Assembly: GCF_000025525.1 (NCBI RefSeq)
Contig: NC_013887.1
Location: 1,498,729-1,562,728, forward strand
Length of the DNA stretch: 64,000 bases
Source: Methanocaldococcus sp. FS406-22
Lineage (GTDB): Archaea; AGJL01; Methanococci; Methanococcales; Methanocaldococcaceae
Direction: 5' to 3'
Under the pieces are notes generated by a model. The model saw nothing but the letters and a program-made list of their open reading frames with translations. It made no database searches and was not told the DNA's origin. Numbering within the stretch: the stretch's first letter is position 1; every line of letters begins with the position of its first letter. Position numbers and translations under genes: made by a program. Below are positions 1 through 64,000 of this stretch, in pieces.

Positions 1-908
1 TGCTGAGAACAAAAATATGTGGAATTGAGTTTAAAAACCCTGTTTTTTTAGCAAGCGGGATAATGGGAGAAACTGGGAGTGCATTAAAAAGAATTGCCAA
101 AGGAGGAGCTGGAGCAGTGACAACAAAATCTATTGGGTTAGAGCCAAATCCTGGGCATAGAAATCCAACTATTGTAGAGGTTTATGGAGGCTTTTTAAAT
201 GCTATGGGTTTGCCAAATCCAGGAATTGATGAATATTTGGAGGAAATAAAAAAGGTTAGAGATGAATTAAATAGAATGGATGTAAAAATTATTGGTTCAG
301 TTTATGGAAAGAATGAGGAAGAGTTTGCTGAAGTAGCTAAGAGGATGGAGAAATATGTTGATATTATTGAGCTAAACATTTCTTGCCCTCATGCTAAAGG
401 TTATGGAGCTACAATAGGGCAGAATCCAGATTTATCTTATAGTGTTTGTAAGGCAGTTAAAAAAGCTGTTAAAGTTCCAGTTTTTGCTAAATTAACACCA
501 AATGTTACAGATATTGTTGAAATAGCCCAGGCAGTTGTAGATGCTGGAGTAGATGGACTTGTGGCTATAAACACAGTTAGAGGAATGGCTATAGATATTA
601 AAGCAAAAAAACCAATTTTGGGAAATAAGTTTGGAGGTTTAAGTGGAAGAGCAATAAAGCCAATAGGTATAAAAGTTGTTTGGGATTTGTATGAGAATTT
701 TGATGTGCCAATTATTGGAGTTGGAGGAATTATGAGCGGAGAAGATGCCATTGAATACATGATGGCTGGAGCTTCAGCTGTTCAAATAGGAAGTGGGGTT
801 TATTATAGAGGCTATGATATATTCAAAAAAGTTTGTGATGAGATAATTAGTTTTTTAAAAGAAGAGAATTTAACATTGGAAGAGATTATTGGAATAGCCC
901 ACGAATAA
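1..908 (+). CDS. pyrD: Dihydroorotate dehydrogenase, catalytic subunit (5' end just outside window)
   Basis: Oxidises dihydroorotate to orotate in pyrimidine synthesis using FMN. The frame is open from base 1: base 3 begins CTG AGA ACA and the preceding bases are TG, so an ATG whose A lies one base outside the window would give a 302-residue protein, the usual family length. The internal ATG at 63 is too late because it would remove the conserved N-terminal strand (EFKNPVFLASG). The active-site segment NISCPHAKG carries the Cys base typical of class 1B enzymes, which normally pair with an iron-sulfur PyrK subunit; no pyrK is seen here. The glycine-rich GVGGIMSGEDA phosphate-binding loop lies near the C terminus. 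Confidence 0.93.
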   Translation, partial: LRTKICGIEFKNPVFLASGIMGETGSALKRIAKGGAGAVTTKSIGLEPNPGHRNPTIVEVYGGFLNAMGLPNPGIDEYLEEIKKVRDELNRMDVKIIGSVYGKNEEEFAEVAKRMEKYVDIIELNISCPHAKGYGATIGQNPDLSYSVCKAVKKAVKVPVFAKLTPNVTDIVEIAQAVVDAGVDGLVAINTVRGMAIDIKAKKPILGNKFGGLSGRAIKPIGIKVVWDLYENFDVPIIGVGGIMSGEDAIEYMMAGASAVQIGSGVYYRGYDIFKKVCDEIISFLKEENLTLEEIIGIAHE

Positions 909-925
909 ATTTTTATTTTTAATTT

Positions 926-1510
926 TTATTCTTCTTTTTCTTCAAATTCTTCTATGCACTCATCACATAAGTATCTTCCTTGATATAACCTAACTCTTCC
1001 CTGATAACCACAGTTTTCACATATTCCATTTATATACTCTTCTCTAAACTCATCAGTATCTAATGAAATAACTTCTTTTTCTTCTGGAGTTATTGATGCG
1101 TATTCTATAACTATCTCTAATAACTCTGGAGACACTCTAACTATATCACTTTGGGTAACTATTCCTACCAATTCTCCATCTTTTACAACTGGTAATCTTT
1201 TAACTCCATGAGTAGCCATAATTTTGGCTGCTTCGGTAATTGAAGCATTTTGTGGGATTGTAATTATTTTTTTACTCATCACTTCCTCAGCCAATACATC
1301 TTTTGGCTTTAAATTTTTTGAAACTACTCTCTTAACAATATCTCTTTCTGTTACAATACCTATTGGCTTGTTGTTTTCTACAATAACAACAGCTCCTATA
1401 TTATTTTCTGTCATTATATTGGCTATCTCATAAACTGTCATGTCTTTTGTGGCTGTAATTACAGGAAAACTCATAACTTCTGAAACAGGAATGTCACATG
1501 CGATTTCCAT
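926..1510 (-). CDS. Tandem CBS-domain protein with C-terminal zinc-finger motif
   Basis: 194 residues. Two CBS domains (about residues 10-65 and 75-130, each with a GIVTERDI or GIVTQSDI strand-helix signature) form an adenine-nucleotide-binding Bateman module. The C-terminal part carries CENCG and, 14 residues on, CDEC, a probable zinc ribbon. CBS plus zinc-ribbon proteins are common in methanogens and are thought to be energy or redox sensors; the partner of this one is unknown. A GGTGGGG ribosome-binding site precedes the start. Convergent with pyrD, with 17 bases between the stops. Confidence 0.85.
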   Translation of the reverse strand: MEIACDIPVSEVMSFPVITATKDMTVYEIANIMTENNIGAVVIVENNKPIGIVTERDIVKRVVSKNLKPKDVLAEEVMSKKIITIPQNASITEAAKIMATHGVKRLPVVKDGELVGIVTQSDIVRVSPELLEIVIEYASITPEEKEVISLDTDEFREEYINGICENCGYQGRVRLYQGRYLCDECIEEFEEKEE

Positions 1511-1571
1511 TATATCCCCACCTATAAAGCTATCTAAAAAATTTACTAAATGTTATAATTTATATACTTTA

Positions 1572-2129
1572 TTACATTATTTTTAAACTCTTTAAATAGT
1601 TTAAAATCTCTTCATGAACTACCTTTACTGACTTTTTTGTCGTGTCAATAACTATAAAATTATATTCTTCAGCCAACTCTAAATACTTATTCTGCACTTT
1701 TTCCAAAAAATCTTTTTTTTCAAATATGTCTTTTGTTTTAACTCTCTTTAATGCTGTCTCAATATCAACAACTAATAAAAAAACAATATCTGGCTCTAAA
1801 GCGTACCTATTTATTGATTTTATAAAATTCTCATCAACCCCTGCAACGCTTTGGTATGCGATTGAAGAGTATAGATACCTATCACAAACCACAGCCCTTT
1901 TTTTCAGCTCTTCTTTTATTAATTTGGTGTGCTCCACTCTATCAGCTGCAAATAATAAAGCTAAGGTTTTATTATCAACTTTAACGTTTCCAGATAAAAT
2001 TTCTCTTATAAATCTACCTATCTCACTATCTGATGGCTCATAAGTCCAAAATGCATTCAGCTTTTCAGCTAAAAGTTTTGACTGAGTAGTTTTTCCACTC
2101 CCATCTATGCCCTCAAACACAATAAACAT
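1572..2129 (-). CDS. tmk: Thymidylate kinase
   Basis: Phosphorylates dTMP to dTDP. The 185-residue form starting MFIVFEGIDGSG is preferred over an in-frame start 45 bases upstream because GGTGAG lies 5 to 8 bases before this ATG and the P-loop (GIDGSGKTTQ, residues 6-15) then falls at the normal position. The DRY motif (CDRYLYSS, near residue 82) and the lid region are present. Divergently transcribed from the small membrane-protein gene to its right. Confidence 0.93.
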   Translation of the reverse strand: MFIVFEGIDGSGKTTQSKLLAEKLNAFWTYEPSDSEIGRFIREILSGNVKVDNKTLALLFAADRVEHTKLIKEELKKRAVVCDRYLYSSIAYQSVAGVDENFIKSINRYALEPDIVFLLVVDIETALKRVKTKDIFEKKDFLEKVQNKYLELAEEYNFIVIDTTKKSVKVVHEEILNYLKSLKIM

Positions 2130-2203
2130 CTCGCTCACCAAAACATATAAATAAGATTTATCATTATTAATCATTATAAATTTCTCATAAATTGGTGATG
2201 ATT

Positions 2204-2473
2204 ATGGAACAATTTATTGAGATTGTTAAGGACATTCTTGTTTTTATTGCCTCATTTGGTATTTTGTTGGCTTCTTATAGGTTATGGATAGAGAAAGATA
2301 GAAAAAACATCATTTATGCAAGAATCCATATCTTAGGAGTTATTGACTGTGCATGCTTTTTAATTTTTATAGCCTTAGGGGAGACACTATTGGCTTTTGT
2401 TTATCTAATTTTAGCTCCATTTTTGGCTCATGCAATAGCTCACGCTGCGTATAATGATAAGCTGCCTGAATAA
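2204..2473 (+). CDS. MnhG/PhaG-like small membrane protein (EhbB-like)
   Basis: 89 residues with three hydrophobic segments. The pattern YARIHILGVIDCACF followed by a C-terminal APFLAHAIAHAAY is that of the MnhG/PhaG family, small subunits of multisubunit cation/proton antiporters; related subunits occur in the methanogen energy-converting hydrogenases Eha and Ehb. No other Ehb or Mnh subunit is nearby, so its complex cannot be named. In-frame TTG, GTG and ATG codons lie upstream, but GGTGA at 2194-2198 fits the ATG at 2204. Convergent with ftsY. Confidence 0.7.
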   Translation: MEQFIEIVKDILVFIASFGILLASYRLWIEKDRKNIIYARIHILGVIDCACFLIFIALGETLLAFVYLILAPFLAHAIAHAAYNDKLPE

Positions 2474-2484
2474 ATAATATAAAA

Positions 2485-3687
2485 TTAAAACTCCCTTTCG
2501 GTTGAGAATTCAAACTCTTCCTCTCCAAACAGCTTTTTAACCATCCAGTCAGCATCAAACTCAATTAAATCTGAATATCTCTGCCCCACACCCAAATACA
2601 GGATTGGTTTTCCAATTGCATATCCAATAGAGAGGGCGGCTCCTCCCTTAGCGTCAGCATCTACTTTTGTTAATATAATCCCATCAATATTTACTGCATT
2701 GTTAAACTCCTCTGCCTGACATACAGCATCATTTCCAGTTAGTGCATCTCCAACGAATATAACTAAATCTGGCTTTGTAACTCTAACAACCTTCTTAATC
2801 TCTTCCATTAAGTTGATGTTAGTTGCCTGTCTTCCTGCTGTATCAGCCAAAACAACATCAATTCCTCTTGCTTTGGCATGCTGTATAGCATCGTAAATAA
2901 CAGCAGCAGAATCAGCCCCCTGCTTATGCTTTATTACTTTAACTCCAATGTTTTTAGCATGCTGCTCTAACTGCTCAATAGCTCCAGCTCTGAAAGTGTC
3001 TCCAGCAGCTAAAACAACACTATATCCTTTTTGCTTTAATTTATAAGCCAATTTAGCTATAGTGGTAGTTTTTCCTGTTCCGTTAATTCCAACAAATACG
3101 ATAACTGTTGGTTTTCCTTGAGCTTTGTTCTTTTTGATTATCTCTTCAATATCAATTTTCTCCTGAGATAGGATATTTTTTATAGCATTTTTTACAGCAT
3201 TTATTGTAATCTCTTCTACATTGTCATCTGGGGAAATCTTTCTTCCAACTAATTCTTTTTTGATATTCTCAATCAACTTTTCTACAACTTCTAAGGCAAC
3301 ATCTGCCTCTAAAAGCTCTATCTCCAACTCTTCTAACACATCTTCTATATCTTCTTCTAAGATAACAACTTCTTTTTTAAGAACTTTCTTAATAGCCCTT
3401 GTTAAGGTAAATCTATCGAAGAAACTTATTTTTTTCTCTTCTTTTTCTTCTTTGATTTCTTTAACTTCTTCTTTAGCTTCTTCTACTTTTTTAGGAATTT
3501 CTGTTTTTACAATTTCTGCTTCTGTTTTTTCTTTTTTAAGTTCTTCTTTTTTAGATTCTTTCTTAAATAAATTTGTAATGGATATTTCTGGTTTTTCTTT
3601 AACTTCTTCAGCGTCTCCTTTGCTATATATTTTTTCGGTAATCTTTGAGGCAGTTTGCAGAAGTTTTTCTTTTAATTTTCCAAACAT
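2485..3687 (-). CDS. ftsY: Signal recognition particle receptor FtsY
   Basis: 400 residues. GTPase that docks the SRP-ribosome complex at the membrane. The N-terminal ~100 residues are strongly charged (runs of K and E), the usual membrane-associating A region. Then come the helical N domain and the G domain with [10 protein letters not shown] (P-loop, about residue 200), [16 protein letters not shown] and [10 protein letters not shown]. No frameshift or missing motif. Upstream promoter region 3690-3800 is shared with the divergent winged-helix gene. Confidence 0.96.
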
Positions 3688-3829
3688 TTATAATCCCCCT
3701 ATCTCGATATATAAATAAATTCAAAATAAAATTTTGTTTTTGTTAAAGTAATTTTAATATAATAAAGATTACACTATATTTATATGTAATTTCTGTAGTT
3801 TTGTTTGTGGTCGTTTTATGGGTGGAACT

Positions 3830-4468
3830 ATGGAATGTATTTCAAAAAGGGAAAAAATTAAAGAGTTAATTAAAAATGGTAAAATAAATGACGTTTTACA
3901 ACTCGTTGAAGAAGACACGTCATTGTTAGAGGAAATTTATAGTTATTTAGAATCTGACGATATCCAGTTAAAGATAGCTTGTCTAACTATTTTAGGAAAT
4001 TTATATCTAAGAGGAAAGGTTCAAATTACTTTATTAATTAAATGTCTAGAGAATGTGCTTTTAGAAGATGACACGGATACTATTTTAAATGCTCTTTTAA
4101 TTCTAAAAGAAATTCCTGAAGTATATCAAGAAGATGTATTGAAAAGAATAATATTGAAATATATTGGAAAGTATGTAAAAGATTGTGAGTATGATGAGAA
4201 AGATAAAAACACTCTACCAAATATAAAACGAGACAAAATAATGATAATATTTGAAATCTTAAAGGCAATAAAGGATAAAGAATTAAAAAAGACAAAGATA
4301 ATGTATGCTGCAAATTTGGATTGGAAAACATTTCGCAATTATATAGGATATTTGTTAGATAATGAATTTATCAAAAAAACAGATGGAACTTATACATTAA
4401 CACCTAAGGGTGAATTGTTGTTGGAGAAAATTGAAGAAGTTTTTAGATTAATTTATCCCGATAAATAA
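3830..4468 (+). CDS. Uncharacterised protein with C-terminal winged-helix domain
   Basis: About 212 residues from the ATG at 3830, preceded by GGGTGG; an in-frame ATG at 3818 is possible but lacks a site. The first ~110 residues are helical, HEAT-like in pattern (SYLESDDIQLKIACLTILGN). The last ~85 residues are a winged helix of HTH_45 type: FEILKAIKDKELKKTKIMYA, then AANLDW and a wing ending in GTYTLTPKGE. The same domain recurs in the gene at 6428, at the other end of this cluster. Probably a local transcription regulator; target unknown. Confidence 0.7.
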   Translation: MECISKREKIKELIKNGKINDVLQLVEEDTSLLEEIYSYLESDDIQLKIACLTILGNLYLRGKVQITLLIKCLENVLLEDDTDTILNALLILKEIPEVYQEDVLKRIILKYIGKYVKDCEYDEKDKNTLPNIKRDKIMIIFEILKAIKDKELKKTKIMYAANLDWKTFRNYIGYLLDNEFIKKTDGTYTLTPKGELLLEKIEEVFRLIYPDK

Positions 4469-4615
4469 TTGTCTTATTTTTCTTTTTTACTTTTCATAAA
4501 AAATTTAAAAACTAAATAGACTAACACATCTGTTTTTTCCATATGCTTTACATTCATAAATTATATTAATAAAATACAAAATATAGTATAATCAGAAGAT
4601 GTGGGGGAGGTGATA

Positions 4616-4690
4616 ATGAGAGAATGTCAAATATTACAAAAATTGAAGTTTAAAAACTGCAGGGTGATGCTCAATGGTAGTGGATGGTAG
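4616..4690 (+). CDS. Possible 24-residue leader peptide ORF
   Basis: ATG preceded by GGAGGTGAT, as complementary to the archaeal 16S rRNA 3' end as any site in the window, though spacing to the ATG is short. It encodes MRECQILQKLKFKNCRVMLN plus four residues and ends in TAG. It overlaps the next short ORF by 17 bases in another frame, with that ORF's ribosome-binding site inside it, as in translational coupling. Either a small protein or an attenuator-like leader of the surface-protein gene; coding is not proven. Confidence 0.35.
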   Translation: MRECQILQKLKFKNCRVMLNGSGW

Positions 4691-4751
4691 TATCATACAC
4701 TGGCTAATTTACCTAATACTTTCAATAATTGGGGGAGGTTTTCCTTACTAA
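4674..4751 (+). CDS. Possible 25-residue hydrophobic peptide ORF
   Basis: ATG at 4674 with GGTGAT 5 bases upstream, stop TAA at 4749. The peptide has one hydrophobic stretch (IIHWLIYLILSII) followed by a C-terminal GGGFPY. It sits 30 bases ahead of the secreted-protein start, and its own 3' end carries GGGGGAGG. Could be a one-helix membrane peptide working with the surface proteins. I know no family for it; conservation of GGGFPY in relatives would settle whether it is real. Confidence 0.4.
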   Translation: MVVDGSIIHWLIYLILSIIGGGFPY

Positions 4752-4781
4752 TAAAGTAAAGAATTTTATGAGGTGTCTAAA

Positions 4782-5789
4782 ATGAAGAATGCTACTAAGT
4801 ATATGTTATCGCTGCTACTCTCAATAATCATGGGAGTTGCAGTAATGGGGTCTGCATTTGCCATCTCAACAAGTAGCGGGACAGGATACACGAGCGCAAC
4901 TGTAGCTAATCTTAACCCTATAATCAACTGTAGCAGTTACGAATTAGTAATAAAAACAGTTGAAGGATTGAAGGTATACGAATACAAGAACACAACTGGA
5001 GTAACTCCTAATCTTTTAAGAAGTGATGCTTTAGAGGCTTATGCCTATACTGGAGAAGGAGTAACCTTCTATGTGAATGTTAGTGACCCTAATGGGGAAC
5101 AAGATTTACAAACAAACGGAGCTGGAGTAGATTTCTTATTAGTCCCACAAGGAGGGAGCCCTGCAAATCCAACATACACTATCCATGCAGGATTTGATCC
5201 AGCAACAAGTGGAGATGATGACTTAACAACCTTAACATTCTACGCACAATGGACAGTCCCTGCAGGAGCACACGGATGCTTCGATGTATATGTTAAGGCA
5301 AGAGATAAACATGGCGCATGCACAGGACCTATATACAAAGGTAAAATATTCTTAAACCCAATGATTGGAATGAATGTAACAAAAGATAACGATGCAAGCC
5401 CTGCTCCATTCACAGGATTAAGCTTCGGTAATGTGAATCCAGGAGACACCAACGTTCCAGCAAATGAGAACGTTGTAACAATCCACAACATCGACCCAGA
5501 TGGAGTAGGAACTAAGATAGCAGTCTTTGTTTCAGCAACATCATTGACACAGGCAGGAGGAACTGGAATAATTCCAGCAGAAAACATCAAGGCACATCTC
5601 TTAAAAGCAAATGGAAATCCAATAAGTGGAACAGTCACGCTACAGAACAATGTTAAAGTCTTATTATGGCAACCACTCGAACCATGCCATGCAAATGCTT
5701 TAGAAGTTAATTTCACACTCGATGTCCCAACACCATTGCCAAGCGGTTGCTATGGAGGTTCAGTTACATTCTACGGACTTGGGCTCTAA
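4782..5789 (+). CDS. Secreted surface protein with Sec signal peptide
   Basis: 335 residues. Residues 1-29 form a classical signal peptide (KNATKYML, a hydrophobic core, then SAFA) with likely cleavage after AFA. The mature part is rich in Thr, Gly, Asn and Pro with few Lys and contains about six Cys, so it looks like a beta-rich extracellular protein. The N-terminal ISTSSGTGYTSATV after the signal and the NVNPGD strand recall TasA/archaeal bundling-pilus subunits, but this is only a resemblance. Start chosen at ATG 4782 with AGGTG upstream. Followed after 48 bases by a second exported protein. Confidence 0.65.
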   Translation: MKNATKYMLSLLLSIIMGVAVMGSAFAISTSSGTGYTSATVANLNPIINCSSYELVIKTVEGLKVYEYKNTTGVTPNLLRSDALEAYAYTGEGVTFYVNVSDPNGEQDLQTNGAGVDFLLVPQGGSPANPTYTIHAGFDPATSGDDDLTTLTFYAQWTVPAGAHGCFDVYVKARDKHGACTGPIYKGKIFLNPMIGMNVTKDNDASPAPFTGLSFGNVNPGDTNVPANENVVTIHNIDPDGVGTKIAVFVSATSLTQAGGTGIIPAENIKAHLLKANGNPISGTVTLQNNVKVLLWQPLEPCHANALEVNFTLDVPTPLPSGCYGGSVTFYGLGL

Positions 5790-5837
5790 AGCCCTTAAAT
5801 TTTAATCTTTAATTTTTTGATAGTAAGGTGGTTACTT

Positions 5838-6374
5838 ATGAAAAAATTCTCTGCAATTTTTGGCTTATTAGTTCTCATATTTGTTACTATATCCATTTCA
5901 CAGGTTAGTGGTTTAAGTGGGGCCATAACTCCGCCAAAAATTGATATTATGGTGAATGCAAGCAAGGGACTTCCTCAAGATGTAAATAGCATTATTTATG
6001 TAAAAAATACCAATAGTTTCCCAGTTAGAGTGGAAATACTCACAACGGGTGACTTAAATAATTCTGAAAAACTTGAAGTTAAAATTATGAAGAATAATTT
6101 CACATTAAAGCCAGGAGAAACTACTGGGGTAAATATCGCATTTACCGTAAAAGAAAATGATAACTATGAAGGAGACATCCTAACAAAAATTAGTCCATTG
6201 GATTATGGAAACGAAAAAGAAGGTGTAAATCTAAAAGCAAGCGTGGTTTTACCTACAAAAGTTGCGATAATGGTAGTTGGTAGTGGAGTTCATACGAAAG
6301 AATTGGTAGTTACTGCAGTTTTGATTATCAGCATCTTGGGATTGGGTGCTATGTTGCTTAGGAGATATCTTTAA
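5838..6374 (+). CDS. Exported protein with Ig-like domain and C-terminal membrane anchor
   Basis: 178 residues: N-terminal signal peptide (MKKFSAIFGLLVLIFVTIS), a beta-rich extracellular domain of about 125 residues (IIYVKNTNSFPVRVEI, LKPGETTGVNIAF; like NEW3 or chaperone-like Ig domains), and a C-terminal transmembrane helix followed by RRYL. AGGTGG precedes ATG 5838. Likely co-transcribed with the preceding surface protein; its topology suits an anchor or an assembly chaperone for it, which is inference. Confidence 0.6.
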   Translation: MKKFSAIFGLLVLIFVTISISQVSGLSGAITPPKIDIMVNASKGLPQDVNSIIYVKNTNSFPVRVEILTTGDLNNSEKLEVKIMKNNFTLKPGETTGVNIAFTVKENDNYEGDILTKISPLDYGNEKEGVNLKASVVLPTKVAIMVVGSGVHTKELVVTAVLIISILGLGAMLLRRYL

Positions 6375-6427
6375 TTGAACTTATTTAAATATTTAAAGAT
6401 AAAATAAAAATGTGTTAAAGTGATAGT

Positions 6428-6724
6428 ATGAGAATTCCCCTTCCGCTCTCAAATAATAAAAATAGGAATAGAAGGTATAAAAGGTCTCAGTTTGAAGTGA
6501 TTTTTGAAATTCTGCATACTATTAAGGAAGGAGAGCAAATAAAAACAAGAATTATGTATGCTGCAAACTTAGATTGGAGAAATTTTTCCAAATACATCAA
6601 TTTTTTAATGGATAATGGATTTATTAAGAAAAATAATAAAGAGAAATTTGAACTTACGGAACTTGGAAAAAAGCTGTATTCGTCGTTATATGAATTATTT
6701 GAAATCATGAATTCTAAACCTTGA
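6428..6724 (+). CDS. Winged-helix transcriptional regulator (HTH_45-like)
   Basis: 98 residues, almost entirely one winged helix: FEVIFEILHTIKEGEQIKTR, IMYAANLDWRNFSKYINFL, a wing DNGFIKKNNKEKFELTELG, and a C-terminal helix for dimerisation. Strong similarity to the C-terminal domain of the gene at 3830, so the surface-protein genes are bracketed by related regulators. Overlaps no neighbour; 16 bases separate it from the following ORF start at 6741. Confidence 0.75.
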   Translation: MRIPLPLSNNKNRNRRYKRSQFEVIFEILHTIKEGEQIKTRIMYAANLDWRNFSKYINFLMDNGFIKKNNKEKFELTELGKKLYSSLYELFEIMNSKP

Positions 6725-6740
6725 ATTGTGGGGGATTTTT

Positions 6741-7094
6741 ATGAAAAAATTTGGGACAATTTTGCTGTCTGATATCGTTAAGGAATGTTTGAATGGGGAT
6801 GAGTTTGCAAGAGAAATGATGGAAGATTTGTTCAATTTTTTAATAAAACTACGACTTTGGAGATGGAAATATCTACTGTCTCAAAACCAAAAGAATGAGA
6901 TGCAGATATCAGATTTACTGGATTTAATAAAAGAAGAGAAAGAAGGTATTAACAGGTTGTTCTCATTCCTATATAATACAGATATCCCTGTTGAGCATAG
7001 AATTGAAATATTAATGTTGTTAAAAGAATTCGTGAGGGAAGAAATTAAATGGATTTCAATGGATGTTAGCGAGATTAATCGTATAAAAGAATAA
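6741..7094 (+). CDS. Conserved hypothetical, helical
   Basis: 117 residues from ATG 6741, preceded by GGGGGA. Charged and mostly helical (DIVKECLNGDEFAREMMEDL, LLSQNQKNEMQISDLLDLI); no membrane segment, no cysteine pair, no recognised motif. Its closeness to the winged-helix gene suggests one transcript with it. Function unknown. Confidence 0.5.
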   Translation: MKKFGTILLSDIVKECLNGDEFAREMMEDLFNFLIKLRLWRWKYLLSQNQKNEMQISDLLDLIKEEKEGINRLFSFLYNTDIPVEHRIEILMLLKEFVREEIKWISMDVSEINRIKE

Positions 7095-7194
7095 CGGCTT
7101 TTTTTAATCATATACTTTTTTTGATTGTTGATATTATTTTTATTTACATATATATTTACTAATTTAAATTTATAGATTATAGAAAAGTTTATAT

Positions 7195-7232
7195 AGAACC
7201 TCAAAAACATTATATATACAGAAAACCAAAAT
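7195..7232 (+). promoter_or_regulatory. Promoter region of the small heat shock gene
   Basis: AT-rich TATA-like sequences (GTTTATATAGAACC and further on TTATATATACAG) lie within 60 bases of the heat shock start codon, followed by GTGGGGGAC before the ATG. Box assignment is by eye. Confidence 0.4.
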
Positions 7233-7245
7233 AGAGGTGGGGGAC

Positions 7246-7689
7246 ATGTTCGGAAGAGACCCATTTGATTCATTGTTTGAAAGAATGTTTAAAGAGTTTT
7301 TTGCAACACCAATGACAGGAACCACAATGATTCAAAGCTCAATGGGAATTCAAATATCTGGAAAAGGATTTATGCCAATCTCAATTATTGAAGGAGATGA
7401 CCATATAAAAGTTATCGCATGGTTGCCAGGAGTTAATAAGGAAGATATAATCTTAAACGCAGTTGGAGATACCTTAGAAATTAGAGCTAAGAGAAGCCCA
7501 TTAATGATAACTGAGAGTGAAAGAATTATCTATTCAGAAATTCCAGAAGAAGAGGAAATATATAGAACAATAAAGCTCCCTGCTAATGTTAAAGAAGAGA
7601 ACGCATCAGCTAAATTTGAGAACGGAGTTTTATCAGTAATTTTACCAAAGGCAGAATCCTCAATTAAGAAAGGAATCAACATTGAATAA
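7246..7689 (+). CDS. Small heat shock protein Hsp16.5 (Hsp20/alpha-crystallin family)
   Basis: ATP-independent holdase forming a 24-mer cage in the M. jannaschii protein. 147 residues beginning [15 protein letters not shown], with an alpha-crystallin domain ([15 protein letters not shown] to the conserved [12 protein letters not shown]) and the short C-terminal IXI-type tail KKGINIE that joins dimers. It appears to differ from the M. jannaschii sequence at only about three sites, from memory. An in-frame GTG at 7237 is inside the ribosome-binding sequence GTGGGGG and is not the start. Confidence 0.96.
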
Positions 7690-7759
7690 CCCCTCCTCCT
7701 ATTTTTATTTTTTATATTAAATAATATCTATAAAGTTATATATTTAGTTGGGTGGATAT

Positions 7760-8389
7760 ATGATAAAGAAAAAGCATTTAGAAATGATATTGGACTCTTT
7801 AAAAAGACATCCAAGCCCAAAAGTTGATTTAGAGCAATACACAATAGATGGAAAATTGGCATCTGACATATTATTTTTTGCTGTAAATGATTTTTATAAC
7901 AATGTTGTTATCGATTTAGGTTGCGGAACTGGAAGATTAGCTATAGGTAGCAAACTTTTAGGGGCTAAAAGGGCTATTGGTATAGATATCGATAGGGAGA
8001 GCATTGAGGCAGCGAAAGAAAACGCTAAAAAGCTAAATGTTGATGTTGATTTTTATTGCATGGATGTTAGGGATGTTGATGATGAGTTTTTAAATAAAGT
8101 GCTTGGAGAGGATAGAGATTTAAAGAGAGTTGTTATTCAAAATCCTCCATTTGGAGCTCAGAAAAAACACGCTGATAGGTTGTTTTTGGATAAAGCTTTG
8201 GAAATTGGGGATGTAATTTACACTATTCATAATTATCCAACTAAAGATTTTGTTATGAAGTATGTTGAAGATAAAGGAGGTAAAATAACCCATATCTATG
8301 AGGCGTTTTTTAGAATTCCTGCAATATATGAGTTTCATAAAAAAAGGGCTGTAGATGTCCCAGTAGTTGTTTTTAGAATAGAGAAATAA
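7760..8389 (+). CDS. METTL5-like SAM-dependent methyltransferase
   Basis: 209 residues. Class I methyltransferase fold with VIDLGCGTGRLAIG (motif I, about residue 50) and the catalytic NPPFG motif (IQNPPFGAQKKHADRLFL, about residue 128). NPPF is typical of N6-adenine methyltransferases; the neighbouring residues are those of the METTL5 family, which methylates small-subunit rRNA in eukaryotes. ATG 7760 has GGGTGG upstream; an in-frame ATG at 7748 lies before that site. Confidence 0.8.
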   Translation: MIKKKHLEMILDSLKRHPSPKVDLEQYTIDGKLASDILFFAVNDFYNNVVIDLGCGTGRLAIGSKLLGAKRAIGIDIDRESIEAAKENAKKLNVDVDFYCMDVRDVDDEFLNKVLGEDRDLKRVVIQNPPFGAQKKHADRLFLDKALEIGDVIYTIHNYPTKDFVMKYVEDKGGKITHIYEAFFRIPAIYEFHKKRAVDVPVVVFRIEK

Positions 8390-8394
8390 GATGA

Positions 8395-8833
8395 GAACAA
8401 AATATTTATATATGAGTTTGTCGATATTTTTTGATTGAGATGTTTTTAGGTGTTTATTATATTGTTGTGTTTGTCTCGTTGAATAGGCTTGGAATCTGAT
8501 AAGGGTAATAATTATTGTTTATTATCTTGTTTAGAGGATTTAAATTTAATTTCTAATGGTCTGTTGGTTTAATCATTTGGAATATTTAGGTTTATTAAAT
8601 TATTTAGATTTTTAGAAGTTAAGATTAGATAGTAAGTCAAATAAAATTTCTCCAACTAATAAGTTAAATCTTCAAATTTAGAAAGATAAGAATACTCAAT
8701 TTAACTAAAAGAGAAAGATTTAAATATCAGGGGGTTTATAAATAAAGACAGTTATCTATACTTAGAAAAATATAGTGTCGAAAAGTATATATATTAGAAG
8801 AATAATAAAAAATAGGTTGAGAATGATTGCCCT
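8395..8833 (+). promoter_or_regulatory. CRISPR array 1 leader
   Basis: About 440 gene-free bases directly before the first repeat. It is homologous over about 400 bases to the leader of array 2 (15290-15694): shared words include GGAATATTTAGGTT, AAGAATACTCAATTT, AGATTTAAATATCAG and the last bases GATGATTGCCCT or GAATGATTGCCCT before the repeat. CGAAAAGTATATATATTA at 8779-8796 looks like BRE plus TATA, placing the transcript start about 20 bases before the first repeat. Confidence 0.85.
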
Positions 8834-10241
8834 GTTAAAATAAGACCGATTCGGTATGGAAACCTTTTAATTTCTCCATCAACTCTTCTCCACATTCTTG
8901 TTAAAATAAGACCGATTCGGTATGGAAACTGTTATCCCTCAATCCCAATATCTGGACAAAGGAGTATATAAGTTAAAATAAGACCGATTCGGTATGGAAA
9001 CGAGTTCATAGGACCATGAGGGGGGCAACTCCTTGGGCAGTTAAAATAAGACCGATTCGGTATGGAAACTGTATATCATAATTACAATTCCAATAATCAC
9101 AGATGAAATTAGGTTAAAATAAGACCGATTCGGTATGGAAACTTTCACTCAATAAACTATCTATCTGTATTGCAATCTCCATATCATCGTTAAAATAAGA
9201 CCGATTCGGTATGGAAACCTACTTCTTAACCTTGAGCTGAAGCTTCTATGTCTGGTTAAAATAAGACCGATTCGGTATGGAAACACGATTGTGTGTAATG
9301 AACTAAATTGCAATTACAACAAGTTAAAATAAGACCGATTCGGTATGGAAACACATACTCTAAGAGATTCTCTAAGTCATTGTGATAGTTAAAATAAGAC
9401 CGATTCGGTATGGAAACATTTTCACACAATATAAGCAGTTCTTTCATTTCTTGTTAAAATAAGACCGATTCGGTATGGAAACGTTTTTACATCGATACAA
9501 GTAAGGTCTGAATTATCGTTAAAATAAGACCGATTCGGTATGGAAACTAAATCTTGTCAGCTCCTTTTAACTTTACATTTAAATCAGTAGTTAAAATAAG
9601 ACCGATTCGGTATGGAAACTCCACTTCTTTCTTAACAGTAATAGAAGGTTTAAGTTAAAATAAGACCGATTCGGTATGGAAACCTCCTTTGTCATTTATT
9701 ACTCTAATTGTTCCTTTATGGTGTTAAAATAAGACCGATTCGGTATGGAAACAAAAAAACAGATTACATCGTTCAAGAAATCATCAAATCTTAGTTAAAA
9801 TAAGACCGATTCGGTATGGAAACTATTATTATGATGATAAATACACAATAAACTTGGACAGCTCGTTAAAATAAGACCGATTCGGTATGGAAACTTTTGT
9901 TGAAACTCAACAACACTTAAATATTTTGGTCTGTTAAAATAAGACCGATTCGGTATGGAAACCTGCCAATGCCTATGCCTCAAATACCTATGCCACAGAG
10001 TTAAAATAAGACCGATTCGGTATGGAAACGTATCAATGACGACTCTCATTTCTCCTTCTTCTGCAGTTGCTGTTAAAATAAGACCGATTCGGTATGGAAA
10101 CATATTATTAGTTTTTGCCTTTGGTGGTTTAAAATTAGTTAAAATCAGACCTCTTAGAGGATGGAAACCTGGTAAATGCTTTTCTATAAACTTTATGATG
10201 TCTACAAATTGTTAAAATCAGACCTCTTGGAGGATGGAAAT
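8834..10241 (+). CRISPR. CRISPR array 1: 21 repeats, 20 spacers, chimeric
   Basis: Nineteen 30-base repeats beginning GTTAAAATAAGACC, with a CCGATTCGG palindrome and ending ATGGAAAC, start at 8834, 8900, 8972, 9040, 9113, 9189, 9255, 9323, 9388, 9453, 9518, 9590, 9654, 9723, 9794, 9865, 9933, 10000 and 10072. They appear identical. Spacers are 34 to 46 bases. The last two repeats (10138-10168 and 10211-10241) are a different 31-base type beginning GTTAAAATCAGACC with a CCTCTTAGAGG palindrome (second copy has TTGGAGG and ends GGAAAT), the type used by array 2. The ATGGAAAC end would be the crRNA 5' handle. No cas gene lies in the window, so Cas proteins must act in trans. Confidence 0.98.
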
Positions 10242-10273
10242 AGAGCATTAAACACTAAAAAAGAAGATTATAT

Positions 10274-10714
10274 TCATGTAGAAGAAGAGATAACTTTAGC
10301 TATTTTGTATGGAATTATCGCAAGTAATCCCAACACCAAATATATTGTTATGTCATTAAAAACGCTCCAATCTGCCCAATCCTCAAATCCTAATAAAAAC
10401 CCAATGGCATCAGATATTAAAATCAAAAAGGCAATAATCCCAATACCTAAACCAATAATAGAAGCAGTAAATAGATAAGAAATTGCCTTTATATCATTAT
10501 CCACCGCCTTTTTTACTCCTAAGATATATGCTACTCCAACAGCCAATAAAGCCAATCCTCCAAATGCATCTCCCAAAAATAATGGCAATTTAATTTTAAC
10601 TCCCAATATTGAGTAAAATCCAAGTATTATTTCAACAATTCCAGAAACTGCAAATAACAGTCCAAATATCAAAGATAAAGAAATTACGGTATTCCTTATA
10701 TTCTTTATATCCAT
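10274..10714 (-). CDS. Four-helix membrane protein, unknown
   Basis: 146 residues with four or five hydrophobic helices (VISLSLIFGLLFAVSGIVEI, LGDAFGGLALLAVGVAYIL, LFTASIIGLGIGIIAFLIL, IYLVLGLLAIIPYKIA). No charged residues inside helices and no family recognised. Its stop lies 32 bases from the last repeat of array 1 and its start about 12 bases from the GC-rich IS605-like element, so both flanks are mobile or CRISPR DNA. Probably a real gene given the clean topology. Confidence 0.55.
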   Translation of the reverse strand: MDIKNIRNTVISLSLIFGLLFAVSGIVEIILGFYSILGVKIKLPLFLGDAFGGLALLAVGVAYILGVKKAVDNDIKAISYLFTASIIGLGIGIIAFLILISDAIGFLLGFEDWADWSVFNDITIYLVLGLLAIIPYKIAKVISSST

Positions 10715-10726
10715 ACTTAATCACCA

Positions 10727-10934
10727 TAATTGTCGCTAAGGAAACTCCAAGCTTTAGCTCGGAGATTGGAAGGTAAGTAAGCATAATTTTTATAGTTCGA
10801 TAGTGTATAATTCTTATTTGAGGCTGTCTGACCCAGCCCGATGAGCTGAACCTGCCTTGTGACCCATCGGTGACGATGGGTAGTAGGGTGTTCCCAGTGG
10901 GAACCTCCGCCCTTTAGGGTGGAGAGGAGGTCAG
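10727..10934 (+). mobile_element. IS200/IS605-derived non-autonomous element or TnpB guide-RNA (omega RNA) locus
   Basis: About 200 bases far richer in G+C than the surroundings, with no ORF. Perfect or near-perfect hairpins: CTCC-AGC/GCT-GGAG at 10745-10764; CCCATCG/CGATGGG with loop GTGA at 10863-10880; GTTCCC/GGGAAC with loop AGT at 10890-10904; CTCCGCCC/GGGTGGAG with loop TTTA at 10905-10924, followed by AGGAGGTCAG. The AAGCTTTAGCT hairpin resembles IS200/IS605 left ends, and the CCGCCCTTTAGGG hairpin plus GAGGAGGTCAG resembles their right ends and the 3' end of TnpB omega RNA. Transposase and tnpB are absent. The right end touches the feoB stop codon, so any guide would derive from feoB. 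Could instead be a conserved standalone ncRNA. Confidence 0.55.
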
Positions 10935-12941
10935 CTAAAACAATAGATTTCCAACAATAGAGATTATTAAAGCTACAATATAAGCTAATGTCATTTCATA
11001 AACTACCGCAAACAACGCCCATTTCCATCCAATCTCTTGTTTTATAACTGCCAATGTTGCTATGCACGGAAGATAAATTAAAGAGAATGCCATAAACGCA
11101 TAGGCAGATACTGGAGAGAATGCATGGGCAATAATGGATGAGAGATTTTCCTCTCCAGCTCCATACAACATTGCCAAGCTTCCAACAACAACCTCTTTAG
11201 CTATAATCCCAAACACCAAAGCTGAACAAGCTCTCCAATCCCAACCCATTGGAGAAAATAATGGAACTAAAGTTTTTCCAATAACTGCAACCCATGAATT
11301 GGCTATTAACTGAGGATTTTCAAATACTCCATCTCCTAAATATCCTGAAGGCCCATAAACTGACAAAACCCAAACTAATATAACTCCAAATACAATAATT
11401 GTCCCCGCTTTTCTTAAAAAGTCATATACTCTCTCCCAAGTATTTTTTAGAACTACATTTAGATGTGGAATATGATAAGGAGGAAGTTCAACAATTAAGT
11501 ATGAAGGAGATGTTTTAAAAACCAACTTTCTAAATAGAAGTGCTGTAATTAAAGCCAAAACAACTCCAAGGGCATACATGCTTATAATCACAACCCCTTG
11601 ATATTCTGGAAATAAAGCCCCAGCAAATAGTGCGTAGATTGGCAGTCGTGCAGAACATGACACTAAAGGATTTATTAATATGGTTAAAATCCTATCTTTC
11701 TCATCTTCTATTGTTCTTGTAGCCATTATCGCTGGAACATTGCATCCAAAACCCATAACTAATGGAATAACTGCCTTTCCAGGCAAACCAAATTTATTCA
11801 TTATCCTATCTGTTATAAATGGAATCCTTGCCATGTATCCACTGTCCTCTAAGAAGGATATGGCAAAGAACAAAAATGCCAATATTGGGAAAAACACTAA
11901 TACTGCCCCAACACCAGAGATAACTCCATCAGCCAACAATGATGCAATAAATTTATTGGATATAGATGATTTTATAATCTCTGACAAAAATCCAAAGAAA
12001 TATTCTATCATAGCTGAAAATGGCTTTGAAACATCGAATGTAAATTTAAATAACATCCATAAAAATGGAATTATCAGTAAAGTTCCTACTTTTTCATCTG
12101 TTAAAACATCATCGAGCATTTCAGTAGTTGTTAATTTTCCAGCCCTCCTTTTAACGACTTCTTTAACAATTTTATCAATAACCTTATATCTCTCTTCAAC
12201 TATTCCCAATTCTGCCTCTCCATATTTTTTTGACAACTCTTTTATAATATTATCTAACACTGGTTTTAACTCATTCCAAACTTTGCTATTTTTTACAATC
12301 TCCTCTACATATTTATCATTCTCAAGGAGCTTTATAGCTAAATATCTCAGATTGTAATTCTTTAAATTATCATCTTTCTGTAAAATAGAGGTTATTTTTT
12401 TAATGTAAGGTTCAAAGTTTGGGTATTTGATTTCAGCTATCTTTTTATCTTTTACTGCTGTAGATATGGCTTTTTTTAAATCTTCAATACCTATCTTTTT
12501 AACTGCAGATAATGGAACAACTTTAACTCCTAAAATCTTCTCTAATTTATCTACATCAATCTCTATTCCTAAACTCTTAGCTAAATCCATTTTATTTAAA
12601 GCTAACAATAAATTAGCCCCCATCTCCATTAATTGTAAAGTTAGGTATAAATTCCTCTCTAAGGCGGTGGCATCAACAATATTAACAACTAAGTCAGGTT
12701 TTTCATTTATTATGTAATCCCTCGCAATAATTTCATCAATAGAATTGGCTGTTAAGCTATAAACTCCAGGTAAATCAACAACTTTAAATTTCTCTCCGTT
12801 ATATTCAAATTCTCCCTCTTTTTTCTCTACAGTTACCCCAGCCCAATTTCCAATATACACATTTTCTCCAGTTAAAGCGTTAAATATGGTAGATTTACCG
12901 ACATTTGGGTTACCAATTAAAGCTATTTCATAGCTTTTCAT
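10935..12941 (-). CDS. feoB: Ferrous iron transporter FeoB
   Basis: 668 residues. N-terminal G domain with GNPNVGKSTIFN (residues 10-21), DLPGVYSL and NKMDLAK, then a helical GDI-like region and a membrane domain with two Gate repeats (GYMARIPFITDR, GFGCNVPAIMATR; C-terminal PCIATLAVIKQE). Imports Fe2+ across the membrane. Two ATGs are adjacent; the second (12941) is better placed behind GGGAG. It overlaps feoA by 14 bases, so translation is coupled. Transcribed from the operator-bearing promoter at 13180-13260. Its stop codon abuts the hairpin element at 10934. Confidence 0.95.
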   Translation of the reverse strand: MKSYEIALIGNPNVGKSTIFNALTGENVYIGNWAGVTVEKKEGEFEYNGEKFKVVDLPGVYSLTANSIDEIIARDYIINEKPDLVVNIVDATALERNLYLTLQLMEMGANLLLALNKMDLAKSLGIEIDVDKLEKILGVKVVPLSAVKKIGIEDLKKAISTAVKDKKIAEIKYPNFEPYIKKITSILQKDDNLKNYNLRYLAIKLLENDKYVEEIVKNSKVWNELKPVLDNIIKELSKKYGEAELGIVEERYKVIDKIVKEVVKRRAGKLTTTEMLDDVLTDEKVGTLLIIPFLWMLFKFTFDVSKPFSAMIEYFFGFLSEIIKSSISNKFIASLLADGVISGVGAVLVFFPILAFLFFAISFLEDSGYMARIPFITDRIMNKFGLPGKAVIPLVMGFGCNVPAIMATRTIEDEKDRILTILINPLVSCSARLPIYALFAGALFPEYQGVVIISMYALGVVLALITALLFRKLVFKTSPSYLIVELPPYHIPHLNVVLKNTWERVYDFLRKAGTIIVFGVILVWVLSVYGPSGYLGDGVFENPQLIANSWVAVIGKTLVPLFSPMGWDWRACSALVFGIIAKEVVVGSLAMLYGAGEENLSSIIAHAFSPVSAYAFMAFSLIYLPCIATLAVIKQEIGWKWALFAVVYEMTLAYIVALIISIVGNLLF

Positions 12942-13176
12942 CATCTCCCTCGTCTCTACAATCCTCTACCATTATTTTCATCGCTAAACCTCTCCCTATT
13001 GCTATATTGCTTCCCTTAGTAGATATAATCACTGGGCCGTTTTGGTTTCTTACAACTGTTAATTTAGCTCCAATATTTAAACCCATACTTGATAATCTCT
13101 GTACAGCTCCATAACCTGCATTAATTCCTTTTATAACTACTTTCTGCCCTTCTTTTGCAAACGCTAATGGATACAT
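12928..13176 (-). CDS. feoA: FeoA-type iron transport accessory protein
   Basis: 82 residues with a single SH3-like FeoA domain: KGINAGYGAVQRLSSMGLN, then NIGAKLTVV and GSNIAIGRGLAMKIMVE. Partner of FeoB and probably binds its cytoplasmic domain. The C-terminal DCRDEGDDEKL is encoded within the overlap with feoB. GTGAT stands three bases ahead of the start. Confidence 0.93.
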   Translation of the reverse strand: MYPLAFAKEGQKVVIKGINAGYGAVQRLSSMGLNIGAKLTVVRNQNGPVIISTKGSNIAIGRGLAMKIMVEDCRDEGDDEKL

Positions 13177-13207
13177 GGTATCACAACATTTATATATGAT
13201 TAAATGA

Positions 13208-13242
13208 TTTAACTATAGTTAAAACTTTTAACCGTAGTTAAA
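13208..13242. promoter_or_regulatory. Tandem palindromic operator between feoAB and the DtxR-type regulator
   Basis: TTTAACTATAGTTAAA at 13208-13223 is a perfect 16-base palindrome; TTTAACCGTAGTTAAA at 13227-13242 is the same sequence with one central change breaking symmetry. The centres are 19 bases apart, close to two helical turns. They lie beside TATA-like CATTTATATATG of feoAB and upstream of the divergent regulator gene. The placement suits binding by the iron-dependent DtxR/MDR1-like repressor encoded next door, which would control both directions. Confidence 0.75.
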
Positions 13243-13280
13243 TAATAATATGCAAAGTATAAAAACTTTTCGGTGGCACC

Positions 13281-13658
13281 ATGTCCCAGAGTGTTGAAGA
13301 TTACTTAGAGAGGATTTATCTATTTATAAGAGAAAATAACAGGCCAATAAAAACGACTGAACTGGCTAAGTTGTTGAATATAAAGCCATCTGCTGTTACA
13401 AACATGGCAAAAAAATTGCATAGATTGGGTTATGTTAATTATGAGCCATACATTGGGATAACATTAACTGAAAAAGGAATTGAAGAGGCTAAAAAGATAT
13501 TGGACAAACATAAAACAATTAAAATATTTTTGGTGGAGTTCTTGGGATTAGATGAAAAAACTGCATCTGAAGAGGCGTGTAAGTTGGAGCATGCATTATC
13601 AGATGAAATATTAGAAAGATTAAAAATTTTCATGAAAAAATTTAAAGATAAAATTTAA
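13281..13658 (+). CDS. DtxR/MntR-family metal-dependent regulator
   Basis: 125 residues: winged helix (SVEDYLERIYLFIRENNRPI, TTELAKLLNIKPSAVTNMAK as the recognition helix) and a dimerisation/metal domain with KLEHALSDEILERL. Lacks the C-terminal SH3-like domain of DtxR, like MntR and archaeal MDR1. Metal-site residues Glu and His of EHALSDE are present. Divergent from feoAB across a tandem palindrome, so it probably represses iron uptake and itself when iron is plentiful. GGTGG precedes the ATG; its stop overlaps the hemC stop by four bases tail to tail. Confidence 0.88.
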   Translation: MSQSVEDYLERIYLFIRENNRPIKTTELAKLLNIKPSAVTNMAKKLHRLGYVNYEPYIGITLTEKGIEEAKKILDKHKTIKIFLVEFLGLDEKTASEEACKLEHALSDEILERLKIFMKKFKDKI

Positions 13659-14533
13659 TTTTTTAACTTCATACCAATCTTTTTTCCTAATTCAATGGCT
13701 TTATCAATCTCGTCTATTTTACATTTAATCTCTCCAGAAGCACTTTTTAGCTCATCGTTGATGACAACACCCGCATCTAATTTTAATATTTCATTTTTTT
13801 CGTCATAAACAGCCAAAGCTCCAAATGGGACACTACAACCTCCTCCAAATTCATTTAATGCAGCTCTTTCACATAAACTCTCTAAGTAAGTTTTTTCATG
13901 ATTAATTTCTTTTAAGATATCCTTCATCTCCTCGTCATCTCTTTTGCAAGCAACGGCAATAATTCCCTGAGCTGGGGCTGGAAGAATGTTTAACCTTTTA
14001 TAGTTAAAATCATCTAAATTAATTCCCAATCTTATTATTCCAGCTTCAGATAAAACAATGGCGTCATAAAGATTTTCTTTTAATTTTCTTAATCTTGTAT
14101 CTACATTCCCTCTCAACAACTCAAATTTTGCATTTGGATAAAGGAATTTTAAAAAAGCCCTCCTCCTTAAACTTGAAGTACCTATAACTATTTTGCTATT
14201 TTCATCAAAATCTACATCTTTATTCCATATCAACAAATCATAATAGCTGTCTCTTTCCAAAACAGCTCCAACCATCAAATTTTCGTTCCAAATAGTTGGG
14301 ATGTCTTTTAAGCTATGCACTGCTATATCAATTTCATTATTAAGCATAGCCAAATCCAACTCTTTTGTAAAAACTCCAATACCAATATCTGAAAGCTTTT
14401 TATCTAAAACCCTATCTCCAGTAGTTTTGATTATCTTTATTTTGACATCATAACCGAGATTTTTTAATAGTTCAGCCACTTTATTTGCCTGATACAGAGC
14501 TAACTTACTACCTCTTGTTCCTATAGTAATCAT
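13655..14533 (-). CDS. hemC: Porphobilinogen deaminase (hydroxymethylbilane synthase)
   Basis: 292 residues. Polymerises four porphobilinogens to hydroxymethylbilane for sirohaem, F430 and corrinoids. N terminus ITIGTRGSKLALYQA, HSLKDIPT near residue 80, SSLRRRAFL near 123, and the dipyrromethane-cofactor Cys in FGGGCSVPFG near 232. Length is normal. Pathway partners hemL and hemD are elsewhere in this window. Confidence 0.95.
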   Translation of the reverse strand: MITIGTRGSKLALYQANKVAELLKNLGYDVKIKIIKTTGDRVLDKKLSDIGIGVFTKELDLAMLNNEIDIAVHSLKDIPTIWNENLMVGAVLERDSYYDLLIWNKDVDFDENSKIVIGTSSLRRRAFLKFLYPNAKFELLRGNVDTRLRKLKENLYDAIVLSEAGIIRLGINLDDFNYKRLNILPAPAQGIIAVACKRDDEEMKDILKEINHEKTYLESLCERAALNEFGGGCSVPFGALAVYDEKNEILKLDAGVVINDELKSASGEIKCKIDEIDKAIELGKKIGMKLKN

Positions 14534-14542
14534 AGTCCCCCT

Positions 14543-15214
14543 TTATTCTTTATCAACTAATCTTGCCTTCTTTATATGGTAAATTCCCCAAGTCTCGTGC
14601 CATTCTATTTCAGCATCAACAACCTCTATCCTCTTTTTAAACACTGGAGAATCAAAAACGAATGTTTCAGCTTCTCCACCTTCAAATGCCTTGTGTATTC
14701 CATACTTTTCACAGATGTTTAATAATTTGTCAATATTTTCTTTGGTTATTCTTTTTCCTAACCATTCTTTACCTAATCCATAGGCATAGACCCCAACAAT
14801 TCTCACATCAAAAAGCTCACTCACAGTTCTTAAAATCCACTCTGGGTCTTTGTGCCATAGTGGGGCAAAGGATTTTAATCCCAGTTCCTCACAAACTCTG
14901 TCAATTCTTGATTTTTGATAAACGCTTGCCACAGCTCCTGTTACAATCCCATCAACATCCAATTTTTCGAGTCCTTTTTTTAAATCTTCAACTTCTTTCT
15001 CTTTTTCTCCTTTTGTGTATAGTTTTATTAAAGGGATGCCAACTGCCTCAGCACTCAACTCGGTTAAATGGACATTTGGGATGTGAAACATATAACTTTC
15101 TTTGTTCTCACTCTCAACATTTACAAGGTATTTTACATCAAACCCCTCTTTTAATGCCCAATATAATGCATAGTTTGAATCTTTCCCTCCAGAATACAAA
15201 ACAGCGACTCTCAT
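14543..15214 (-). CDS. Diphthine-ammonia ligase (Dph6-like ATP pyrophosphatase)
   Basis: 223 residues. PP-loop SGGKDSNYA at residues 8-16, [13 protein letters not shown] near 92 and [10 protein letters not shown] near 177 are the Dph6/MJ0570 family signatures. The eukaryotic homologue amidates diphthine on elongation factor 2. Ten bases separate it from hemC, which it precedes, so the two may be one transcript. Confidence 0.85.
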
Positions 15215-15289
15215 ATAATCACCGTGGTGAATTTAATCAACATAAAAATTATGGAGTAAAGTATATATTTTTGTTGCTATAATTTTATT

Positions 15290-15694
15290 TTAAGGTTGAG
15301 ATTATTGTAGTAGTTTATTGTAGTGTTGTGGTTGTCTCGTTGGATGTGTTTGAAATTTAATAAAGGTAATAATTATTTAGTATTTGTTAATTTAGAGGGT
15401 TTTTATTTGATTTCTAAGGGTTTGTAAGTTTGATTATTTGGAATATTTAGGTTCATTAAATTATTTAGATTTTTAAAAATTAAGATTGAATAGTAAGTTA
15501 AATGGGATTCCTCTAACTAATAAGTTAAATTTTCAAATTTAGAAAAATAAGAATACTCAATTTGATTAAAAGGGAAAGATTTAAATATCAGAAGGTTTAT
15601 AAATAAAAGGTGTCATCTATACTTGAAAAAATATGGTTCCGAAAAGCTTAAATATTAGAAGAGTGATTAAAATTATATTGTCGATGATTGCCCT
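15290..15694 (+). promoter_or_regulatory. CRISPR array 2 leader
   Basis: Gene-free AT-rich DNA ending GATGATTGCCCT directly before the first repeat, homologous to the array 1 leader over its whole length with scattered substitutions. CGAAAAGCTTAAATATTA at 15640-15657 corresponds position for position to the array 1 promoter-like box. Confidence 0.85.
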
Positions 15695-16071
15695 GTTAAA
15701 ATCAGACCTCTTAGAGGATGGAAACATGTAGTGATAAAGAAAGTCCATGACAAAGACGTTATCAAGTTAAAATCAGACCTCTTAGAGGATGGAAACTTTC
15801 TGACAAGTTAGCAAGTATCGGGAGTAAGTCCATGGTTAAAATCAGACCTCTTAGAGGATGGAAACACACACTACTAAACTTGTTTATATCTGTTGTAAGT
15901 GTTAAAAATAGTTAAAATCAGACCTCTTGGAGGATGGAAACTTAGTTGTAATATAATATTTTTCAATGTTGCAATTGTAGTTAAAATCAGACCTCTTGGA
16001 GGATGGAAACTAAAATAACAGATGATTTAACTAAAGTAGTAAATGAAAGTTAAAATCAGACCTCTTAGAGG
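15695..16071 (+). CRISPR. CRISPR array 2: six repeats, five spacers
   Basis: 31-base repeats beginning GTTAAAATCAGACC, with a CCTCTTAGAGG palindrome and ending ATGGAAAC, start at 15695, 15766, 15835, 15911, 15980 and 16049. The fourth and fifth carry TTGGAGG in place of TTAGAGG. The sixth (16049-16071) is cut after the palindrome and lacks the ATGGAAAC end, a typical degenerate leader-distal terminus. Spacers are 38 to 45 bases. Same orientation as array 1 and about 5.4 kb from its end. Confidence 0.97.
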
Positions 16072-17801
<1,730 letters not shown>

Positions 17802-17830
17802 TTTTTTATTTTAATTTTTAAGGTGTTAAT

Positions 17831-18091
17831 ATGGATGAGAATATTAAAAAGGCAGAGTATTATTATAAAAAAGGAGTTGAAATTGGAAATAAAGGAGATG
17901 TAGAAAAGGCTTTAGAATATTTTAACAAAGCAATAGAATTAAATCCATTTTATAGAGATGCTTGGTTTAATAAAGCTTTGGCTTTGAGAATTTTGGGAAG
18001 ATATGATGAAGCGAGAGAATGCTTTTTTAGAGGTTTAGCGGTTGAAAAATACCTAGCATGTAAAAAACAAAATATTAATGATGAAAAATAA
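17831..18091 (+). CDS. Small TPR-repeat protein
   Basis: 86 residues with two to two-and-a-half tetratricopeptide repeats: YYYKKGVEIGNKGDVEKALEY then FNKAIELNPFYRDAWFNKAL and ALRILGRYDEARECF. A protein-protein interaction module with no catalytic part. AGGTG five bases before the start; 29 bases after lysC and possibly on its transcript. Partner unknown. Confidence 0.8.
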   Translation: MDENIKKAEYYYKKGVEIGNKGDVEKALEYFNKAIELNPFYRDAWFNKALALRILGRYDEARECFFRGLAVEKYLACKKQNINDEK

Positions 18092-18138
18092 ACAGCTAAT
18101 CATCATAATTTTTAAAATTCCATTAATACATTCAAATC

Positions 18139-18190
18139 TTTTTTAAAAATATTAAAATGCATCAATTAATCGGAAGGTATAAATATTTGT
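18139..18190 (+). promoter_or_regulatory. Shared promoter element, copy 1 (OsmC gene)
   Basis: T-run, AAAAATATTAAAATGCATC, AATTAATCGGAAGG and TATAAATATTTG, 45 bases before the osmC-like start. Almost the same sequence stands before the genes at 21382 and 25036. The core TCAATTAATCGG is a near-palindrome (TCRATTAATYGA) a few bases upstream of the TATA box, the position expected for an archaeal regulator acting next to BRE. Confidence 0.75.
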
Positions 18191-18232
18191 TTAAATATTT
18201 TTACTCATAAGGGTCAAATAGAGAGGTGGAGT

Positions 18233-18805
18233 ATGAACCCAGAAATGATTATGGAAATGATGAATTCAGATATTACCAAGGAAATGGCTCCAAAAATGAT
18301 GCCAAAGATGATGCCTTTAGCTTTGGAAAAGTTTTTGCAATATATCCCTGAAAATGAGAGAAAAGAGTTTATAGCAAAGATAGTTGATATAATTGTTAGT
18401 AAAGATGAGAAAAAAGAAATTTCTGCTGAATACTTAGACATGTTTGAAGCAATGTTAAATGTTAAAGGTTTAGAAATTCACTCAAGAGGTGGAAAAGGAG
18501 CTGTAAAAGAAAAAATATCTCCAATGGATTTATTTTTAGCAGGACTTTGTGGATGTATTTGCATAGCCGTTGGTAACACTTTAAAAGCTAACAACATAGA
18601 TGCTGATATAAAGGTTGATGGGAAGGTTGAGAAATCATTTGAAGAAGGGAAAATAAAAAAAGTAATTATAAACATCTATGCGAAGGTTAAAGATTCAGAC
18701 AAATCAGAAGAAGAGTTAAGAGAACTAATTTTAGAAGGTTCTAAAAAATGTTTAATTAGCAACTCTATAAGCTGTGAGATTGAGAAAAATGTTATCTTTG
18801 AATAA
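18233..18805 (+). CDS. OsmC/Ohr-family protein
   Basis: 190 residues. N-terminal ~75 residues are an unusual Met-rich helical extension (MNPEMIMEMMNSDITKEMA, PKMMPKMMPLALE), then an OsmC domain with GGKGAVKEKISPMDLFLAGLC near residue 95 and a second Cys in SKKCLISNSI near 172. Two cysteines in these positions give thiol peroxidase or persulfide-handling activity in OsmC/Ohr proteins. The Met-rich segment may bind metal. Driven by the shared promoter element at 18139. Confidence 0.8.
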   Translation: MNPEMIMEMMNSDITKEMAPKMMPKMMPLALEKFLQYIPENERKEFIAKIVDIIVSKDEKKEISAEYLDMFEAMLNVKGLEIHSRGGKGAVKEKISPMDLFLAGLCGCICIAVGNTLKANNIDADIKVDGKVEKSFEEGKIKKVIINIYAKVKDSDKSEEELRELILEGSKKCLISNSISCEIEKNVIFE

Positions 18806-18904
18806 GTAATAACTTATATATATAACCCCTAACATATTTTAATATATATGCCCCAACCTTAAAAAATCTTTGTGTTATTTTTTGTCAATATTTTTGGTGG
18901 TATT

Positions 18905-20308
18905 ATGAAAGCCGAGGATATGGCATTAATATTTTCAAAATTGATACTAAATCCTATTATAAGAAGCCAAATATTAGACCTTTTTAAAAAGGATGAAAAT
19001 GGAAAACTAATAATTGAAAATTATATAGATGCTTACATAAAGGGGGAGGATATAAACTCAGTAAAATACAAAATATTAAAGAATATTTTAGAAAAAGGTC
19101 TTAAAACCTTTGCTGGAGATAATTATGAAAGTGCATTTAAAGAATATTTAAAAGATTCATACTTTAAGAAAGGATTGATAAGTGTCGTAAGAGGATTAGG
19201 TTATTTTGGAGTAAGAAAGCCATTTGTTTCTGGTTCTCCATTTTTAGTTGTATGGGATGTAACCTACAGGTGTAATTTAAGGTGCAAGCATTGTTATGCA
19301 AATGCAGGGAAACCTTTAGAAGATGAATTAAACACAGAAGAAGCAAAGAAAGTAGTTGATATATTGGGAAATGCTGGAGTTGTAGCTTTAGCATTTTCTG
19401 GAGGAGAACCATTGATGAGAAAAGATTTATTTGAATTAATAGATAGAGTAAAAGATTACGATATGCAAGTTTCCATAGCAACGAATGGAACACTACTAAC
19501 AAAAGAAAATGTTAGGAAGTTAAAGGAGCATAATGTGGATTTTATACAGATAAGTTTAGATGGATTAAAGGAAACTCATGAGAGATTTAGAGGAATAAAA
19601 GGAATTTATGAAAAGGTAGTTGAAGGAATAAGAAACGTTGTTGAGGAAAATATATGCTGTGCAATTGCAACGACTGCAACGAAATTAAATTATAAAGATG
19701 TCCCAAAAGTTATGGATTTCGCTGAAAAACTTGGAGTTAATTATTTCATGCTCTACAACTATATTCCAGTTGGTGCTGGAGATTATGATATTGATTTATC
19801 CCCTGAAGAAAGAGAAGAGTTATTAAACATGCTATGGGAAAAATTAAACAATGAAACAGGAAAAAAATGTAAAACAGCATTTTTATCAACGGCTCCATAT
19901 TATTCAAGAACAGCATTAGAGCATAATAAACACTACCTTGCAACACACTTTGCAAATGTTGATTTAGATGGAAATGAGCATTTAAAAAGCTTAGCAAATT
20001 TCATTGGAGGTTGTGGATGTGGAAGATTCTATTTAAGTTTAAGGGCTAATGGAGATATCCAACCATGTGTGTTCTTCCCATTAAAATTAGGAAATATGAG
20101 AGAATTTAAGGACGAAAATGACTTTTTAAACTTTTGGAGGGAAAATAAAGTATTAAATGATTTAAGAGACAGAGATAAAATAGAAATATGTGGAAAATGC
20201 CAATATAAATATGTATGTGGAGGTTGTAGGGCAAGGGCATATTCTTACTATAAGGATTATCTAAGGGAAGACCCTGGATGTATTTTAACTAAAAAACTAT
20301 CATCATAG
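18905..20308 (+). CDS. Radical SAM/SPASM enzyme
   Basis: 467 residues. CNLRCKHCY (about residue 119) is the CX3CX2C radical-SAM cluster motif; [10 protein letters not shown] is the SAM-binding GGEP. The C-terminal SPASM region has [21 protein letters not shown] and [17 protein letters not shown] for extra Fe-S clusters. Nearest known types are the AhbC/AhbD and NirJ haem-pathway enzymes and peptide-modifying enzymes; substrate cannot be told. The N-terminal ~100 residues are an extra helical domain. GGTGG precedes ATG 18905; a TTG 33 bases upstream is not used. Confidence 0.85.
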
Positions 20309-20332
20309 GAGAGATAATAATGAGGGATTTTT

Positions 20333-20602
20333 ATGTGGTTTATGCCAATGGGCTTTGGAATGATGGGATTTCCAATTTTTATGGGATTATTCTTTATTAT
20401 AGGGATAGCAATTTTTATAATAATCATTATTGCCATTATAGATATTTTAAAGAGAGATGACTTAGATACTCTTGAAAAAATCTTATGGGTATTGGTTGTT
20501 TGGTTTTTAGGAATAATTGGAGCAATAATTTATTATTTACTGTCAAAAAGAAACTCCAAAGGAAAAGGAGATAACAATGGCAAGGATACTGGTAGTAACT
20601 GA
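20333..20602 (+). CDS. Small membrane protein, PLDc_N-like
   Basis: 89 residues: a Met/Gly/Phe-rich N terminus, a long hydrophobic helix ([19 protein letters not shown]), [20 protein letters not shown] as a second helix, then LLSKR and a polar Gly/Lys/Asn tail. The two-helix pattern with [20 protein letters not shown] matches the phospholipase D N-terminal-like domain (PLDc_N) used as a membrane anchor. Overlaps the next gene by 26 bases. Same direction as the radical SAM gene, 24 bases after it. Confidence 0.7.
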
Positions 20603-21266
20603 TGGGGCTTATGGATATAGGATTAAAGGAACTGTAAACTCCTTTGGAAAGAAAAATAGATTTATCGGAATCTATAAAATTGATAGACCAGATGATTTGA
20701 TAGTTGATGATATAGAGTTTCCAGAAGAGTTACTAAAGAAGATTAAAGAGGCAGATATTTTATTGCTCTATACCCAACATCCAGATAACACTTATTATCT
20801 TTGCTATGAGGCAAGAAAATTAAATAAAGATATAGCTATAATCGTTGCTACATGGAGTGGAGAGGGAGAGAAGAAAGAGCTAAAGAAGTTTGATGCAATT
20901 TGTCCAGAAGAGATGTGTTTGTTGGATGAAAATGAGGTTGGAAACTTAATAAATAAATATCCAAAATTAAAGGAGTTTTTAGAGGAGTTTGGGACACCAA
21001 AGGTTAAAGTTTATGTTAAAGATAACAAGGTTGTAGATGTTGAGGTTTTAAGAACGTCTATCTGTGGTTCAACCCTATTTATGGCTAAGTTGATGAAGGG
21101 GATGGAAGTTAATGATATTGAGGATTTTGCCAAAAAATCTGCTATGCTAATACAAAGGTATCCATGTGTTGCTGGAAAGATAAAACTTTTTAGAGGAGAT
21201 TGTAAAAAGCAAAAAGCTTTAAATATACACAAAGATGCTATCCTAGAAGGAATAACATTTATTTAA
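20577..21266 (+). CDS. DUF166 family protein
   Basis: 229 residues. Archaeal family of unknown function, mainly in methanogens. Rossmann-like start ([16 protein letters not shown]), conserved [10 protein letters not shown] near residue 98, CPEEM near 112 and, in the second half, CGSTLF and a C-terminal [16 protein letters not shown]. Five cysteines may bind metal or an Fe-S cluster. ATG 20577 is preceded by AAGGAGAT inside the end of the membrane-protein gene, so the two are translationally coupled. Confidence 0.8.
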
Positions 21267-21278
21267 ATATTTAATTTT

Positions 21279-21330
21279 TTTTTAAAAGTATTAAAATACA
21301 TCAATTAATCGAAAGGTATAAATATTTGTT
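21279..21330 (+). promoter_or_regulatory. Shared promoter element, copy 2 (TDT exporter gene)
   Basis: T-run, AAAAGTATTAAAATACATC, AATTAATCGAAAGG, TATAAATATTTGTT. Differs from the copy at 18139 at about four positions over 52 bases. It lies 50 bases upstream of the transporter start. Confidence 0.75.
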
Positions 21331-21381
21331 ACACACTATTTTAACGCATAATGGGAAATTTCTAAAATTGGAGGGAAAAGT

Positions 21382-22425
21382 ATGTTAGATGCATGTGAAT
21401 CAAAATTAGATGTAATAAAAAACTTCGTCCCTTCATGGTTTGCTGCAGTAATGGGAACTGGAATTTTAGCAGTAGATAGCTTGCTCTATTCAGCTTATTT
21501 GCCAATATTAAAAGATGTTGCAGTTGCACTGTTTTATTTTAATGTTTTGTTATTCTTTATCTTCTTAATTCCATGGGTTTTGAGATGGATTATGTTCAAA
21601 GATAATGCTTTAGCTGATTTAAAACATCCTGTATTAAGTGCTTTTTATCCAACCATTGCAGTTGGTTGTTTGGTTTTAGGAGCTGATTTTATAAATATAG
21701 GGCATAATATGTTTTGGGGAGAGATATTCTGGTCTCTTGGAGCTGTTGGAATGTTTTTGTTCAGTTTGATAGTTCCGTTTTATATGTTTAAGTCAGAAAC
21801 CATAAAATTAGATCATGTTAATCCGGGTTGGTATATTCCACCGGTTGGTTTGATTGTTATTCCAATAGCTGGGAGTTTGATAATGCCTCATTTGACTGGA
21901 ATTTGGCATGAATTAACAGTTATAATCAACTACTTCGGTTGGGGGGCCGGATTCTTCTTATACTTGGCATTATTGGCAGTGGTGATTTATAGGTTTATAT
22001 TACATCATCCTTTACCTTCAGCAATGGCTCCGACTGTATGGATTAACTTAGGACCGATAGGGGCTGGGATTGTTGCTTTGATAAATATGGTTAATAACTC
22101 CCCATTCATAACAATAAAAGAGCCGTTTTATATATTTTCTTTTATATTCTGGGGCTTTGGGTTGTGGTGGAGTCTAATGGCTATAATCATGACTCTTTAC
22201 TATGTTAAAAAACTAAAACTACCCTACGCAATGTCATGGTGGGCATTCATCTTCCCACTGGGAGCTTATGTTGCGTCATCTCATTTAGTTTATAATATAT
22301 TTAAGTTCCAATTAATAGATTATATAGGATTTGCATTGTATTGGCTGTTATTCTTCTTCTGGGCGATAACCTTAATAAAAACTACAAACAAAGTTTATAC
22401 TGGAGAGGTGTTTAAAGGGCATTAA
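21382..22425 (+). CDS. TDT-family transporter (TehA/SLAC-like)
   Basis: 347 residues with about ten hydrophobic helices. FVPSWFAAVMGTGILA at the N terminus and GWYIPPVGLIVIPIAG in the middle are the signatures of the tellurite-resistance/dicarboxylate transporter family, which includes TehA, sulfite exporter Ssu1 and plant SLAC1 anion channels. In this redox neighbourhood sulfite or another anion is a reasonable guess. Start chosen by GGAGGGAAAAGT ahead of ATG. Followed after 21 bases by the universal stress protein. Confidence 0.85.
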   Translation: MLDACESKLDVIKNFVPSWFAAVMGTGILAVDSLLYSAYLPILKDVAVALFYFNVLLFFIFLIPWVLRWIMFKDNALADLKHPVLSAFYPTIAVGCLVLGADFINIGHNMFWGEIFWSLGAVGMFLFSLIVPFYMFKSETIKLDHVNPGWYIPPVGLIVIPIAGSLIMPHLTGIWHELTVIINYFGWGAGFFLYLALLAVVIYRFILHHPLPSAMAPTVWINLGPIGAGIVALINMVNNSPFITIKEPFYIFSFIFWGFGLWWSLMAIIMTLYYVKKLKLPYAMSWWAFIFPLGAYVASSHLVYNIFKFQLIDYIGFALYWLLFFFWAITLIKTTNKVYTGEVFKGH

Positions 22426-22446
22426 CAAAATAATGGGTGAAATCCT

Positions 22447-22929
22447 ATGTATAAAAAAATTCTCTACCCAACTGATTTCTCTGAAACTGCTGAGATTGCA
22501 TTAAAGCATGTTAAAGCATTTAAAACTCTTAAGGCGGAGGAAGTTGTTTTATTGCATGTTATAGATGAGAGAGACATTAAAAAGAAGGATATCTTCTCTC
22601 TACTCTTGGGAGTTGCTGGATTAAATAAGTCTGTGGAAGAGTTTGAAAATGAATTAAAAAATAAACTCATTGAAGAGGCAAAGGGTAAAATGGAAAGGAT
22701 TAAAAAGGAGCTTGAAGATGTTGGCTATAAAGTTAAAGATATCATTGTTGTTGGCATCCCACACGAAGAAATTGTGAAAATAGCTGAAGATGAAGGAGTT
22801 GATATAATTATGATGGGTTCTCATGGAAAAACAAACTTAAAAGATATATTGCTTGGTTCAGTTACTGAAAACGTCATTAAAAAGGCAAATAAGCCAGTTT
22901 TAGTTGTTAAAAGAAAAATAACTAAATAA
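22447..22929 (+). CDS. Universal stress protein (ATP-binding UspA type)
   Basis: 160 residues, very like the structurally characterised M. jannaschii ATP-binding Usp (MJ0577 as I recall). YPTDFSETAEIALKH at the N terminus and the phosphate-binding GSHGKTNLKDILLGS near residue 126 (G-x2-G-x9-G-S) mark the ATP-binding subgroup, which acts as a dimeric ATP switch. It probably shares the transporter's transcript. Its 3' end overlaps the convergent ATPase gene by eight bases. Confidence 0.93.
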   Translation: MYKKILYPTDFSETAEIALKHVKAFKTLKAEEVVLLHVIDERDIKKKDIFSLLLGVAGLNKSVEEFENELKNKLIEEAKGKMERIKKELEDVGYKVKDIIVVGIPHEEIVKIAEDEGVDIIMMGSHGKTNLKDILLGSVTENVIKKANKPVLVVKRKITK

Positions 22930-23731
22930 ATTCTTTTAATTTTTCATAAAGCTCTTTTATTGCTTCTGATACTCTGCTATTACTATCACAAAGCAAGATT
23001 TTATTTGCAATCAACTTTGGCACATCAAAATCAAAAGGAATTGAATGGAATATTTTAAATGGATAATTAATAGCGTTCATGCCCTTTTTATTTTCAACAA
23101 CTAAATATTCAACATCAAAGAAATTCAACGTCTCTATCAACCTTAAACAGTCATTAACACTTGATTTCGTTGGTTCTACTATGCATAAAGCTAAATCAAC
23201 ATCCTTAACTGTTGAAATTAGAGGACATCCAACTCCGGGAGGTCCGTCTATAAGCTCTATCTCTGCTTTATACTTTTTGGCATGCCTTTTTATATGCTCT
23301 ATAATCTTTCCACTTCCACTCTCACCAATCTCTAACTCCCCCCAGATTAATGGAAATCCAATAAATCCCTCATATATATAGCCACTTTCATGTTTAACTG
23401 GCTCTATAGCATTAAACTCACAGATTAACTCACATGCCCCACATCCTTCACACAGTATTGGATTTATTTTAAAATCCTCTATAGCATCAAACTGGCAAAT
23501 ATCTAAGCACTTTCCACATTTTACGCAGTTTTCATTTATCTTGTATAGCTCACGATAGATAACTTCCAATAATTTTTTATCTTTAACATCAAACATTAGG
23601 TTAAAATTTGGAGCATCAACATCACAATCCAAAGCTACTATACTAAATTCTTTTGAAAACAACTTAGCAAGAGATGTTGAGATGGAAGATTTTCCAACTC
23701 CTCCTTTTCCTGAAATAACTGCTATCTTCAT
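22922..23731 (-). CDS. MinD-superfamily ATPase with inserted ferredoxin domain (first paralogue)
   Basis: 269 residues. Deviant Walker A GKGGVGKSSIS at residues 8-18; the insertion near residues 62-105 holds two 4Fe-4S motifs (CVKCGKCLDICQF and CEGCGACELICEF); then IDGPPGVGCP. Ferredoxin-bearing MinD/Mrp ATPases accompany NifX-like proteins in many anaerobes and are thought to work in Fe-S or metallocofactor handling. Two bases separate it from its paralogue upstream; with the NifX-like gene they form a tight three-gene operon. Confidence 0.88.
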   Translation of the reverse strand: MKIAVISGKGGVGKSSISTSLAKLFSKEFSIVALDCDVDAPNFNLMFDVKDKKLLEVIYRELYKINENCVKCGKCLDICQFDAIEDFKINPILCEGCGACELICEFNAIEPVKHESGYIYEGFIGFPLIWGELEIGESGSGKIIEHIKRHAKKYKAEIELIDGPPGVGCPLISTVKDVDLALCIVEPTKSSVNDCLRLIETLNFFDVEYLVVENKKGMNAINYPFKIFHSIPFDFDVPKLIANKILLCDSNSRVSEAIKELYEKLKEFI

Positions 23732-23732
23732 C

Positions 23733-24530
23733 TTATCCCCAGATAATCCAATTTGCTATCTCTTCTATACAGCCTCTTAAATCATTATACTTTAAAAAGC
23801 TCTCTCCTTTACAATAGCATTCAACTATTCTCCTATCGTAAGGAATTTTAAAGTTATAACCAACTTTTAAATCACTAATTCCATATCTATTTAAAACAAT
23901 CTTGTATGGGATGTTTAGCTTTTCAACAATCTTTATTATTCTCTTTGCATCTGACATGCCAAAGGGTGTAGGTTCTGTAACTATAAGAACTTTATCTGCG
24001 TTGATTAATGCCCTCACAACATTACAATGAGTTCCTGCGGCAGTATCTACAATATTAATTTCGCAGTTTTTTGATAATGCATATTTTTTTGTTTCAGTTA
24101 CAATTTTAGCGGTTTTTCTCTCTCCTAAGTTTGATTTTCCTACAATTAAATAGCCATTATCAAATTTTTTCTCATAGATTTTTCCAATACTCTTCTTTCT
24201 AAACGTTATATTGCTGTTTATGCCACAAGCTTTACATCCACTACATAAATCTTCAATAAATATTAGCTTGTCTCCAACTTTTAACAAAGCCCCTTCTTTG
24301 CATACATTTTTATAGTTGTAGGTTTTTCCTTCCTCTATATTTGGAATTTCAATAAAAACTTCCTTTGCTAAGGATAAATCCTCACTACCTGTTAGATAAG
24401 GAAGATTTGGTGTTTCAACATCACAATCTATCAGTGCAGTTTTATAATTCTCAATAAAATAAAAAAACAGATTTGCTGACAAAGTGGATTTTCCAGTCCC
24501 TCCCTTACCTCCAGTTACGGCAACAATCAT
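23733..24530 (-). CDS. MinD-superfamily ATPase with inserted ferredoxin domain (second paralogue)
   Basis: 265 residues from the ATG at 24530; in-frame starts at 24533 and 24542 exist. Walker A TGGKGGTGKSTLS near residue 6, IDCDVETPN, and DTAAGTHCN. The ferredoxin insertion is degenerate compared with the downstream paralogue: the first Cys set is reduced to CKEGALL and only CSGCKACG remains of the second, so it probably holds one cluster at most. The start codon region overlaps the stop of the NifX-like gene. Confidence 0.87.
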   Translation of the reverse strand: MIVAVTGGKGGTGKSTLSANLFFYFIENYKTALIDCDVETPNLPYLTGSEDLSLAKEVFIEIPNIEEGKTYNYKNVCKEGALLKVGDKLIFIEDLCSGCKACGINSNITFRKKSIGKIYEKKFDNGYLIVGKSNLGERKTAKIVTETKKYALSKNCEINIVDTAAGTHCNVVRALINADKVLIVTEPTPFGMSDAKRIIKIVEKLNIPYKIVLNRYGISDLKVGYNFKIPYDRRIVECYCKGESFLKYNDLRGCIEEIANWIIWG

Positions 24531-24534
24531 CATC

Positions 24535-24864
24535 TCACTCAAATTTTTCTAATTTCCCTTCTAAGAACAACTTTATGCACTCATCGATTGATGTTGTATT
24601 GCTTTTATAAACCTCAATGCCCAACTGTTTAAACACACTGTAAGCCTTAGGTCCTATATTTTGCACTATAATGGCATTTACTCCCATATTTGCAATTAAT
24701 GAGGCTGATGTAGTCCCAACTCCATGCATACCTTCTCTTGCAGTGTTCTCAATAATTTCTTTATTTTTTATCTCTCCATTTTCAATCTCTACAATCATAA
24801 ATTTTTCACATCTTCCAAAGTGTGGAGATAGTTGGTTGTTTTCTATAGGTAGGGCTATTTTCAT
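24535..24864 (-). CDS. NifX/NifB-C-like (dinitrogenase cofactor biosynthesis family) protein
   Basis: 109 residues. IALPIENNQLSPHFGRCEKF at the N terminus and NMGVNAIIVQNIGPKAYSVF in the second half are family hallmarks. Members bind Fe-S or molybdenum cofactor precursors; outside nitrogen fixers they pair with MinD/ferredoxin ATPases, exactly as here. ATG 24864 is chosen because GGTGA lies six bases upstream. First gene of the operon. Confidence 0.88.
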   Translation of the reverse strand: MKIALPIENNQLSPHFGRCEKFMIVEIENGEIKNKEIIENTAREGMHGVGTTSASLIANMGVNAIIVQNIGPKAYSVFKQLGIEVYKSNTTSIDECIKLFLEGKLEKFE

Positions 24865-24952
24865 TAATTTCACCTTGAAGATTTTTGAACCATATAACGC
24901 TTATGCGAGAAAATATATAAAGCTTACTAAGGTATCATTTAAATATTTAAAT

Positions 24953-25012
24953 TCTTTTTAAAAATATTAAAATGTATCAATTAATCGAAAATCATAAATA
25001 TTACCTTTAAAA
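24953..25012 (+). promoter_or_regulatory. Shared promoter element, copy 3 (thioredoxin-like operon)
   Basis: TTTTTAAAAATATTAAAATG, then TATCAATTAATCGAAAATC and CATAAATATTACC. It matches copies 1 and 2 through the AATTAATCGAAA core and diverges after it. The TATA box follows at the same distance. It drives the CPKC protein, zinc ribbon and permease genes. Confidence 0.72.
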
Positions 25013-25035
25013 CCTGTAATATTTGGTGAAACCTT

Positions 25036-25293
25036 ATGGTAGTGATAAGAGTTTTCGGAACTGGCTGTCCAAAATGCAATCAAACCTATGAGAATGTTAA
25101 AAAAGCTGTAGAGGAGCTTGGTATAGATGCAGAAATTATTAAAGTTACAGATGTGAATGAGATAGCAGAGTGGGTATTTATTACTCCTGGAGTAGCATTT
25201 GATGATGTAATAGTCTTTGAAGGAAAAATCCCTTCTGTTGAAGAAATTAAGGAGGAATTACATGTATATTTAAATGAGAAAGATGATGCTTAA
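25036..25293 (+). CDS. Thioredoxin-like small redox protein (CPKC)
   Basis: 85 residues: VFGTGCPKCNQTYENVKKAV then KVTDVNEIAEWVFITPGVAF and a cis-Pro loop. CPKC is the active site of the redox-active disulfide protein 2 family, compact archaeal thioredoxins. First gene of a three-gene operon under the shared promoter element. Confidence 0.88.
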   Translation: MVVIRVFGTGCPKCNQTYENVKKAVEELGIDAEIIKVTDVNEIAEWVFITPGVAFDDVIVFEGKIPSVEEIKEELHVYLNEKDDA

Positions 25294-25355
25294 AGCACTA
25301 TATTTTATAAATATTTAAATTAATTAACTTAAATTCATAGATTAATGGTGAGATA

Positions 25356-25529
25356 ATGATAATTTGGAACTTAATCTGCCCAAAGTGTGGAAAGAGAATG
25401 AGATTTAAGGTAGATGTCTGCCCATGTATGGCTTCTGAAGTAGAGCTTCCAAACTGCCCAAATTGTGGAGAGAAGATGGTTCATGACTACACTTCATTAA
25501 AGGGAAGAAGGAGAATTAGGAGGGAATGA
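25356..25529 (+). CDS. 57-residue double zinc-ribbon protein
   Basis: IWNLICPKCGKRMRFKVDVC starts the protein, with CPCM next and PNCPNCGEKMVHD later: two or three CXXC knuckles able to bind one or two zinc ions, then a basic tail (KGRRRIRRE). GGTGAG precedes the ATG, and its TGA overlaps the permease ATG (ATGA), so translation is coupled. Too short for routine calling. Function unknown; it could sense metal or arsenic-type thiophiles for the operon. Confidence 0.75.
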   Translation: MIIWNLICPKCGKRMRFKVDVCPCMASEVELPNCPNCGEKMVHDYTSLKGRRRIRRE

Positions 25530-26623
25530 GGATGGATGTTGTAGGCTTTATACTGAACATCATCAATGTCATGATAAGGACAATCATTGATTATTTAAAT
25601 GTAAATAGAGTTTTAGCCCTATTAATGGCTTTTTTAATGGCTGGTGGCATTGCTTCTATGATTAACAAAAACTTCATCATAAAATATTTCGGTTCAAACA
25701 CTCCAAAATATATATCATATACTGTAGCCGCCATTAGCGGAACACTATTAACAGTTTGTTCTTGCACTATACTGCCATTGTTTGCAAGTATCTACAAAAG
25801 AGGAGCCGGAATAGGGCCGGCAACAACATTTCTGTTTTCAGGACCGGCAATTAATGTTTTGGCAATATTTTATTCAGCAGCATTACTTGGATGGGATATT
25901 GGTTTCTTAAGAGCTGTGTTTGCTGTTATTGTTTCTATATTTATTGGTTTGGTTATGGAAATGATATTTAGGAGTCATGAGAAAAAAAGAGCTTTAAGAG
26001 TTCCAAAGGCAGATAAAATATCTAATAGGCCATTATATCAAACAATAACATTCTTTGCTCTGCAGTTTATTATGTTGTTGGTAATAACTGCCTCACCTAA
26101 GCTGTTTCCAACTCTCTCAATGCCCCTATATGATGGATTTTTGTTAAAGCACCTATTGTTTATAATACTTGGGGTTATCTTGGCTATAACAACAAAAATA
26201 TGGTTTAAGGATGAGGAGATAAAGAGCTGGCTTAGAGAGAGCTTTACACTGCTGAAGATTGTGTTCCCACTCTTAATTATTGGGGTTGCCATAGCTGGAG
26301 CTATTAAAGCTATCATTCCACCAAGCTACATAGCAACTTACGTAGGAGGAAACTCTATAGTATCTAACTTTATTGCCTCATTTATTGGGGCTTTGATGTA
26401 TTTTGCCACATTAACTGAAGTTCCAATTATAAAAGCCCTAATGGAACTTGGTATGGGCGTTGGGCCGGCGATGGCTTTATTGTTGGCTGGGCCGAGCTTG
26501 AGTATTCCAACAGTTTTAACAATCTCAAAGGTCTTAGGAAAAACAAAGGCATTAACTTATTTAGGTTTGGTGGTTATATTTTCAACAATCTGTGGCTATA
26601 TAGCTGGAATAATTCTTGGATAA
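25526..26623 (+). CDS. Permease of the DUF318/ArsP type
   Basis: 365 residues, eight or more helices. LLTVCSCTILPLFASIYKRG (near residue 80) with the vicinal Cys pair and LFSGPAINVLAIFYS, repeated in the second half as LTEVPIIKALMELGMG and LLAGPSLSIPTVLTI, define the UPF0718/ArsP permeases, some of which export organoarsenicals. A CSC pair plus an adjacent CPKC thioredoxin-like protein suggests thiol-linked transport. GGAGG lies just ahead; ATG 25532 is an alternative start. Confidence 0.85.
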   Translation: MRMDVVGFILNIINVMIRTIIDYLNVNRVLALLMAFLMAGGIASMINKNFIIKYFGSNTPKYISYTVAAISGTLLTVCSCTILPLFASIYKRGAGIGPATTFLFSGPAINVLAIFYSAALLGWDIGFLRAVFAVIVSIFIGLVMEMIFRSHEKKRALRVPKADKISNRPLYQTITFFALQFIMLLVITASPKLFPTLSMPLYDGFLLKHLLFIILGVILAITTKIWFKDEEIKSWLRESFTLLKIVFPLLIIGVAIAGAIKAIIPPSYIATYVGGNSIVSNFIASFIGALMYFATLTEVPIIKALMELGMGVGPAMALLLAGPSLSIPTVLTISKVLGKTKALTYLGLVVIFSTICGYIAGIILG

Positions 26624-26939
26624 AATTAAAGCTCTTAATTAAACATAATTTTTTATGGTAATATCTTGGTGAGTGCAATGAAAAATGCTTTTAAAAAGTG
26701 AATTTAAGAGACAAATATAGAAATATTTAATATTGTTGCTGGTGATTCTCTTGAAAAATAAATTAATCAAATACTATATAATTCAAAATCCTCTCAGAGT
26801 TCTCGAAAATCATTGATATAAAACTTTCTATATATTAACGGAATCTAGAAATTACAACTTTAAAAATCAAAAATTAAATATTTTGTAATACTAAAGTAAT
26901 AATAATCAAAAAGTGAGGGGTGTAAAAACTGGTGAGATT
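26624..26939. other. Intergenic region, no gene
   Basis: Holds only an eight-codon ORF at 26678-26701 behind GGTGAGTGCA, probably chance, and AT-rich DNA with a TATA-like CTATATATTAAC near 26828 that may serve the exported-protein gene. AAAAAGTGAATTTAA occurs here (near 26694) and again just after that gene (near 28264). Confidence 0.4.
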
Positions 26940-28250
26940 ATGAAAAAATTTATTTTATTTTTAATAATTTTATTTTCTATTTATTTTTTAGGAGTTTCTT
27001 CGGCTGAGGTTTGTCCATTTAAGGATGGATTTATAATAATTTATCATGATATTGGTTATGATGAGCTTTTTGGATATACTTACAACGATTCTGAGATTTT
27101 GTATTTTAATAACTCAAAAACTTTAATTGACATAACTCCCATCTCAAAGTATTATCCAGTGTTATATCATAACATAACATATTTTTATTGTGGCTCAACC
27201 AATAATTCAGCCATATTGGCATTTGCAGGAGCTTATTTCCCAACAAGTAAAGAAGATCTCTGCCTCTATGGAGACGGAGATTATTTTATTGGTGTTTTAA
27301 TATACACAACAAAGGGCAATAAAATAAACTATACCGAAAAAATACTATGGGCATATCCTTTTAATTCAGTTGATTATTTTGATATATATCCTCCAACGTG
27401 TTCTCCTAATGAAGCGTTGTTTGTTTATTGTTATAAAATAAAAACTGAAAATCCAGAAAACATTCTTGTATTGATAAATAACACTAATATAACCAAACTA
27501 AAAAAGTTTGAGGATGACGACTATTATACTACATTCCAATATTACATATATCAACCCATATTCATCTTTACAACCTACGATTCGAAGGCAAAGAAGTTTT
27601 ATATCTTAGATGGGCGTTTATCAAATACATCCTTTCCATTATATTCTTACTACAATGGAAAAATTAACTTTGAAGATAATATAACTCTTCCAAGATATGA
27701 AAATATTTCTTGGGAGTGTATAGATTTTTACAGCATAAATGAAACTTTATATATTATTATGAGGAAACTTAATTATTCCACGATTAATTACGCAAATTGG
27801 TATAGGGACTATTTAAATCAAAAGCCATATCTCCTTATATGGAGAAATAAAACCATAAAAATCATAAGTAATTACTCAAATCCCTATTATTTTGTTAAAG
27901 TTAAAGGAGGAGAAATTCCAATAGAAAAAAGTTATATAAAAAATATTTTTAGATATAAATATAAAAATATAAGAATTAAAGATTTAGCATACAATAACGG
28001 AATACTATTAATAGAAACAGAAGAAAACCACAAACTACACTACTATCTCATAAAAAATAACTCAATCAAAGAAATAAAACTAAAAAACATTATAAAATTG
28101 TATAAAAAGAAACATGGCTTATGGGATGATATTAAAAAAGAATTAAAGCCAAAAATTTATTGGCTAATTCACAACTGGTATATAATAGTTTTAATTATTG
28201 CTGGATTGTTGTGGAGTTTGATATTGTTCTATGAAAATAGAAAGAAATAA
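26940..28250 (+). CDS. Exported membrane-anchored protein, unknown
   Basis: 436 residues: signal peptide (MKKFILFLIILFSIYFLGVS, SSA), a large Tyr/Asn-rich extracellular domain with about a dozen N-X-S/T sequons, and a C-terminal helix (WYIIVLIIAGLLWSLILF) followed by YENRKK inside. The repeated K/T-F-Y-I-L-D and blade-like spacing hint at a beta-propeller, which is a guess. GGTGA precedes ATG 26940. Probably a glycosylated cell-surface protein; no family recognised. Confidence 0.65.
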   Translation: MKKFILFLIILFSIYFLGVSSAEVCPFKDGFIIIYHDIGYDELFGYTYNDSEILYFNNSKTLIDITPISKYYPVLYHNITYFYCGSTNNSAILAFAGAYFPTSKEDLCLYGDGDYFIGVLIYTTKGNKINYTEKILWAYPFNSVDYFDIYPPTCSPNEALFVYCYKIKTENPENILVLINNTNITKLKKFEDDDYYTTFQYYIYQPIFIFTTYDSKAKKFYILDGRLSNTSFPLYSYYNGKINFEDNITLPRYENISWECIDFYSINETLYIIMRKLNYSTINYANWYRDYLNQKPYLLIWRNKTIKIISNYSNPYYFVKVKGGEIPIEKSYIKNIFRYKYKNIRIKDLAYNNGILLIETEENHKLHYYLIKNNSIKEIKLKNIIKLYKKKHGLWDDIKKELKPKIYWLIHNWYIIVLIIAGLLWSLILFYENRKK

Positions 28251-28299
28251 TAAAATAAGGTAAAAAGTGAATTTAATGAACAAAATTATTTAAATTAAG

Positions 28300-28470
28300 T
28301 TAAAGCTCTTTTTTAACTTTCTCATTTAATTCTTTTAATTTAATATACAACTCTTCATATTCTTTAGTTTCTAATCCAAGTTCTTTTAATTGGTTTATTA
28401 TTGCCTCAAAATGCTCTTCTGTATGCTCTAAAGTATGAAGAAGCTTTTTTATCAACTTTTCTCTTTCCAT
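28300..28470 (-). CDS. 56-residue charged helical protein
   Basis: MEREKLIKKLLHTLEHTEEH followed by FEAIINQLKELGLETKEYEE and a Lys/Glu-rich helix: one long amphipathic coiled coil. GGTGA stands four bases ahead of the ATG and the frame is clean to TAA. No family known. Confidence 0.65.
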   Translation of the reverse strand: MEREKLIKKLLHTLEHTEEHFEAIINQLKELGLETKEYEELYIKLKELNEKVKKEL

Positions 28471-28561
28471 ATTTTCACCAGTTAGTTATTTATAGTTATG
28501 CTAATATAAATAATGTTATCCAAAGTATATAAATGTTATTAAATTTTTGAGGGATAGTATT

Positions 28562-29059
28562 ATGCAAATGTGTGAGTTGTGTGGAAAGCTAACAGATAAG
28601 CTTTACAAGGTAATTATTGAAGGTTCTGAAATGAATGTCTGTAAAGAATGTGCTAAATTTGGCAAAAGCCCAAAGACATATTCAAGATTAGGTAAAAAAA
28701 CTATAATAGGAAAAGGAACGATAACTACTAATAAACAAGTTAAAAAACCTGTGAAAAGAAAGAGAGATATATTTGACACTCTACCAATGTTAAGGGAGGA
28801 TTATGGAGATGTTATTAGAGAAGCAAGAGAAAAGAGAGGTTTATCAATAGAAGAACTTGCTAAAAAACTTAAAATGAAAGCATCCACTTTACAAAAATTT
28901 GAAAGATATGAGTTAGAGCCAAATGAAAGAGAAATTAAAATATTGGAGAAAGAGTTAAAAATTAGTTTAACTGAAAGTGTTGGGGAAGAAAGTTCATATT
29001 ATGGCGGTGGAGATGAAGATGGATTTACCTTAGGTGACTTCATTAGAATTAAAAAATGA
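28562..29059 (+). CDS. Multiprotein bridging factor 1 homologue (aMBF1)
   Basis: 165 residues: N-terminal zinc ribbon (CELCG near residue 3, CKECA near 27), a basic linker, and a Cro-type helix-turn-helix ([40 protein letters not shown]). Archaeal MBF1 binds the small ribosomal subunit and may link to transcription. ATG 28562 chosen for GAGGGA upstream. Confidence 0.9.
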
Positions 29060-29072
29060 TTGGGGTAGTAAT

Positions 29073-29192
29073 ATGGAAGGAGAAACCTTATTCTTATTAG
29101 TTTCAATGCTTTCCTTTTTAGTTATTATAGGTTTTGTAGTTGGGTTATATGTTTGGTATTTCAAATTAGGGGGTAAAAAGATGATAGAATAG
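29073..29192 (+). CDS. 39-residue single-helix membrane protein
   Basis: MEGETLFLLVSMLSFLVIIG then FVVGLYVWYFKLGGKKMIE: one transmembrane helix with a basic cytoplasmic end. It follows the MBF1 gene by 13 bases with GGGGTAG before the ATG. Plausible small membrane protein on the MBF1 transcript. Confidence 0.6.
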   Translation: MEGETLFLLVSMLSFLVIIGFVVGLYVWYFKLGGKKMIE

Positions 29193-29200
29193 CTAATTAT

Positions 29201-29425
29201 TTAATTTAATTTTTTGTAAATATCATATAGCACAGCTGAAAATACCCAAACAGTAAAAAATCTTGCTATTAAATCCATAACTATCAGAGCTGTCCCTACA
29301 CTAAAAGATATAACCTTACAAGCAGTTTGTAAGATTGTAGCCCCTAAAAATACAATTTCATAACCAAAGATTATTTTAAACACATCAAATATGCTATCAT
29401 AAATTATTTTTCTTTTATCTTCCAT
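29201..29425 (-). CDS. Small membrane protein, unknown
   Basis: 74 residues with two hydrophobic helices (IIFGYEIVFLGATILQTACK and VGTALIVMDLIARFFTVWVF). GAGAGGGA precedes the ATG. No family known. Converges on the 39-residue gene. Confidence 0.6.
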   Translation of the reverse strand: MEDKRKIIYDSIFDVFKIIFGYEIVFLGATILQTACKVISFSVGTALIVMDLIARFFTVWVFSAVLYDIYKKLN

Positions 29426-29460
29426 AATTTCCCTCTCATATTATTCACATAACAATATAT

Positions 29461-29481
29461 AGACTGATGCGGTATGGAAAT
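29461..29481 (+). repeat. Solitary CRISPR-repeat-like fragment
   Basis: AGACTGATGCGGTATGGAAA plus T matches the 3' two-thirds of the array 1 repeat at 18 of 21 positions, including GCGGTATGGAAA. No second repeat or leader adjoins. Its last base is the first base of the truD stop codon on the other strand. Remnant of an array or chance. Confidence 0.5.
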
Positions 29482-30782
29482 TAAAAGTATTTATCCTTCT
29501 TCTCAATAAACTCCCTCAAAACAGAGGTTGCATAATTCCCCTTCTTTAAACAAAACTGCAAAACATAGCTATCATCTTCAATCCAATATTTCATATTGTA
29601 TATTTTTCCAATCATTGCCCTTCTATCTCCAATAAATGAACCAAACTCTCCAATCTTGAAATCTTCTGGGCTTAAGCCCTCTTTTTCATAAATTTCTCTC
29701 TCAATCTCTCCTTGAATGCCATTAGCAAATCTTGTTTTGTAGCCAAATAATGCCCCACTTGGCACGTTATCAATTAAAATATCTCCTTCCATAGGTTCAA
29801 AGCCATATTCAAACCTTCTATTGATTATCTCATTAAATAGATAAGATTGATAAGCATTTATAAACATACATCTTAAATATGGTGGAAGAATCATAAATGC
29901 CTTTTGATAGCTCCCAGTCTCTATATAAGCTTTAATCATTCTTCTTTCATAGAAAAATACCTTTGGGAATTTTTTATATGCTTCTTTAAAGTTTTCTTCA
30001 TCCACCAATTCCCTTGCTAATTTTGATTTTTTGTCATCGTAGGGAAGAGGAGTTCCGCAATATGCATGAAAAGCCGCTTCCCAATCCCTCTCTATAATAA
30101 ACCTTCCAACTATGTGAGTTATTGGTCTTGTAGTTCCAAATCTTTGAACTCCATAGTAGTTTAAGAAATATTTTAGCTTGCATAATTCATCTAAAGCTTT
30201 TTTCAGCTCTTCTCCTTTAAGTTCTGGTTCTCTAACTCTTATAGTAAATCTATTCCCCCACAAATCTCCCAATCTTATTTTTTTATTTGTTTTTTGGAAA
30301 TCTCTTAATGTAATTCCTTTAATCTTAACCTTCTTTAAATCCTCTAACCTTACATTAAAACAGCCAACTCTTTGAGTTGTTACAGCATATTTATCCTTAT
30401 TTCCAGCAAAACCAAAGTGTTTTCTTTGCTTTCCAACTCTATTAGCAATCTCTCTAATTGCATCTAAGGTAGTCCAATTCCTCTTCTCTAAGGTGAAGTG
30501 TATATAATTTCCCTTCCAGTTTTCCACATCTTTAAATTCTATGCTTTTTCCAACCTCTAAGATAATGCCTTCTGGAGTTATCTCCTCAACAATAAAATCC
30601 TCTGGATATTTTTTTATAATTCCTCCAGTATATGCATCAGTTAAATATTTATTCATGTTTAATGGCATCTCTTTTAGCTTTTCTTTAATTCTGCTGTCTC
30701 TTAATTTTTTTCTATATCTTTTTAATTTTTCTTTCAAATTTTTTTCACTTTCTTTCTTTCTCTGCTGAATCAAAAAGTACAT
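29481..30782 (-). CDS. truD: tRNA pseudouridine synthase TruD
   Basis: 433 residues. Modifies U13 of tRNAs. N-terminal basic coiled region, then DFIVEEI and the catalytic segment HFGFAGNKDKYAVTTQRVG, where the Asp of NKDK is the nucleophile; YGVQRFG and the TRUD insertion domain follow. GGTGAT precedes ATG. Its stop codon abuts the CRISPR-like fragment. Confidence 0.93.
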   Translation of the reverse strand: MYFLIQQRKKESEKNLKEKLKRYRKKLRDSRIKEKLKEMPLNMNKYLTDAYTGGIIKKYPEDFIVEEITPEGIILEVGKSIEFKDVENWKGNYIHFTLEKRNWTTLDAIREIANRVGKQRKHFGFAGNKDKYAVTTQRVGCFNVRLEDLKKVKIKGITLRDFQKTNKKIRLGDLWGNRFTIRVREPELKGEELKKALDELCKLKYFLNYYGVQRFGTTRPITHIVGRFIIERDWEAAFHAYCGTPLPYDDKKSKLARELVDEENFKEAYKKFPKVFFYERRMIKAYIETGSYQKAFMILPPYLRCMFINAYQSYLFNEIINRRFEYGFEPMEGDILIDNVPSGALFGYKTRFANGIQGEIEREIYEKEGLSPEDFKIGEFGSFIGDRRAMIGKIYNMKYWIEDDSYVLQFCLKKGNYATSVLREFIEKKDKYF

Positions 30783-30818
30783 ATAATCACCTTGGATAAA
30801 TTTTATTTGGGTGAGATG

Positions 30819-31127
30819 ATGAGAGCTAAAGTGGTTTGGAGAGAGTTGTTAGAGATAGCAAAAAATTATTATGATGAGGATAAGATTTTTTATTCAAAAA
30901 CTAAAAGAGGGGCTTATAAGATAAAAAGCTTTAGTAAAGATAAAATTGTCATTGAAAAACTTAGAGGAAAATTGGATGAAGTTTTAGGAAAAAGAAGATT
31001 TGTTGAAAATTGGGATAAGATTGTTCATGGTGTTGATTGGAATATTCCACCAGCAATAAAATCTTTTTTAAAGTTACATCCAAAAATAGTGGAAAATGAA
31101 GACGGAAATCTTGTTTATAAAGGATAA
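30819..31127 (+). CDS. Conserved hypothetical, basic
   Basis: 102 residues from ATG 30819 behind GGGTGAG (an adjacent ATG at 30816 is possible). Basic alpha/beta protein (RGAYKIKSFSKDKIVIEKLR, GVDWNIPPAIKSFLKLHPKI). The look is of a small nucleic-acid-binding domain, but I recognise no family. Divergent from truD. Confidence 0.55.
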   Translation: MRAKVVWRELLEIAKNYYDEDKIFYSKTKRGAYKIKSFSKDKIVIEKLRGKLDEVLGKRRFVENWDKIVHGVDWNIPPAIKSFLKLHPKIVENEDGNLVYKG

Positions 31128-31129
31128 CT

Positions 31130-31273
31130 TTATTCTTTTTTAAAGAGATAGCCATGAGCTTTATTTACATGTCTTGTGTAATCCTTTGAATATCTGAAAA
31201 TTTTTCCACATCTTGGACATTTAAAGAATGTCTCCCCATCTCTGCTTGTTATTTTTATTGCCTTTAATCTCAT
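31130..31273 (-). CDS. 47-residue C2H2 zinc-finger protein
   Basis: A single finger, [20 protein letters not shown] followed by NKAHG: C-X2-C-X12-H-X4-H with hydrophobics at finger positions. Basic flanks. GAGGTGGGA lies before the ATG. Archaeal C2H2 mini-proteins of this size are known but little studied; DNA or RNA binding is likely. Too short for routine gene calling. Confidence 0.75.
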
Positions 31274-31395
31274 AAAATCCCACCTCCATAATCGTTATAG
31301 GAGGTGAGGATATATAAATGTTAAAAGAGATACTTTTAATTAGATACTAAAAATCAATATAAAAATTTTTCTCTAAAAAATGTGGGGGAGGGAGT

Positions 31396-33495
31396 ATGAG
31401 CTTAAAATATATTTTTTATCCAAAATCAGTAGCTGTAATAGGAGCTTCAAAAACTGAAGGAAAGGTTGGATATGCAATAATGAAAAACTTAAAAGACTTT
31501 AATGGAAAAATCTATCCCATAAATCCAAAATATGATGAAATATTTGGAATAAAATGCTACAAATCAGTTTTGGATGTTGAGGATGATATAGATTTGGCAG
31601 TTATAGTTGTTCCAAATATTGTTGTCCCTAAGGTATTAGAAGAATGTGGAGAAAAAGGAGTTAAAGGGGCTGTAATTATTACAGCTGGCTTTTCAGAAGT
31701 AGGAAATTATGAGTTGGAAGAGAAAATTAAGGAGATTGCAAAAATATACAATATAAGGGTTATAGGGCCTAATTGCTTGGGGATTATGAACACACACATA
31801 AATTTAAATGCCACATTTGCAAAGGTATTTCCTCCAAAAGGAGGGGTTTCAATAATCTCACAAAGTGGGGCTGTTTTAAACGCTATATTGGATATAGCCC
31901 CTTTATTGAATATTGGCTTTTCTAAGGTTGTTAGTATTGGAAATAAGGCAGATATTCAGGAAAGTGATTTATTGGAATATTTTTTAGATGATGAAGATAC
32001 TAAGATAGTTGTTTTATACATAGAAGGATTAAAGGATAAGAGATTTTTAAAAGTTGCTAAAAAGCTATCTAAGAAAAAGCCAATAATTGCCCTAAAATCT
32101 GGAAGAACTGAAGTTGGAAAGAAAGCTGCGAAATCTCACACCGGCTCTTTAGCTGGAGAGGATGTTATTTATGAGGCAGCGTTTAAAGAAGCTGGGATAA
32201 TTAGGGCATATACGTTTGAAGAGTTGGTTGATTTATGCCATTTATTCTCAACACAGCCAACAATAAGCTCAAATGAAATTGGGATTATAACAAATGCTGG
32301 AGGATTTGGAGTTTTAGCAGCTGATAGCTGTGTTGATTATAATATGAAGCTATCTAACTTTGAAAAATCAACAATAGAGAAGCTTAAAGAAATTTTGCCT
32401 CCAACTGCCAACATATCAAATCCTTTGGATATTATAGGAGATGCCACACCAGAAAGATATAGAAGAGTTATAGAGGTTTTAGCTGAAGATAATAACATTA
32501 AAGGGCTTTTGGTTATATTAACACCACAAGAGATGACAAAACCATTGGAGGTTGCTAAATCTATTGTAGAGGTTAAAAATTCCCATAAAGAATTTGCCAA
32601 TAAACCATTAATTACTTCATTTGTTGGAGGAGTTTCAGTTAAAGGAGCTAAAAGTTATTTAAGAAAAAATGGAATTCCTGCATACATAACTCCAGAAAAT
32701 GGTGTCAAAGCTTTATCTCATCTCTATAAATATAGCTTAATGAAAGTTAAGGAAGATTATGATGAATATTTAGAAAATGTTAAAGAAGAGTTCTTAAAAA
32801 TCACAGAAGAAAATAAAGATATTATTAAAGAATTGCTACAAAATCCAAATGAGTATAAAGCAAAAAAATTATTGAGCATTTATGGTCTTCCAGTACCTAA
32901 GGGATATTTAGCTAAAAATGAAGATGAAGCTGTTGAATATTGCAAAAAATTAGGAAAATGTGTAATGAAAATTGTCTCACCACAAATAATACATAAGACG
33001 GAGGCAGGGGGAGTTATAATAAACCCAGAAAATCCTAAAGAGGCATTTAAAAAATTAATTGAAAACGCCAAAAATTATGCAAAAAGGATGGACATTGATG
33101 ATTTAATTATAGAAGGAGTTTTAGTTGAAGAATTCATTGAGAAAGATAAGATGGAGATTATAGTTGGAGCTAAGAGGGATGATATCTTTGGATCTGTTGT
33201 AATGGTTGGTTTAGGAGGGGTTTTTGTTGAGGTCTTAAAGGATGTGAGCTTTGGCATTTCACCAATAACAAGAGACTTTGCTCATGAGATGTTGAAGGAA
33301 TTAAAATCATACAAAGTTTTAGAGGGGGTTAGAGGAAGACCTAAAAGAGACATTAACTTTATTGTTGATACTCTAATAAAGATTGGGGTATTTATGGATA
33401 TTCACAGTGAGATTAAGGAAATGGACTTAAACCCAGTATTTGTCTTTAATGATAAAGAAGGAGGGTGTATTGGTGATGCAAGAATAATCAAATAA
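31396..33495 (+). CDS. Acetate-CoA ligase (ADP-forming), fused alpha-beta
   Basis: 699 residues. Converts acetyl-CoA, ADP and Pi to acetate, CoA and ATP, or the reverse. Order: CoA-binding domain (VAVIGASKTEGKVGYAIM), ligase domain 2 with phospho-His in KSHTGSLAGED near residue 252, then the ATP-grasp beta part (VMKIVSPQIIHKTEAGGV and GLGGVFVEVLKDVSFGISPI). Fusion order as in NDP-forming Acd enzymes. GGGGGAGGGAG precedes ATG. Confidence 0.93.
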   Translation: MSLKYIFYPKSVAVIGASKTEGKVGYAIMKNLKDFNGKIYPINPKYDEIFGIKCYKSVLDVEDDIDLAVIVVPNIVVPKVLEECGEKGVKGAVIITAGFSEVGNYELEEKIKEIAKIYNIRVIGPNCLGIMNTHINLNATFAKVFPPKGGVSIISQSGAVLNAILDIAPLLNIGFSKVVSIGNKADIQESDLLEYFLDDEDTKIVVLYIEGLKDKRFLKVAKKLSKKKPIIALKSGRTEVGKKAAKSHTGSLAGEDVIYEAAFKEAGIIRAYTFEELVDLCHLFSTQPTISSNEIGIITNAGGFGVLAADSCVDYNMKLSNFEKSTIEKLKEILPPTANISNPLDIIGDATPERYRRVIEVLAEDNNIKGLLVILTPQEMTKPLEVAKSIVEVKNSHKEFANKPLITSFVGGVSVKGAKSYLRKNGIPAYITPENGVKALSHLYKYSLMKVKEDYDEYLENVKEEFLKITEENKDIIKELLQNPNEYKAKKLLSIYGLPVPKGYLAKNEDEAVEYCKKLGKCVMKIVSPQIIHKTEAGGVIINPENPKEAFKKLIENAKNYAKRMDIDDLIIEGVLVEEFIEKDKMEIIVGAKRDDIFGSVVMVGLGGVFVEVLKDVSFGISPITRDFAHEMLKELKSYKVLEGVRGRPKRDINFIVDTLIKIGVFMDIHSEIKEMDLNPVFVFNDKEGGCIGDARIIK

Positions 33496-33542
33496 ATTTA
33501 ATTTATTTCAGAAAAAAACAGATAAATTCAACCAATAACAGA

Positions 33543-33560
33543 GCTAACTTTCCAGTTAGC
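33543..33560. terminator. Hairpin overlapping the HesB-like stop codon
   Basis: GCTAACT/AGTTAGC, seven pairs with a four-base loop (TTCC, or GGAA on the minus strand). It spans the TAA of the HesB-like gene. Could limit read-through between the convergent genes. It lacks the internal GAA/A bulge of archaeal SECIS elements. Confidence 0.4.
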
Positions 33561-33843
33561 ACTCACTACTACCTTTTATCTTAAGATACTTTCCAAAGAT
33601 AGACCTTCTTAATGTGATATTAATTTCATCAAGCCACTGGTCAGCAATTGGGTCAATATAAAGTTTGAATTCATTATCGTAGATTAGTTTATCATTTTCG
33701 TTGGGGTGGGCGATGGCTATTCCAAACTTAGGTCCTCCTCAAGCAAATCCTTCAAAGTATATAACTACATTATCCTGATTAGCTTTCTTTAGCTTATCTA
33801 AGATGAATTCCTTAGCTTCATCCGATATAACAACTTTCTTCAT
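33556..33843 (-). CDS. HesB/IscA-like protein with in-frame UGA (probable selenoprotein)
   Basis: 95 codons with TGA at codon 35 (33739-33741). Before it: MKKVVISDEAKEFILDKLKK, NVVIYFEGFA; then UGA; after it: GGPKFGIAIAHPNENDKLIY and SSEC ending at TAA. The pattern FEGFA-x-GGPKFGIA is the HesB/IscA fold where x is normally the first cluster-binding Cys, so UGA replaces Cys, as in the HesB-like selenoproteins known from Methanocaldococcus. Both halves stay in frame with typical codon use, arguing against decay. GGTGAT precedes ATG. I could not identify a convincing archaeal SECIS; the 33543-33560 hairpin has no GAA/A bulge. SepSecS is encoded at 46121, consistent with Sec use. Confidence 0.82.
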
Positions 33844-34145
33844 TTCATATCACCACCTTATTATAGAATTCATTATTAGAATTCCTAATATATATAACTT
33901 ATGGTTATGTCAATACTCAACACAATCATATAGAATAATGCTAAAAAATAAAAAAGAATAAAAATAATAAGATAATATAATGAGATGAAAGTTATAATGT
34001 CTTTCAAAACATTTTCGAATAAATAAGGTATTTATGAACGCCTTCCAAAGGAAGACGTTCAAACCTCCTAATAAATTTTATTAATAAAGACATTAAGTTA
34101 ATGTTTATTTAATTATCTTTAAAATACTTATAACGGTGATATTTT
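33844..34145. promoter_or_regulatory. Divergent promoter region of the HesB-like gene and psmA
   Basis: Minus strand: TATA-like GTTATATATATTAGG (about 33883-33897), with GAATTC at 33866-33871 and 33879-33884, 13 bases apart, between the TATA box and start: a possible operator. Plus strand: AAAATACTTATAAC just before psmA. A hairpin GAACGCCTTCC/GGAAGACGTTC (34036-34060) stands alone; it pairs better as minus-strand RNA. No gene. Confidence 0.4.
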
Positions 34146-34931
34146 ATGCAAATGGTGCCACCAAGTGCTTATGATAGGGCTATTACAGTGTTTAGCCCAG
34201 AAGGTAGGTTATATCAAGTAGAGTATGCAAGAGAGGCAGTGAGAAGAGGAACAACAGCAATAGGGATTGTTTGTAAAGATGGTGTTGTCTTAGCGGTAGA
34301 TAGAAGAATAACAAGCAAACTCGTAAAAATTAGGTCAATAGAGAAGATATTCCAAATTGATGACCATGTTGCCGCTGCCACATCTGGGTTGGTAGCTGAT
34401 GCAAGGGTTTTAATAGATAGAGCGAGATTAGAAGCTCAAATTTACAGATTAACTTACGGAGAGGAAATATCAATTGAAATGTTGGCTAAAAAAATTTGTG
34501 ATATTAAGCAAGCATATACACAGCATGGAGGGGTTAGGCCGTTTGGTGTCTCTTTATTAATTGCTGGAATAGATAGAAATGAGGCAAGGTTGTTTGAAAC
34601 AGACCCAAGTGGGGCTTTAATTGAATATAAAGCAACAGCAATAGGTAGTGGAAGACCTGTAGTTATGGAATTATTAGAGAAAGAGTATAGGGATGATATA
34701 ACATTAGATGAAGGTTTAGAGTTGGCTATAACTGCATTAACAAAAGCAAATGAAGATATAAAACCTGAAAATGTTGATGTTTGCGTTATAACAGTTAAAG
34801 ATTCACAATTTAAGAAAATCCCTGCAGAGAAAATAAAAAAACTCATAGAAAATGTTAAAAAGAAGTTAGAGGATAAAAATAAAAAAGAAGAAGAAAATAG
34901 AGAAGAAACTAAAGAAAAGCAAGAAGAATAA
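34146..34931 (+). CDS. psmA: Proteasome subunit alpha
   Basis: 261 residues. Forms the outer rings of the 20S proteasome. Signature [20 protein letters not shown] near residue 10, then [20 protein letters not shown]. The C-terminal 30 residues are a Lys/Glu-rich tail. The beta subunit is not in this window. GGTGAT precedes ATG. Confidence 0.97.
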
Positions 34932-35016
34932 ATCCATAGTAAAATTTTTAAATCCGCTATTTTAAATTACTTTATTAGATATTAATAATATTTAGAGTAT
35001 CTCGCTCATTATAATG

Positions 35017-35106
35017 GGACTTTCGCAGGAATTAATATTTTATTGCATATTGGCATCCTTTTGATGTCTAAATTCCTTGAATTTAATATATAAACTGCGA
35101 AAGTCC
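35017..35106. mobile_element. Possible 90-bp MITE with 12-bp inverted ends
   Basis: GGACTTTCGCAG at 35017-35028 and its perfect complement CTGCGAAAGTCC at 35095-35106 enclose 66 AT-rich bases without an ORF. Flanks are AT-rich and no clean target duplication is obvious. It looks like a non-autonomous element ended by insertion-sequence-type terminal repeats; it could also be a long-range hairpin in the psmA 3' region. Confidence 0.45.
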
Positions 35107-35182
35107 TATATTACTCACAAAGTAATTTTTATAAATTCAAAACCCTTAGCCGAAACATTTATATAATGTGGGGAGGGATATT

Positions 35183-35890
35183 ATGGTGTCCTTAGAAGAG
35201 GCAGTAATTGCAAGATATAATTCACATGGCGAAAAATTTGAAATTTTAGTTGACCCATACTTAGCGGCTAAGCTTAAAGAAGGTCAAAATGTAGATATGG
35301 ATGAGCTTTTAGCTGTTGAAGTTGTATTTAGAGATGCAAATAAAGGAGAAAAAGCCCCTGAAGAACTTTTATCAAAGGTCTTTGGAACAACAGATGTTAA
35401 AGAAATTGCTAAAAAAATCATATTAAAAGGTCAAGTCCAATTAACTGCTAAGCAGAGAGAAGAAATTAGAGAGCAGAAAAAAAGGCAAATTATAACTATA
35501 ATTAGTAGAAACACCATAAACCCTCAAACAGACACTCCACATCCACCACATAGAATTGAAAAGGCAATAGAAGAATTGAGAATTAATATTGATATTTACA
35601 AAAGTGCTGAAGAACAAGTTCCTGAAATTGTTAAAAAGCTTAAAAAAGTTCTTCCTATTAGGTTTGAAAAGAGAGATATTGCTGTTAAAATTCCAGCAGA
35701 ATTTGCTTCTAAGGCATATAATGCTTTATACCAATTTGGAGCCGTTAAGCAGGAAGAATGGCAACCAGATGGTTCTTTAATTGTGTTAATTGAAATACCA
35801 AGTGGGATTGAAGCAGAGTTCTATGCTCATTTAAACAAAATAACCAAAGGAAATGTCCAAACAAAGGTTGTTAAGAAGTATAGTGAATAA
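35183..35890 (+). CDS. SBDS-family ribosome maturation protein
   Basis: 235 residues. [20 protein letters not shown] begins the FYSH domain; a helical middle domain and C-terminal ferredoxin-like domain follow. It releases the anti-association factor aIF6 from 50S subunits. GGGGAGGGA favours ATG 35183 over an in-frame ATG at 35168. First gene of a likely ribosome-related operon to 37411. Confidence 0.93.
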
Positions 35891-35920
35891 TTTATAGAAA
35901 TTAGAAATGAGGTGATGTAG

Positions 35921-36199
35921 ATGTTCAGCCACACAAAGAAAGTAGGGCCAACAGGAAGATTTGGACCAAGATATGGTTTAAAAATTAGAGTTAGAGTTAG
36001 AGATGTTGAAATTAAAGCAAAGAAGAAATATAAATGCCCTGTTTGCGGATTTCCAAAGTTAAAGAGAGCTTCAACATCAATCTGGGTTTGTGGAAAGTGT
36101 GGGGCTAAGATAGCTGGAGGAGCTTACACACCAGAGACAGGGGCAGGTAAAGCTGTTATGAAGGCAATTAGAAGAATCGTTGAGAGAAAAGAAGAATAA
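35921..36199 (+). CDS. rpl37ae: Ribosomal protein L37Ae (eL43)
   Basis: 92 residues with a zinc ribbon CPVCG (near residue 39) and CGKCG (near 57). N terminus [20 protein letters not shown] is characteristic. GAGGTGATG lies upstream. Large-subunit protein. Confidence 0.96.
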
Positions 36200-36261
36200 T
36201 TTATCAAACTTTATATCTAATTTTTTTCTTTTAAAATACCAAAATTATTTTGGGGATGTAT

Positions 36262-36402
36262 ATGGTTGAATATAAATGTTTAAACTGTAAAAAGATAATA
36301 AAATTTGAAGAGTTAGGAAATAGAGCGAGATGTCCTCACTGCAGTTATAAGATATTGGTTAAGCTTAGACCAAAAGTAGTTAAACATGTAAAGGCGAGAT
36401 AA
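36262..36402 (+). CDS. rpoP: RNA polymerase subunit P (Rpo12)
   Basis: 46 residues: [19 protein letters not shown], then [20 protein letters not shown], a zinc ribbon (CX2C, CPHC) as in eukaryotic Rpb12. GGGG stands before ATG 36262. The stop is one base from the next start. Too short for routine calling but certain in this position. Confidence 0.93.
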
Positions 36403-36403
36403 A

Positions 36404-36913
36404 ATGATACTCACAACTTCAAGAAAACCTTCTCAAAGAACAAGAAGTTTCGCAAGAGATTTAGAGAGGACTTTAAATTTGCCTTATGTCCAGAGAGGGA
36501 AACTTTCATTAAAGGATATTTTTGAAATTGATAAACATGTTCTTTTAATTGGTGAGTTTAAAGCCAACCCTGGAACTTTAGTTGTTTATGATGTTGAAAA
36601 TGAAAGGAGATTATCAAGCTTTATCTCCGTTAAATTACAGAGAGAGATTTGTGGAGGGAAAATATACAACGATGATGGAATAAGAATAAGAATTAGCAAG
36701 GAGCTTAAAGATGATGAGGAGTTCCAAAAACACTATGAAATTTATGATGAATTTTTGTTCCAACATTTAAATATTGATGAGGATAGCGATATAACATTAA
36801 GATTAGAAAAAGACCCAAAATATTTATTTGCCATTCAATTTTATAAGGGAAGGGTTAAGATAGGCCCTTTAATTAGAGTAAAATCTATTAAGCTGTTCGA
36901 CAGCCTTATATAA
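36404..36913 (+). CDS. Brix-domain ribosome biogenesis protein (Imp4-like)
   Basis: 169 residues. [20 protein letters not shown] at the N terminus is the Imp4/Brix signature; the archaeal version is a single Brix domain that binds pre-rRNA. The small-subunit U3-type function is known for the eukaryotic homologue only. Overlap-free tandem position between rpoP and pcc1, as in many archaea. Confidence 0.93.
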
Positions 36914-36928
36914 ATGGCAGGGATTTTT

Positions 36929-37171
36929 ATGAATTCTTTTGAACTAATATTGGAGTTTGATAGTGAGGAAGAGGCAGAAGTTATTTATAAATCCATATTT
37001 TTAGAACATCTAACATCTCAAATAAAATCCTCTGCCACAATGGAAATAAATAAAAATGTAATAAAGATAAATGTTAAGGCAGAAGATATTTCTATATTAA
37101 AGGCATCTATCTACTCTTACTTAAGATGGATAGGTGTAGCACAAAACATTTATAAGATTTGCAAAGAATGA
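36929..37171 (+). CDS. pcc1: KEOPS complex subunit Pcc1
   Basis: 80 residues. LILEFDSEEEAEVIYKSIFL and SSATMEINKNVIKINVKAED, then ASIYSYLRWIGVAQNIY, match Pcc1/CTAG, the dimerisation subunit of KEOPS, which makes t6A37 in tRNA. ATG 36929 with GGGA upstream; an ATG at 36914 follows the Brix stop directly but lacks a site. Confidence 0.88.
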   Translation: MNSFELILEFDSEEEAEVIYKSIFLEHLTSQIKSSATMEINKNVIKINVKAEDISILKASIYSYLRWIGVAQNIYKICKE

Positions 37172-37183
37172 GGAGGTGGTAAT

Positions 37184-37411
37184 TTGGCAAAGATATTTAG
37201 AATAACAGGACAAATATTAAAAAAAGGAGAACCAATGTTATTTAGAAAGGAATACAAAGCTTTAAAGCCAGAAGATGCTTTAGAAATCTTATACTCTGAG
37301 TTTGGAGGAAGATACAAAGTTAAAAGAACAAAAATAAAAATCTTAAATGTTGAAGAGATAAGCCCAGAAGATGTAACAGACCCTGTCTTAAAGAAATTAG
37401 TCACAGCTTAA
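37184..37411 (+). CDS. rpl18a: Ribosomal protein LX (L18a/eL20 type)
   Basis: 75 residues: MAKIFRITGQILKKGEPMLF and KVKRTKIKILNVEEI fit archaeal LX. The start codon is TTG, preceded by GAGGAGGTGGT, so the choice is clear. Usually next to Pcc1 or prefoldin genes in archaea. Confidence 0.88.
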   Translation: MAKIFRITGQILKKGEPMLFRKEYKALKPEDALEILYSEFGGRYKVKRTKIKILNVEEISPEDVTDPVLKKLVTA

Positions 37412-37484
37412 ATTCTTTTTTTGTTTATTTTTTTATTTTCTATAGTTTCATTATTTACTTTTAAAATTTTATTTTGGTGAGATT

Positions 37485-37899
37485 GTGGAAGATAAAATTG
37501 AGTTTATGGCAAAGCATAAAAAATGGTTCGTAGTAAAAAAATTAAAGATAGATGAGAATACTGAAGATATTGAGATAGCAAGATTATTGGCATCAATAGA
37601 CGAGACGGTTTTAAATAAAATCCCTGAATATTTACCATTTGATATGAATAAGTTGTATGAGATTGCAGATGAAATATATCAAAAGAAAAAGGGAAGAATT
37701 ACAGAAGAAGAGATAGCAGAGGTTTTAAAAAAATTAAAATCACCTGCAACTACAAGAAAATTAAATGAAATTACTGAATCAAAAGAAGGAAAAGAAATAC
37801 TTAAAGCTATTTTAAATAACATAATATTAGAGAGATTAGGAATTCAAACAAGAGTTTCTCCAAAAGTTATTGAGAAATATATAGAAAAGGAGAGAGAAA

Positions 37900-37910
<11 letters not shown>
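37485..37910 (+). CDS. Conserved methanogen protein, DUF2666-like
   Basis: 141 residues from GTG 37485 with GGTGA four bases upstream. IEFMAKHKKWFVVKKLKIDE, EIARLLASIDETVLNKIPEY: an all-helical protein resembling DUF2666, of unknown function. Overlaps the radical SAM gene by 11 bases and so is likely co-translated with it. Confidence 0.55.
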
Positions 37911-39731
<1,821 letters not shown>

Positions 39732-39740
39732 AGAATAATT

Positions 39741-40526
39741 TTAGTTCTTTATGCTCTCTTTTAATAAAACAATTTGCTCTCTCAATTTATGATTTCCTAC
39801 CTTTCTGGCAATACTTAAAATTGATTCAATCTCATCATCAAAATTCTTTAAAATTCCTTCTTCAATTCTATGAATCTTTAAATTTATTAAGAAGAGGGCT
39901 TCATAATCAAAAGACGATTTAAATTCTTTTTTGTCTATAAAGTCTTTAACCATTTCTAAAATCCCTATAATTGACAATCTCTTCTGTATAAATTCCTCAG
40001 TTAATTTTCTCTTCCTTCTTCCAGTTAAAAGTAGCTCAATCTCATTTTTTAATTCATAACTCCCCACTCTTAAAGCCATATTGGTTAAGCTCCTAACTTC
40101 AGAGTTATAATCTAAAACAATCCCCTCATCTAACCTTAAAATTTTTAAACCAATTAGATTTAGGATGTGTTTATCTTCATAAGATTTGTATGGCTTTTTC
40201 TCTATATATCCCTTTAAATATTCCAAAATTTCAATAATCTTTTTTATTTTATTTTTTTGGGATTTTGTTAATCTTTTTTTCTCTCCAAATAGTAAAAGAT
40301 TTATCTCTCTCTTCATGTCAAAGCTTCCAACTTTTTTGGCAATTTCTGAAATTTTAGTTGCTATTGGAATGATATCTTCATCTAAAACATGTCCTTTTTC
40401 AAGGTAATCTAACATCAATCTTATAATTGCCTTCTCATCACTTCCCTCTCTCGCATACATGTCTAAAATCTCTAAAATATGTATAAATTGCTCTATAACT
40501 TCTATTTTACTTTTTTCTAACAGCAT
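39741..40526 (-). CDS. Helical repeat protein (three internal repeats), unknown
   Basis: 261 residues made of three ~85-residue repeats. Equivalent segments: KKVGSFDMKREINLLLFGEK, LRVGSYELKNEIELLLTGRR and RKVGNHKLREQIVLL; linkers KKRLTKSQKNKI and RKRKLTEEFIQKR also align. No membrane segment, no Cys. Probably a scaffold; family unknown. Convergent with thi4. Confidence 0.65.
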   Translation of the reverse strand: MLLEKSKIEVIEQFIHILEILDMYAREGSDEKAIIRLMLDYLEKGHVLDEDIIPIATKISEIAKKVGSFDMKREINLLLFGEKKRLTKSQKNKIKKIIEILEYLKGYIEKKPYKSYEDKHILNLIGLKILRLDEGIVLDYNSEVRSLTNMALRVGSYELKNEIELLLTGRRKRKLTEEFIQKRLSIIGILEMVKDFIDKKEFKSSFDYEALFLINLKIHRIEEGILKNFDDEIESILSIARKVGNHKLREQIVLLKESIKN

Positions 40527-40614
40527 TTAAATCACTTGTATTAAGAATTGTAAAATTTTAATTCTAATTTTATATATAATTCTCTAATTACAAATAAAAT
40601 ATTTAAACGTTATA

Positions 40615-40636
40615 TAGGGAAATTAAACTTTCCCTA
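40615..40636. promoter_or_regulatory. Inverted repeat ahead of the MazG-like gene
   Basis: TAGGGAAA/TTTCCCTA, eight perfect pairs with a six-base centre, 60 bases upstream of the 40696 start and just after TATA-like TTATATAGG. Possible operator or RNA hairpin. Confidence 0.35.
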
Positions 40637-40695
40637 CAAATAATTAGTTCATACAACACTCACCGTATTTATTATAAAGTTAAATTTGGGAAACC

Positions 40696-41031
40696 ATGGA
40701 TAAAATAACATACAATAAGCTTGTAAGGGATAAAATTCCAGAGATGATTGAGAAAAGTGGTAAGAAAGCAGTAATATACATTGCAGATAATAAAGAATAT
40801 TTAGAAAAGCTTTATGAAAAATTATTGGAAGAAATTGGAGAGTTTAAGGAAAATCCTTCTCCTGAAGAACTTGCTGACATTTTGGAGGTTTGTGATGCGA
40901 TTAGAGAGTATTTTAAAATAGATGCTAAAGAGCTTGAATATATAAAAAAGAAAAAATATGAAGAGAGAGGAGGATTCTATAAAAGGATAATTTTAAAAGA
41001 GGTCATTGTGGGGGAAGATAATGAAAAATGA
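40696..41031 (+). CDS. MazG-like nucleotide pyrophosphohydrolase
   Basis: 111 residues. ITYNKLVRDKIPEMIEKSGK at the N terminus and KLLEEIGEF...ELADILEVCDAI with the paired Glu and Asp metal ligands (EE-x2-E and E-x2-D) are those of the all-alpha NTP pyrophosphatase superfamily (COG4997 type), which cleaves NTPs to NMP and PPi. Weak ribosome-binding site. Overlaps the next gene. Confidence 0.82.
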   Translation: MDKITYNKLVRDKIPEMIEKSGKKAVIYIADNKEYLEKLYEKLLEEIGEFKENPSPEELADILEVCDAIREYFKIDAKELEYIKKKKYEERGGFYKRIILKEVIVGEDNEK

Positions 41032-41656
41032 TTATCAAAGAATAGTTTATGCCAAATACTTAGAGCTAAAAAGAAAATTGGATAGAAAGCCAAATAGAGT
41101 TGAGATGTTTGAATACCTAATGAAAGAGAGGATTTATCCAAAAATTAAAAATACTAAATACAATCCACTTAGGAATTACTTAGGATTTTTAGAAAAATAT
41201 AATGAATTGTCTGAAGAAGAAAAGGAAGTTAAAGAAATTGCTGGAGATTTTTTAAATATGTTGGAGAGGACTAAAATGACTAAAAGCTATAAAATTCCTC
41301 TTTTAATGACATTTATAAAAGGAGATAGGATAGTTCAATGTGTTAGTGAAGATGAGATTTATGAAAGCTTTAAAAACTTTTATAATAATCCCAAATATGC
41401 CATAGACATGAAGAGGCATAAAACAACCAAAGATTTTAGAAATTGGAGTAAAAAGGAATATATAAAATTAGCTAAGGAGAATCCAATAAAATATCTGCTT
41501 AAAACAGAAGGAATATATTTTAAAATGGAGGGCAGTTATTTCTGCCTAACTGAAAGATTAAAACCAGTTTTAGATAATAAAATCTTTGTAGAGCATTATA
41601 ATGACATTCTTGAATTTAGATGCCATGAATATTTTGAATGTCGTGATTTATTATAG
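41021..41656 (+). CDS. Hypothetical protein resembling an accessory domain of some helicases
   Basis: 211 residues from ATG 41021 behind GGGGGA. Basic, helical; [16 protein letters not shown] near the start and [20 protein letters not shown] in the middle with [14 protein letters not shown] recall the SMTKSYKMPLL-type segment in C-terminal extensions of some DEAD/DEAH or SNF2-like helicases. No helicase motor is present. That link is from memory and tentative. Overlaps the MazG-like gene by 11 bases and the convergent hemL by six. Confidence 0.5.
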
Positions 41657-42928
41657 ATTTTTAAACACATCCTCCATAGCCTTTGTTGTCTTATCAATAA
41701 CTTCATCATCATGCTTTATTGAAGTAAAGCAACACTCAAACTGGGATGGTGGGACAAAAACCCCTCTCTCCAATAATCCCCAGAAGTATTTCATAAATCT
41801 CTCAACATTACTCTGCTTAACAATTTCATAATTCACAACTTCTTTGTCATTGAAATAAATTTGGAACATTGAAGCAATATTATAAACTTTAGCTTTAATA
41901 TTATGCTTATCAGCCAATTCTCTTAAAGTATCAGCCAATATCTTAGCTGTTCTTGCTGTTTCTTTGTAGAATCTATCATCCAATTGCTCAAGTGTTGCAA
42001 TCCCAGCAGTTATTGATATTGGATTTCCATTAAAAGTTCCAGCTTGATATATAGCTCCTAATGGAGAGAACTGCTCCATAAGCTCTCTTTTACCAACAAT
42101 AGCACCAATTGGAAATCCTCCTCCCAATATTTTACCTAGAGTAGCTATATCTGGAACTACTCCAAAATACTCCTGAGCCCCTCCTTTAGCCAATCTAAAT
42201 CCTGTTATAACTTCATCAAATATTAATAAAATGTCATTTTCCTCAGTTATCTCTCTCAAAAACTCTAAATAGCCATCTTTTGGTAATATACACCCAACAT
42301 TACCCATAACTGGCTCAACTATAATACATGCAATCTCATTTTTATTCTCATTTATTGCTTTTTTAATAGCATCTTCATCATTAAAAGGCACTAAGATTGT
42401 ATTTTTTGTAGTTTCTTCTGGAATACCCGGAGAGTTTGGATGTCCGTGAGTTAATGCCCCACTACCACTTTTAACTAAAACATAGTCATGTGCTCCATGA
42501 TAAGCCCCATCAAACTTAATAATCTTCTTTCTTCCTGTAACTCCTCTTGCCAATCTTATAGCTGACATTGTTGCCTCTGTTCCAGAATTAACAAATCTAA
42601 CCATCTCAGCACATGGCACTCTCTTAACAACCTCCTTAGCTAAAATAATCTCTTTCTCTGTTGGACATCCGTAAGCACTGCCAAGTTCAAGCTGTTCTTT
42701 AACTGCTTTAACTACTGCTTCATTTGCATGCCCTAAAACCATCGGCCCGTAAGCTAAGCAGTAATCAATGTAGCAATTTCCATCAACATCAAACAAGTAA
42801 CAATCTTTAGCTTTCTCAACAAAAAATGGGTATGGCTTAAAATATCTAACTGGGCTATTAACTCCCCCTACCAAATATTTCTTAGCCTCTTCAAATAATT
42901 CCTTTGATTTATCCATTTTTAAAGCCAT
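41651..42928 (-). CDS. hemL: Glutamate-1-semialdehyde 2,1-aminomutase
   Basis: 425 residues. Makes 5-aminolevulinate for tetrapyrroles (F430, corrinoids). [17 protein letters not shown] near the N terminus, [15 protein letters not shown] near 119, FDEVITGFR and [14 protein letters not shown] with the PLP Lys. ATG 42928 is chosen because AGAGGTGG precedes it; the frame stays open 24 bases further. Confidence 0.95.
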
Positions 42929-42973
42929 AATTCCACCTCTAAATAACATCAATGATATTCAATTTTCATTATT

Positions 42974-43249
42974 TTAAATCAAAGCGTTAAACTTCAATAC
43001 CCAAACAACTATAGCTACTAAGAAAAATGGCAGAACTCCACATCCAAGCCACTGTTTTTGATTTAAACTCTCTTCTCCAAAGATTTTAGCAGAGATATGC
43101 CCAAAAATCACAGCTCCAATAAATAAAAATATCAACGTAGCTATTCCACTAAACATCCCCAATCCAGCAGTATATACATAATTTGCCAAATATCCAAAAA
43201 TAATTCCACCAATTGTATGAATTAAGCAACATTTTCCTTCTAAATCCAT
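42974..43249 (-). CDS. Small membrane protein, unknown
   Basis: 91 residues with three helices (TIGGIIFGYLANYVYTAG, IATLIFLFIGAVIFGHI, WLGCGVLPFFLVAIVVWVL). N-terminal KCCLIHT carries a Cys pair. The preceding gene ends one base before its start. No family recognised. Confidence 0.6.
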   Translation of the reverse strand: MDLEGKCCLIHTIGGIIFGYLANYVYTAGLGMFSGIATLIFLFIGAVIFGHISAKIFGEESLNQKQWLGCGVLPFFLVAIVVWVLKFNALI

Positions 43250-43250
43250 A

Positions 43251-43490
43251 TTAATCCCTCTCTATATCTTCTATTGTATAAATCTCTATCTTCTCCTTAG
43301 GTCTTTTTGAATCAGTAAAAGAGTAATCAACCACAACTTCAACCTCATCATTAGCCCAAAATTCTTTATTGTCTAAGATTTTATCTCCAACTTCTAACAA
43401 AAATGCAAACTTTCTTTTTGTTTTTAATGAACCTTTATCTATCTCAATAATTTCTTTTTTACACTTTGGTTTTATTATGGAGTAGTGCAT
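43251..43490 (-). CDS. Hypothetical small basic/acidic protein
   Basis: 79 residues, beta-rich (KFAFLLEVGDKILDNKEFWA, DEVEVVVDYSFTDSKRPKEK). ATG 43490 lies inside the downstream end of an overlapping open stretch. Unknown; the size would suit an antitoxin, but no partner toxin is complete here. Confidence 0.5.
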   Translation of the reverse strand: MHYSIIKPKCKKEIIEIDKGSLKTKRKFAFLLEVGDKILDNKEFWANDEVEVVVDYSFTDSKRPKEKIEIYTIEDIERD

Positions 43491-43638
43491 AAATCATCCC
43501 TAATCTTTCCCATTCTTTCTCTTTCATCTTTTTATATCCTTTTTCATAAACCTCTAGATCAATATCTCCAATATCTCTAAAATCTTCACCAAGTTCTTTA
43601 AGAAGTTCTTTTCCTATAGTATCACAAAAAAATAAAAA
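43459..43638 (-). pseudogene. Open frame without a start, possible 5'-truncated gene
   Basis: A frame open for 60 codons from an in-frame TAA at 43639-43641 to TAA at 43459, encoding GKELLKELGEDFRDIGDIDL and EVYEKGYKKMKEKEWERLG. Codon use is gene-like, but there is no ATG or GTG before a Met far inside, so the 5' part is missing. Its end overlaps the start of the 79-residue gene. May be a relic of a two-gene unit. Confidence 0.4.
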
Positions 43639-43643
43639 TTAAT

Positions 43644-44567
43644 TTAGCCATTATAAGCCTTCTCCAATGGAGGAACTACCTGCTTCTTCCTTGACATAAC
43701 TCCCTCTAAGAATACGCTCTTTCCTTCAACTTTAACATTAAATGCTTTCTCAAACATCTCCTTATTACCAACAACTAATGCTTCACTACCTTCTTTCATA
43801 ATATCAGTTATTAAAAAGACTATCAAATCATAACCTTCATTTTTCAACTTCTCCTCCAATAATTTGTAAATATCTTCTTTTTTACTCTCAACCTCACTCA
43901 CATCTATAACCTCAACCTGCCCAATTCCAACCTTCTTTCCATTGAAATCAAAGTTCTTAAAGTCCATATTTATAATCTCCTCTGGTTTTAACTTACCAAC
44001 AATTGATTTTGCCTTTAAAATTTCCATACCAAACTCTTCTATATTGCTTATTCCAGCTATTTCAGCTAATTTTTTAGCCATCTCTTTATCTAATTCAGTT
44101 GTCGTTGGTGATTTGAATAAAACAGTGTCTGATATTATTGCACTCAACAATAAACCAGCTAAATCGGGTTTCAATTCTTTCTTCTTACCTCCAATCAAAT
44201 CAATGGCATCTTTGAAGTATAACTCGGCAATAACTGTAGCTGTTGAACCAACTGGCTTGGCATAGTATAAAATTGGCTCAGTTGTTGTTAAACCAACCTT
44301 GTGGTGGTCTATAATAGCTATTAACTTCCCTTCTTCTAAATCATCAAAGCTCTGGCTCTTTTCTGAATGGTCAACTAAAATTATTTCTTTACCTTTAGCT
44401 GATGTTATTAACTCTGGCTCCATAACTCCAAATTTTCTCAAAACAAACTCTGTTTCTGGATTTATATCTCCCAATCTTGCTGGGTAGCAATCTAAGAAGT
44501 AAGCTAAAACAATAGCTGATGCTATACTATCAGTATCTGGATTTTTGTGCCCTACTACATATCTCAC
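43644..44567 (-). CDS. ppaC: Manganese-dependent inorganic pyrophosphatase (family II)
   Basis: 307 residues. DHH-family enzyme: VVGHKNPDTDSIASAI, VDHSEKSQSF, IDHHKVGLTTTEP and the C-terminal SRKKQVVPPLEKA. Start is GTG 44567 with GGTGA four bases upstream; this gives the M. jannaschii protein's N terminus. Longer in-frame starts run into the structured-RNA locus and are wrong. Confidence 0.93.
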   Translation of the reverse strand: MRYVVGHKNPDTDSIASAIVLAYFLDCYPARLGDINPETEFVLRKFGVMEPELITSAKGKEIILVDHSEKSQSFDDLEEGKLIAIIDHHKVGLTTTEPILYYAKPVGSTATVIAELYFKDAIDLIGGKKKELKPDLAGLLLSAIISDTVLFKSPTTTELDKEMAKKLAEIAGISNIEEFGMEILKAKSIVGKLKPEEIINMDFKNFDFNGKKVGIGQVEVIDVSEVESKKEDIYKLLEEKLKNEGYDLIVFLITDIMKEGSEALVVGNKEMFEKAFNVKVEGKSVFLEGVMSRKKQVVPPLEKAYNG

Positions 44568-44629
44568 TCTCTCACCTTCCATATTTGTTATCCTAAGTTT
44601 TATATAATTGATTATGGATAAATATTTAT

Positions 44630-44702
44630 CCCCAACGAACCGACCCAAATGGAGCATATCCATAATGGTTGCGATGATAGCGGGTTCGAAGTTGGGGGGA
44701 CA
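44630..44702 (+). ncRNA. Structured RNA hairpin, unit 1 of a tandem RNA locus
   Basis: GC-rich in an AT-rich intergenic region. Lower stem CCCCAAC (44630-44636) / GTTGGGG (44691-44697), inner GAAC/GTTC, CGACC/GGTTG and a perfect ATGGA/TCCAT hairpin with loop GCATA. An ACA triplet at 44700-44702 follows the stem by two bases, as in H/ACA RNAs, but a clear pocket and kink-turn are not obvious. Either a second, atypical H/ACA unit or part of one longer RNA with unit 2. Confidence 0.5.
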
Positions 44703-44707
44703 AAAAA

Positions 44708-44782
44708 GGAGGTCTGGGCGAGTCGTGGGAGAGGGCTTTTGCTCAATGAAGATGACCACGATACAGCACGACCTCCTACAGA
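44708..44782 (+). ncRNA. H/ACA-type pseudouridylation guide RNA
   Basis: Lower stem GGAGGTC (44708-44714) / GACCTCC (44770-44776); pocket strands TGGGCGA (44715-44721) and ACAGCAC (44763-44769); upper stem GTCGTGG / CCACGAT (7 pairs); kink-turn GA (44729-44730) with TGA (44753-44755) closing the loop; ACA box at 44778-44780, one base after the stem. These are all the parts of an archaeal H/ACA RNA bound by L7Ae. The pocket complements GCUG-UU-CGCCCA, which matches the conserved GGCUGUUCGCC segment of 23S rRNA domain V (helix 91), predicting pseudouridine at the first unpaired U. Confidence 0.78.
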
Positions 44783-44805
44783 ATCTCTTAATGTTATTAA
44801 GTTAT

Positions 44806-46107
44806 TTAACTATACATCTTGTTGGAGAATGTTCTTTTCGTTATTTTTCTATATATGATTTCAAATATTAGCACTCCAATAAATGTTACTATTATCCCAT
44901 AAAACACAAATCTATGGGTTTCCCATTGGTAATATAATAAGAGTAGAAAAACTCCCAATACAACAATAAAGCTAAAGATTACAATCTCTTTCTTTCCTCC
45001 AACCTCATCAATAAGGATATAATGAGAGAGGATAACAAATAGATATATCACCATAAATACAGCACTTGTTATTGACGCTACACCCTCCATATTAAAGAGT
45101 AATGCAAACAACACTCCGAGGGCTGAAGTTATATAAAGCCCCTCTGTAGATTTAAACCATACCTTTCTTTCAAAGAATTTTGGAAGTTCCCCATCTTTTG
45201 CTAATGAATAGGCAACATTAGCCCCTCCATATATTGTAGCATTCATTGCTGATGAAATTGAAAATAAAGCTCCGATGGATATTAATAAAAATCCTAAGTT
45301 TCCTAAAAATGGTTTTGCTGCCACTGCTAAGGCATTTTCACTGGCTTTAATTAGCTCATCTATTGGCAGATTTCCTATTGCTGAAATGGCTACTCCAACG
45401 TATATAAACATAACAATCAATATGCTTATAAATATCGCCCTTGGAACATTCTTTTTAGGATTTTCAATATGTTCTGAGGCATTGGTTATAACTCCAAAAC
45501 CCATATAGGACAGGAAAAAGATAGCTGATGCAAAAATCATTCCACTTATTGCGGATGGAGATGTGCTTGGAATTATGTATGAAATATGGAGAGTCATCAA
45601 TCCAACAAATATAAAAATTCCCAATATCAAGAGTTTAATTAAAACAATGAAAAATTCGGCTCTTCCCACAGCCTTAGAACCAAAGAAATTTAGGGCAGTG
45701 AAAAATGCAACTATGGCTATTTCAGTTATAGCTATATTAAACGTATTTGTTGATGCATTTATTAAAGGTAAAAAGTAGCCTGCAAATCCTTTTGCAAATA
45801 GAGCAATTGATATAACATAACTCATCCAAAGCAAAATACTTAAAGCTCCAGTTATTACACAATCTCCAATAGCTTTATGAATAAACGCAATAGGCCCTGC
45901 ATCTGAAACTATCTTTGACCCAAGTTTTGAATAAGAGTATGCAACTAAAAGTGCGTAAATTCCTGATAGTATAAATGTTTCTGGAAGATTTTTTCCGGCT
46001 ATTTTGGCTCCAACTCCAAATATAGAAAATATGCTTGCCCCAATCATTACACCAACGGCCATAGACACAGCTTCCCACAAACTAAGCTTTTTATTTTTTA
46101 ACTCCAT
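44806..46107 (-). CDS. Amino-acid transporter ApcT (APC superfamily)
   Basis: 433 residues, 12 helices. Very close to the M. jannaschii broad-specificity, sodium-independent, proton-coupled ApcT of known structure. WEAVSMAVGVMIGASIFSIF is the unwound TM1 with GA(S/T)IF; the Lys of FFIVLIK in TM5 occupies the sodium site. ATG 46107 preferred: the track upstream extends into spcS without a binding site. Followed closely by the RNA locus. Confidence 0.93.
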   Translation of the reverse strand: MELKNKKLSLWEAVSMAVGVMIGASIFSIFGVGAKIAGKNLPETFILSGIYALLVAYSYSKLGSKIVSDAGPIAFIHKAIGDCVITGALSILLWMSYVISIALFAKGFAGYFLPLINASTNTFNIAITEIAIVAFFTALNFFGSKAVGRAEFFIVLIKLLILGIFIFVGLMTLHISYIIPSTSPSAISGMIFASAIFFLSYMGFGVITNASEHIENPKKNVPRAIFISILIVMFIYVGVAISAIGNLPIDELIKASENALAVAAKPFLGNLGFLLISIGALFSISSAMNATIYGGANVAYSLAKDGELPKFFERKVWFKSTEGLYITSALGVLFALLFNMEGVASITSAVFMVIYLFVILSHYILIDEVGGKKEIVIFSFIVVLGVFLLLLYYQWETHRFVFYGIIVTFIGVLIFEIIYRKITKRTFSNKMYS

Positions 46108-46120
46108 ATTCATCCCTTTT

Positions 46121-47425
46121 TTATAAAACCTCATCCAATTTCTCAACGACTTTATAGATATCCTCTTCTTTAACTCCAATAGCTGAATTTACAACTATGT
46201 AATCATGAGGATACTCTTTTAAATAGCACGTTCCAAATTTATCAGTTCTTCTAACTCCCCTCGGCCCTGTAACCCTCAAATTGTAGAGCTTACCAGCAAC
46301 ATCCAATGGGTCTTTTTTTGTTGTTATACATGAAGATATAGGGTTTTCAACATTTAAAACTCTCTCATCCTTTTTATTAGCTAAATCTTCCAATAACTCA
46401 TCCAATAGCTTTTTGCAAGCTTTTTGCTGTTTCATTAAATCTATATAGTTTTTAGTTCCAATTGCTAAGAGAGATATTAAAATATTTACAATTGGATTTG
46501 CTGATGCTCTTCCCGGATATGTCAATGAAATTTCTTTTAAAAATCCCTCATCCTTTGTATATATAATACCTCCACCAATTGGAGTGAATAAATTCTTATC
46601 AGAAGAGCTAACAACGGCATCAACCCTATACTTTAAAGCTTTTTTTAGCCTTTCAATATAGTAAAAGTTTTGAATAGCATAAGCTCCATTTATTATATGT
46701 GGGATGTCATAATCTTGGCATATCTTTGCTATCTCCTCAATATCATCACTCTTTCTTGGTGGGAAAAATGTTAAAGTGCTTAAAACAGTTGGGTTGTTGT
46801 TCTCTTTAACTTCTTTTCTTATGGCATCCTCAACATCTGAAACATCAACTTTAACGATATCTCCATCTAAAACTGTCTCAACCAACCTCATCCTCATGCT
46901 AATAAATGAAGTTGCCTTTATAGGGCTTTTATGGGCTGCATAGGGGTAGATAACAACATTTGAATTATATTTTTTTCTTGCAGCTGATAAGCAGAGAGCT
47001 AAGCTCATCCCAGTAGCTACTGGTGTTGCTATTGCTTTAACATTTAACCCCAAAGCTTTTAAAAAACTCTCTAACAATTTATTAGTTAGCTTATACATCA
47101 CACTTGCTCCTGGGGCTTTTGGTTGTGGGTCAATTAAATTTCCACTTCTTCCAACACCATGGCAGAAATCAAAAACACTCTCTCTCTGCAGTTTAGTATA
47201 AACCCTTGCCTCTCTCTCACCAATCTGCACGACATTTGGGTCTTTATCAGTGTCCATAAAGGATAAAATTCTTAATAAAAGCTTTATATGTTCTTCATCA
47301 ATACCATTCTCTGGAGCTTTTCTCTGCTCTAAGATATTTTCAATAATTTTTAAATTTTCTTTTAAAGTTAGTTTTCCTCTACTTTCCATGTGTTTGGGGA
47401 TGAGTCCCGTTATATTAAGTTCCAT
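46121..47425 (-). CDS. spcS: O-phosphoseryl-tRNA(Sec) selenium transferase (SepSecS)
   Basis: 434 residues. PLP enzyme converting phosphoseryl-tRNA(Sec) to selenocysteinyl-tRNA with selenophosphate. FDFCHGVGRSGNLIDPQPKA and GASVMYKLTN near residue 90-115, SAARKKYNS, and the PLP Lys in SSSDKNLFTPIGGG near residue 278. Its presence shows that the organism inserts selenocysteine, bearing on the UGA gene at 33739. GGTGAT precedes ATG. Confidence 0.94.
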   Translation of the reverse strand: MELNITGLIPKHMESRGKLTLKENLKIIENILEQRKAPENGIDEEHIKLLLRILSFMDTDKDPNVVQIGEREARVYTKLQRESVFDFCHGVGRSGNLIDPQPKAPGASVMYKLTNKLLESFLKALGLNVKAIATPVATGMSLALCLSAARKKYNSNVVIYPYAAHKSPIKATSFISMRMRLVETVLDGDIVKVDVSDVEDAIRKEVKENNNPTVLSTLTFFPPRKSDDIEEIAKICQDYDIPHIINGAYAIQNFYYIERLKKALKYRVDAVVSSSDKNLFTPIGGGIIYTKDEGFLKEISLTYPGRASANPIVNILISLLAIGTKNYIDLMKQQKACKKLLDELLEDLANKKDERVLNVENPISSCITTKKDPLDVAGKLYNLRVTGPRGVRRTDKFGTCYLKEYPHDYIVVNSAIGVKEEDIYKVVEKLDEVL

Positions 47426-47502
47426 TCAATCACCTTTTTATATCCAATAGTCTAAGAAGTATACATAAAAATGTTATAAAAAGTAATGGGGGAGGGGTAA
47501 AA

Positions 47503-48075
47503 ATGATTAACGTTTTAATAGTGGGGATTTGCATAGCTATGTTTATTATTAGTGTTTTTATGCCACAGCTATATTACTATTTTGCATTATGGCCAAATCT
47601 TTTTACCGATATGCCTTGGCAGATAATTACAAGCATGTTCATGCATGCAAATATAACCCATTTATTGGTGAATATGTTCGTATTATTTATATTTGGAACA
47701 TACTTAGAAAATATGATTGGTTCAAAAAAATATCTTATAATCTTTTTATTATCAGGAATTATAGGAAATTTGGCATATATTGCCTATGCCTATCTCACTG
47801 GAGATTATAACCCATCAGTTGGAGCTTCTGGAGCGATATTTGGAATAATGGGGGCTTTGGCTATTTTAGCCCCACATTTAAAGGTTGTTGTATTTCCTCT
47901 ACCAATTCCAGTAAGTATAAGGGTGGCAGTGATTGTATTTGCACTTATAGATTTAATTTTGCTTCCTTACTCTTTAAAAACAGGAATTGCACACATAACC
48001 CATTTAGCTGGACTTATAAGTGGATTAATATTTGGAAAATCACTATATAGAAGGATGGACGTAAGATATTATTAA
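47503..48075 (+). CDS. Rhomboid-family intramembrane serine protease
   Basis: 190 residues, six helices. MFMHANITHLLVNMFVL (HxxxHxxxN), GASGAIFGIMGA with the catalytic Ser near residue 109, and the catalytic His in HITHLAGLISG near 163. Cleaves membrane proteins within the bilayer. GGGGGAGGGG precedes ATG. Confidence 0.94.
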   Translation: MINVLIVGICIAMFIISVFMPQLYYYFALWPNLFTDMPWQIITSMFMHANITHLLVNMFVLFIFGTYLENMIGSKKYLIIFLLSGIIGNLAYIAYAYLTGDYNPSVGASGAIFGIMGALAILAPHLKVVVFPLPIPVSIRVAVIVFALIDLILLPYSLKTGIAHITHLAGLISGLIFGKSLYRRMDVRYY

Positions 48076-48093
48076 AATAAAAATGGTGAAAAA

Positions 48094-48669
48094 ATGAGTA
48101 TGTTTAGATTTTCACAGAGAGAGATTATCGACCTAACGATATCAGTATTGGCAATAGCATTTATTTTCTCTTATCCTAATCTTTCAATATTTGTTTTTAT
48201 TATTAGCTTAATAGCCGTTGGTAGTGGCTTCATATTTCATGAGTTAATGCATAGAACTGTAGCACGAAAGTATGGAGCGTGGAGTGAGTTTAGAGCATGG
48301 TATGAAGGTTTGATACTGGGTTTTATATTAAAGCTTATCTTTGGAGCTACATTTTTAGCTCCTGGGGCAGTGTATATCTACAAAGATTATCTAACCCCTG
48401 AAGAAAATGGAAAAATCGCCTTAGCTGGACCTTTAACAAATGTTGCTTTAGCATTCGTGTTTTTTATAATGTATTTGATGTCACACCCATTTTTATTGTT
48501 ATTTTGGGTAGGATTGTGGGGTTATAAAATAAACTTATTCTTAGCTGGGTTTAACATGCTTCCAATCCCTCCATTTGATGGAGAAAAAGTTTTAAAGTGG
48601 AATCCTATAATTTGGGCTATAGTTGGAGTTCCTTTAATTGGATACATGCTATTTATGATGTTTTGGTGA
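48094..48669 (+). CDS. M50-like site-2 membrane metalloprotease
   Basis: 191 residues. [19 protein letters not shown] contains the zinc-binding HELMH (HEXXH) in a transmembrane helix; the second half has [16 protein letters not shown], matching the NPDG-type third zinc ligand (Asp of FDGEK). Compact form without a PDZ or CBS domain. 18 bases after the rhomboid gene, so two intramembrane proteases share a transcript. Confidence 0.9.
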
Positions 48670-48674
48670 GAATC

Positions 48675-49199
48675 TTGAATATGAAGGAGATTTTTCAAAT
48701 ATTTTCTTTGATGTATTTGTTATTTTTATTTATTGGATTCCTAATCATTTCAAAATTTGATATCTCCTTATCTTTAGTATTTTTCTTTCCATGCATTTTC
48801 TGGATATGTTGGGCAAAAATAAAAAGAGAAACATGGGATATACCAAATAGAGAAAATAGGCTAATTCCTTTAATCTTTACTTTAGTTTATTTGTCAATGT
48901 TGGTAATATTTTGGAAAAATATCTTTATAATAATTTTCTTGGTTAATGTTTTTGTAATTTTAATAATCACAAAATTTTGGAAAATAAGTATGCACAATTA
49001 TGGGTTATCTGCTATGGCTTATCTCATATATGCTTTCACAAACGATATTTGGCTATCTGTTCTATATTTAACATTAGTTATTATTACTGGCTATGCAAGA
49101 ATATATTTAAAGAAACATACATTTTCTCAAGTTATCGCTGGAACCATATTGGGAATTTTAGTTAATTACATTTTATTAAACCTTATTTGGGTGAAATAA
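48675..49199 (+). CDS. PAP2-superfamily membrane phosphatase
   Basis: 174 residues, about six helices. [20 protein letters not shown] and [19 protein letters not shown] match the SGH and R-x5-HxxxD regions of PAP2 lipid phosphatases, though the last Asp is Gln (HTFSQ), so catalysis may be altered. TTG 48675 fits GGTGA at 48665-48669 (the previous stop); ATG 48681 is the alternative. The final TAA overlaps the displaced tyrA start copy at 49199. Confidence 0.7.
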
Positions 49200-49297
49200 T
49201 GAAAAATAAAAATCTAACAATGAAACTTTTAAAAAAGTTTCATCAAAATTAACAAATCATAATGAGGGGTATTTATGAAAAATAAAAATCTAACAAT
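49199..49297 (+). repeat. Hairpin module flanked by a 23-bp duplication of the tyrA start
   Basis: ATGAAAAATAAAAATCTAAC plus AAT occurs at 49199-49221 and again, identically, at 49275-49297, where it is the tyrA start. The 53 bases between begin with ATGAAACTTTT/AAAAGTTTCAT (11 perfect pairs, 49220-49243) followed by CATCAAAATTA. The first copy has its own GGTGA site but runs to a stop. The same hairpin plus CATCAAAA recurs at 52235 beside another gene-end duplication. Confidence 0.7.
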
Positions 49298-50615
49298 CTC
49301 AATTATTGGAGGGACTGACGGTTTAGGAAAGTGGTTTGCAAGGTATTTAAAAAATAGAGGATTTAGGATAATAGTTACTGGAAGAGATATTGAGAAGGGA
49401 AAAAATGTTGAGAGAGAGTTAGGAGTTGAATTTTTAAATAACAATGTTGAAGCTGCTAAAAAAGGAGATATTGTCATTGTAGCAGTGCCTATAAATGTTA
49501 CAGAGAGGGTTATAAAAGAGGTAGCCCCTCATGTTAGAGAAGGATGTTTATTAATGGACATAACCTCAATTAAGGAGATTCCTGCAAAGACTATGGAGGA
49601 GAATGTTAAAGAGGGAGTAACTGTTATTCCAACCCACCCAATGTTTGGACCTTCAACCCCTTCTTTGTTGAGGCAGGTTGTTATTCTCACACCGTCTGAG
49701 AAACATAAAAATACTGAGTGGTTTAAGAAAGTTTATAATTTTTTAAAGAGAGAAGGGGCTAAGGTTATAGTTATCCCTCCAGAGAAGCATGATAAAATTA
49801 TGGGGGTTGTTCAAGGTTTAACTCACTTTGCATTCATTTCTTTAGGGGCAACATTAAAAGAACTCAATGTTGATATAAAAGAGTCGAGGAAGTTTGCCTC
49901 CCCAATATACGAGTTGATGATTTCCATTATTGGAAGAATTATAGGGCAGAATCCTTATCTATATGCGGACATCCAAATGTTTAATCCAAGGATAAGAGAG
50001 ATTCATGAAGCTTTTATAAATCAATGTAAGGAAATTAGTGAAATTGTCAAAAATAAAGATAGGGAAGGTTTTGTTAAGATAATGAAAGAAGCTGCAAAGC
50101 ATTTTGGTAGTGAAGCAAAGAGAGGAGCTTATTATTCAGATAAAGCTGTCTTTGCATTAACCTCTGAAATTGAAAAGCTGAATAAGCTCATTGGTAAAGA
50201 GATAGCTGTAAAAAATATAAATTCAAATAACATTCATTTCGGAGTTTTAAAGGATATTGAGGACGATTATTTAATATTAGATAAAAATGGCAAAGAGCAG
50301 AGGTTCAATATTTTAAGGGTTGAGGTATTTTCTGGAGAGGAGTTAAAAGAACTAAAAAAGAAACACTTAGAGAGAAAATATATAGATGTGTCTGTTCTAT
50401 TTAAAAAAGATGTAGATGTGAGAGTTATTTTAGATTTATTAAAAAAGGTGTTTGACATTGAGATAATTGATGTTTATGAGGGAGATAAAATAGAAGAGGG
50501 ATATAAAAGTATAACATTTAGAATTTATGGATACAGTAAGGATGAGCTAAAAAATATAGAAAAAGAATTTTTAAATATAGTTAAAAATATTGGTGGAAAA
50601 GAAAGATTCAAGTAG
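49275..50615 (+). CDS. tyrA: Prephenate dehydrogenase-like protein
   Basis: 446 residues. ISIIGGTDGLGKWFARYLKN is the NADP Rossmann motif; then PTHPMFGPSTPSLLRQ, QGLTHFAFISLGATL and a helical dimer domain near residue 280. Long C-terminal part (about residues 300-446) resembles a regulatory, ACT-like domain. Tyrosine synthesis from prephenate. GGGG precedes ATG 49275. A displaced copy of its first 23 bases lies 76 bases upstream. Confidence 0.88.
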   Translation: MKNKNLTISIIGGTDGLGKWFARYLKNRGFRIIVTGRDIEKGKNVERELGVEFLNNNVEAAKKGDIVIVAVPINVTERVIKEVAPHVREGCLLMDITSIKEIPAKTMEENVKEGVTVIPTHPMFGPSTPSLLRQVVILTPSEKHKNTEWFKKVYNFLKREGAKVIVIPPEKHDKIMGVVQGLTHFAFISLGATLKELNVDIKESRKFASPIYELMISIIGRIIGQNPYLYADIQMFNPRIREIHEAFINQCKEISEIVKNKDREGFVKIMKEAAKHFGSEAKRGAYYSDKAVFALTSEIEKLNKLIGKEIAVKNINSNNIHFGVLKDIEDDYLILDKNGKEQRFNILRVEVFSGEELKELKKKHLERKYIDVSVLFKKDVDVRVILDLLKKVFDIEIIDVYEGDKIEEGYKSITFRIYGYSKDELKNIEKEFLNIVKNIGGKERFK

Positions 50616-50617
50616 TT

Positions 50618-51652
50618 TTATGGTTTTAAGTAAAATAGATGACTCTTACATTTGCAATCAGAACATCCAAAGTTTTCTACAAAATCAAATTTTTTTATAA
50701 ATTCATTTGCAACCTCACACTCAACTTTTTCATTTGTAATAAAAATTTCCTCAACTTTTCCAAATTTGAGGAGGTAATCAATATGCCAATGCATCTTTTT
50801 GTCATCTTTTAAATGCCTCTCTATCCTATTTTTTAAATTAACTGAATTTCCAAAGGCAGAACCAACATAGAAATAATACCCCTTCTTAAAAAATCTTTCT
50901 GTTTTTCCAAACTTTATTTTTTTGCCCTCTTTTAATCTGATTTTTAAGATATAAGTTCCTTTTTCATTTGGAATGTTGTTTTTTGAAACCTTTCTAAAAT
51001 TGAATTTTTTTAATATATTTTCAAAATGTTTAATTTTTTCATAGTAAGGGCATTTTTCTCTTATTTCTTCAAAGCATTTATCACATTTTGGTTTTGGAGA
51101 GCAAATCTCTCTTCCAAAAACTACTAATAAATTATTTATTACTTTCCAATATTTTTTTGGTAGCTTTTTTCTTAATTCAAACTCTGTCTCTTCTGGAGTT
51201 TCTGTATCAACGATTTCCCATCTATTGCAGATTCTATGCACGTGGGTATCTACACAAATTCCATCCTTATTAAAAGCTAATGTTATAACTAAATTAGCTG
51301 TTTTCCTTCCAACTCCTGGGAGTTTTAACAACTCCTCTAAAGAGTCTGGAACTCTGCCATTATAATTCTCTTTTAAAATCTTAGCTAATTTTTTTAGATT
51401 CTTAGCTTTGTTTTTATAAAATCCAGCTGGATATATTAGATTAGATAATTTTTCCTCATCTATGTTTAATAAATCATCTACATCTTTAATTTCTTTAAAC
51501 AGCCTCTTAGAAACCTCTTCAGTTACTTCATCCTTTGTTCTTGCACTTATTATTGTTGAAACTAAAACCTTAAAAGGGTCTCTGTCTTTAGCTATTTCTG
51601 TAACTACTGCATTTTTGTTTAATTTTTTTAGCAGTATCTCTATCAGCTCCAT
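50618..51652 (-). CDS. nth: Endonuclease III fused to a DUF123 domain
   Basis: 344 residues. N-terminal ~210: HhH-GPD glycosylase/AP lyase ([16 protein letters not shown] with helix-hairpin-helix, then [12 protein letters not shown]; catalytic Lys and Asp) and a 4Fe-4S motif C-X5-C-X2-C-X7-C ([18 protein letters not shown]). C-terminal ~120: DUF123/GIY-YIG-like ([41 protein letters not shown]). Excises oxidised pyrimidines. The fusion is known in methanococci. ATG 51652 is preferred to one 9 bases upstream. Confidence 0.9.
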
Positions 51653-51735
51653 AGATACCACAAAAATAGTTTATTATTTTATTATTCAAAGAATTTTAAT
51701 TAAATAAAATAAAAAAGATTATTTATTCTCTTTTT

Positions 51736-52116
51736 TTATTCTCTTTTTTCAGCTGCAACTATAAGTAACATTCCAATTAAATCTCCTTTCTTCACTTCTC
51801 CATCAAACCCACATGCAAACATTGCCATATCAACTTCTCTCTCAACACTTATAGGCATTGGCACTTCCTCCCCAACAGCTACAACATGTCCAACTCTATG
51901 CCTACCGTAAGGACAAATTAGCAAAACGGACATTGGAGGGATTTTAATCTTCTTAATTCTTATTGGCTTTATATCCCCCTGCTTAAATTCCATATCCTCT
52001 TCAGCAACTATTGGCTCAATTTTTGCTTCATTTTTAATTATTAAATCACACTTTACTTCTTCTTCTTTAATCTTCTTTTCTATTTTAGTCATTCTTCCAA
52101 GTATCCTGAATACCAT
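51736..52116 (-). CDS. DUF22 family protein
   Basis: 126 residues. KIKIPPMSVLLICPYGRHRV, GHVVAVGEEVPMPI and DGEVKKGDLIGMLLIV are DUF22 features; the lipoyl/barrel-sandwich-like end suggests ligand binding. Function unknown. GGTGGTG precedes ATG 52116. Lies just downstream of the atpD duplication. Confidence 0.75.
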   Translation of the reverse strand: MVFRILGRMTKIEKKIKEEEVKCDLIIKNEAKIEPIVAEEDMEFKQGDIKPIRIKKIKIPPMSVLLICPYGRHRVGHVVAVGEEVPMPISVEREVDMAMFACGFDGEVKKGDLIGMLLIVAAEKRE

Positions 52117-52160
52117 AAACACCACCAAAAAATAAAGATATTTATGGTTTATTTATTCAG

Positions 52161-52351
52161 TTATACTGCTTCTTCCTCGGCCTCTCTCTTTTCGATTCTT
52201 GATTTAATTAACTTCAACCTGAAGAAGTTCCCCCTGCAACTTTTAGAAAAAGTTGCATCAAAAATTATTTATAAGTTTTTATTATACTGCTTCTCCCTCT
52301 GCTTCCCTCTTTTCGATTCTGGACTTAATCAATTTCAATCTGAAGAAGTTC
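52161..52351 (-). repeat. Duplicated atpD 3' end around a hairpin module
   Basis: 52282-52351 is the true 3' end of atpD (last 23 codons plus stop). 52161-52230 is a second copy, 61 of 70 bases identical, still readable as [21 protein letters not shown] and stop. Eight of nine differences are synonymous; the ninth makes E for G. Between them: TGCAACTTTT/AAAAGTTGCA (10 pairs, loop AGA, 52235-52257) then TCAAAAATTATTTATAAG. The same arrangement (copy, hairpin, CATCAAAA, copy) occurs at 49199. Confidence 0.78.
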
Positions 52352-52932
52352 TCTCTCTCCATCTCGTCCAATCTCATGGAGATGTATTTCTTGAGAGATT
52401 TTAATCTTGGAATGATAACATATTCTAAAGCGTTGACTCTTCTCTTTGTGGTTATAATCTCTTCAGCTAAGAGTTTGATTGATGTCTCTATTTCTGCCAA
52501 TTCAGTTATTAATTCCAAAGCTTCTTCAAACTTCTTAGCCGCTTCATCTAACTTTGAGCTAACTCCGTAAGGAGAGTAACCTCTTTCACCAACCTTTCTT
52601 CTAACGTTGTATATCTCAAAAGTAGGAACAGTAACACCCATAATATTCTTAGTATCCATATCTACCTCTAATTTGTCATTCTTTGCAGCTAAGGAAGCTT
52701 CTTTAACAGCTAAAGTTCCCATAACTGTTTGAGCCATTATTAAATCTTTGTATGCCTCAGCTAACTTTGCCTCAACTTTCTCTCTTAAATCTGAAGCTTG
52801 CTCTATAATTTGGAAGAATTCCATAATTAAAGCATCTCTTTTCTGCTTAAGTAATTTATGCCCCTTTTCTGCCAATTTAATTTTATTTTTTAATTTTAAT
52901 AATTCCATTCTTGTTGGATTCACTCTCTGCAT
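52282..52932 (-). CDS. atpD: A1AO-type ATP synthase subunit D
   Basis: 216 residues: coiled-coil central-stalk subunit ([40 protein letters not shown]). Couples rotation of the membrane rotor to the A3B3 head. The C-terminal 23 codons have a diverged duplicate downstream. Other atp subunits are not in the window. Confidence 0.94.
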
Positions 52933-53002
52933 GTAAATCCCTCTCTACTTTATAGCTAAAAATTATTAGCAACCTAATAACATAAAAATTTAATGGTTGT
53001 AA

Positions 53003-53476
53003 TTATTTAAACATTTCCTTAACTCTATCATCTGATGCATAAACTTTTTTCTTCATCTTTTCTCTATATTCCACTAATTTTTTTGCAATATTTTCATCTT
53101 TTAAACCTAAAATTTCCAAAGCTAATATGGCTGCATTTTCTCCTCTATCAATCCCAACAGTAGCAACAGGGATTCCAGGTGGCATCTGGACAGAGCTTAA
53201 TAGGGCATCTAAACCATCTAACTTTGCATCAACAGGAACAGCAATGACTGGCTTTGTTGTTAAACTTGCTATAACTCCCGGTAGATGAGCGGCTAACCCG
53301 GCAATGGCTATAAATACATCTGCCTTTGAATTTTTAACAATTTCTTCAACCAATTCTGGAGTTCTGTGGGCTGATGCCACTCTAACCTCAAACTCTACAC
53401 CAAACTCTTTTAAAACATTAACTGCCTTTTCAGCTATTTTTATATCACTTTCGCTACCCATTATTATACATATCAT
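53003..53476 (-). CDS. purE: N5-carboxyaminoimidazole ribonucleotide mutase
   Basis: 157 residues. [30 protein letters not shown] and [20 protein letters not shown]; catalytic His in SAHRTP. Purine synthesis: N5-CAIR to CAIR, or AIR carboxylation in class II enzymes. Length and motifs are complete. Confidence 0.94.
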
Positions 53477-53691
53477 TTTTTCACCAAAAATGAGTTTCTG
53501 AATTTTGAGATATTTGTAGCCATATTTAATAAAAAAAGCGATGATTATAAATAAATTTTGGTTTAATTTTTTGTATTTTTATTAATTTAAATTTATAGAT
53601 TTATATATAGGTTATCAATTACAATAATACTATATAAAAACCAGAATAAAAACCAGAAAAATAAAAAAACTATAAAAATAGTAAAAATTAT

Positions 53692-54357
53692 TTATTCTTG
53701 AGCTTCAGCAGTTTCTTCAGCTTCTTTTACAAATCCTTCAGTTTCTTCTTTCTTAGCCAATGATAAAACTTCTGATTTGTAGATAATGACATTCTTAATT
53801 GGGAATATCTTTTTACATTCATTCTTTATCTTCTCAGCCATCTCTCCAAACAACATTGCCTGAACATACTGTGGGAATGTCTTCTCTTTAGCCATTGCTT
53901 TTATAATCTCTTCCATCTTCTTTCTAATGTCTGATTTTTGTTTTGTGTTTGCTCTATAAGCTGTTAAAACCATTGCTTTTGTTCTTATTTTATAGCCGTC
54001 TTGAGTTGTAACATCAAGGATAGCGTCAATTCTACTTCTTCTTCTTCTGATTTGTGATTTCATGAATTCTCTTGTTGTATCGTGCCCGTAGTATTGAGCT
54101 ATTGCCTTATTTCCAGTAACTCCAAAGATTTTGAAGTAAACTCTGTGCATGTGTTTTGTTGGGTCTCCTGTTAAGTCTCTTAAGCTTGTCTCAGCAACTC
54201 TTCCTAAAACTAAGCTTGGGTCATTTGCTGGAGTGTAGCCAATAAATACTCCTCCAAATTCTGGTGTGGCATAGATTTCATACCATACTTTCTCTTTCCA
54301 TTTATCTCTCACTTTTCTTACTTTTCTTCTTGATCTTGCAGTCCTTGCAGTAGCCAT
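53692..54357 (-). CDS. rps3ae: Ribosomal protein S3Ae (eS1)
   Basis: 221 residues. N-terminal basic region RSRRKVRKVRDKWKEKVWYE, core NKAIAQYYGHDTTREFMKSQ, acidic tail EAEETAEAQE. Small-subunit protein. GGTGA before ATG. First of a run of minus-strand translation genes. Confidence 0.96.
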   Translation of the reverse strand: MATARTARSRRKVRKVRDKWKEKVWYEIYATPEFGGVFIGYTPANDPSLVLGRVAETSLRDLTGDPTKHMHRVYFKIFGVTGNKAIAQYYGHDTTREFMKSQIRRRRSRIDAILDVTTQDGYKIRTKAMVLTAYRANTKQKSDIRKKMEEIIKAMAKEKTFPQYVQAMLFGEMAEKIKNECKKIFPIKNVIIYKSEVLSLAKKEETEGFVKEAEETAEAQE

Positions 54358-54394
54358 CTTTTCACCTTAAAAAATTTAGTTGTAGTTTTGGGAA

Positions 54395-55003
54395 TTATTC
54401 ACCTTTATAGAACTTAGATAGGTCGATATAGTTTCTTACAGGTTTTGTAACCTCTCCATACAATCTTTTTATATCTTTGGCTTTTGCTTTTTTAGCAGTT
54501 CCTTTTTCAGTTTTTATCTTTTTCAATCTAAAGAATCCATCATTTATCCTATAAACTCTATCTACTTCAAACTCAAAGTCATTTGGAATGTAGATGTATA
54601 TTCCATAGGTTCTGCTTTTATCATTTATTGATATTCCTAATTTTTTTGGGATAGATAAGGATTTCCCCCAAATAACTTTAATATCTTTACCCAAAGCGGA
54701 TTTAACTGGTTCAGGTGTTTCAATTTTTGTTATCTCAATTTTCTCTCCATCAACTTCAATTGTATCTCCAACTTTGTAGGTTTCATCTTCAGGGATATTG
54801 ATTACCTTAGATTCTGAGATATCGTATCTGCTTATGATTAGCTTTGCCTGGCTTAACTTAACCTTCTCAACAATTTCTCTTACAGCTCCACAGTTTGGAC
54901 ATCTAACTAAGTAATATGCAGATTTGTTATAAATTTTTTTCTTTAATACTTCCTGCTCTTCAAACCCACAATTCTCGCATTCCATATAGATTTTTTCACT
55001 CAT
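54395..55003 (-). CDS. HVO_0476-like zinc-finger protein
   Basis: 202 residues. N-terminal zinc ribbon CENCG and CPNCG (residues 8 and 34), then beta domains (IISRYDISESKVINIPEDET). COG1326/HVO_0476 family of archaea, probably RNA- or translation-related by its fixed ribosomal company; exact role unknown. Lies between rps3ae and rps2. Confidence 0.78.
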   Translation of the reverse strand: MSEKIYMECENCGFEEQEVLKKKIYNKSAYYLVRCPNCGAVREIVEKVKLSQAKLIISRYDISESKVINIPEDETYKVGDTIEVDGEKIEITKIETPEPVKSALGKDIKVIWGKSLSIPKKLGISINDKSRTYGIYIYIPNDFEFEVDRVYRINDGFFRLKKIKTEKGTAKKAKAKDIKRLYGEVTKPVRNYIDLSKFYKGE

Positions 55004-55037
55004 CTTTAAAAACCTCTAAGTATTTTGTTTATTTATT

Positions 55038-55706
55038 TTATTTTCTTCTTCTCCTTCTTCTTCTCTTGTCTTTTGGTTGAATGATTATTCTGTATTTTGG
55101 ATTTGCCGCCTTTTCTAAAAACTCTTCGTATGTGAATGGTAAGTTTGTATCATCAGTTATAACTCCTCTGTTTTTGAGATACTCTCTTGTTAATAAGTAG
55201 TAGATTAAAGCAACTGCCTTCTTACCTTTGTTGTTTGTTGGTATAACTAAGTCGATGAATGATGTCAAGTGCTCTGTATCACATAAACTAATGATAGGGA
55301 CTCCAATTTCTGTTGCCTCTTTCAATGCCTGTCTATCAACTCTTGGGTCACTTATGAATACAACTTCTGGCTCCATAAAGCCCTTATATGCAGGGTTTGT
55401 TAATGTTCCAGGGACAAATCTTCCTGGGATTGTTCTAATTCCTGTATATTTTCCAAACTCTTCTAATGGTCCCATTGTGTAGATTCTTCTTGAAACAGCT
55501 AATATATCTTCTGGTTCATATCTTGCTAAGAATTTGGCAGCAATTCTTAATCTCTCATCTGTTTTTCTGACATCTAAAACATACAATCCATCACTTCTTA
55601 CTCTGTAGATGAACTTCTCCATGTCTTTTGTTTTCTGCTGAGTCCCTATGTGGATACCTGAAGCTAAGTATGTATCTAATGGCACTAACAGCTCTTTCTC
55701 ACTCAT
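55038..55706 (-). CDS. rps2: Ribosomal protein S2
   Basis: 222 residues from ATG 55706 (AGGTGG upstream; an ATG at 55742 is too far up). [20 protein letters not shown] near residue 16, [20 protein letters not shown], basic [11 protein letters not shown] tail typical of methanococci. Confidence 0.95.
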
Positions 55707-55833
55707 ATTTTCCACCTTTAAAAATAGTTGTTGTTTTTTCAAATATTGTCGGGGGTTTAAAAATTAGTGGTTGTTTCCCCTAAGAAGATAGAAATAATGT
55801 AAAGATATATATAAATTTTTCTTAACTTCCAAT

Positions 55834-56418
55834 TTACTTACCTCTTCTTCCATGAGCTCTTATACTTGGTCTAACTTTCTCAGCTCCAATACCCTTGTTT
55901 CTTAATCCTCTACCTTTCTTACCAGCTGATGTTAAACCTCTAAATGCTCTTCCTCTGTGTTTTCCAGTGCATAACCAGTTGAGTTGTGGATCTGCTTTAA
56001 TAGCTGGATGGTATGGGTCTACCAATATAACCTCATACCACTTGTGTTTTCCATCTTCTCCAACCCAGTAGCTGTTTAAAACTTCCATGTTTGGATATTT
56101 TCTTGCTGCTCTCTCTTCAGCAATTCTTTGAATTGATTTACCCATTGTAATTTTATTAACCCCAAGAGTAGCTGGTTTCTTTGAGTTCTTTGGTCTTGGT
56201 TTTCTTAAACCTCCTCTTCTAACCCTTACTCTAACGACAATAATCCCTTGTTTTGGTTTGTATCCTAAAGCTCTTGCTCTATCTAACCTTGTTGGTCTCT
56301 CAATTCTTACAACTGCTGGTTCTCTTCTCCACTGCTGTAATCTTTCCCATAATAGCTGTCTAACGTAACTTTCTTTTGGTCTTTTCCATGCTTCTCTTAT
56401 ATATTTGTAGATTCCCAT
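55834..56418 (-). CDS. rpl15e: Ribosomal protein L15e
   Basis: 194 residues, strongly basic ([40 protein letters not shown]). [20 protein letters not shown] is the classic N terminus. Large-subunit protein buried in rRNA. Confidence 0.96.
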
Positions 56419-56692
56419 TTTATCCCTCTTTTAAGGGTTCAGCCTTATAGCCACATCCCCTTTATGATAAAAGCTTTAGAGTAAATAACTATAGACAACT
56501 ATTATATTAATTTAACGGTTAGTTGGATGTTATGAGGTATCAATAAAAAATCAAAAATAACTTTAAATTGCAAATTGTGAAGTTTAAAAATACCTAAATA
56601 AAAATTCTACTTATCTAATGAGGAAAAGCTTTTTATATTATAGATAGTTATTTTACTATCAGCAAGATAAAGCTTAACTTGAGGTGACTGTT

Positions 56693-57034
56693 ATGGAATT
56701 ACCTCCACAAATTCAAGCTCAATTGATGCAGTTACAACAATTACAGCAACAACTACAAATGATTTTAATGCAAAAGCAGAGTGTTGAGACAGAATTAAAA
56801 GAATGTAAAAAGGCTTTGGAAGAGTTAGAGAAATCTACAAGTGATGAAGTTTATAAATTAGTTGGAGGATTGTTTGTTAAAAGAAAAAAGGAAGATGTTA
56901 AAAAAGAACTTGAGGAGAAAGTAGAAACTTTAGAGTTGAGAGTAAAAACCTTGGAGAAGCAGGAAGAAAAATTACAGTCAAGATTAAAAGAATTGCAGGA
57001 AAAATTACAAAAAATGATACCTGCAGCACAATAA
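56693..57034 (+). CDS. pfdB: Prefoldin subunit beta
   Basis: 113 residues. Two coiled-coil helices joined by [39 protein letters not shown] at the start. Hexamer with alpha subunits hands nascent chains to the thermosome. GAGGTGA precedes ATG 56693; TATA-like CTTTTTATATTATAG near 56628. Confidence 0.93.
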
Positions 57035-57134
57035 ATTAATAACTAATTTTTTCTTTGTTTTCCTTTTATTTTTGTTTTTGGAATTTTAAGCTTTATTAAA
57101 TTGTTATTTGCCAATTATTTTTATGGTGAGCAAA

Positions 57135-58130
57135 ATGGAGTTATTGGAGTATTTAAAGAGAGATGAGATTCTTTTTTTATGTCATCACAATGCAGACCCA
57201 GATGCCGTTGGAAGTTGCGTAGCTTTAAAATATTTAGCATCTCAACTAAACCCGAAAGGAAAATTTAGAATTTCAGCTGATTCAGTTAGCAAACTCTCAA
57301 GGAACATTTTAAATGAGATAGGGGAGAGGGTTGATATAGAACTTTATCCCAAACTGCCAGATACAGTTTTTATAGTAGATACTGCTTCAATAAACCAATT
57401 AAAGGTTAATTTTGAGGAGTTAAAGGAGAAGGAGGTTATTTTAATAGACCATCATAAAAAGACTGATTTGGCAGATATATGTAAATACTATATAATTAAG
57501 GAGGATTACCCATCAACATCTGAGATTATAGCAGAGATTTTTAAAGAGCTAAATATCTTTCCACCAAAGAATGTTAGAATTGCCTTATTGTGTGGGATTG
57601 TCTATGATACAAAGCATTTAAAGTTGGCTAATCCAAAAACATTTGAGTTAATAAGCTATTTGATAAAGGATATAAGCTTTCAGAAGATTCTCTACCTTTT
57701 ATCTCAAGAGAGTGATGTTAGCAAGAGAACTGCCCATTTAAAGGCATGTAGTAGAATGGAAATTAGAGAATTTGATAAGTTAAGAATAGCTTTATCTCAT
57801 GTTAGTTCTCATGAGGCATCTTGTGCAAAGACCATTGTAAGTATTGGGGCTGATGTTGCCTTTGTGGTGGCAGTTAGAAAGAAAGAGGGGGAGATTAGGG
57901 TTAGTGCAAGATGTAGGAAGCATGTATCTAAGTATGTGCATCTTGGTAATTTAATGGAGAAGATTGGAAAAGAGCTTGGAGGAAGTGGAGGGGGGCATAG
58001 TGAGGCTGGTGGATTAAATGCGCCTTATGATAAGAGTAAAAGCAAGGAGAAAGTTATAAAAGAGGTTTTAAGCCTCTGTTATAAGATGTTTGTAGAGGAG
58101 TATAAAAAAGCAAAAACTCAAATTAATTAG
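57135..58130 (+). CDS. DHH/DHHA1 phosphoesterase
   Basis: 331 residues from ATG 57135 (GGTGA upstream). FLCHHNADPDAVGSCVALKY (DHH-type motif I), DTASI, IDHHKKTDLAD (motif III) and C-terminal DHHA1 GGSGGGHSEAGG. Archaeal RecJ-like or oligoribonuclease/pApase relatives; whether it works on DNA, RNA or cyclic dinucleotides is not decided by sequence alone. Confidence 0.87.
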   Translation: MELLEYLKRDEILFLCHHNADPDAVGSCVALKYLASQLNPKGKFRISADSVSKLSRNILNEIGERVDIELYPKLPDTVFIVDTASINQLKVNFEELKEKEVILIDHHKKTDLADICKYYIIKEDYPSTSEIIAEIFKELNIFPPKNVRIALLCGIVYDTKHLKLANPKTFELISYLIKDISFQKILYLLSQESDVSKRTAHLKACSRMEIREFDKLRIALSHVSSHEASCAKTIVSIGADVAFVVAVRKKEGEIRVSARCRKHVSKYVHLGNLMEKIGKELGGSGGGHSEAGGLNAPYDKSKSKEKVIKEVLSLCYKMFVEEYKKAKTQIN

Positions 58131-58471
58131 AATGTAACAACATTATCACTCTCTTTAACAAAGGCAATTAAGTCATGCATTGTAGCCAACTTAGCCCCTT
58201 CAATTAAATCCTCCTCTTTTAAACCTCTTGCTTTACAGCAAGGGCCGCAAACTTTAACAACAGCCCCTAACTCAATGGCATTTTTCAATAACTCTAAGTA
58301 GTTTGGCACTTCTGAAGGATTCTGCTCCTTCTTAGCAACATAAACACCATTCTCAAGTAGGAAGATATTTACCTCAATCCCTTCCAATAAAGCTGTTAAT
58401 GCAAATCTTAATGCTGAATAAGCCCTCTCCTTTCCATAGGGAGCTTCTGTAATGATTACAGTGAATTTCAT
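58127..58471 (-). CDS. DsrE-family protein
   Basis: 114 residues. FTVIITEAPYGKERAYSALR and VVKVCGPCCKARGLKEEDLI; the two or three Cys (CGPCC) replace the single sulfur-relay Cys of DsrE/TusD. Next to a TusA-like protein, so probably part of sulfur relay. ATG 58471 behind GGTGA. Confidence 0.86.
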   Translation of the reverse strand: MKFTVIITEAPYGKERAYSALRFALTALLEGIEVNIFLLENGVYVAKKEQNPSEVPNYLELLKNAIELGAVVKVCGPCCKARGLKEEDLIEGAKLATMHDLIAFVKESDNVVTF

Positions 58472-58486
58472 CATTTCACCAGAAAT

Positions 58487-58702
58487 TTATTTCTTTATGA
58501 CTATTCTAAATCCATTATCTGTCTCTTCTGCTAAAACAACTGTATATCCGTTATTTTCAGCAAATCTTTTTATATTTTCCAAAGCTGGTTTGTAGTCACC
58601 AACAACCTCTAACTCTTCTCCTTCACTTAACTCCTCTAAAGCCTTTTTTGTCTTTAAAACTGGAACTGGGCAGATGTCTCCAGTAACATCAAGTTTTTTC
58701 AT
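58487..58702 (-). CDS. TusA/SirA-like sulfur carrier
   Basis: 71 residues. LDVTGDICPVPVLKTKKALE has the CPxP motif with the sulfur-accepting Cys at residue 10. Hands persulfide sulfur to partners; the adjoining DsrE-like gene is a likely one. GGTGA precedes ATG 58702. Confidence 0.92.
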   Translation of the reverse strand: MKKLDVTGDICPVPVLKTKKALEELSEGEELEVVGDYKPALENIKRFAENNGYTVVLAEETDNGFRIVIKK

Positions 58703-58896
58703 AACCTTCACCATGAAATTTTTAATAAAAGTAGGTTTAAAAAGTATAAAAAATTAATCTGAAAAAAGTTTAATTGCTTATAGGTTATTAGAGTTTTTAA
58801 TATCTTTGAGAATATTTTTGTAATTATAAATCATGATAATTTTTTCTGTAAAAATAGTCCAAACTACTCTTTTTTTATTCTGTAAATTCTGCTAAT

Positions 58897-59067
58897 TTAA
58901 AACAAAATAGGTGCAATTGCAGAGATTATAATTAATCCAGCTAATATGTATCCCATGATTTTTGTTAATTCACTGCCAGTGTATGACCTTGTTAAGTCCT
59001 TCTTTATGTTCTCTAATTCTTCAAACTCTTCATCATTCACGTGTAAGTGTTGTAGCTTTACCTCCAT
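58897..59067 (-). CDS. 56-residue membrane protein
   Basis: MEVKLQHLHVNDEEFEELEN then IKKDLTRSYTG and a C-terminal helix IMGYILAGLIIISAIAPILF. One tail-type transmembrane helix with an acidic cytosolic part. GGGGTGAG precedes ATG. Too short for routine calling; unknown function. Confidence 0.65.
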   Translation of the reverse strand: MEVKLQHLHVNDEEFEELENIKKDLTRSYTGSELTKIMGYILAGLIIISAIAPILF

Positions 59068-59410
59068 AGTCTCACCCCTCTGTCATTACTGTCTTCACTT
59101 ATATCATTGAAAAAAGTCATATATATGCTTTTTTGCTCATGAACAATCATGATAAATGTTTTTCATGAAAAATAATGACAGATTGGTTTTAATCTATAAT
59201 GATAAATCATGACAAATCTCAACTTATTATGGATAATAATTTAAAACTAAAATTTCAAATTTAAAGAAAGTATGAAGTAACAAACTTAGAAATCGTGGTT
59301 ACCAAATTTGAGTTTGATAAGAATCTTAAATTAAATAGATTTTTGAGGATTTGGATTATATAAGACCAAGACCGAAAGTTATGTTTAGAAAACGTGAGAG
59401 AGGGGGTTAG
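59068..59410. promoter_or_regulatory. Gene-free region with TCATGA cluster and dgcN promoter
   Basis: TCATGA occurs at 59137, 59147, 59163 and 59207 (and at 58831 behind the small membrane gene), with AATAATGACAG variants between. The 56-residue gene (minus) and the DUF1611 gene (plus) diverge from it. TATA-like GGATTATATAAG near 59350 serves the plus-strand pair. No gene here. Confidence 0.45.
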
Positions 59411-60457
59411 ATGAATCTAAAAGATTATTATCAAAATACTCCAGCATTGATAATAACCCACGATTACTTTGATACAAAAAATGCTAAAACCGCCCACGGT
59501 GTCATTCTGTACAGTGAGATTTTCGACGTTGTTGGAATTGTAGATGGAAAATTTGCTGGCAGTCGGGCTTGTGATGTAGTTCCGTTTATTAAGAAGGATA
59601 TTCCAATATACTCCTCCGTAAAAGAAGCCCTAAACAACGTCAATGCCAAAGTTCTTATACTTGGTGTAGCACCTCCAGGTGGTAAATTACCAACAGACTG
59701 GCTCGACGAAATAAAAACTGCCATAAACGCAGGTCTTGATATAATTTCTGGTTTGCACGTGTTCTTAAGTGATATTCCTGAAATTGCAGAGCTTGCCAAA
59801 GCTAAAGGTGTTAAAATCATCGATTTGAGAAAACCACCTTCTGACCTCAACATAGGGCTTCAGAGGGTGCGTAAAACAGACGCTAAGGTAGTGCTCTGCA
59901 TGGGTACTGATTGTGTAGTAGGTAAGAGGAGTGCCGCTACCCTTCTATGGAAGCTTGCAAGGCAGAAGGGTATTAACGCCGGATTTGTTGCTACCGGTCA
60001 GACTGGACTTATGATTGGTTGCGATGCTGGGGCGGTTATAGATAGGATTCCATCTGACTTCGTAGCTGGACAAGTTGAGAAGATGGTTCTTAAAGTGTTC
60101 AACAAGGGTAAGAACCCAATATTCGTTGAAGGGCAGGGTGCTCTATTACATCCAAGCTACTCAGGTGTAACCCTCTCCCTTCTGCACGGAGCAGACCCAC
60201 AAGCTGTTATCCTTGTTCACGATCCACAGAGAAAGTATAGGGCAGGTTTTGATACTGAATTACCAATGCCAGACTGGAGGGATGAAAGAGAGTTAATAGA
60301 AAAACTCTCAAGAGCAAAAGTAGTAGCACTTTGCGTGTGGGGTAAGGAGAATAAAGCTTTAATTAAAGATTCGGACATTCCGGTGTTTGATTTAACTAAC
60401 CAAAATGAAGCAGAAAAGCTCCTTGAATTGCTAATAAACTATTTGGAGGAGAAATAA
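59411..60457 (+). CDS. DUF1611 protein, DgcN-like (D-glutamate N-acyltransferase family)
   Basis: 348 residues. Rossmann-type N terminus (TPALIITHDYFDTKNAKTAH), then a P-loop-like region MGTDCVVGKRSAATLLWKLA near 166 and GQTGLMIGCDAGAVIDRIPS. DUF1611 members paired with an epimerase have been shown to be DgcN, which acylates D-glutamate. Codon use is richer in C and G than neighbours (CTC TGC, GCC GGA), suggesting transfer. One-base overlap with the epimerase. Confidence 0.8.
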   Translation: MNLKDYYQNTPALIITHDYFDTKNAKTAHGVILYSEIFDVVGIVDGKFAGSRACDVVPFIKKDIPIYSSVKEALNNVNAKVLILGVAPPGGKLPTDWLDEIKTAINAGLDIISGLHVFLSDIPEIAELAKAKGVKIIDLRKPPSDLNIGLQRVRKTDAKVVLCMGTDCVVGKRSAATLLWKLARQKGINAGFVATGQTGLMIGCDAGAVIDRIPSDFVAGQVEKMVLKVFNKGKNPIFVEGQGALLHPSYSGVTLSLLHGADPQAVILVHDPQRKYRAGFDTELPMPDWRDERELIEKLSRAKVVALCVWGKENKALIKDSDIPVFDLTNQNEAEKLLELLINYLEEK

Positions 60458-61524
60458 TGAAGATAAAGTCTGTAGAGGCAATCCCACTTAACATTCCACT
60501 AAAAGAGCCATTTGTAATTGCATTGGGAAAGTGTGATGTTGCAGAAAATGTCCTTATTAAAATTCATTTAGAGGATGGGACTGTTGGATATGGGGAGGTT
60601 TCATCCTCCGGAGTTATTACTGGAGACATTCAATCTACAATAATAGATGTTGTTAAATATCTGGCTCCAGCTTTGATTGGTGAAGATATTGAGAACTATA
60701 GATGTTTAATCAAAAAGCTTAGGAGCATAGTTAAATTCCATCCCGGTGTCTTTGCTGGGATAGAAAGTGCCTTACTTGACGCATACACCCAGTATATTGG
60801 CATTCCCCTTTACCAGTTTTTAGGTGGAGCACAGGATGAAATCGAATCTGATATAACGATTTCTATAACCTCACCTGAAAAAGCTGCCCAAACAGCACTG
60901 GAATATTCGAAAAAAGGATTTAAGGCATTTAAAATTAAGGTTGGTAAAAACTTTGAAGAAGATTTTGAGAGAGTTATAGCTGTAAGTGAGGCTGTAGATT
61001 GTGAGATAAGAATAGATGCAAATCAAGGATACAAGCCAAAGGAAGCAGTTAAATTTATAAACGCCGTGTGGGATGCGGGAGTTAATATTACACTTTTTGA
61101 ACAGCCAGTGCATTGTCAGAACATTAAAGGTTTGAAGTATGTAACAGACAACTCCCCTGTTCCCGTGGCCGCTGACGAGACGGTTTTCACAGCTGGTGAT
61201 GCATTTAACGTTGCAAGGGAGAGAGTTGTTGATGTCATAAACATCAAACTTGCCAAATGTGGTGGGGTGTTGGAGGCTTTAGATATAATAGCCGTAGCCA
61301 AAGCTTCAGGTTTAGACCTTATGATTGGGTGTATGCTGGAATCAAATGTCGGGTTAGCTCCAAGTGTTCATTTGGCATGTGGAACTGGAGAGTTTTCATA
61401 CATTGACTTAGACTCATATATATTTTTAAATGAATTACCATTAAGTGGAGGATTTGAAGTTGACGGGCAAAAGCTTATTGTGAAGAACATTAAAAAAGGA
61501 TTAGGAATCAAAGAAAGTGCCTAA
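60457..61524 (+). CDS. Enolase-superfamily epimerase (dipeptide epimerase / DgcA-like racemase)
   Basis: 355 residues. N-terminal capping domain PLNIPLKEPFVIALGKCDVA, catalytic Lys pair in FKAFKIKVGKNFEEDF near 160, metal ligands DANQGY, E in FEQPVHC, and DE in AADETVF; second Lys in INIKLAKCGG. Formerly annotated as L-Ala-D/L-Glu epimerases; with a DgcN partner they racemise N-acyl-D-glutamate. Operon with DUF1611 gene (ATG overlaps its stop). Confidence 0.88.
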   Translation: MKIKSVEAIPLNIPLKEPFVIALGKCDVAENVLIKIHLEDGTVGYGEVSSSGVITGDIQSTIIDVVKYLAPALIGEDIENYRCLIKKLRSIVKFHPGVFAGIESALLDAYTQYIGIPLYQFLGGAQDEIESDITISITSPEKAAQTALEYSKKGFKAFKIKVGKNFEEDFERVIAVSEAVDCEIRIDANQGYKPKEAVKFINAVWDAGVNITLFEQPVHCQNIKGLKYVTDNSPVPVAADETVFTAGDAFNVARERVVDVINIKLAKCGGVLEALDIIAVAKASGLDLMIGCMLESNVGLAPSVHLACGTGEFSYIDLDSYIFLNELPLSGGFEVDGQKLIVKNIKKGLGIKESA

Positions 61525-61639
61525 GATTAGATATTTGTTCGAGTTTGAATTAGTTTCATCTACACTTCAATGGAAATTCTAACACTAAACTTTTTTGCTT
61601 ACTTCAAGTTTCAAAAGTTAGTTAATATATTAAATAAAA

Positions 61640-62716
61640 TTAAATCCTTCTATACTTATAAAATATCCTACAAGTCCCCTCATCCGAGACCATACAACTA
61701 CCCACTGGATTTAGAGGAGTGCAAACCTTTCCAAATAATGGGCAATCTGTTGGTAACTTCTCTCCTCTCAAAATCTTATCACAGATGCAACCTTTAGGAA
61801 TCTTTTCCTTAATCTCTGGAATGTCCTCATGCTCATAGATGTCAAATTTCTTATACTTTTCTCTCAAACCAAAACCACCATTTTTAACAACTGGGAAACC
61901 CCTCCAAGGAACATCTATACTTTCAAAAACTTCATTTATTATTTTTTGAGCTAAAACATTTCCTTCTGGTTTAACTGCCCTAATATATTCATTTTCAACC
62001 CTTGCCTCTCCATTGATAACTTGCCTTAAAATCATGATTATAGCCATTAAAACATCTATAGGTTCAAAGCCAGCAACAACCATTGGGGCATTGTATTTTT
62101 CACATAGGCTATAGTAAGGTTTTAATCCAGTAATTGTTGAAACATGTCCTGGACAGATAAAGGCGTCTAAATAAACCCCCTCATTTAACAAGAACTCCAT
62201 AACTGGAGGAGTTTGCCTATGGCAATTTAAAATGAAAAAGTTATCTATATCCTTATCTTTTAAACTTATTAACTCAGCTCCAGTTGTTGGGGCTGTAGTT
62301 TCAAAACCTATTGCTACAAAGACAAATTTTTTATCTTTCTCTTTTTTAGCCATCTTTACTGCTTCACTTATACTATAAACAATTCTAACATCACAACCTT
62401 CAGACTGCTTCTCCATTAGAGATTTTTCGCTCCCTGGGACTCTGTACATGTCTCCAAGGGTTGTTATAACATAACCATTATCAGCTAAGTATATGGCTGT
62501 ATCTATCTCTTTTTGTGTTGTTACACAAACAGGACATCCAGGGCCGGGAACAACGGTTATATTTTCTGGTAGAACATCCCTAATCCCATACTTGCAGATT
62601 GTATGCTCATGACTTCCACAAACATGCATAATCTTTAAGGTATCTATCCTCTCAGCGAGTTTATGTATTTTATCTATGGCTTTTTTTATTAAAGCTCTAT
62701 CATTTACGTTAATCAT
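61640..62716 (-). CDS. hypD: Hydrogenase maturation factor HypD
   Basis: 358 residues. MHVCGSHEHTICKYGIRDVL, VPGPGCPVCVTTQKEID and a C-terminal Fe-S motif region CICDKILRGEKLPTDC with CTPLNPVGSCMVS. With HypC it carries the Fe(CN)2CO unit for NiFe-hydrogenases, central in methanogens. Overlaps hemD by eight bases. Confidence 0.95.
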   Translation of the reverse strand: MINVNDRALIKKAIDKIHKLAERIDTLKIMHVCGSHEHTICKYGIRDVLPENITVVPGPGCPVCVTTQKEIDTAIYLADNGYVITTLGDMYRVPGSEKSLMEKQSEGCDVRIVYSISEAVKMAKKEKDKKFVFVAIGFETTAPTTGAELISLKDKDIDNFFILNCHRQTPPVMEFLLNEGVYLDAFICPGHVSTITGLKPYYSLCEKYNAPMVVAGFEPIDVLMAIIMILRQVINGEARVENEYIRAVKPEGNVLAQKIINEVFESIDVPWRGFPVVKNGGFGLREKYKKFDIYEHEDIPEIKEKIPKGCICDKILRGEKLPTDCPLFGKVCTPLNPVGSCMVSDEGTCRIFYKYRRI

Positions 62717-63443
62717 GGCTATACATCTCCTTTAATTTTTTGATAACCTCTAAAATTCCTTCAATAGTATATACTTTAGGAATTAACGGTTTAAAACCAA
62801 ATTTCTCAATAACTTTAGCTGTTATTGGGCCAATAGCAACTATGTAATTATCTTTTATAATATTGGAAAATTCATCATCCACATATTTAAAAAAGTTTTT
62901 GGCTGTTAATCCACTTGTAAATGTTAGAATAAATTTATCTTTTGCTATCAACTCTTTTAGTTTTTTAATATCTTTTTTTAAGTTTTCTGGCTCTACTGAT
63001 TTATATACAAAGAGCAAATCGGCATTTAAATTATTCTTTAAAACATCTCTTGTTGATGGGGTTGTTGGGATTAAAAACCTATCTCCATTTTTAATAACTT
63101 TTTTAATCTCTTCTAAGAGGGATTCAGCTGTGTATTCTTTTGGTATTATATCAGGGTCTCTACCAAAATATTTTCTAAATGTTTCAGCAGTTTTTTCTCC
63201 AATAACAGCAATTTTTTTATTTTTTATTTCTTCTTTTTCATGTTCAGTTAGTATGTTGTGTAATCCAATAACCCCACTTGGTGAAGTAAAGGCTATCCAA
63301 TTATAGTTATCTAAATCAACTTTTAAGTCTTTGTTATATACAATCTCCAATGTTGGAAATATTATTGGTTCAAATCCTTCTTTTTTTAATAAATTGGCAA
63401 AAATATCACTTCTTTCTTTAGGTCTCGTTATCACAACTTTCAT
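62709..63443 (-). CDS. hemD: Uroporphyrinogen-III synthase
   Basis: 244 residues. VVITRPKERSDIFANLLKKE at the start and FTSPSGVIGL near 60, AVIGEKTAETFRKYFG and FTSGLTAKNFFKY in the second lobe. Cyclises hydroxymethylbilane. Overlaps the upstream gene by four bases; hypD follows. Confidence 0.9.
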   Translation of the reverse strand: MKVVITRPKERSDIFANLLKKEGFEPIIFPTLEIVYNKDLKVDLDNYNWIAFTSPSGVIGLHNILTEHEKEEIKNKKIAVIGEKTAETFRKYFGRDPDIIPKEYTAESLLEEIKKVIKNGDRFLIPTTPSTRDVLKNNLNADLLFVYKSVEPENLKKDIKKLKELIAKDKFILTFTSGLTAKNFFKYVDDEFSNIIKDNYIVAIGPITAKVIEKFGFKPLIPKVYTIEGILEVIKKLKEMYSHD

Positions 63444-64000
63444 GTTATCCCGTTATTTATTAAATTTAGATTTATCCTATTAAACTCCAAATAAACATAA
63501 ACTTTATTTCCCATATCAATTACATTACAATCAACTGCGTTTGTTTTTTGTAGTAATTCATTTTTAAGTTTTTCAGTATCAATTTTCTGATTATCTGGTT
63601 TTCTGAATACATATACTAAATATGTTTTATTTGAATTTAAGTCATAATATATACCAATTATGTAGTTCTCTCTATATATAAAGACATCCTTATAATCCGG
63701 GGGGATTGTATTAATTAAATCGTTCATTTCAGCTTTCCCTAAATCATCTTCATTTAGATTTTTTATTAAAACTCCATTATAATACTTAAAATCGTCAATT
63801 GGAATGTATTTGATTAAAAATCCAAGTGGCACTTTGATACCAATACTTCCATGGTTTCCTATATAAATACCATTAATAAAAATTAGAGTTTCTTTATATA
63901 TTGCTGGGAGATTTTGAAGATTAACATTATCTTTAAGCATCATAAGTGTCTTATGGTCGATATAAGTGAATTCTTTGAATGGCGAGTTTTCTATGACTTC
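63440..64000 (-). CDS. Uncharacterised protein, 5' end outside window
   Basis: The frame is open to base 64000, and the 19 codons upstream of the ATG pair at 63943 (read EVIENSPFKEFTYIDHK) look coding, so the gene probably starts beyond the window; if it starts at 63943 it is 167 residues. ETLIFINGIYIGNHGSIGIK, IYYDLNSNKTYLVYVFRKPD: alpha/beta, no motif recognised. Four-base overlap with hemD suggests one transcript. Confidence 0.6.
   Translation of the reverse strand, partial: EVIENSPFKEFTYIDHKTLMMLKDNVNLQNLPAIYKETLIFINGIYIGNHGSIGIKVPLGFLIKYIPIDDFKYYNGVLIKNLNEDDLGKAEMNDLINTIPPDYKDVFIYRENYIIGIYYDLNSNKTYLVYVFRKPDNQKIDTEKLKNELLQKTNAVDCNVIDMGNKVYVYLEFNRINLNLINNGIT

What the first reader, a model, noticed from the sequence alone, without database searches (positions are those of the whole stretch)
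10072..10241. Chimeric CRISPR array: repeat type switches near the distal end
Nineteen array 1 repeats (CCGATTCGG core) are followed by two repeats of array 2 type (CCTCTTAGAGG core). New units are added at the leader, so the oldest units are of type 2 and the array later changed repeat type. The palindrome changed as a whole, with compensating arms and length 31 to 30, so this is replacement by recombination or leader-repeat capture, not drift.
Basis: seen in the sequence. Interest (0 to 1): 0.75.

Follow-up and report, generated by a model that had tools for sequence, protein, structure and literature searches.

The report
CRISPR arrays swapping their front halves
This archaeon's CRISPR array has a newer front part built with one kind of repeat and an old tail built with another, and the same patchwork recurs across the genome and its relatives, apparently because the many scattered arrays keep recombining with one another and scrambling the chromosome as they do so.

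Summary
Array 1 (8834-10241) has 19 identical 30-nt repeats (type A, Rfam CRISPR-DR13), then two distal 31-nt repeats (type B, Rfam CRISPR-DR39). It is not unique: 7 of 13 A-led arrays in this Methanocaldococcus genome carry B distally. 8 of 17 classified arrays in one relative are mixed, in both directions, as are 2 of 13 in another. The genome has one Cas1 and one Cas6 hit. Leaders within a genome resemble each other more than they resemble the leaders at matching flanks in another species (0.84-0.90 against 0.76), and they are strongly mosaic. In G007 two arrays share 341 identical leader bases but start with different repeat types. Array flanks are re-paired between species in 8 of 11 testable arrays. 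The DNA downstream of array 1 has a different upstream neighbour in each of the five species where I could identify one. Best reading: ectopic homologous recombination between dispersed arrays replaces the leader end, and the old distal repeats remain as fossils. Mixed repeats (Pyrobaculum) and CRISPR-linked inversions (Thermotogales) are already in print; the combination and scale seen here I did not find.

The parts
8425..8833 (+). Leader of array 1 (A-type leader)
   Evidence: Homologous to the leaders of 22 loci in this genome; mosaic against the other leaders
8834..10101 (+). Nineteen identical type-A repeats (30 nt, CCGATTCGG palindrome) with their spacers; newer part of array 1
   Evidence: Rfam RF01326 CRISPR-DR13
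10102..10137 (+). Spacer spanning the A-to-B junction
   Evidence: no equal among the 541 spacers of the fetched arrays of three genomes
10138..10168 (+). Type-B repeat (31 nt, CCTCTTAGAGG palindrome), older stratum
   Evidence: Rfam RF01358 CRISPR-DR39
10169..10210 (+). Spacer between the two type-B repeats
   Evidence: With up to 3 mismatches found in its own genome only, 1 of 14 genus genomes
10211..10241 (+). Terminal type-B repeat
   Evidence: B-like terminal repeats at the same downstream flank in G007 and G006
10242..10717 (.). Downstream flank of array 1 (ORF 10274-10714 on the minus strand), the anchor that keeps its place next to feoB
   Evidence: 84% identical in G007, next to array L065; also found in G012, G006, G005, G011 and G003
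15286..15694 (+). Leader of array 2 (B-type leader)
   Evidence: 81-82% identical to leader 1
15695..16071 (+). Array 2, type B throughout (five full repeats and one truncated)
   Evidence: the same locus in G007 and G006 is type A with a B-like terminal repeat

Best explanation
Array 1 is a composite made by ectopic homologous recombination between the roughly 20 dispersed CRISPR arrays of one chromosome. The arrays share a homologous leader of about 400 bp and very similar repeats. Recombination between two arrays gives the downstream half of one array (old B repeats, trailer and downstream flank) the upstream half of another (flank, leader and first A repeat). Sometimes this is a crossover, which also re-pairs the chromosomal flanks; sometimes it is a conversion confined to leader and first repeat. 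The one adaptation machinery then copies the new first repeat at each acquisition, so later units are all type A, and the two distal B units stay as a fossil of the earlier state. Shown here: block-wise mixing, recombination among leaders, concerted evolution of leaders, re-paired flanks, conserved B-like terminal repeats. Inferred: that the first repeat is the copying template (established for other systems), the order of events at array 1, and processing of both repeat types by the one Cas6.
For: Mixing is block-wise and common: 7 of 13 A-led G000 arrays carry B distally, 0 of 8 B-led carry A; G007 shows both directions. Leaders: orthologous pairs 0.759 identity (n=11), non-orthologous between genomes 0.761 (n=110), within G000 0.844 (n=55), within G007 0.899 (n=55), although the upstream flanks of those 11 pairs are 88-93% identical. 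PHI with a 25-nt window: 0 of 2000 permutations reach the observed value in each of the three genomes. G007 L064 (B) and L066 (A) share 341 identical leader bases plus 14 bases of repeat, then differ; L061 and L062 share 396 plus 30. Flanks: of 11 G000 arrays with both flanks next to G007 arrays, 8 are re-paired and 3 in place. G000 L037 and L039 pair the flanks of G012 L071 and L078 reciprocally; L031 (array 1) and L041 form a second such pair against G012. The downstream flank of array 1 has five different upstream neighbours in five species. One Cas1 and one Cas6.
Against: For array 1 the crossover point cannot be placed: G007 has no array beside the upstream flank, and the G012 array there is only A-B with an apparently cut leader. 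In-place switches (L038/L061, L043/L066, L048/L054) show that flank re-pairing is not needed for a type change. Blocks that switch and switch back (L038, L034, L067) need repeated events or another mechanism. Only 1 spacer is shared between two arrays of a genome, none between genomes, in 541 spacers, so exchange of whole units is not directly visible. In G000 PHI is no longer significant at a 100-nt window (457 of 2000), and its longest exact leader tract at the repeat junction is only 75 nt. One synteny break lies in array-free DNA, near window 53.6 kb.
Confidence: 0.8

Rival explanations
1. Conversion only: at array 1 the leader and first repeat were overwritten by copy from another array with no crossover, and the flank re-pairing is a separate, unconnected event.
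For: In-place type changes at loci with both flanks conserved: L038 (A13B) / L061 (B-led) / L076 (A) and L043 (B) / L066 (A then B-like). Leader linkage decays within about 25-50 nt in G000, which suggests short tracts.
Against: At array 1 the flanks are in fact re-paired relative to G007, G005, G006 and G012, and array 1 with L041 forms a reciprocal pair against G012, so an exchange in or next to this array did happen.
Confidence: 0.3
2. During spacer acquisition the new repeat was templated from the first repeat of another array in trans, so the repeat type changed without DNA recombination.
For: Offered as one of two possibilities for mixed repeats in Pyrobaculum (PMC3396285, section 12 part 1 read). 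G007 L064 and L066 have 341 identical leader bases with different first repeats.
Against: The same identity is explained by a conversion tract ending in the 14 bases that both repeat types share. The leaders themselves recombine and the flanks re-pair, which trans-templating does not predict.
Confidence: 0.07
3. The A half came by recombination with an array of another strain (horizontal exchange), not from another locus of the same genome.
For: Flank-matched recombination between strains would also leave a leader-side replacement; the data hold only one genome per species.
Against: The type-A repeats of array 1 are exactly those of ten other arrays of the same genome, and re-paired flanks need exchange between different loci.
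Confidence: 0.1
4. Point mutation and drift turned B repeats into A repeats.
For: Single-unit private variants do occur inside arrays.
Against: The palindrome, a second site and the length differ together, with no intermediate run in any array read.
Confidence: 0.01
5. Assembly error joining two arrays.
For: None found; repeats are a known hazard for assembly.
Against: Seven arrays of this genome, ten of two relatives and two contigs of an independent MAG show the same kind of junction, and the downstream flank with a B-like end is found in other species.
Confidence: 0.01

Closest known systems
Mixed direct repeats ('DR mixing') in Pyrobaculum oguniense crispr1 and P. neutrophilum crispr5 (Bernick et al. 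2012, PMC3396285; section 12 part 1 read)
   Same: Blocks of different repeat families in one array; homologous recombination or copying of another array's leader-proximal repeat suggested as cause; gene conversion raised for the conserved promoter-like element.
   Different: Two arrays there. Here 17 of 51 classified arrays in three genomes, with direct evidence of leader recombination, of conserved B-like terminal repeats across species and of re-paired flanks.
CRISPR-associated inversions in Thermotogales (DeBoy et al. 2006; the paper is not held; known from a citing passage in PMC5052741)
   Same: Chromosome rearrangement breakpoints lie at CRISPR loci.
   Different: Here the array itself carries the trace, as a repeat-type boundary, and the same array flank is paired differently in five species.
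Recombination at repeats within Sulfolobus CRISPR loci (PMC3025118; passages read)
   Same: Homologous recombination at repeats remodels arrays.
   Different: There it mainly deletes units within a locus; here exchange is between dispersed loci and involves the leaders.
[quoted passage not shown] 2015, as cited in PMC11472070; passages read)
   Same: Spacer sharing between arrays is rare here too: 1 case in 541 spacers.
   Different: Leader, repeat and flank evidence shows frequent exchange that spacer comparison misses.

Membership tests
CRISPR array | Near-identical repeats separated by unique spacers of similar length next to a leader | tested here: met
   21 repeats, spacers of 34-46 nt, leader homologous across loci; Rfam CRISPR-DR13 and DR39
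CRISPR array | cas genes in the genome | tested here: met
   One Cas1, one Cas6, and Cas3, Cas4, Cas5 and Cas7 models with I-A and I-B labels in one cluster, L089 (some of the Cas5 hits are below their family cut-offs)
CRISPR array | Transcription and crRNA processing of both repeat types | not testable with these tools
   Needs small-RNA sequencing
Mixed-repeat array (Pyrobaculum kind) | Two repeat families in blocks inside one array | tested here: met
   19 A then 2 B; 17 of 51 classified arrays mixed, runs fewer than in any of 5000 shuffles
Mixed-repeat array (Pyrobaculum kind) | Both repeat families also lead other, unmixed arrays of the same genome | tested here: met
   13 A-led (6 unmixed) and 8 B-led (8 unmixed) arrays in G000
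CRISPR-associated chromosome rearrangement (Thermotogales kind) | Synteny breaks coincide with arrays | tested here: met
   8 of 11 arrays with both flanks mapped are re-paired against G007; the 39.8 kb of array-free window queried shows one major break
CRISPR-associated chromosome rearrangement (Thermotogales kind) | Breakpoints enriched at arrays genome-wide | tested here: inconclusive

The most novel reading that the evidence does not exclude
In Methanocaldococcus the dispersed CRISPR cassettes act as a genome-wide set of homologous recombination sites. Crossovers between them repeatedly re-pair the chromosome, leaders and first repeats evolve in concert, and each array keeps a dated record: the repeat-type boundary marks, counted in spacers, when its front half was replaced. 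Array 1 would then record a replacement 19 repeats ago.
Probability: 0.6. Interest if true: 0.65.

Novelty: new variant of a known kind. Interest (0 to 1): 0.52.

Why it matters
Inter-array recombination is usually judged from shared spacers and called rare. Here repeats, leaders and flanks show that it has been frequent. Repeat-type boundaries would let one order chromosome rearrangements relative to spacer acquisitions inside a single genome. They also bear on a practical question: how one Cas1 and one Cas6 serve two repeat families, and why repeat type cannot be read off the leader.

Tried and rejected
Point-mutation drift and assembly error were considered and rejected (see rivals). A strict link of leader type to repeat type was considered. 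It holds loosely in G000 (six of the eight B-led arrays cluster in the leader tree and the other two pair with each other), but G000 L049 (B) has a leader end almost identical to that of L034 (A), and in G007 the link fails outright (L064 and L066). PF10040 was a poor probe for Cas6 here (0 of 5 genomes over its cut-off); TIGR01877 worked. Many forks of the leader tree are open and three rows have long branches, so the tree is used only for the by-genome grouping and the loose B clustering.

Rows dropped before counts: L052 (leader-like, no repeats found) and L070 (a third repeat type, unclassified) are not in the 51. In one search CCTCTAAGAGG was added to class B, which makes L066 mixed; it was unclassified. 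The distal A of L053 is degenerate and its class is doubtful. G007 leader matches at 1371533 and 564650 and the repeats at 1219844-1220165 were not fetched. L051, L069, L070, L079 and L083 were left out of some leader statistics for short or aberrant leaders; the first leader run had a wrong start for L058 and was redone. One search prints '17 of 52' because L070 counts there as an empty string.

Full report
What is there. Array 1 of the window has 19 identical 30-nt repeats (type A) followed at the leader-distal end by two 31-nt repeats (type B), at exactly the coordinates given. Rfam files the two kinds in two different families, RF01326 and RF01358. Array 2, 5.5 kb further on, is type B throughout. 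The window lies in a Methanocaldococcus-like genome of 1.77 Mb in two contigs, G000.

It is not a one-off. Searching the leader in 14 genus genomes gave 23 matches in G000, 20 in G007 and 15 in G012. I fetched 22, 18 and 13 loci and read every repeat. Classified arrays: 21, 17 and 13. In G000 13 are A-led and 8 B-led; 7 of the 13 A-led carry B repeats, always among the last three, and 0 of the 8 B-led carry A. In G007 3 of 9 A-led carry B and 5 of 8 B-led carry A (one of them, L053, doubtful). In G012 2 of 12 A-led carry B and the one B-led does not carry A. Mixing is in blocks: 37 runs against a shuffled mean of 57.8 and minimum of 49 in 5000 shuffles. Smaller variants also come in runs, sometimes switching and switching back, as in L034 and L038. 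In G000 40 of 221 repeat-to-repeat steps change variant, 31 of them to a variant held by at least two arrays. A scan of the GTDB species collection for an A-to-B junction found two stretches, both from one Methanocaldococcus MAG; records near the window's own genome may be left out of that scan.

The distal repeats are old. At the downstream flank of array 1 the terminal repeat is B in G000 and B-like in G007 and G006; G005 has type A throughout. The leader-side repeats differ between species: GATTCGG in G000, B in G007, GTTTCGG in G006, GGAACGG in G005. At the array 2 locus the terminal repeat is B or B-like in G000, G007 and G006, while the leader side is B, A and A.

Leaders recombine. Eleven leader pairs with matching upstream flanks in G000 and G007 are on average 0.759 identical over 300 nt; 110 non-matching pairs are 0.761; pairs within G000 are 0.844 and within G007 0.899. 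The upstream flanks of these pairs are 88-93% identical. No trace of locus-by-locus descent is left in the leaders, while each genome's leaders resemble each other: concerted evolution. Incompatibility rises and linkage falls with distance in all three genomes (PHI at 25 nt, 0 of 2000 permutations in each; in G000 the signal is gone at 100 nt, 457 of 2000). In G007, L061 and L062 have 396 identical bases running 30 bases into the first repeat. L064 and L066 have 341 identical leader bases plus the 14 repeat bases common to both types, then part into B and A.

Flanks are re-paired. Comparing unique flanks beyond the leader and after the last repeat, 11 G000 arrays have both flanks next to arrays of G007: 3 in place, 8 re-paired. 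The DNA just downstream of 15 arrays is mostly colinear. The array-free part of the window from 16.3 to 56.1 kb shows one major break, near 53.6 kb, against G007, and one 1.3-kb stretch whose match lies elsewhere in G007. G000 L037 and L039 carry the flanks of G012 L071 and L078 in swapped pairing. For array 1, G012 has the upstream flank followed by array L083 and its own downstream flank, and the downstream flank of array 1 preceded by the upstream flank of L041 without an array; G000 has array 1 and L041 with these exchanged. In G005 the first of these pairings exists with no array at all. The downstream flank of array 1 is preceded by five different flanks in G000, G007, G005, G006 and G012, in the first four through an array. 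In G011 and G003 the flank is present without an array and its upstream neighbour matched none of my flanks.

Machinery. G000 has one Cas1 hit and one hit to the Cas6 model TIGR01877. The cluster around them holds models labelled I-B and I-A (not all over their cut-offs). So one adaptation and one processing enzyme probably serve both repeat types. That is an inference.

How it most likely works. Recombination between dispersed arrays brings a new leader end onto an old distal end, by crossover or by conversion. New units then copy the new first repeat. Array 1 was probably changed by such an exchange 19 repeats ago. Which of crossover or conversion acted, and between which two arrays, cannot be fixed from one genome per species.

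What is in print. Mixed repeats in two Pyrobaculum arrays, with the same two candidate causes, are described in PMC3396285 (section 12 part 1 read). Association of CRISPR loci with inversions in Thermotogales is cited in PMC5052741 (passages); the original is not held. Recombination at Sulfolobus repeats is in PMC3025118 (passages). Inter-array recombination is called rare in PMC11472070, citing Kupczok et al. (passages). My searches for Methanocaldococcus with CRISPR leaders, rearrangement or direct repeats, for concerted evolution or gene conversion with CRISPR leaders, and for recombination between arrays listed no paper whose title or abstract start describes this in the genus. The library holds open-licence papers only, so that is weak evidence of absence.

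Verdict. A real feature with a well supported general cause; new in scale and in the link between repeat boundary, leader exchange and chromosome re-pairing, not new in kind.

Noticed in passing
window 10718-10934 (HgcC match 10820-10947): A segment of about 215 bp between the array's flanking ORF and feoB is absent at the same place in G007 and G012 and has relatives elsewhere in G007 and G011. It overlaps a strong match to the HgcC RNA family (119.9 bits), so this RNA gene may ride on a dispersed or mobile element. A very weak match to a sot RNA (E 0.21) hints at, but does not show, a link to IS605-type elements (that link is recalled).
   Followed up: partly
L032, L040 and L041 in G000; L063, L066 and L067 in G007; L072 in G012: Identical spacers repeated within an array, up to seven copies in L067 and a two-spacer unit three times in L041: unequal recombination within arrays.
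   Followed up: partly
G012 L075 spacer 4 and L076 spacer 6: The only spacer shared between two different arrays of a genome in 541 spacers.
   Followed up: no
downstream of the last repeat in ten G000 arrays (for example window 16072 onward): A shared trailer of about 110-200 bp follows the terminal repeat in ten G000 arrays, A-led and B-led, so the cassette has a conserved far end as well as a leader.
   Followed up: partly
L070 (G007:C1:349000-353590): An array of a third repeat type (GTAAAATCAGATCCCTCGGGGAATGGAAAT) behind a leader of the same family.
   Followed up: no
G000 contig C2 (12,197 bases), L046: The small second contig, plausibly a plasmid, carries a B-type array with a leader of the chromosomal family.
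   Followed up: no
window about 53565-53660: Synteny with G007 jumps from 547.0 kb to 912.9 kb here; the window sequence there holds no type-A or type-B repeat.
   Followed up: partly

Follow-up and report, generated by a model that had tools for sequence, protein, structure and literature searches.

hp1, a candidate mobile hairpin of archaea found between truncated and intact copies of gene edges

The tyrA and atpD loci

The window, as we call the whole 64-kb stretch of the Methanocaldococcus sp. FS406-22 genome analysed here, contains two genes that each have one edge in duplicate, namely tyrA (prephenate dehydrogenase) and atpD (A-type ATP synthase subunit D). At both loci the same short hairpin module, which we named hp1, lies between a truncated copy of the gene edge (X') and the intact copy (X), in the following arrangement:

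49173..49221, plus strand: tyrA X', the tyrA start region in its displaced first copy, which overlaps the end of the upstream gene
49222..49248, plus strand: hp1 module at tyrA, 27 nt, with the hairpin GAAACTTTTAAAAAAGTTTC and the tail ATCAAAA
49249..49297, plus strand: tyrA X, the intact start region, which has a ribosome-binding site of its own and is continuous with the gene body
49275..50615, plus strand: tyrA open reading frame, 446 aa, intact
52161..52235, plus strand: atpD X', the displaced, truncated copy of the 3' end, 75 bp with 85% identity to X
52236..52263, plus strand: hp1 module at atpD, GC variant, 28 nt, GCAACTTTTAGAAAAAGTTGC followed by ATCAAAA
52264..52281, plus strand: spacer from hp1 to the intact atpD stop codon, partly alignable (by eye) to the left flank
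52282..52356, plus strand: atpD X, the intact copy of the 3' end of this minus-strand gene
52282..52932, minus strand: atpD open reading frame, 216 aa, intact

The original prediction had read these loci as duplications of the first 23 bases of tyrA and of the end of atpD around one hairpin module with a common architecture, and all three elements of that reading are borne out. The tyrA copies are identical at 23/23 bp (49199-49221 and 49275-49297) and stay alignable over 49 bp at 78% identity with the upstream side included (49173-49221 and 49249-49297), the atpD copies match over their 75 bp with the inner breakpoint of X' at ...GAAGAAGTTCCCCCT|, and the pattern shared by the two hairpins has 2 matches in the window against 0.00 expected from 100 shuffles. 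Its partial alignment to the left flank suggests that the atpD spacer is possibly a decayed part of the duplicated flank. Scanned over its full 64 kb for local direct repeats, the window yielded the CRISPR arrays, the tyrA and atpD loci and four weaker pairs, so that the two strongest non-CRISPR duplications in the window both hold hp1. The four weaker pairs (D5-D8) have 71-81% identity.

The duplications had further been placed at gene boundaries. The gene ends are indeed duplicated, but the duplications do not stop exactly at start or stop codons: because the tyrA similarity runs on upstream, the sharp edge at the ATG is not the true end of the duplication, and we rejected a mechanism that sets duplication edges at these codons. 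As detailed below, a sequence motif determines the inner breakpoint, and the position of the outer end varies.

Sequence and distribution of hp1

The hp1 consensus is a hairpin with a one-sided tail, G[N]AACTTTT..AAAAGTT[N']C-ATCAAAA, which occurs in the window as GAAACTTTT..AAAAGTTTC-ATCAAAA or GCAAC..GTTGC-ATCAAAA. It spans 27-28 nt and occurs either singly or combined with other palindrome modules. In genome G000, a companion palindrome, hp2 (GGATGCAT..ATGCCTC), lies between gene-edge duplications in 7/9 of its copies, several of which are without hp1. (G and L numbers are our designations for genomes and loci.) Searching 31 Methanococcales genomes with a pattern that allowed up to 2 mismatches, we recovered hp1 from 19 of them, at up to ~20 copies each; the reversed pattern, used as a control, gave zero matches save 2 in one genome. 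This dispersal fits the small mobile element that had been predicted. At the stem pair that the pattern left free, the two bases are complementary in 240/251 copies (177 expected), and the tail positions likewise left free read AA in 236/251.

When 84,980 genomes were scanned for exact matches, of which less than one is expected by an estimate from base composition, 114 stretches were recovered. Of these, 80 are listed and almost every one is archaeal, with hosts among the listed matches in Methanocaldococcus, Methanothermococcus, Methanovirga, Altiarchaeota and, above all, DPANN. Exact searches of 2.9 million viral contigs yielded a single match, of the A variant and without duplication, and none for the G and C variants. 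Of 84 wide-scan copies tested with ARAGORN allowing introns, 13 lie inside tRNA genes, mainly in DPANN; others adjoin mature tRNA ends or sit within long open frames, as at the Pacearchaeota locus L291.

The prediction knew no named family for the element. Rfam covariance models gave nothing above the gathering score at 8 loci, long forms included, and the hp1 core sequence had no match in the literature searched, a set of texts that does not include the 2005 work on M. jannaschii palindromic elements by Suyama, Lathe and Bork. For these elements, which we take to be the MJRE groups, the 2005 work reportedly describes neither a target motif nor duplicated gene edges, nor any occurrence outside the species. 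Elements of this general kind were thus already in the literature: as cited in PMC2229807, the M. jannaschii palindromic repeats resemble hp1, by description, in being short, dispersed in Methanocaldococcus and in some cases inside coding genes.

Flanking duplications and target genes

A strong left/right duplication (local alignment score of at least 18) flanks 60/119 Methanococcales copies as opposed to 14/357 control positions, and the left duplicate usually stops precisely where the hairpin starts. The expected direct repeats are therefore found around half of the copies; about half have no detectable duplication, some of these showing weak remnants by eye or looking decayed. In DPANN, many copies form tRNA introns or fall within open frames and show no duplication. 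Duplications also occur beyond Methanococcales (L219, L227, L255, L258, L294). Their length varies from ~26 to 100 bp, and at L294 an exact 32-bp and at L229 a near-exact 42-bp duplication adjoin hp1 on either side, these cases coming from Pacearchaeota and Methanovirga.

The protein genes hit, named from their ORF sequences without a family search, are housekeeping genes such as tyrA, atpD, argF, hypD, leuD, truA, bioA, ribosomal S15, SMC and others, with insertions at 3' or 5' ends in both orientations. Host tRNA genes include those for Val, Ala, Cys, Met, Gly, Pro, Arg and Ile, the truncated copy beginning at the T-loop, and CRISPR repeats are also hit, at three array ends in G024.

This architecture recalls the ends of tyrosine-integrase elements, at which a partial tRNA or gene copy faces a restored gene. 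X'-hp1 and X might accordingly be attachment-site scars, that is, the ends of tyrosine-recombinase elements that restored the gene end and whose cargo was later deleted. Breakage of the Methanococcales tRNA targets at the T-loop, restoration of the gene and the partial far-side copies are all consistent with this, and the Caldiarchaeum tRNA-Thr locus, with its tRNA fragment, insert and intact tRNA, has been so explained (PMC3293823). The order of partial tRNA, element and restored tRNA is common to hp1 and the integrative elements of tRNA genes (SSV/pNOB8 type, and the Caldiarchaeum locus; PMC3293823). Unlike these, however, hp1 is without integrase or cargo and the same hairpin also targets protein genes and CRISPR repeats. 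The inserts between the copies measure ~30-250 bp and are made only of hairpin modules, and neither larger cargo nor a convincing long-range duplication was found around the 119 copies, within flanks of often only 1.5 kb and at most a few kb. We consider such scars very unlikely.

A target motif and a fixed inner breakpoint

Alignment of the left flanks of 261 hp1 copies revealed the motif T(-7) Y Y M A A N directly before the element. The intact copy carries T-Y-Y-M-A-A-N at the same place (71 duplicated loci), and the motif therefore belongs to the target. The inner breakpoint is fixed at this motif and the outer end varies. Mismatches between X and X' rise toward the junction (96/426 at -6 to -1 vs 32/284 at -10 to -7), and at position -4 a G of the intact copy is an A in X' in 15/18 cases, i.e. 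changed toward the hp1 tail. The T-loop of tRNAs (TTCRAAN) matches the motif, a fit that would help to make tRNA genes a hotspot, which we thus regard as partly one of sequence.

At the outer boundary, tail-like sequence is in excess (mean 5.12 vs 4.63 matches; permutation p=0.0002); this excess is driven largely by five tandem arrays with upstream hp1 and is small without them. We therefore do not hold outer-boundary microhomology to be a general rule, as it is weak outside hypD and the tandem arrays.

A fixed inner end with a 7-nt motif, together with the 32- and 42-bp duplications that directly abut hp1, could also result from conventional transposition, in which a candidate nuclease or transposase cuts one strand sequence-specifically and the other variably, leaving long, variable target-site duplications, with the bias to gene edges arising from selection against gene-breaking insertions. 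A precedent is the bacterial YPAL/RU-2 of Yersinia, a palindromic repeat of 168 bp with empty and filled sites and target duplications of 3-26 bp (PMC2229807). It shares with hp1 its palindromic nature, its empty and filled sites and its variable duplications, but the latter are much shorter, and preservation of gene ends is not reported in PMC2229807. The phyletic pattern of the enzymes we looked for is mismatched to that of hp1, and we rejected them as its drivers: the Y1 transposase (PF01797) occurs in only 5/31 genomes and is absent from the hp1-rich G005, G006, G007, G010, G012, G024 and G026, the TnpB zinc-ribbon domain is missing in the hp1-bearing G006, G010, G021 and G026, and reverse transcriptase (PF00078) is present in 1/31 genomes, as against the genomic reverse transcriptase of TPRT-type retroelements. 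We know of no DNA transposase that makes variable duplications of 26-100 bp. Conventional transposition is thus a possibility that we regard as doubtful.

REP/REPIN elements mobilized by RAYT resemble hp1 in being small hairpins with a one-sided unpaired foot (on the other strand, hp1 reads TTTTGAT plus hairpin), a conserved core, a covarying stem and clusters of modules. They differ in that hp1-rich genomes mostly have no Y1 transposase and that hp1 is accompanied by duplications of 26-100 bp. Insertion of IS200/IS605 elements entails no target duplication, whereas a duplication flanks the 60/119 hp1 copies. The intact Y1 gene locus of G000 (L171) is without an hp1-type hairpin, and we discarded hp1 as the end of a resident IS605-type element. 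MITEs have terminal inverted repeats and short duplications of fixed length, whereas the hp1 tail is one-sided and its duplications are long and variable. With the Rickettsia palindromic elements hp1 shares the tolerance of insertions within genes, as in Pacearchaeota L291, but these are a different element of 105-146 bp (PMC2229807).

Empty and filled alleles

Empty sites in relatives had been proposed as a check, and they are found at tyrA, atpD, a tRNA cluster and hypD, supporting the claim that insertion at a gene edge leaves the gene whole. At tyrA, G005, G008, G009 and G013 are empty, with the upstream gene running straight into a single start; G000, G007 and G012 are filled, and G006 has a remnant. 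The same four genomes have a single atpD end, and the insertion sits at one and the same position in G000, G003, G007, G011, G012 and G020, the last of these belonging to another family. In G012, atpD X' is joined to the original downstream flank of the gene, as seen in the uninserted G008, G009 and G013. The tRNA-Pro/Tyr cluster is filled only in G008, G009 and G013, the first two being without most of hp1, and empty in G000, G005, G007 and G012. Lastly, hypD is filled in G003 and empty in the near-identical G011. In G011, the spot that corresponds exactly to the outer end of the G003 duplication is occupied by TTTCATCAAAA, which equals the hp1 tail; the G011 allele could, alternatively, have arisen by deletion, with the tail left behind as a scar. 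Insertion recurs at the same nucleotide in distant lineages, both at atpD (G000/G007/G012, G003/G011 and G020) and at argF (G007, G011 and G016).

Divergence of the two copies

Coding differences between X and X', pooled over hp1 loci that are phylogenetically non-independent, are mostly synonymous (S=165 over 411 sites, N=152 over 1683 sites). At atpD of G007 there are 12 synonymous and 0 nonsynonymous differences. Between G003 and G011 the atpD body has 2 synonymous changes in 150 codons and X has 7 in 22 codons, with several of the changes shared by X and X'. By this comparison we take atpD X and X' to be evolving in concert, and far faster than the gene body. The fast, shared changes of the atpD end point to concerted evolution combined with one of two processes, a locally raised mutation rate or the import of diverged ends. 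At the argF locus of G007, X' is 1 base from G000 and X is nearer to the filled alleles of other species; G000 atpD shows the reverse of this pattern.

Such recoding has a parallel in the mORF hybrids of fungal mitochondria (Allomyces atp6; Glomus atp6, atp9, cox2 and nad3), in which insertion at a gene end displaces the native end (PMC3630166). As with hp1, a new end is carried in and the copies diverge largely silently at the protein level (PMC3630166); unlike hp1, whose inserts have no ORF, the mORF hybrids carry a homing endonuclease ORF of hundreds of bp. By analogy, a nuclease might cut empty alleles at the breakpoint and be resisted by the recoded X, an RNA guide formed by hp1 and X' being one version of such homing. 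Recurrent same-nucleotide insertion at atpD and argF, the synonymous recoding, the G007 argF alleles, with X' like native ends and X like other filled alleles, and the matching mitochondrial architecture (PMC3630166) are in line with it. Against it, there is no nuclease in or beside the inserts, the argF and atpD signals are small, with the direction at G000 atpD apparently reversed, and the identical X/X' pairs (tyrA 23/23, L294 32/32) would be self-cutting. Such identical pairs and the want of a consistent PAM-like flank, judged by eye, also led us to reject RNA-guided self-targeting. We accordingly give homing little credence.

The constancy of the hp1 sequence, the positions conserved across families and the concerted evolution that keeps X' similar to X would also be seen if X'-hp1 were a selected RNA or DNA site, such as a decoy or a 3' processing element, the duplication being its purpose and not a by-product. 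This we hold to be extremely improbable, given that the target genes are unrelated and are hit in both orientations and sometimes at 5' ends, that X' is degraded at many loci (L088, L108), and that at a locus common to G008 and G009 most of hp1 has disappeared from both.

A proposed mechanism of insertion

We judge it about an even call that hp1 is a non-autonomous mobile palindrome of the REP/MITE kind and that the gene edge is copied anew on its insertion, through template switches at TCAAA-like motifs. Insertion tied to re-synthesis of the neighbouring 26-100 bp would duplicate the motif-bearing gene edge: hp1 would enter just after T-Y-Y-M-A-A-N, the old edge would remain with its old flank as the truncated relic X', and the gene body would receive a fresh, full edge, X. 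In the steps that we infer, a nick or stalled 3' end would arise after the target motif and be extended on hp1, helped by the similar motif that precedes hp1 copies; the hp1 tail (TCAAAA) would then re-anneal beyond the gene edge, at an A-rich site resembling it, and synthesis would traverse the edge back into the gene. X and X' would probably recombine at a later time, and filled alleles probably cross species by homologous recombination. The acting enzyme, like the direction of transfer, is a putative part of this scheme. The resemblance of the tail to the motif, the tail sequence at the outer boundary in hypD and the leaning of the X' junction bases toward the tail favour two template switches. 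As the outer-boundary test is weak without the tandem arrays, we place this mechanism at an even chance or lower, well below our confidence in the phenomenon.

Implications

Gene-end duplication, target motif and archaea-wide spread appear to be new, the palindromic repeats of M. jannaschii being already known. The broadest reading, which we think unlikely, is that minimal mobile hairpins across the archaea use a new insertion mechanism, in which entry at a short motif goes together with re-copying of the gene edge and essential genes survive insertion unharmed; at its most far-reaching, filled alleles would home into empty ones carrying a recoded end, a gene-drive-like rescue that needs no encoded nuclease. 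Since hp1 copies keep their footprints (empty alleles, the target motif, an inner end that is fixed and an outer end that varies), the way in which small palindromic repeats move in the absence of a visible transposase is testable in culturable methanogens. Insertions of hp1 may explain tRNA fragments, odd gene-end duplications and fast-changing termini that are ignored by annotation, and they connect such gene-end oddities to the tRNA introns of DPANN.

Sequence divergence and long forms at hp1 loci

Two near-identical loci at which the 3' end of atpD (A-type ATP synthase subunit D) is duplicated around the hairpin hp1, L145 in genome G003 and L146 in G011, differ by about 7.5% within the duplicated gene end and are about 99% identical outside it, with several of the differences occurring in both duplicate copies alike. 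At locus L089, also in G011, an insertion at a close gene junction leaves each neighbor with a separate copy of the shared edge; the genes that it sets apart are near-overlapping in G000 and G007.

In the long forms of hp1 (L142, L064, L114 and L037; genomes G007, G012 and G000) the hairpin's loop encloses other hairpins in an alternating array. Tandem arrays of hp1 are seen in G026 at the 3' ends of paralogous surface-type proteins with Asn-rich repeats (L047-L050). These ends are unlike one another and might represent a route to C-terminal variation.

The window also contains CRISPR arrays:
8821-10240, CRISPR array 1, repeat type switching near 10127
15684-16078, CRISPR array 2, last repeat degenerate

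Association of hp1 with tRNA genes

At L005 and L009 (G008 and G009) hp1-type hairpins flank a tRNA-Arg 3' fragment on either side, adjoined by an intact tRNA-Arg and further palindromes. A tRNA-Arg with an intron, with hp1 present, was also recovered from a record labelled Bacteroidetes (L284), a metagenome-assembled contig that is possibly misbinned archaeal DNA. In Micrarchaeota and other DPANN archaea, the anticodon-loop tRNA introns at a number of loci, among them L220, L231, L237 and L265, consist mostly or wholly of hp1. Accordingly, some DPANN tRNA introns may have originated as recent hairpin insertions.

Follow-up and report, generated by a model that had tools for sequence, protein, structure and literature searches.

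In the window, a stretch of 64,000 nucleotides from the 1.77-Mb genome of Methanocaldococcus sp. FS406-22 (G000), the 3′ end of atpD occurs twice, on the two sides of a short hairpin repeat. This repeat inserted with duplication of the atpD end, and we consider it probable that the two copies were then exchanged with each other and with alleles of other strains. Repeated exchange at the hairpin insertion accounts for more of what was observed than a single imported gene end.

Duplication of the atpD 3′ end

The features of the locus are collected in Table 1. Beyond the stop codon of atpD and a 51 bp spacer, the final ~75 bp of the gene occur again (copy A); the end within the working gene is copy B. 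The segments 52161–52230 of A and 52282–52351 of B are identical at 61 of 70 positions (87.1%), with nine sites different, and the repeat extends ~5 nt deeper into atpD, which gives 75 nt with 85% identity. Chance likeness is excluded by the BLAST E value of ~4e-20 between A and B and by the homologous duplications in four other species. The insert is common to five of the 14 Methanocaldococcus species compared (G000, G001, G004, G007 and G013), all of which show a rare TGCAAC/GTTGC hairpin in the same arrangement and a distance between the atpD copies of ~51–140 nt. These five cases are one shared insertion and hence not independent. The nine other genomes of the genus have a single-copy, uninterrupted atpD, the empty site of the insertion.

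Table 1. Positions in the window of the atpD locus and of a second, similar element
Feature	Position	Strand	Remarks
atpD, A/V-type ATPase subunit D-like, 216 aa, working gene	52282–52932	−	ORF and translation; orthologues in 14/14 genus genomes
Copy B, atpD 3′ end within the working gene	52282–52356	−	52282–52351 in the earlier note; homology extends to 52356
Copy A, displaced second atpD 3′ end with its own stop codon, without start or upstream gene	52161–52235	−	
Inserted spacer with palindromic element	52231–52281	−	absent at nine single-copy atpD; found in G001, G004, G007, G013
Right-end module TTTTGATGCAACTTTTTCTAAAAGTTGC of the repeat family	52236–52263	−	folds as DNA at −9.8 kcal/mol, z −4.3
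Palindrome TGCAACTTTT/AAAAGTTGCA, 3-nt loop	52235–52257		inside motif TTTTGATGCAACTTTTTCTAAAAGTTGC on the atpD gene strand
Stray copy of the start of gene 49275–50615 (ATGAAAAATAAAAATCTAACAA), with upstream region 49173–49198	49199–49220	+	direct repeat D5
Second element, right-end hairpin TGAAACTTTTAAAAAAGTTTCATCAAAA (read on +)	49221–49248	−	folds, z −4.4
Duplicated gene start now serving gene 49275–50615	49249–49297	+	

The second element of the window lies within direct repeat D5 (49173–49221/49249–49297, 78% identity). The same insertion is present in G004 and G001 (multi-hairpin) and decayed in G011, and its empty site is found in G002 and G009. Further empty sites in relatives occur at argF, argD, the aconitase-swivel gene, cbiF and the genes of loci L063 and L066. 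At tRNA-Pro, the site is empty in G010 and G012, G006 carries the insert together with a 25-nt duplication (GTTCAAATCTGGGCAGGCCCACCAC), and G005 and G009 retain decayed versions of the insert. Because of these empty sites, the elements are insertions with a duplicated target.

The window also contains CRISPR arrays at 8821–10240 and 15684–16078, with repeats GTTAAAATAAGACCGATTCGGTATGGAAAC and GTTAAAATCAGACCTCTTRGAGGATGGAAA.

The hairpin element and its family

The palindrome in the atpD spacer folds better than shuffled sequences (z −4.3), and its right-end motif defines a family found in ten of the 14 genus genomes, with zero occurrences in backwards controls. Stem variants carry compensating changes (TGAAAC/GTTTC, TGCAAC/GTTGC and TGAACC/GGTTC). 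The right-end hairpin mostly terminates a longer hairpin chain, e.g. (T)TAAGAGGCATTGC..GCAATGCATCC, GGACATTAATTGGGGCTGAAAGCCCCAACTTAATGGACGAG, or CCATAGGGG..CCCCTATTGGTATACC; the atpD element is a much reduced member of this multi-hairpin family. A known RNA family was rejected as the identity of the element, as the Rfam matches on the loci comprised only an adjoining tRNA, in 15 loci. The exact 28-nt right-end motif also lies between genes in two IMG/VR viral contigs (L244 and L245), with no obvious link.

Hairpin modules turn over among genomes with near-identical flanks, including a loop inversion (GGTGAAACC/GGTTTCACC). Around G005:916784, the four genomes G005, G006, G009 and G010 share near-identical flanks, but hairpin modules are missing or different, and one loop is inverted between G005 and G009 (GGGGGTGAAACCCCC/GGGGGTTTCACCCCC). 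L208, L229 and L230 (G005, G009 and G006) have differing modules and one inverted loop between near-identical flanks. Such turnover would fit breaks or strand switching at the hairpins.

To describe flank duplication across the family, we compared the DNA to the right of each hairpin with that to the left of the element, and a copy was accepted when it started at ≤6 nt with a score of ≥18. A copy of the left flank directly follows 52 of 100 right ends (31 of 65 independent loci), compared with 0.66 right ends expected from mismatched pairs. The aligned copies at these 31 loci are ~20–80 nt long, and about half of the family copies have no detectable duplication. The duplicated targets include the ends of protein genes (atpD, argF, argD, cbiF, a ribosomal L39e-like gene and archaeal ATPase genes), gene starts (the aconitase-swivel gene and the gene at 49275 of the window) and tRNA 3′ ends; the target gene names were read from translations and are tentative.

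The tRNA 3′ end is duplicated from the T-loop GTTC onwards, and nearly all of the spare copies read GTTT at this position. The T of GTTT may stem from the end of the element or from the joining step. Spare ends with GTTT are spread over many tRNA genes (L071, L080, L116, L120, L125, L135 and L209, and further L211, L213, L214, L217, L220, L221 and L225). The tRNA spare copies decay in ordinary fashion, and many of the tRNA and gene-end cases look like ordinary target duplications that decayed later. In L130 and L132 (G011 C14 and C39), the flank duplication resembles a CRISPR repeat (AATTCAGACCTCTTGG... and AATTCAGACCGTTTCGG...), an insertion at a CRISPR array. Seven copies adjoin genes of one archaeal ATPase-like family ending in ...KPQSFLVWNAIKKLLNGH and stop (L082, L113, L115, L121, L129, L133 and the right side of L122), with the insertion point and the duplication nearly alike in L113 and L129.

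Search for the enzyme that moves the element

We could link no transposase, integrase or endonuclease to the family, and neither an element body nor an integrase was found at any locus examined. The distribution of IS200/IS605 does not follow that of the elements, and we rejected it as the mover: the Y1 transposase occurs in G000 and G013 only, and TnpB is absent from the element-rich G003 and G011 but abundant in the element-poor G005 and G006. A helper role for the archaeal ATPase genes ending in LKPQSFLVWNAIKKLLNGH, which stand beside seven copies, was also dismissed, since this left-end module is also found beside other genes. No virus or plasmid with this atpD end was matched in phage and plasmid records.

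Probable exchange of sequence between copies and alleles

Concerted local replacement is seen in the sister genomes G007 and G013. The body of atpD differs between the two at 2 of 580 positions, whereas B differs at 7 of 75 (excess versus the body, Fisher p 6e-6); A differs at 8 of 75, with a few differences in the spacer and one in the following 60 bp. Four to five changes are identical in A and B, among them AGG/AGA, TTA/CTA, AAG/AAA and GAA/GAG, and A and B resemble each other in each genome although the sisters differ in both. Independent mutations are very unlikely to have produced these parallel changes, so sequence passes from copy to copy and an allele from outside entered. A second pattern is seen in G000, where A carries the AGG..TTA..AAA..GCC haplotype and B the AGA..TTG..AAG haplotype; in G004 the places are swapped. 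Exchange, or a cycle of excision and re-insertion between the direct repeats, would produce such a swap. Taken together, the swapped haplotypes and the G007/G013 pattern point to repeated exchange rather than one import, and the sequence comparison suggests that both copies trade sequence with working alleles of atpD.

The main alternative, which the earlier note had put forward, is that an integrating element carried its own gene end. Accordingly, B would have come from another strain, A would be the displaced native end, and the body of the element would have been lost except for the hairpin. Prophages are known as integrating elements that carry their own gene end. This explanation would account for A–B divergence at synonymous sites only, and for the start of the tRNA duplications at the T-loop, a usual integrase site (PMC8371274). 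It would also account for the placement of A and B of G000 in different allele groups, A with G006, G004-B and G005 (support 0.88) and B with G001, G004-A and G011 (0.93), in trees that were built on 69 bp and have weak to moderate supports of 0.56–0.93. A and B of G000 differ at nine sites, A differs from G006 atpD at seven and B from the G001 stray copy at five, so that A and B are not mutually closest in this genome and the refuting condition named in the earlier note does not hold there. However, B is not visibly foreign, because both it and the remainder of its atpD are nearest to G001/G004. Also against the import stand the homogenization of A and B in G007 and G013, the missing body or integrase at the loci examined, the lack of this atpD end in any phage or plasmid record, and the occurrence of one hairpin end at dozens of unrelated targets, unlike a site-specific integrase. 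The flanks were rejected as a marker of a foreign tract: the next gene of G000 (51736–52128) is nearest to G004 (91%), with G001 as the odd one (83%), and does not mark the atpD end as foreign. No donor of the replacing alleles was found among the genomes compared. An element is present at atpD, as the earlier note had proposed, and it is one of a family; that it carried its own gene end, or that one end was imported from another strain in a single event, is possible but less likely than repeated exchange.

Coding-like divergence of the spare copy

The A–B differences in G000 fall at codon positions 1, 2 and 3 in the numbers 0, 1 and 8, and correspond to eight synonymous changes and one non-synonymous change (GGA Gly to GAA Glu), which agrees with the earlier statement that the two ends differ almost only synonymously. 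Across G000, G001, G004, G007 and G013, 28 of the 30 differing sites are third positions (28 synonymous and two non-synonymous codons), compared with ~48% expected by our own estimate for a neutral copy with A unconstrained and B constrained (p ~1e-7). Between species, pN/pS is 0.063 for the spare copies and 0.035 for the atpD gene copies, with ~1 expected under neutrality. The value of pS is ~0.63 between species and 0.43 between A and B within a genome, which shows that A and B are partly homogenized. Third positions account for 69 of 105 differences in the remainder of the family, counted without atpD and after wrong-frame, tRNA and CRISPR rows had been taken out (p 2e-4), a weaker excess than at atpD. 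These counts support the view that spare copy A did not evolve as a neutral fragment and that both copies evolved in working genes. In this respect the earlier note was right, as both copies show the imprint of working genes. Exchange would rewrite the spare copy with working-gene sequence, so that almost only synonymous differences remain.

In another alternative, the target site was simply duplicated, the spare copy then decayed neutrally, and the synonymous pattern is an accident of small numbers. This suits most of the tRNA cases, and also several loci where the differences fall at mixed codon positions. For atpD, we regard it as very improbable, in view of the 28 third-position differences out of 30, the low pN/pS among stray copies that differ at ~60% of synonymous sites between species, the parallel A/B changes in G007 and G013, and the third-position excess in the family without atpD. 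Similarly improbable is that selection holds the coding sequence of a functional spare copy (for example a reserve end for use after excision, or a regulatory or antisense target), which would agree with the low pN/pS and the presence in five species, but A is not read into from any start codon or upstream gene, atpD stops before it, nine species lack the copy, and exchange of the G007/G013 type accounts for the low pN/pS without function.

Proposed course of insertion and exchange

In the favoured explanation of insertion and repeated exchange, a small palindromic mobile repeat inserted within the terminal 75 bp of atpD, either in an ancestor or in a donor lineage. The insertion left a copy of the gene end on each flank, so that atpD stayed whole (B) and a spare end (A) lies beyond the hairpin; this duplication may have arisen as a long staggered target duplication. 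Sequence would then pass between the copies, and between them and the atpD alleles of other strains, either by homologous recombination or by excision and re-insertion centred on the hairpin, and hairpin-induced breaks might drive the conversion with other atpD copies. More tentatively, non-coding hairpin elements could spread in a homing-like manner driven by some enzyme: a copy of the target gene end would be carried or created as a rescue, gene conversion would take place around the hairpin, and movement from strain to strain at the same site would swap the end alleles.

With these features, the insertion of short palindromic repeats in hyperthermophilic archaea gains a visible footprint, in the form of long gene-end and tRNA-end copies, and allele replacement around one such repeat spans only ~200 bp. 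The movement of the repeats becomes testable through strain sequencing. In addition, a duplicated gene end with silent changes only need not mean a lost prophage.

Comparison with known systems

We compared the atpD element with four known systems. First, the mobile ORFs of fungal mitochondria carry the C-terminus of a gene (Allomyces atp6; Glomus atp6, atp9, cox2 and nad3), encode a homing endonuclease and bring a clearly foreign C-terminus (PMC3630166). As in these ORFs, the insertion lies in a gene end, a new end is fused, the native end is displaced downstream, and the ends at atpD differ by mostly silent changes. In contrast, the atpD element has no ORF, its copies are partly homogenized, and the spacer of ~51–140 nt in the five species leaves no room for a homing endonuclease. 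Second, IS1549/IS1634 generate long and variable direct repeats of 8–514 bp, for which no mechanistic model was given (PMC2266710). A long, variable target duplication at both flanks is likewise found here, but those elements are DDE transposons of 1.5–2 kb with inverted ends, and no such transposase is tied to the hairpin family: the ~26–250 nt between copies are too short for a transposase gene, and the left and right ends are in most cases not inverted copies.

Third, tyrosine recombinases integrate at the 3′ ends of tRNAs and genes, as in icd/e14 of E. coli. The restored target gene with a displaced partial end, and the T-loop boundary in tRNAs, are shared with such integration. However, the hairpin family has no integrase or body between the repeats, and one hairpin end motif serves many unrelated targets, gene starts included. 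In archaea, integrases target T-loops of tRNAs and also some protein genes (PMC8371274). None of the fungal mobile ORF, IS1549/IS1634 and integrase systems agrees with the hairpin family in full.

Finally, the family consists of multicopy palindromic repeats in Methanocaldococcus genomes, and it resembles in this the short palindromic repeats scattered through these genomes, the MJRE repeats of Suyama et al. (2005). Gene-end and tRNA-end duplications at MJRE, and their concerted replacement, were not mentioned in the literature searched. The hairpin family is probably identical to these M. jannaschii repeats, matched by description. Palindromic repetitive elements of M. jannaschii were described by Suyama, Lathe and Bork (2005, FEBS Lett 579:5281), according to the passages that cite this work in PMC2229807 and PMC2996958, and the relevant passage of the latter places some of these repeats inside coding sequence without breaking it.
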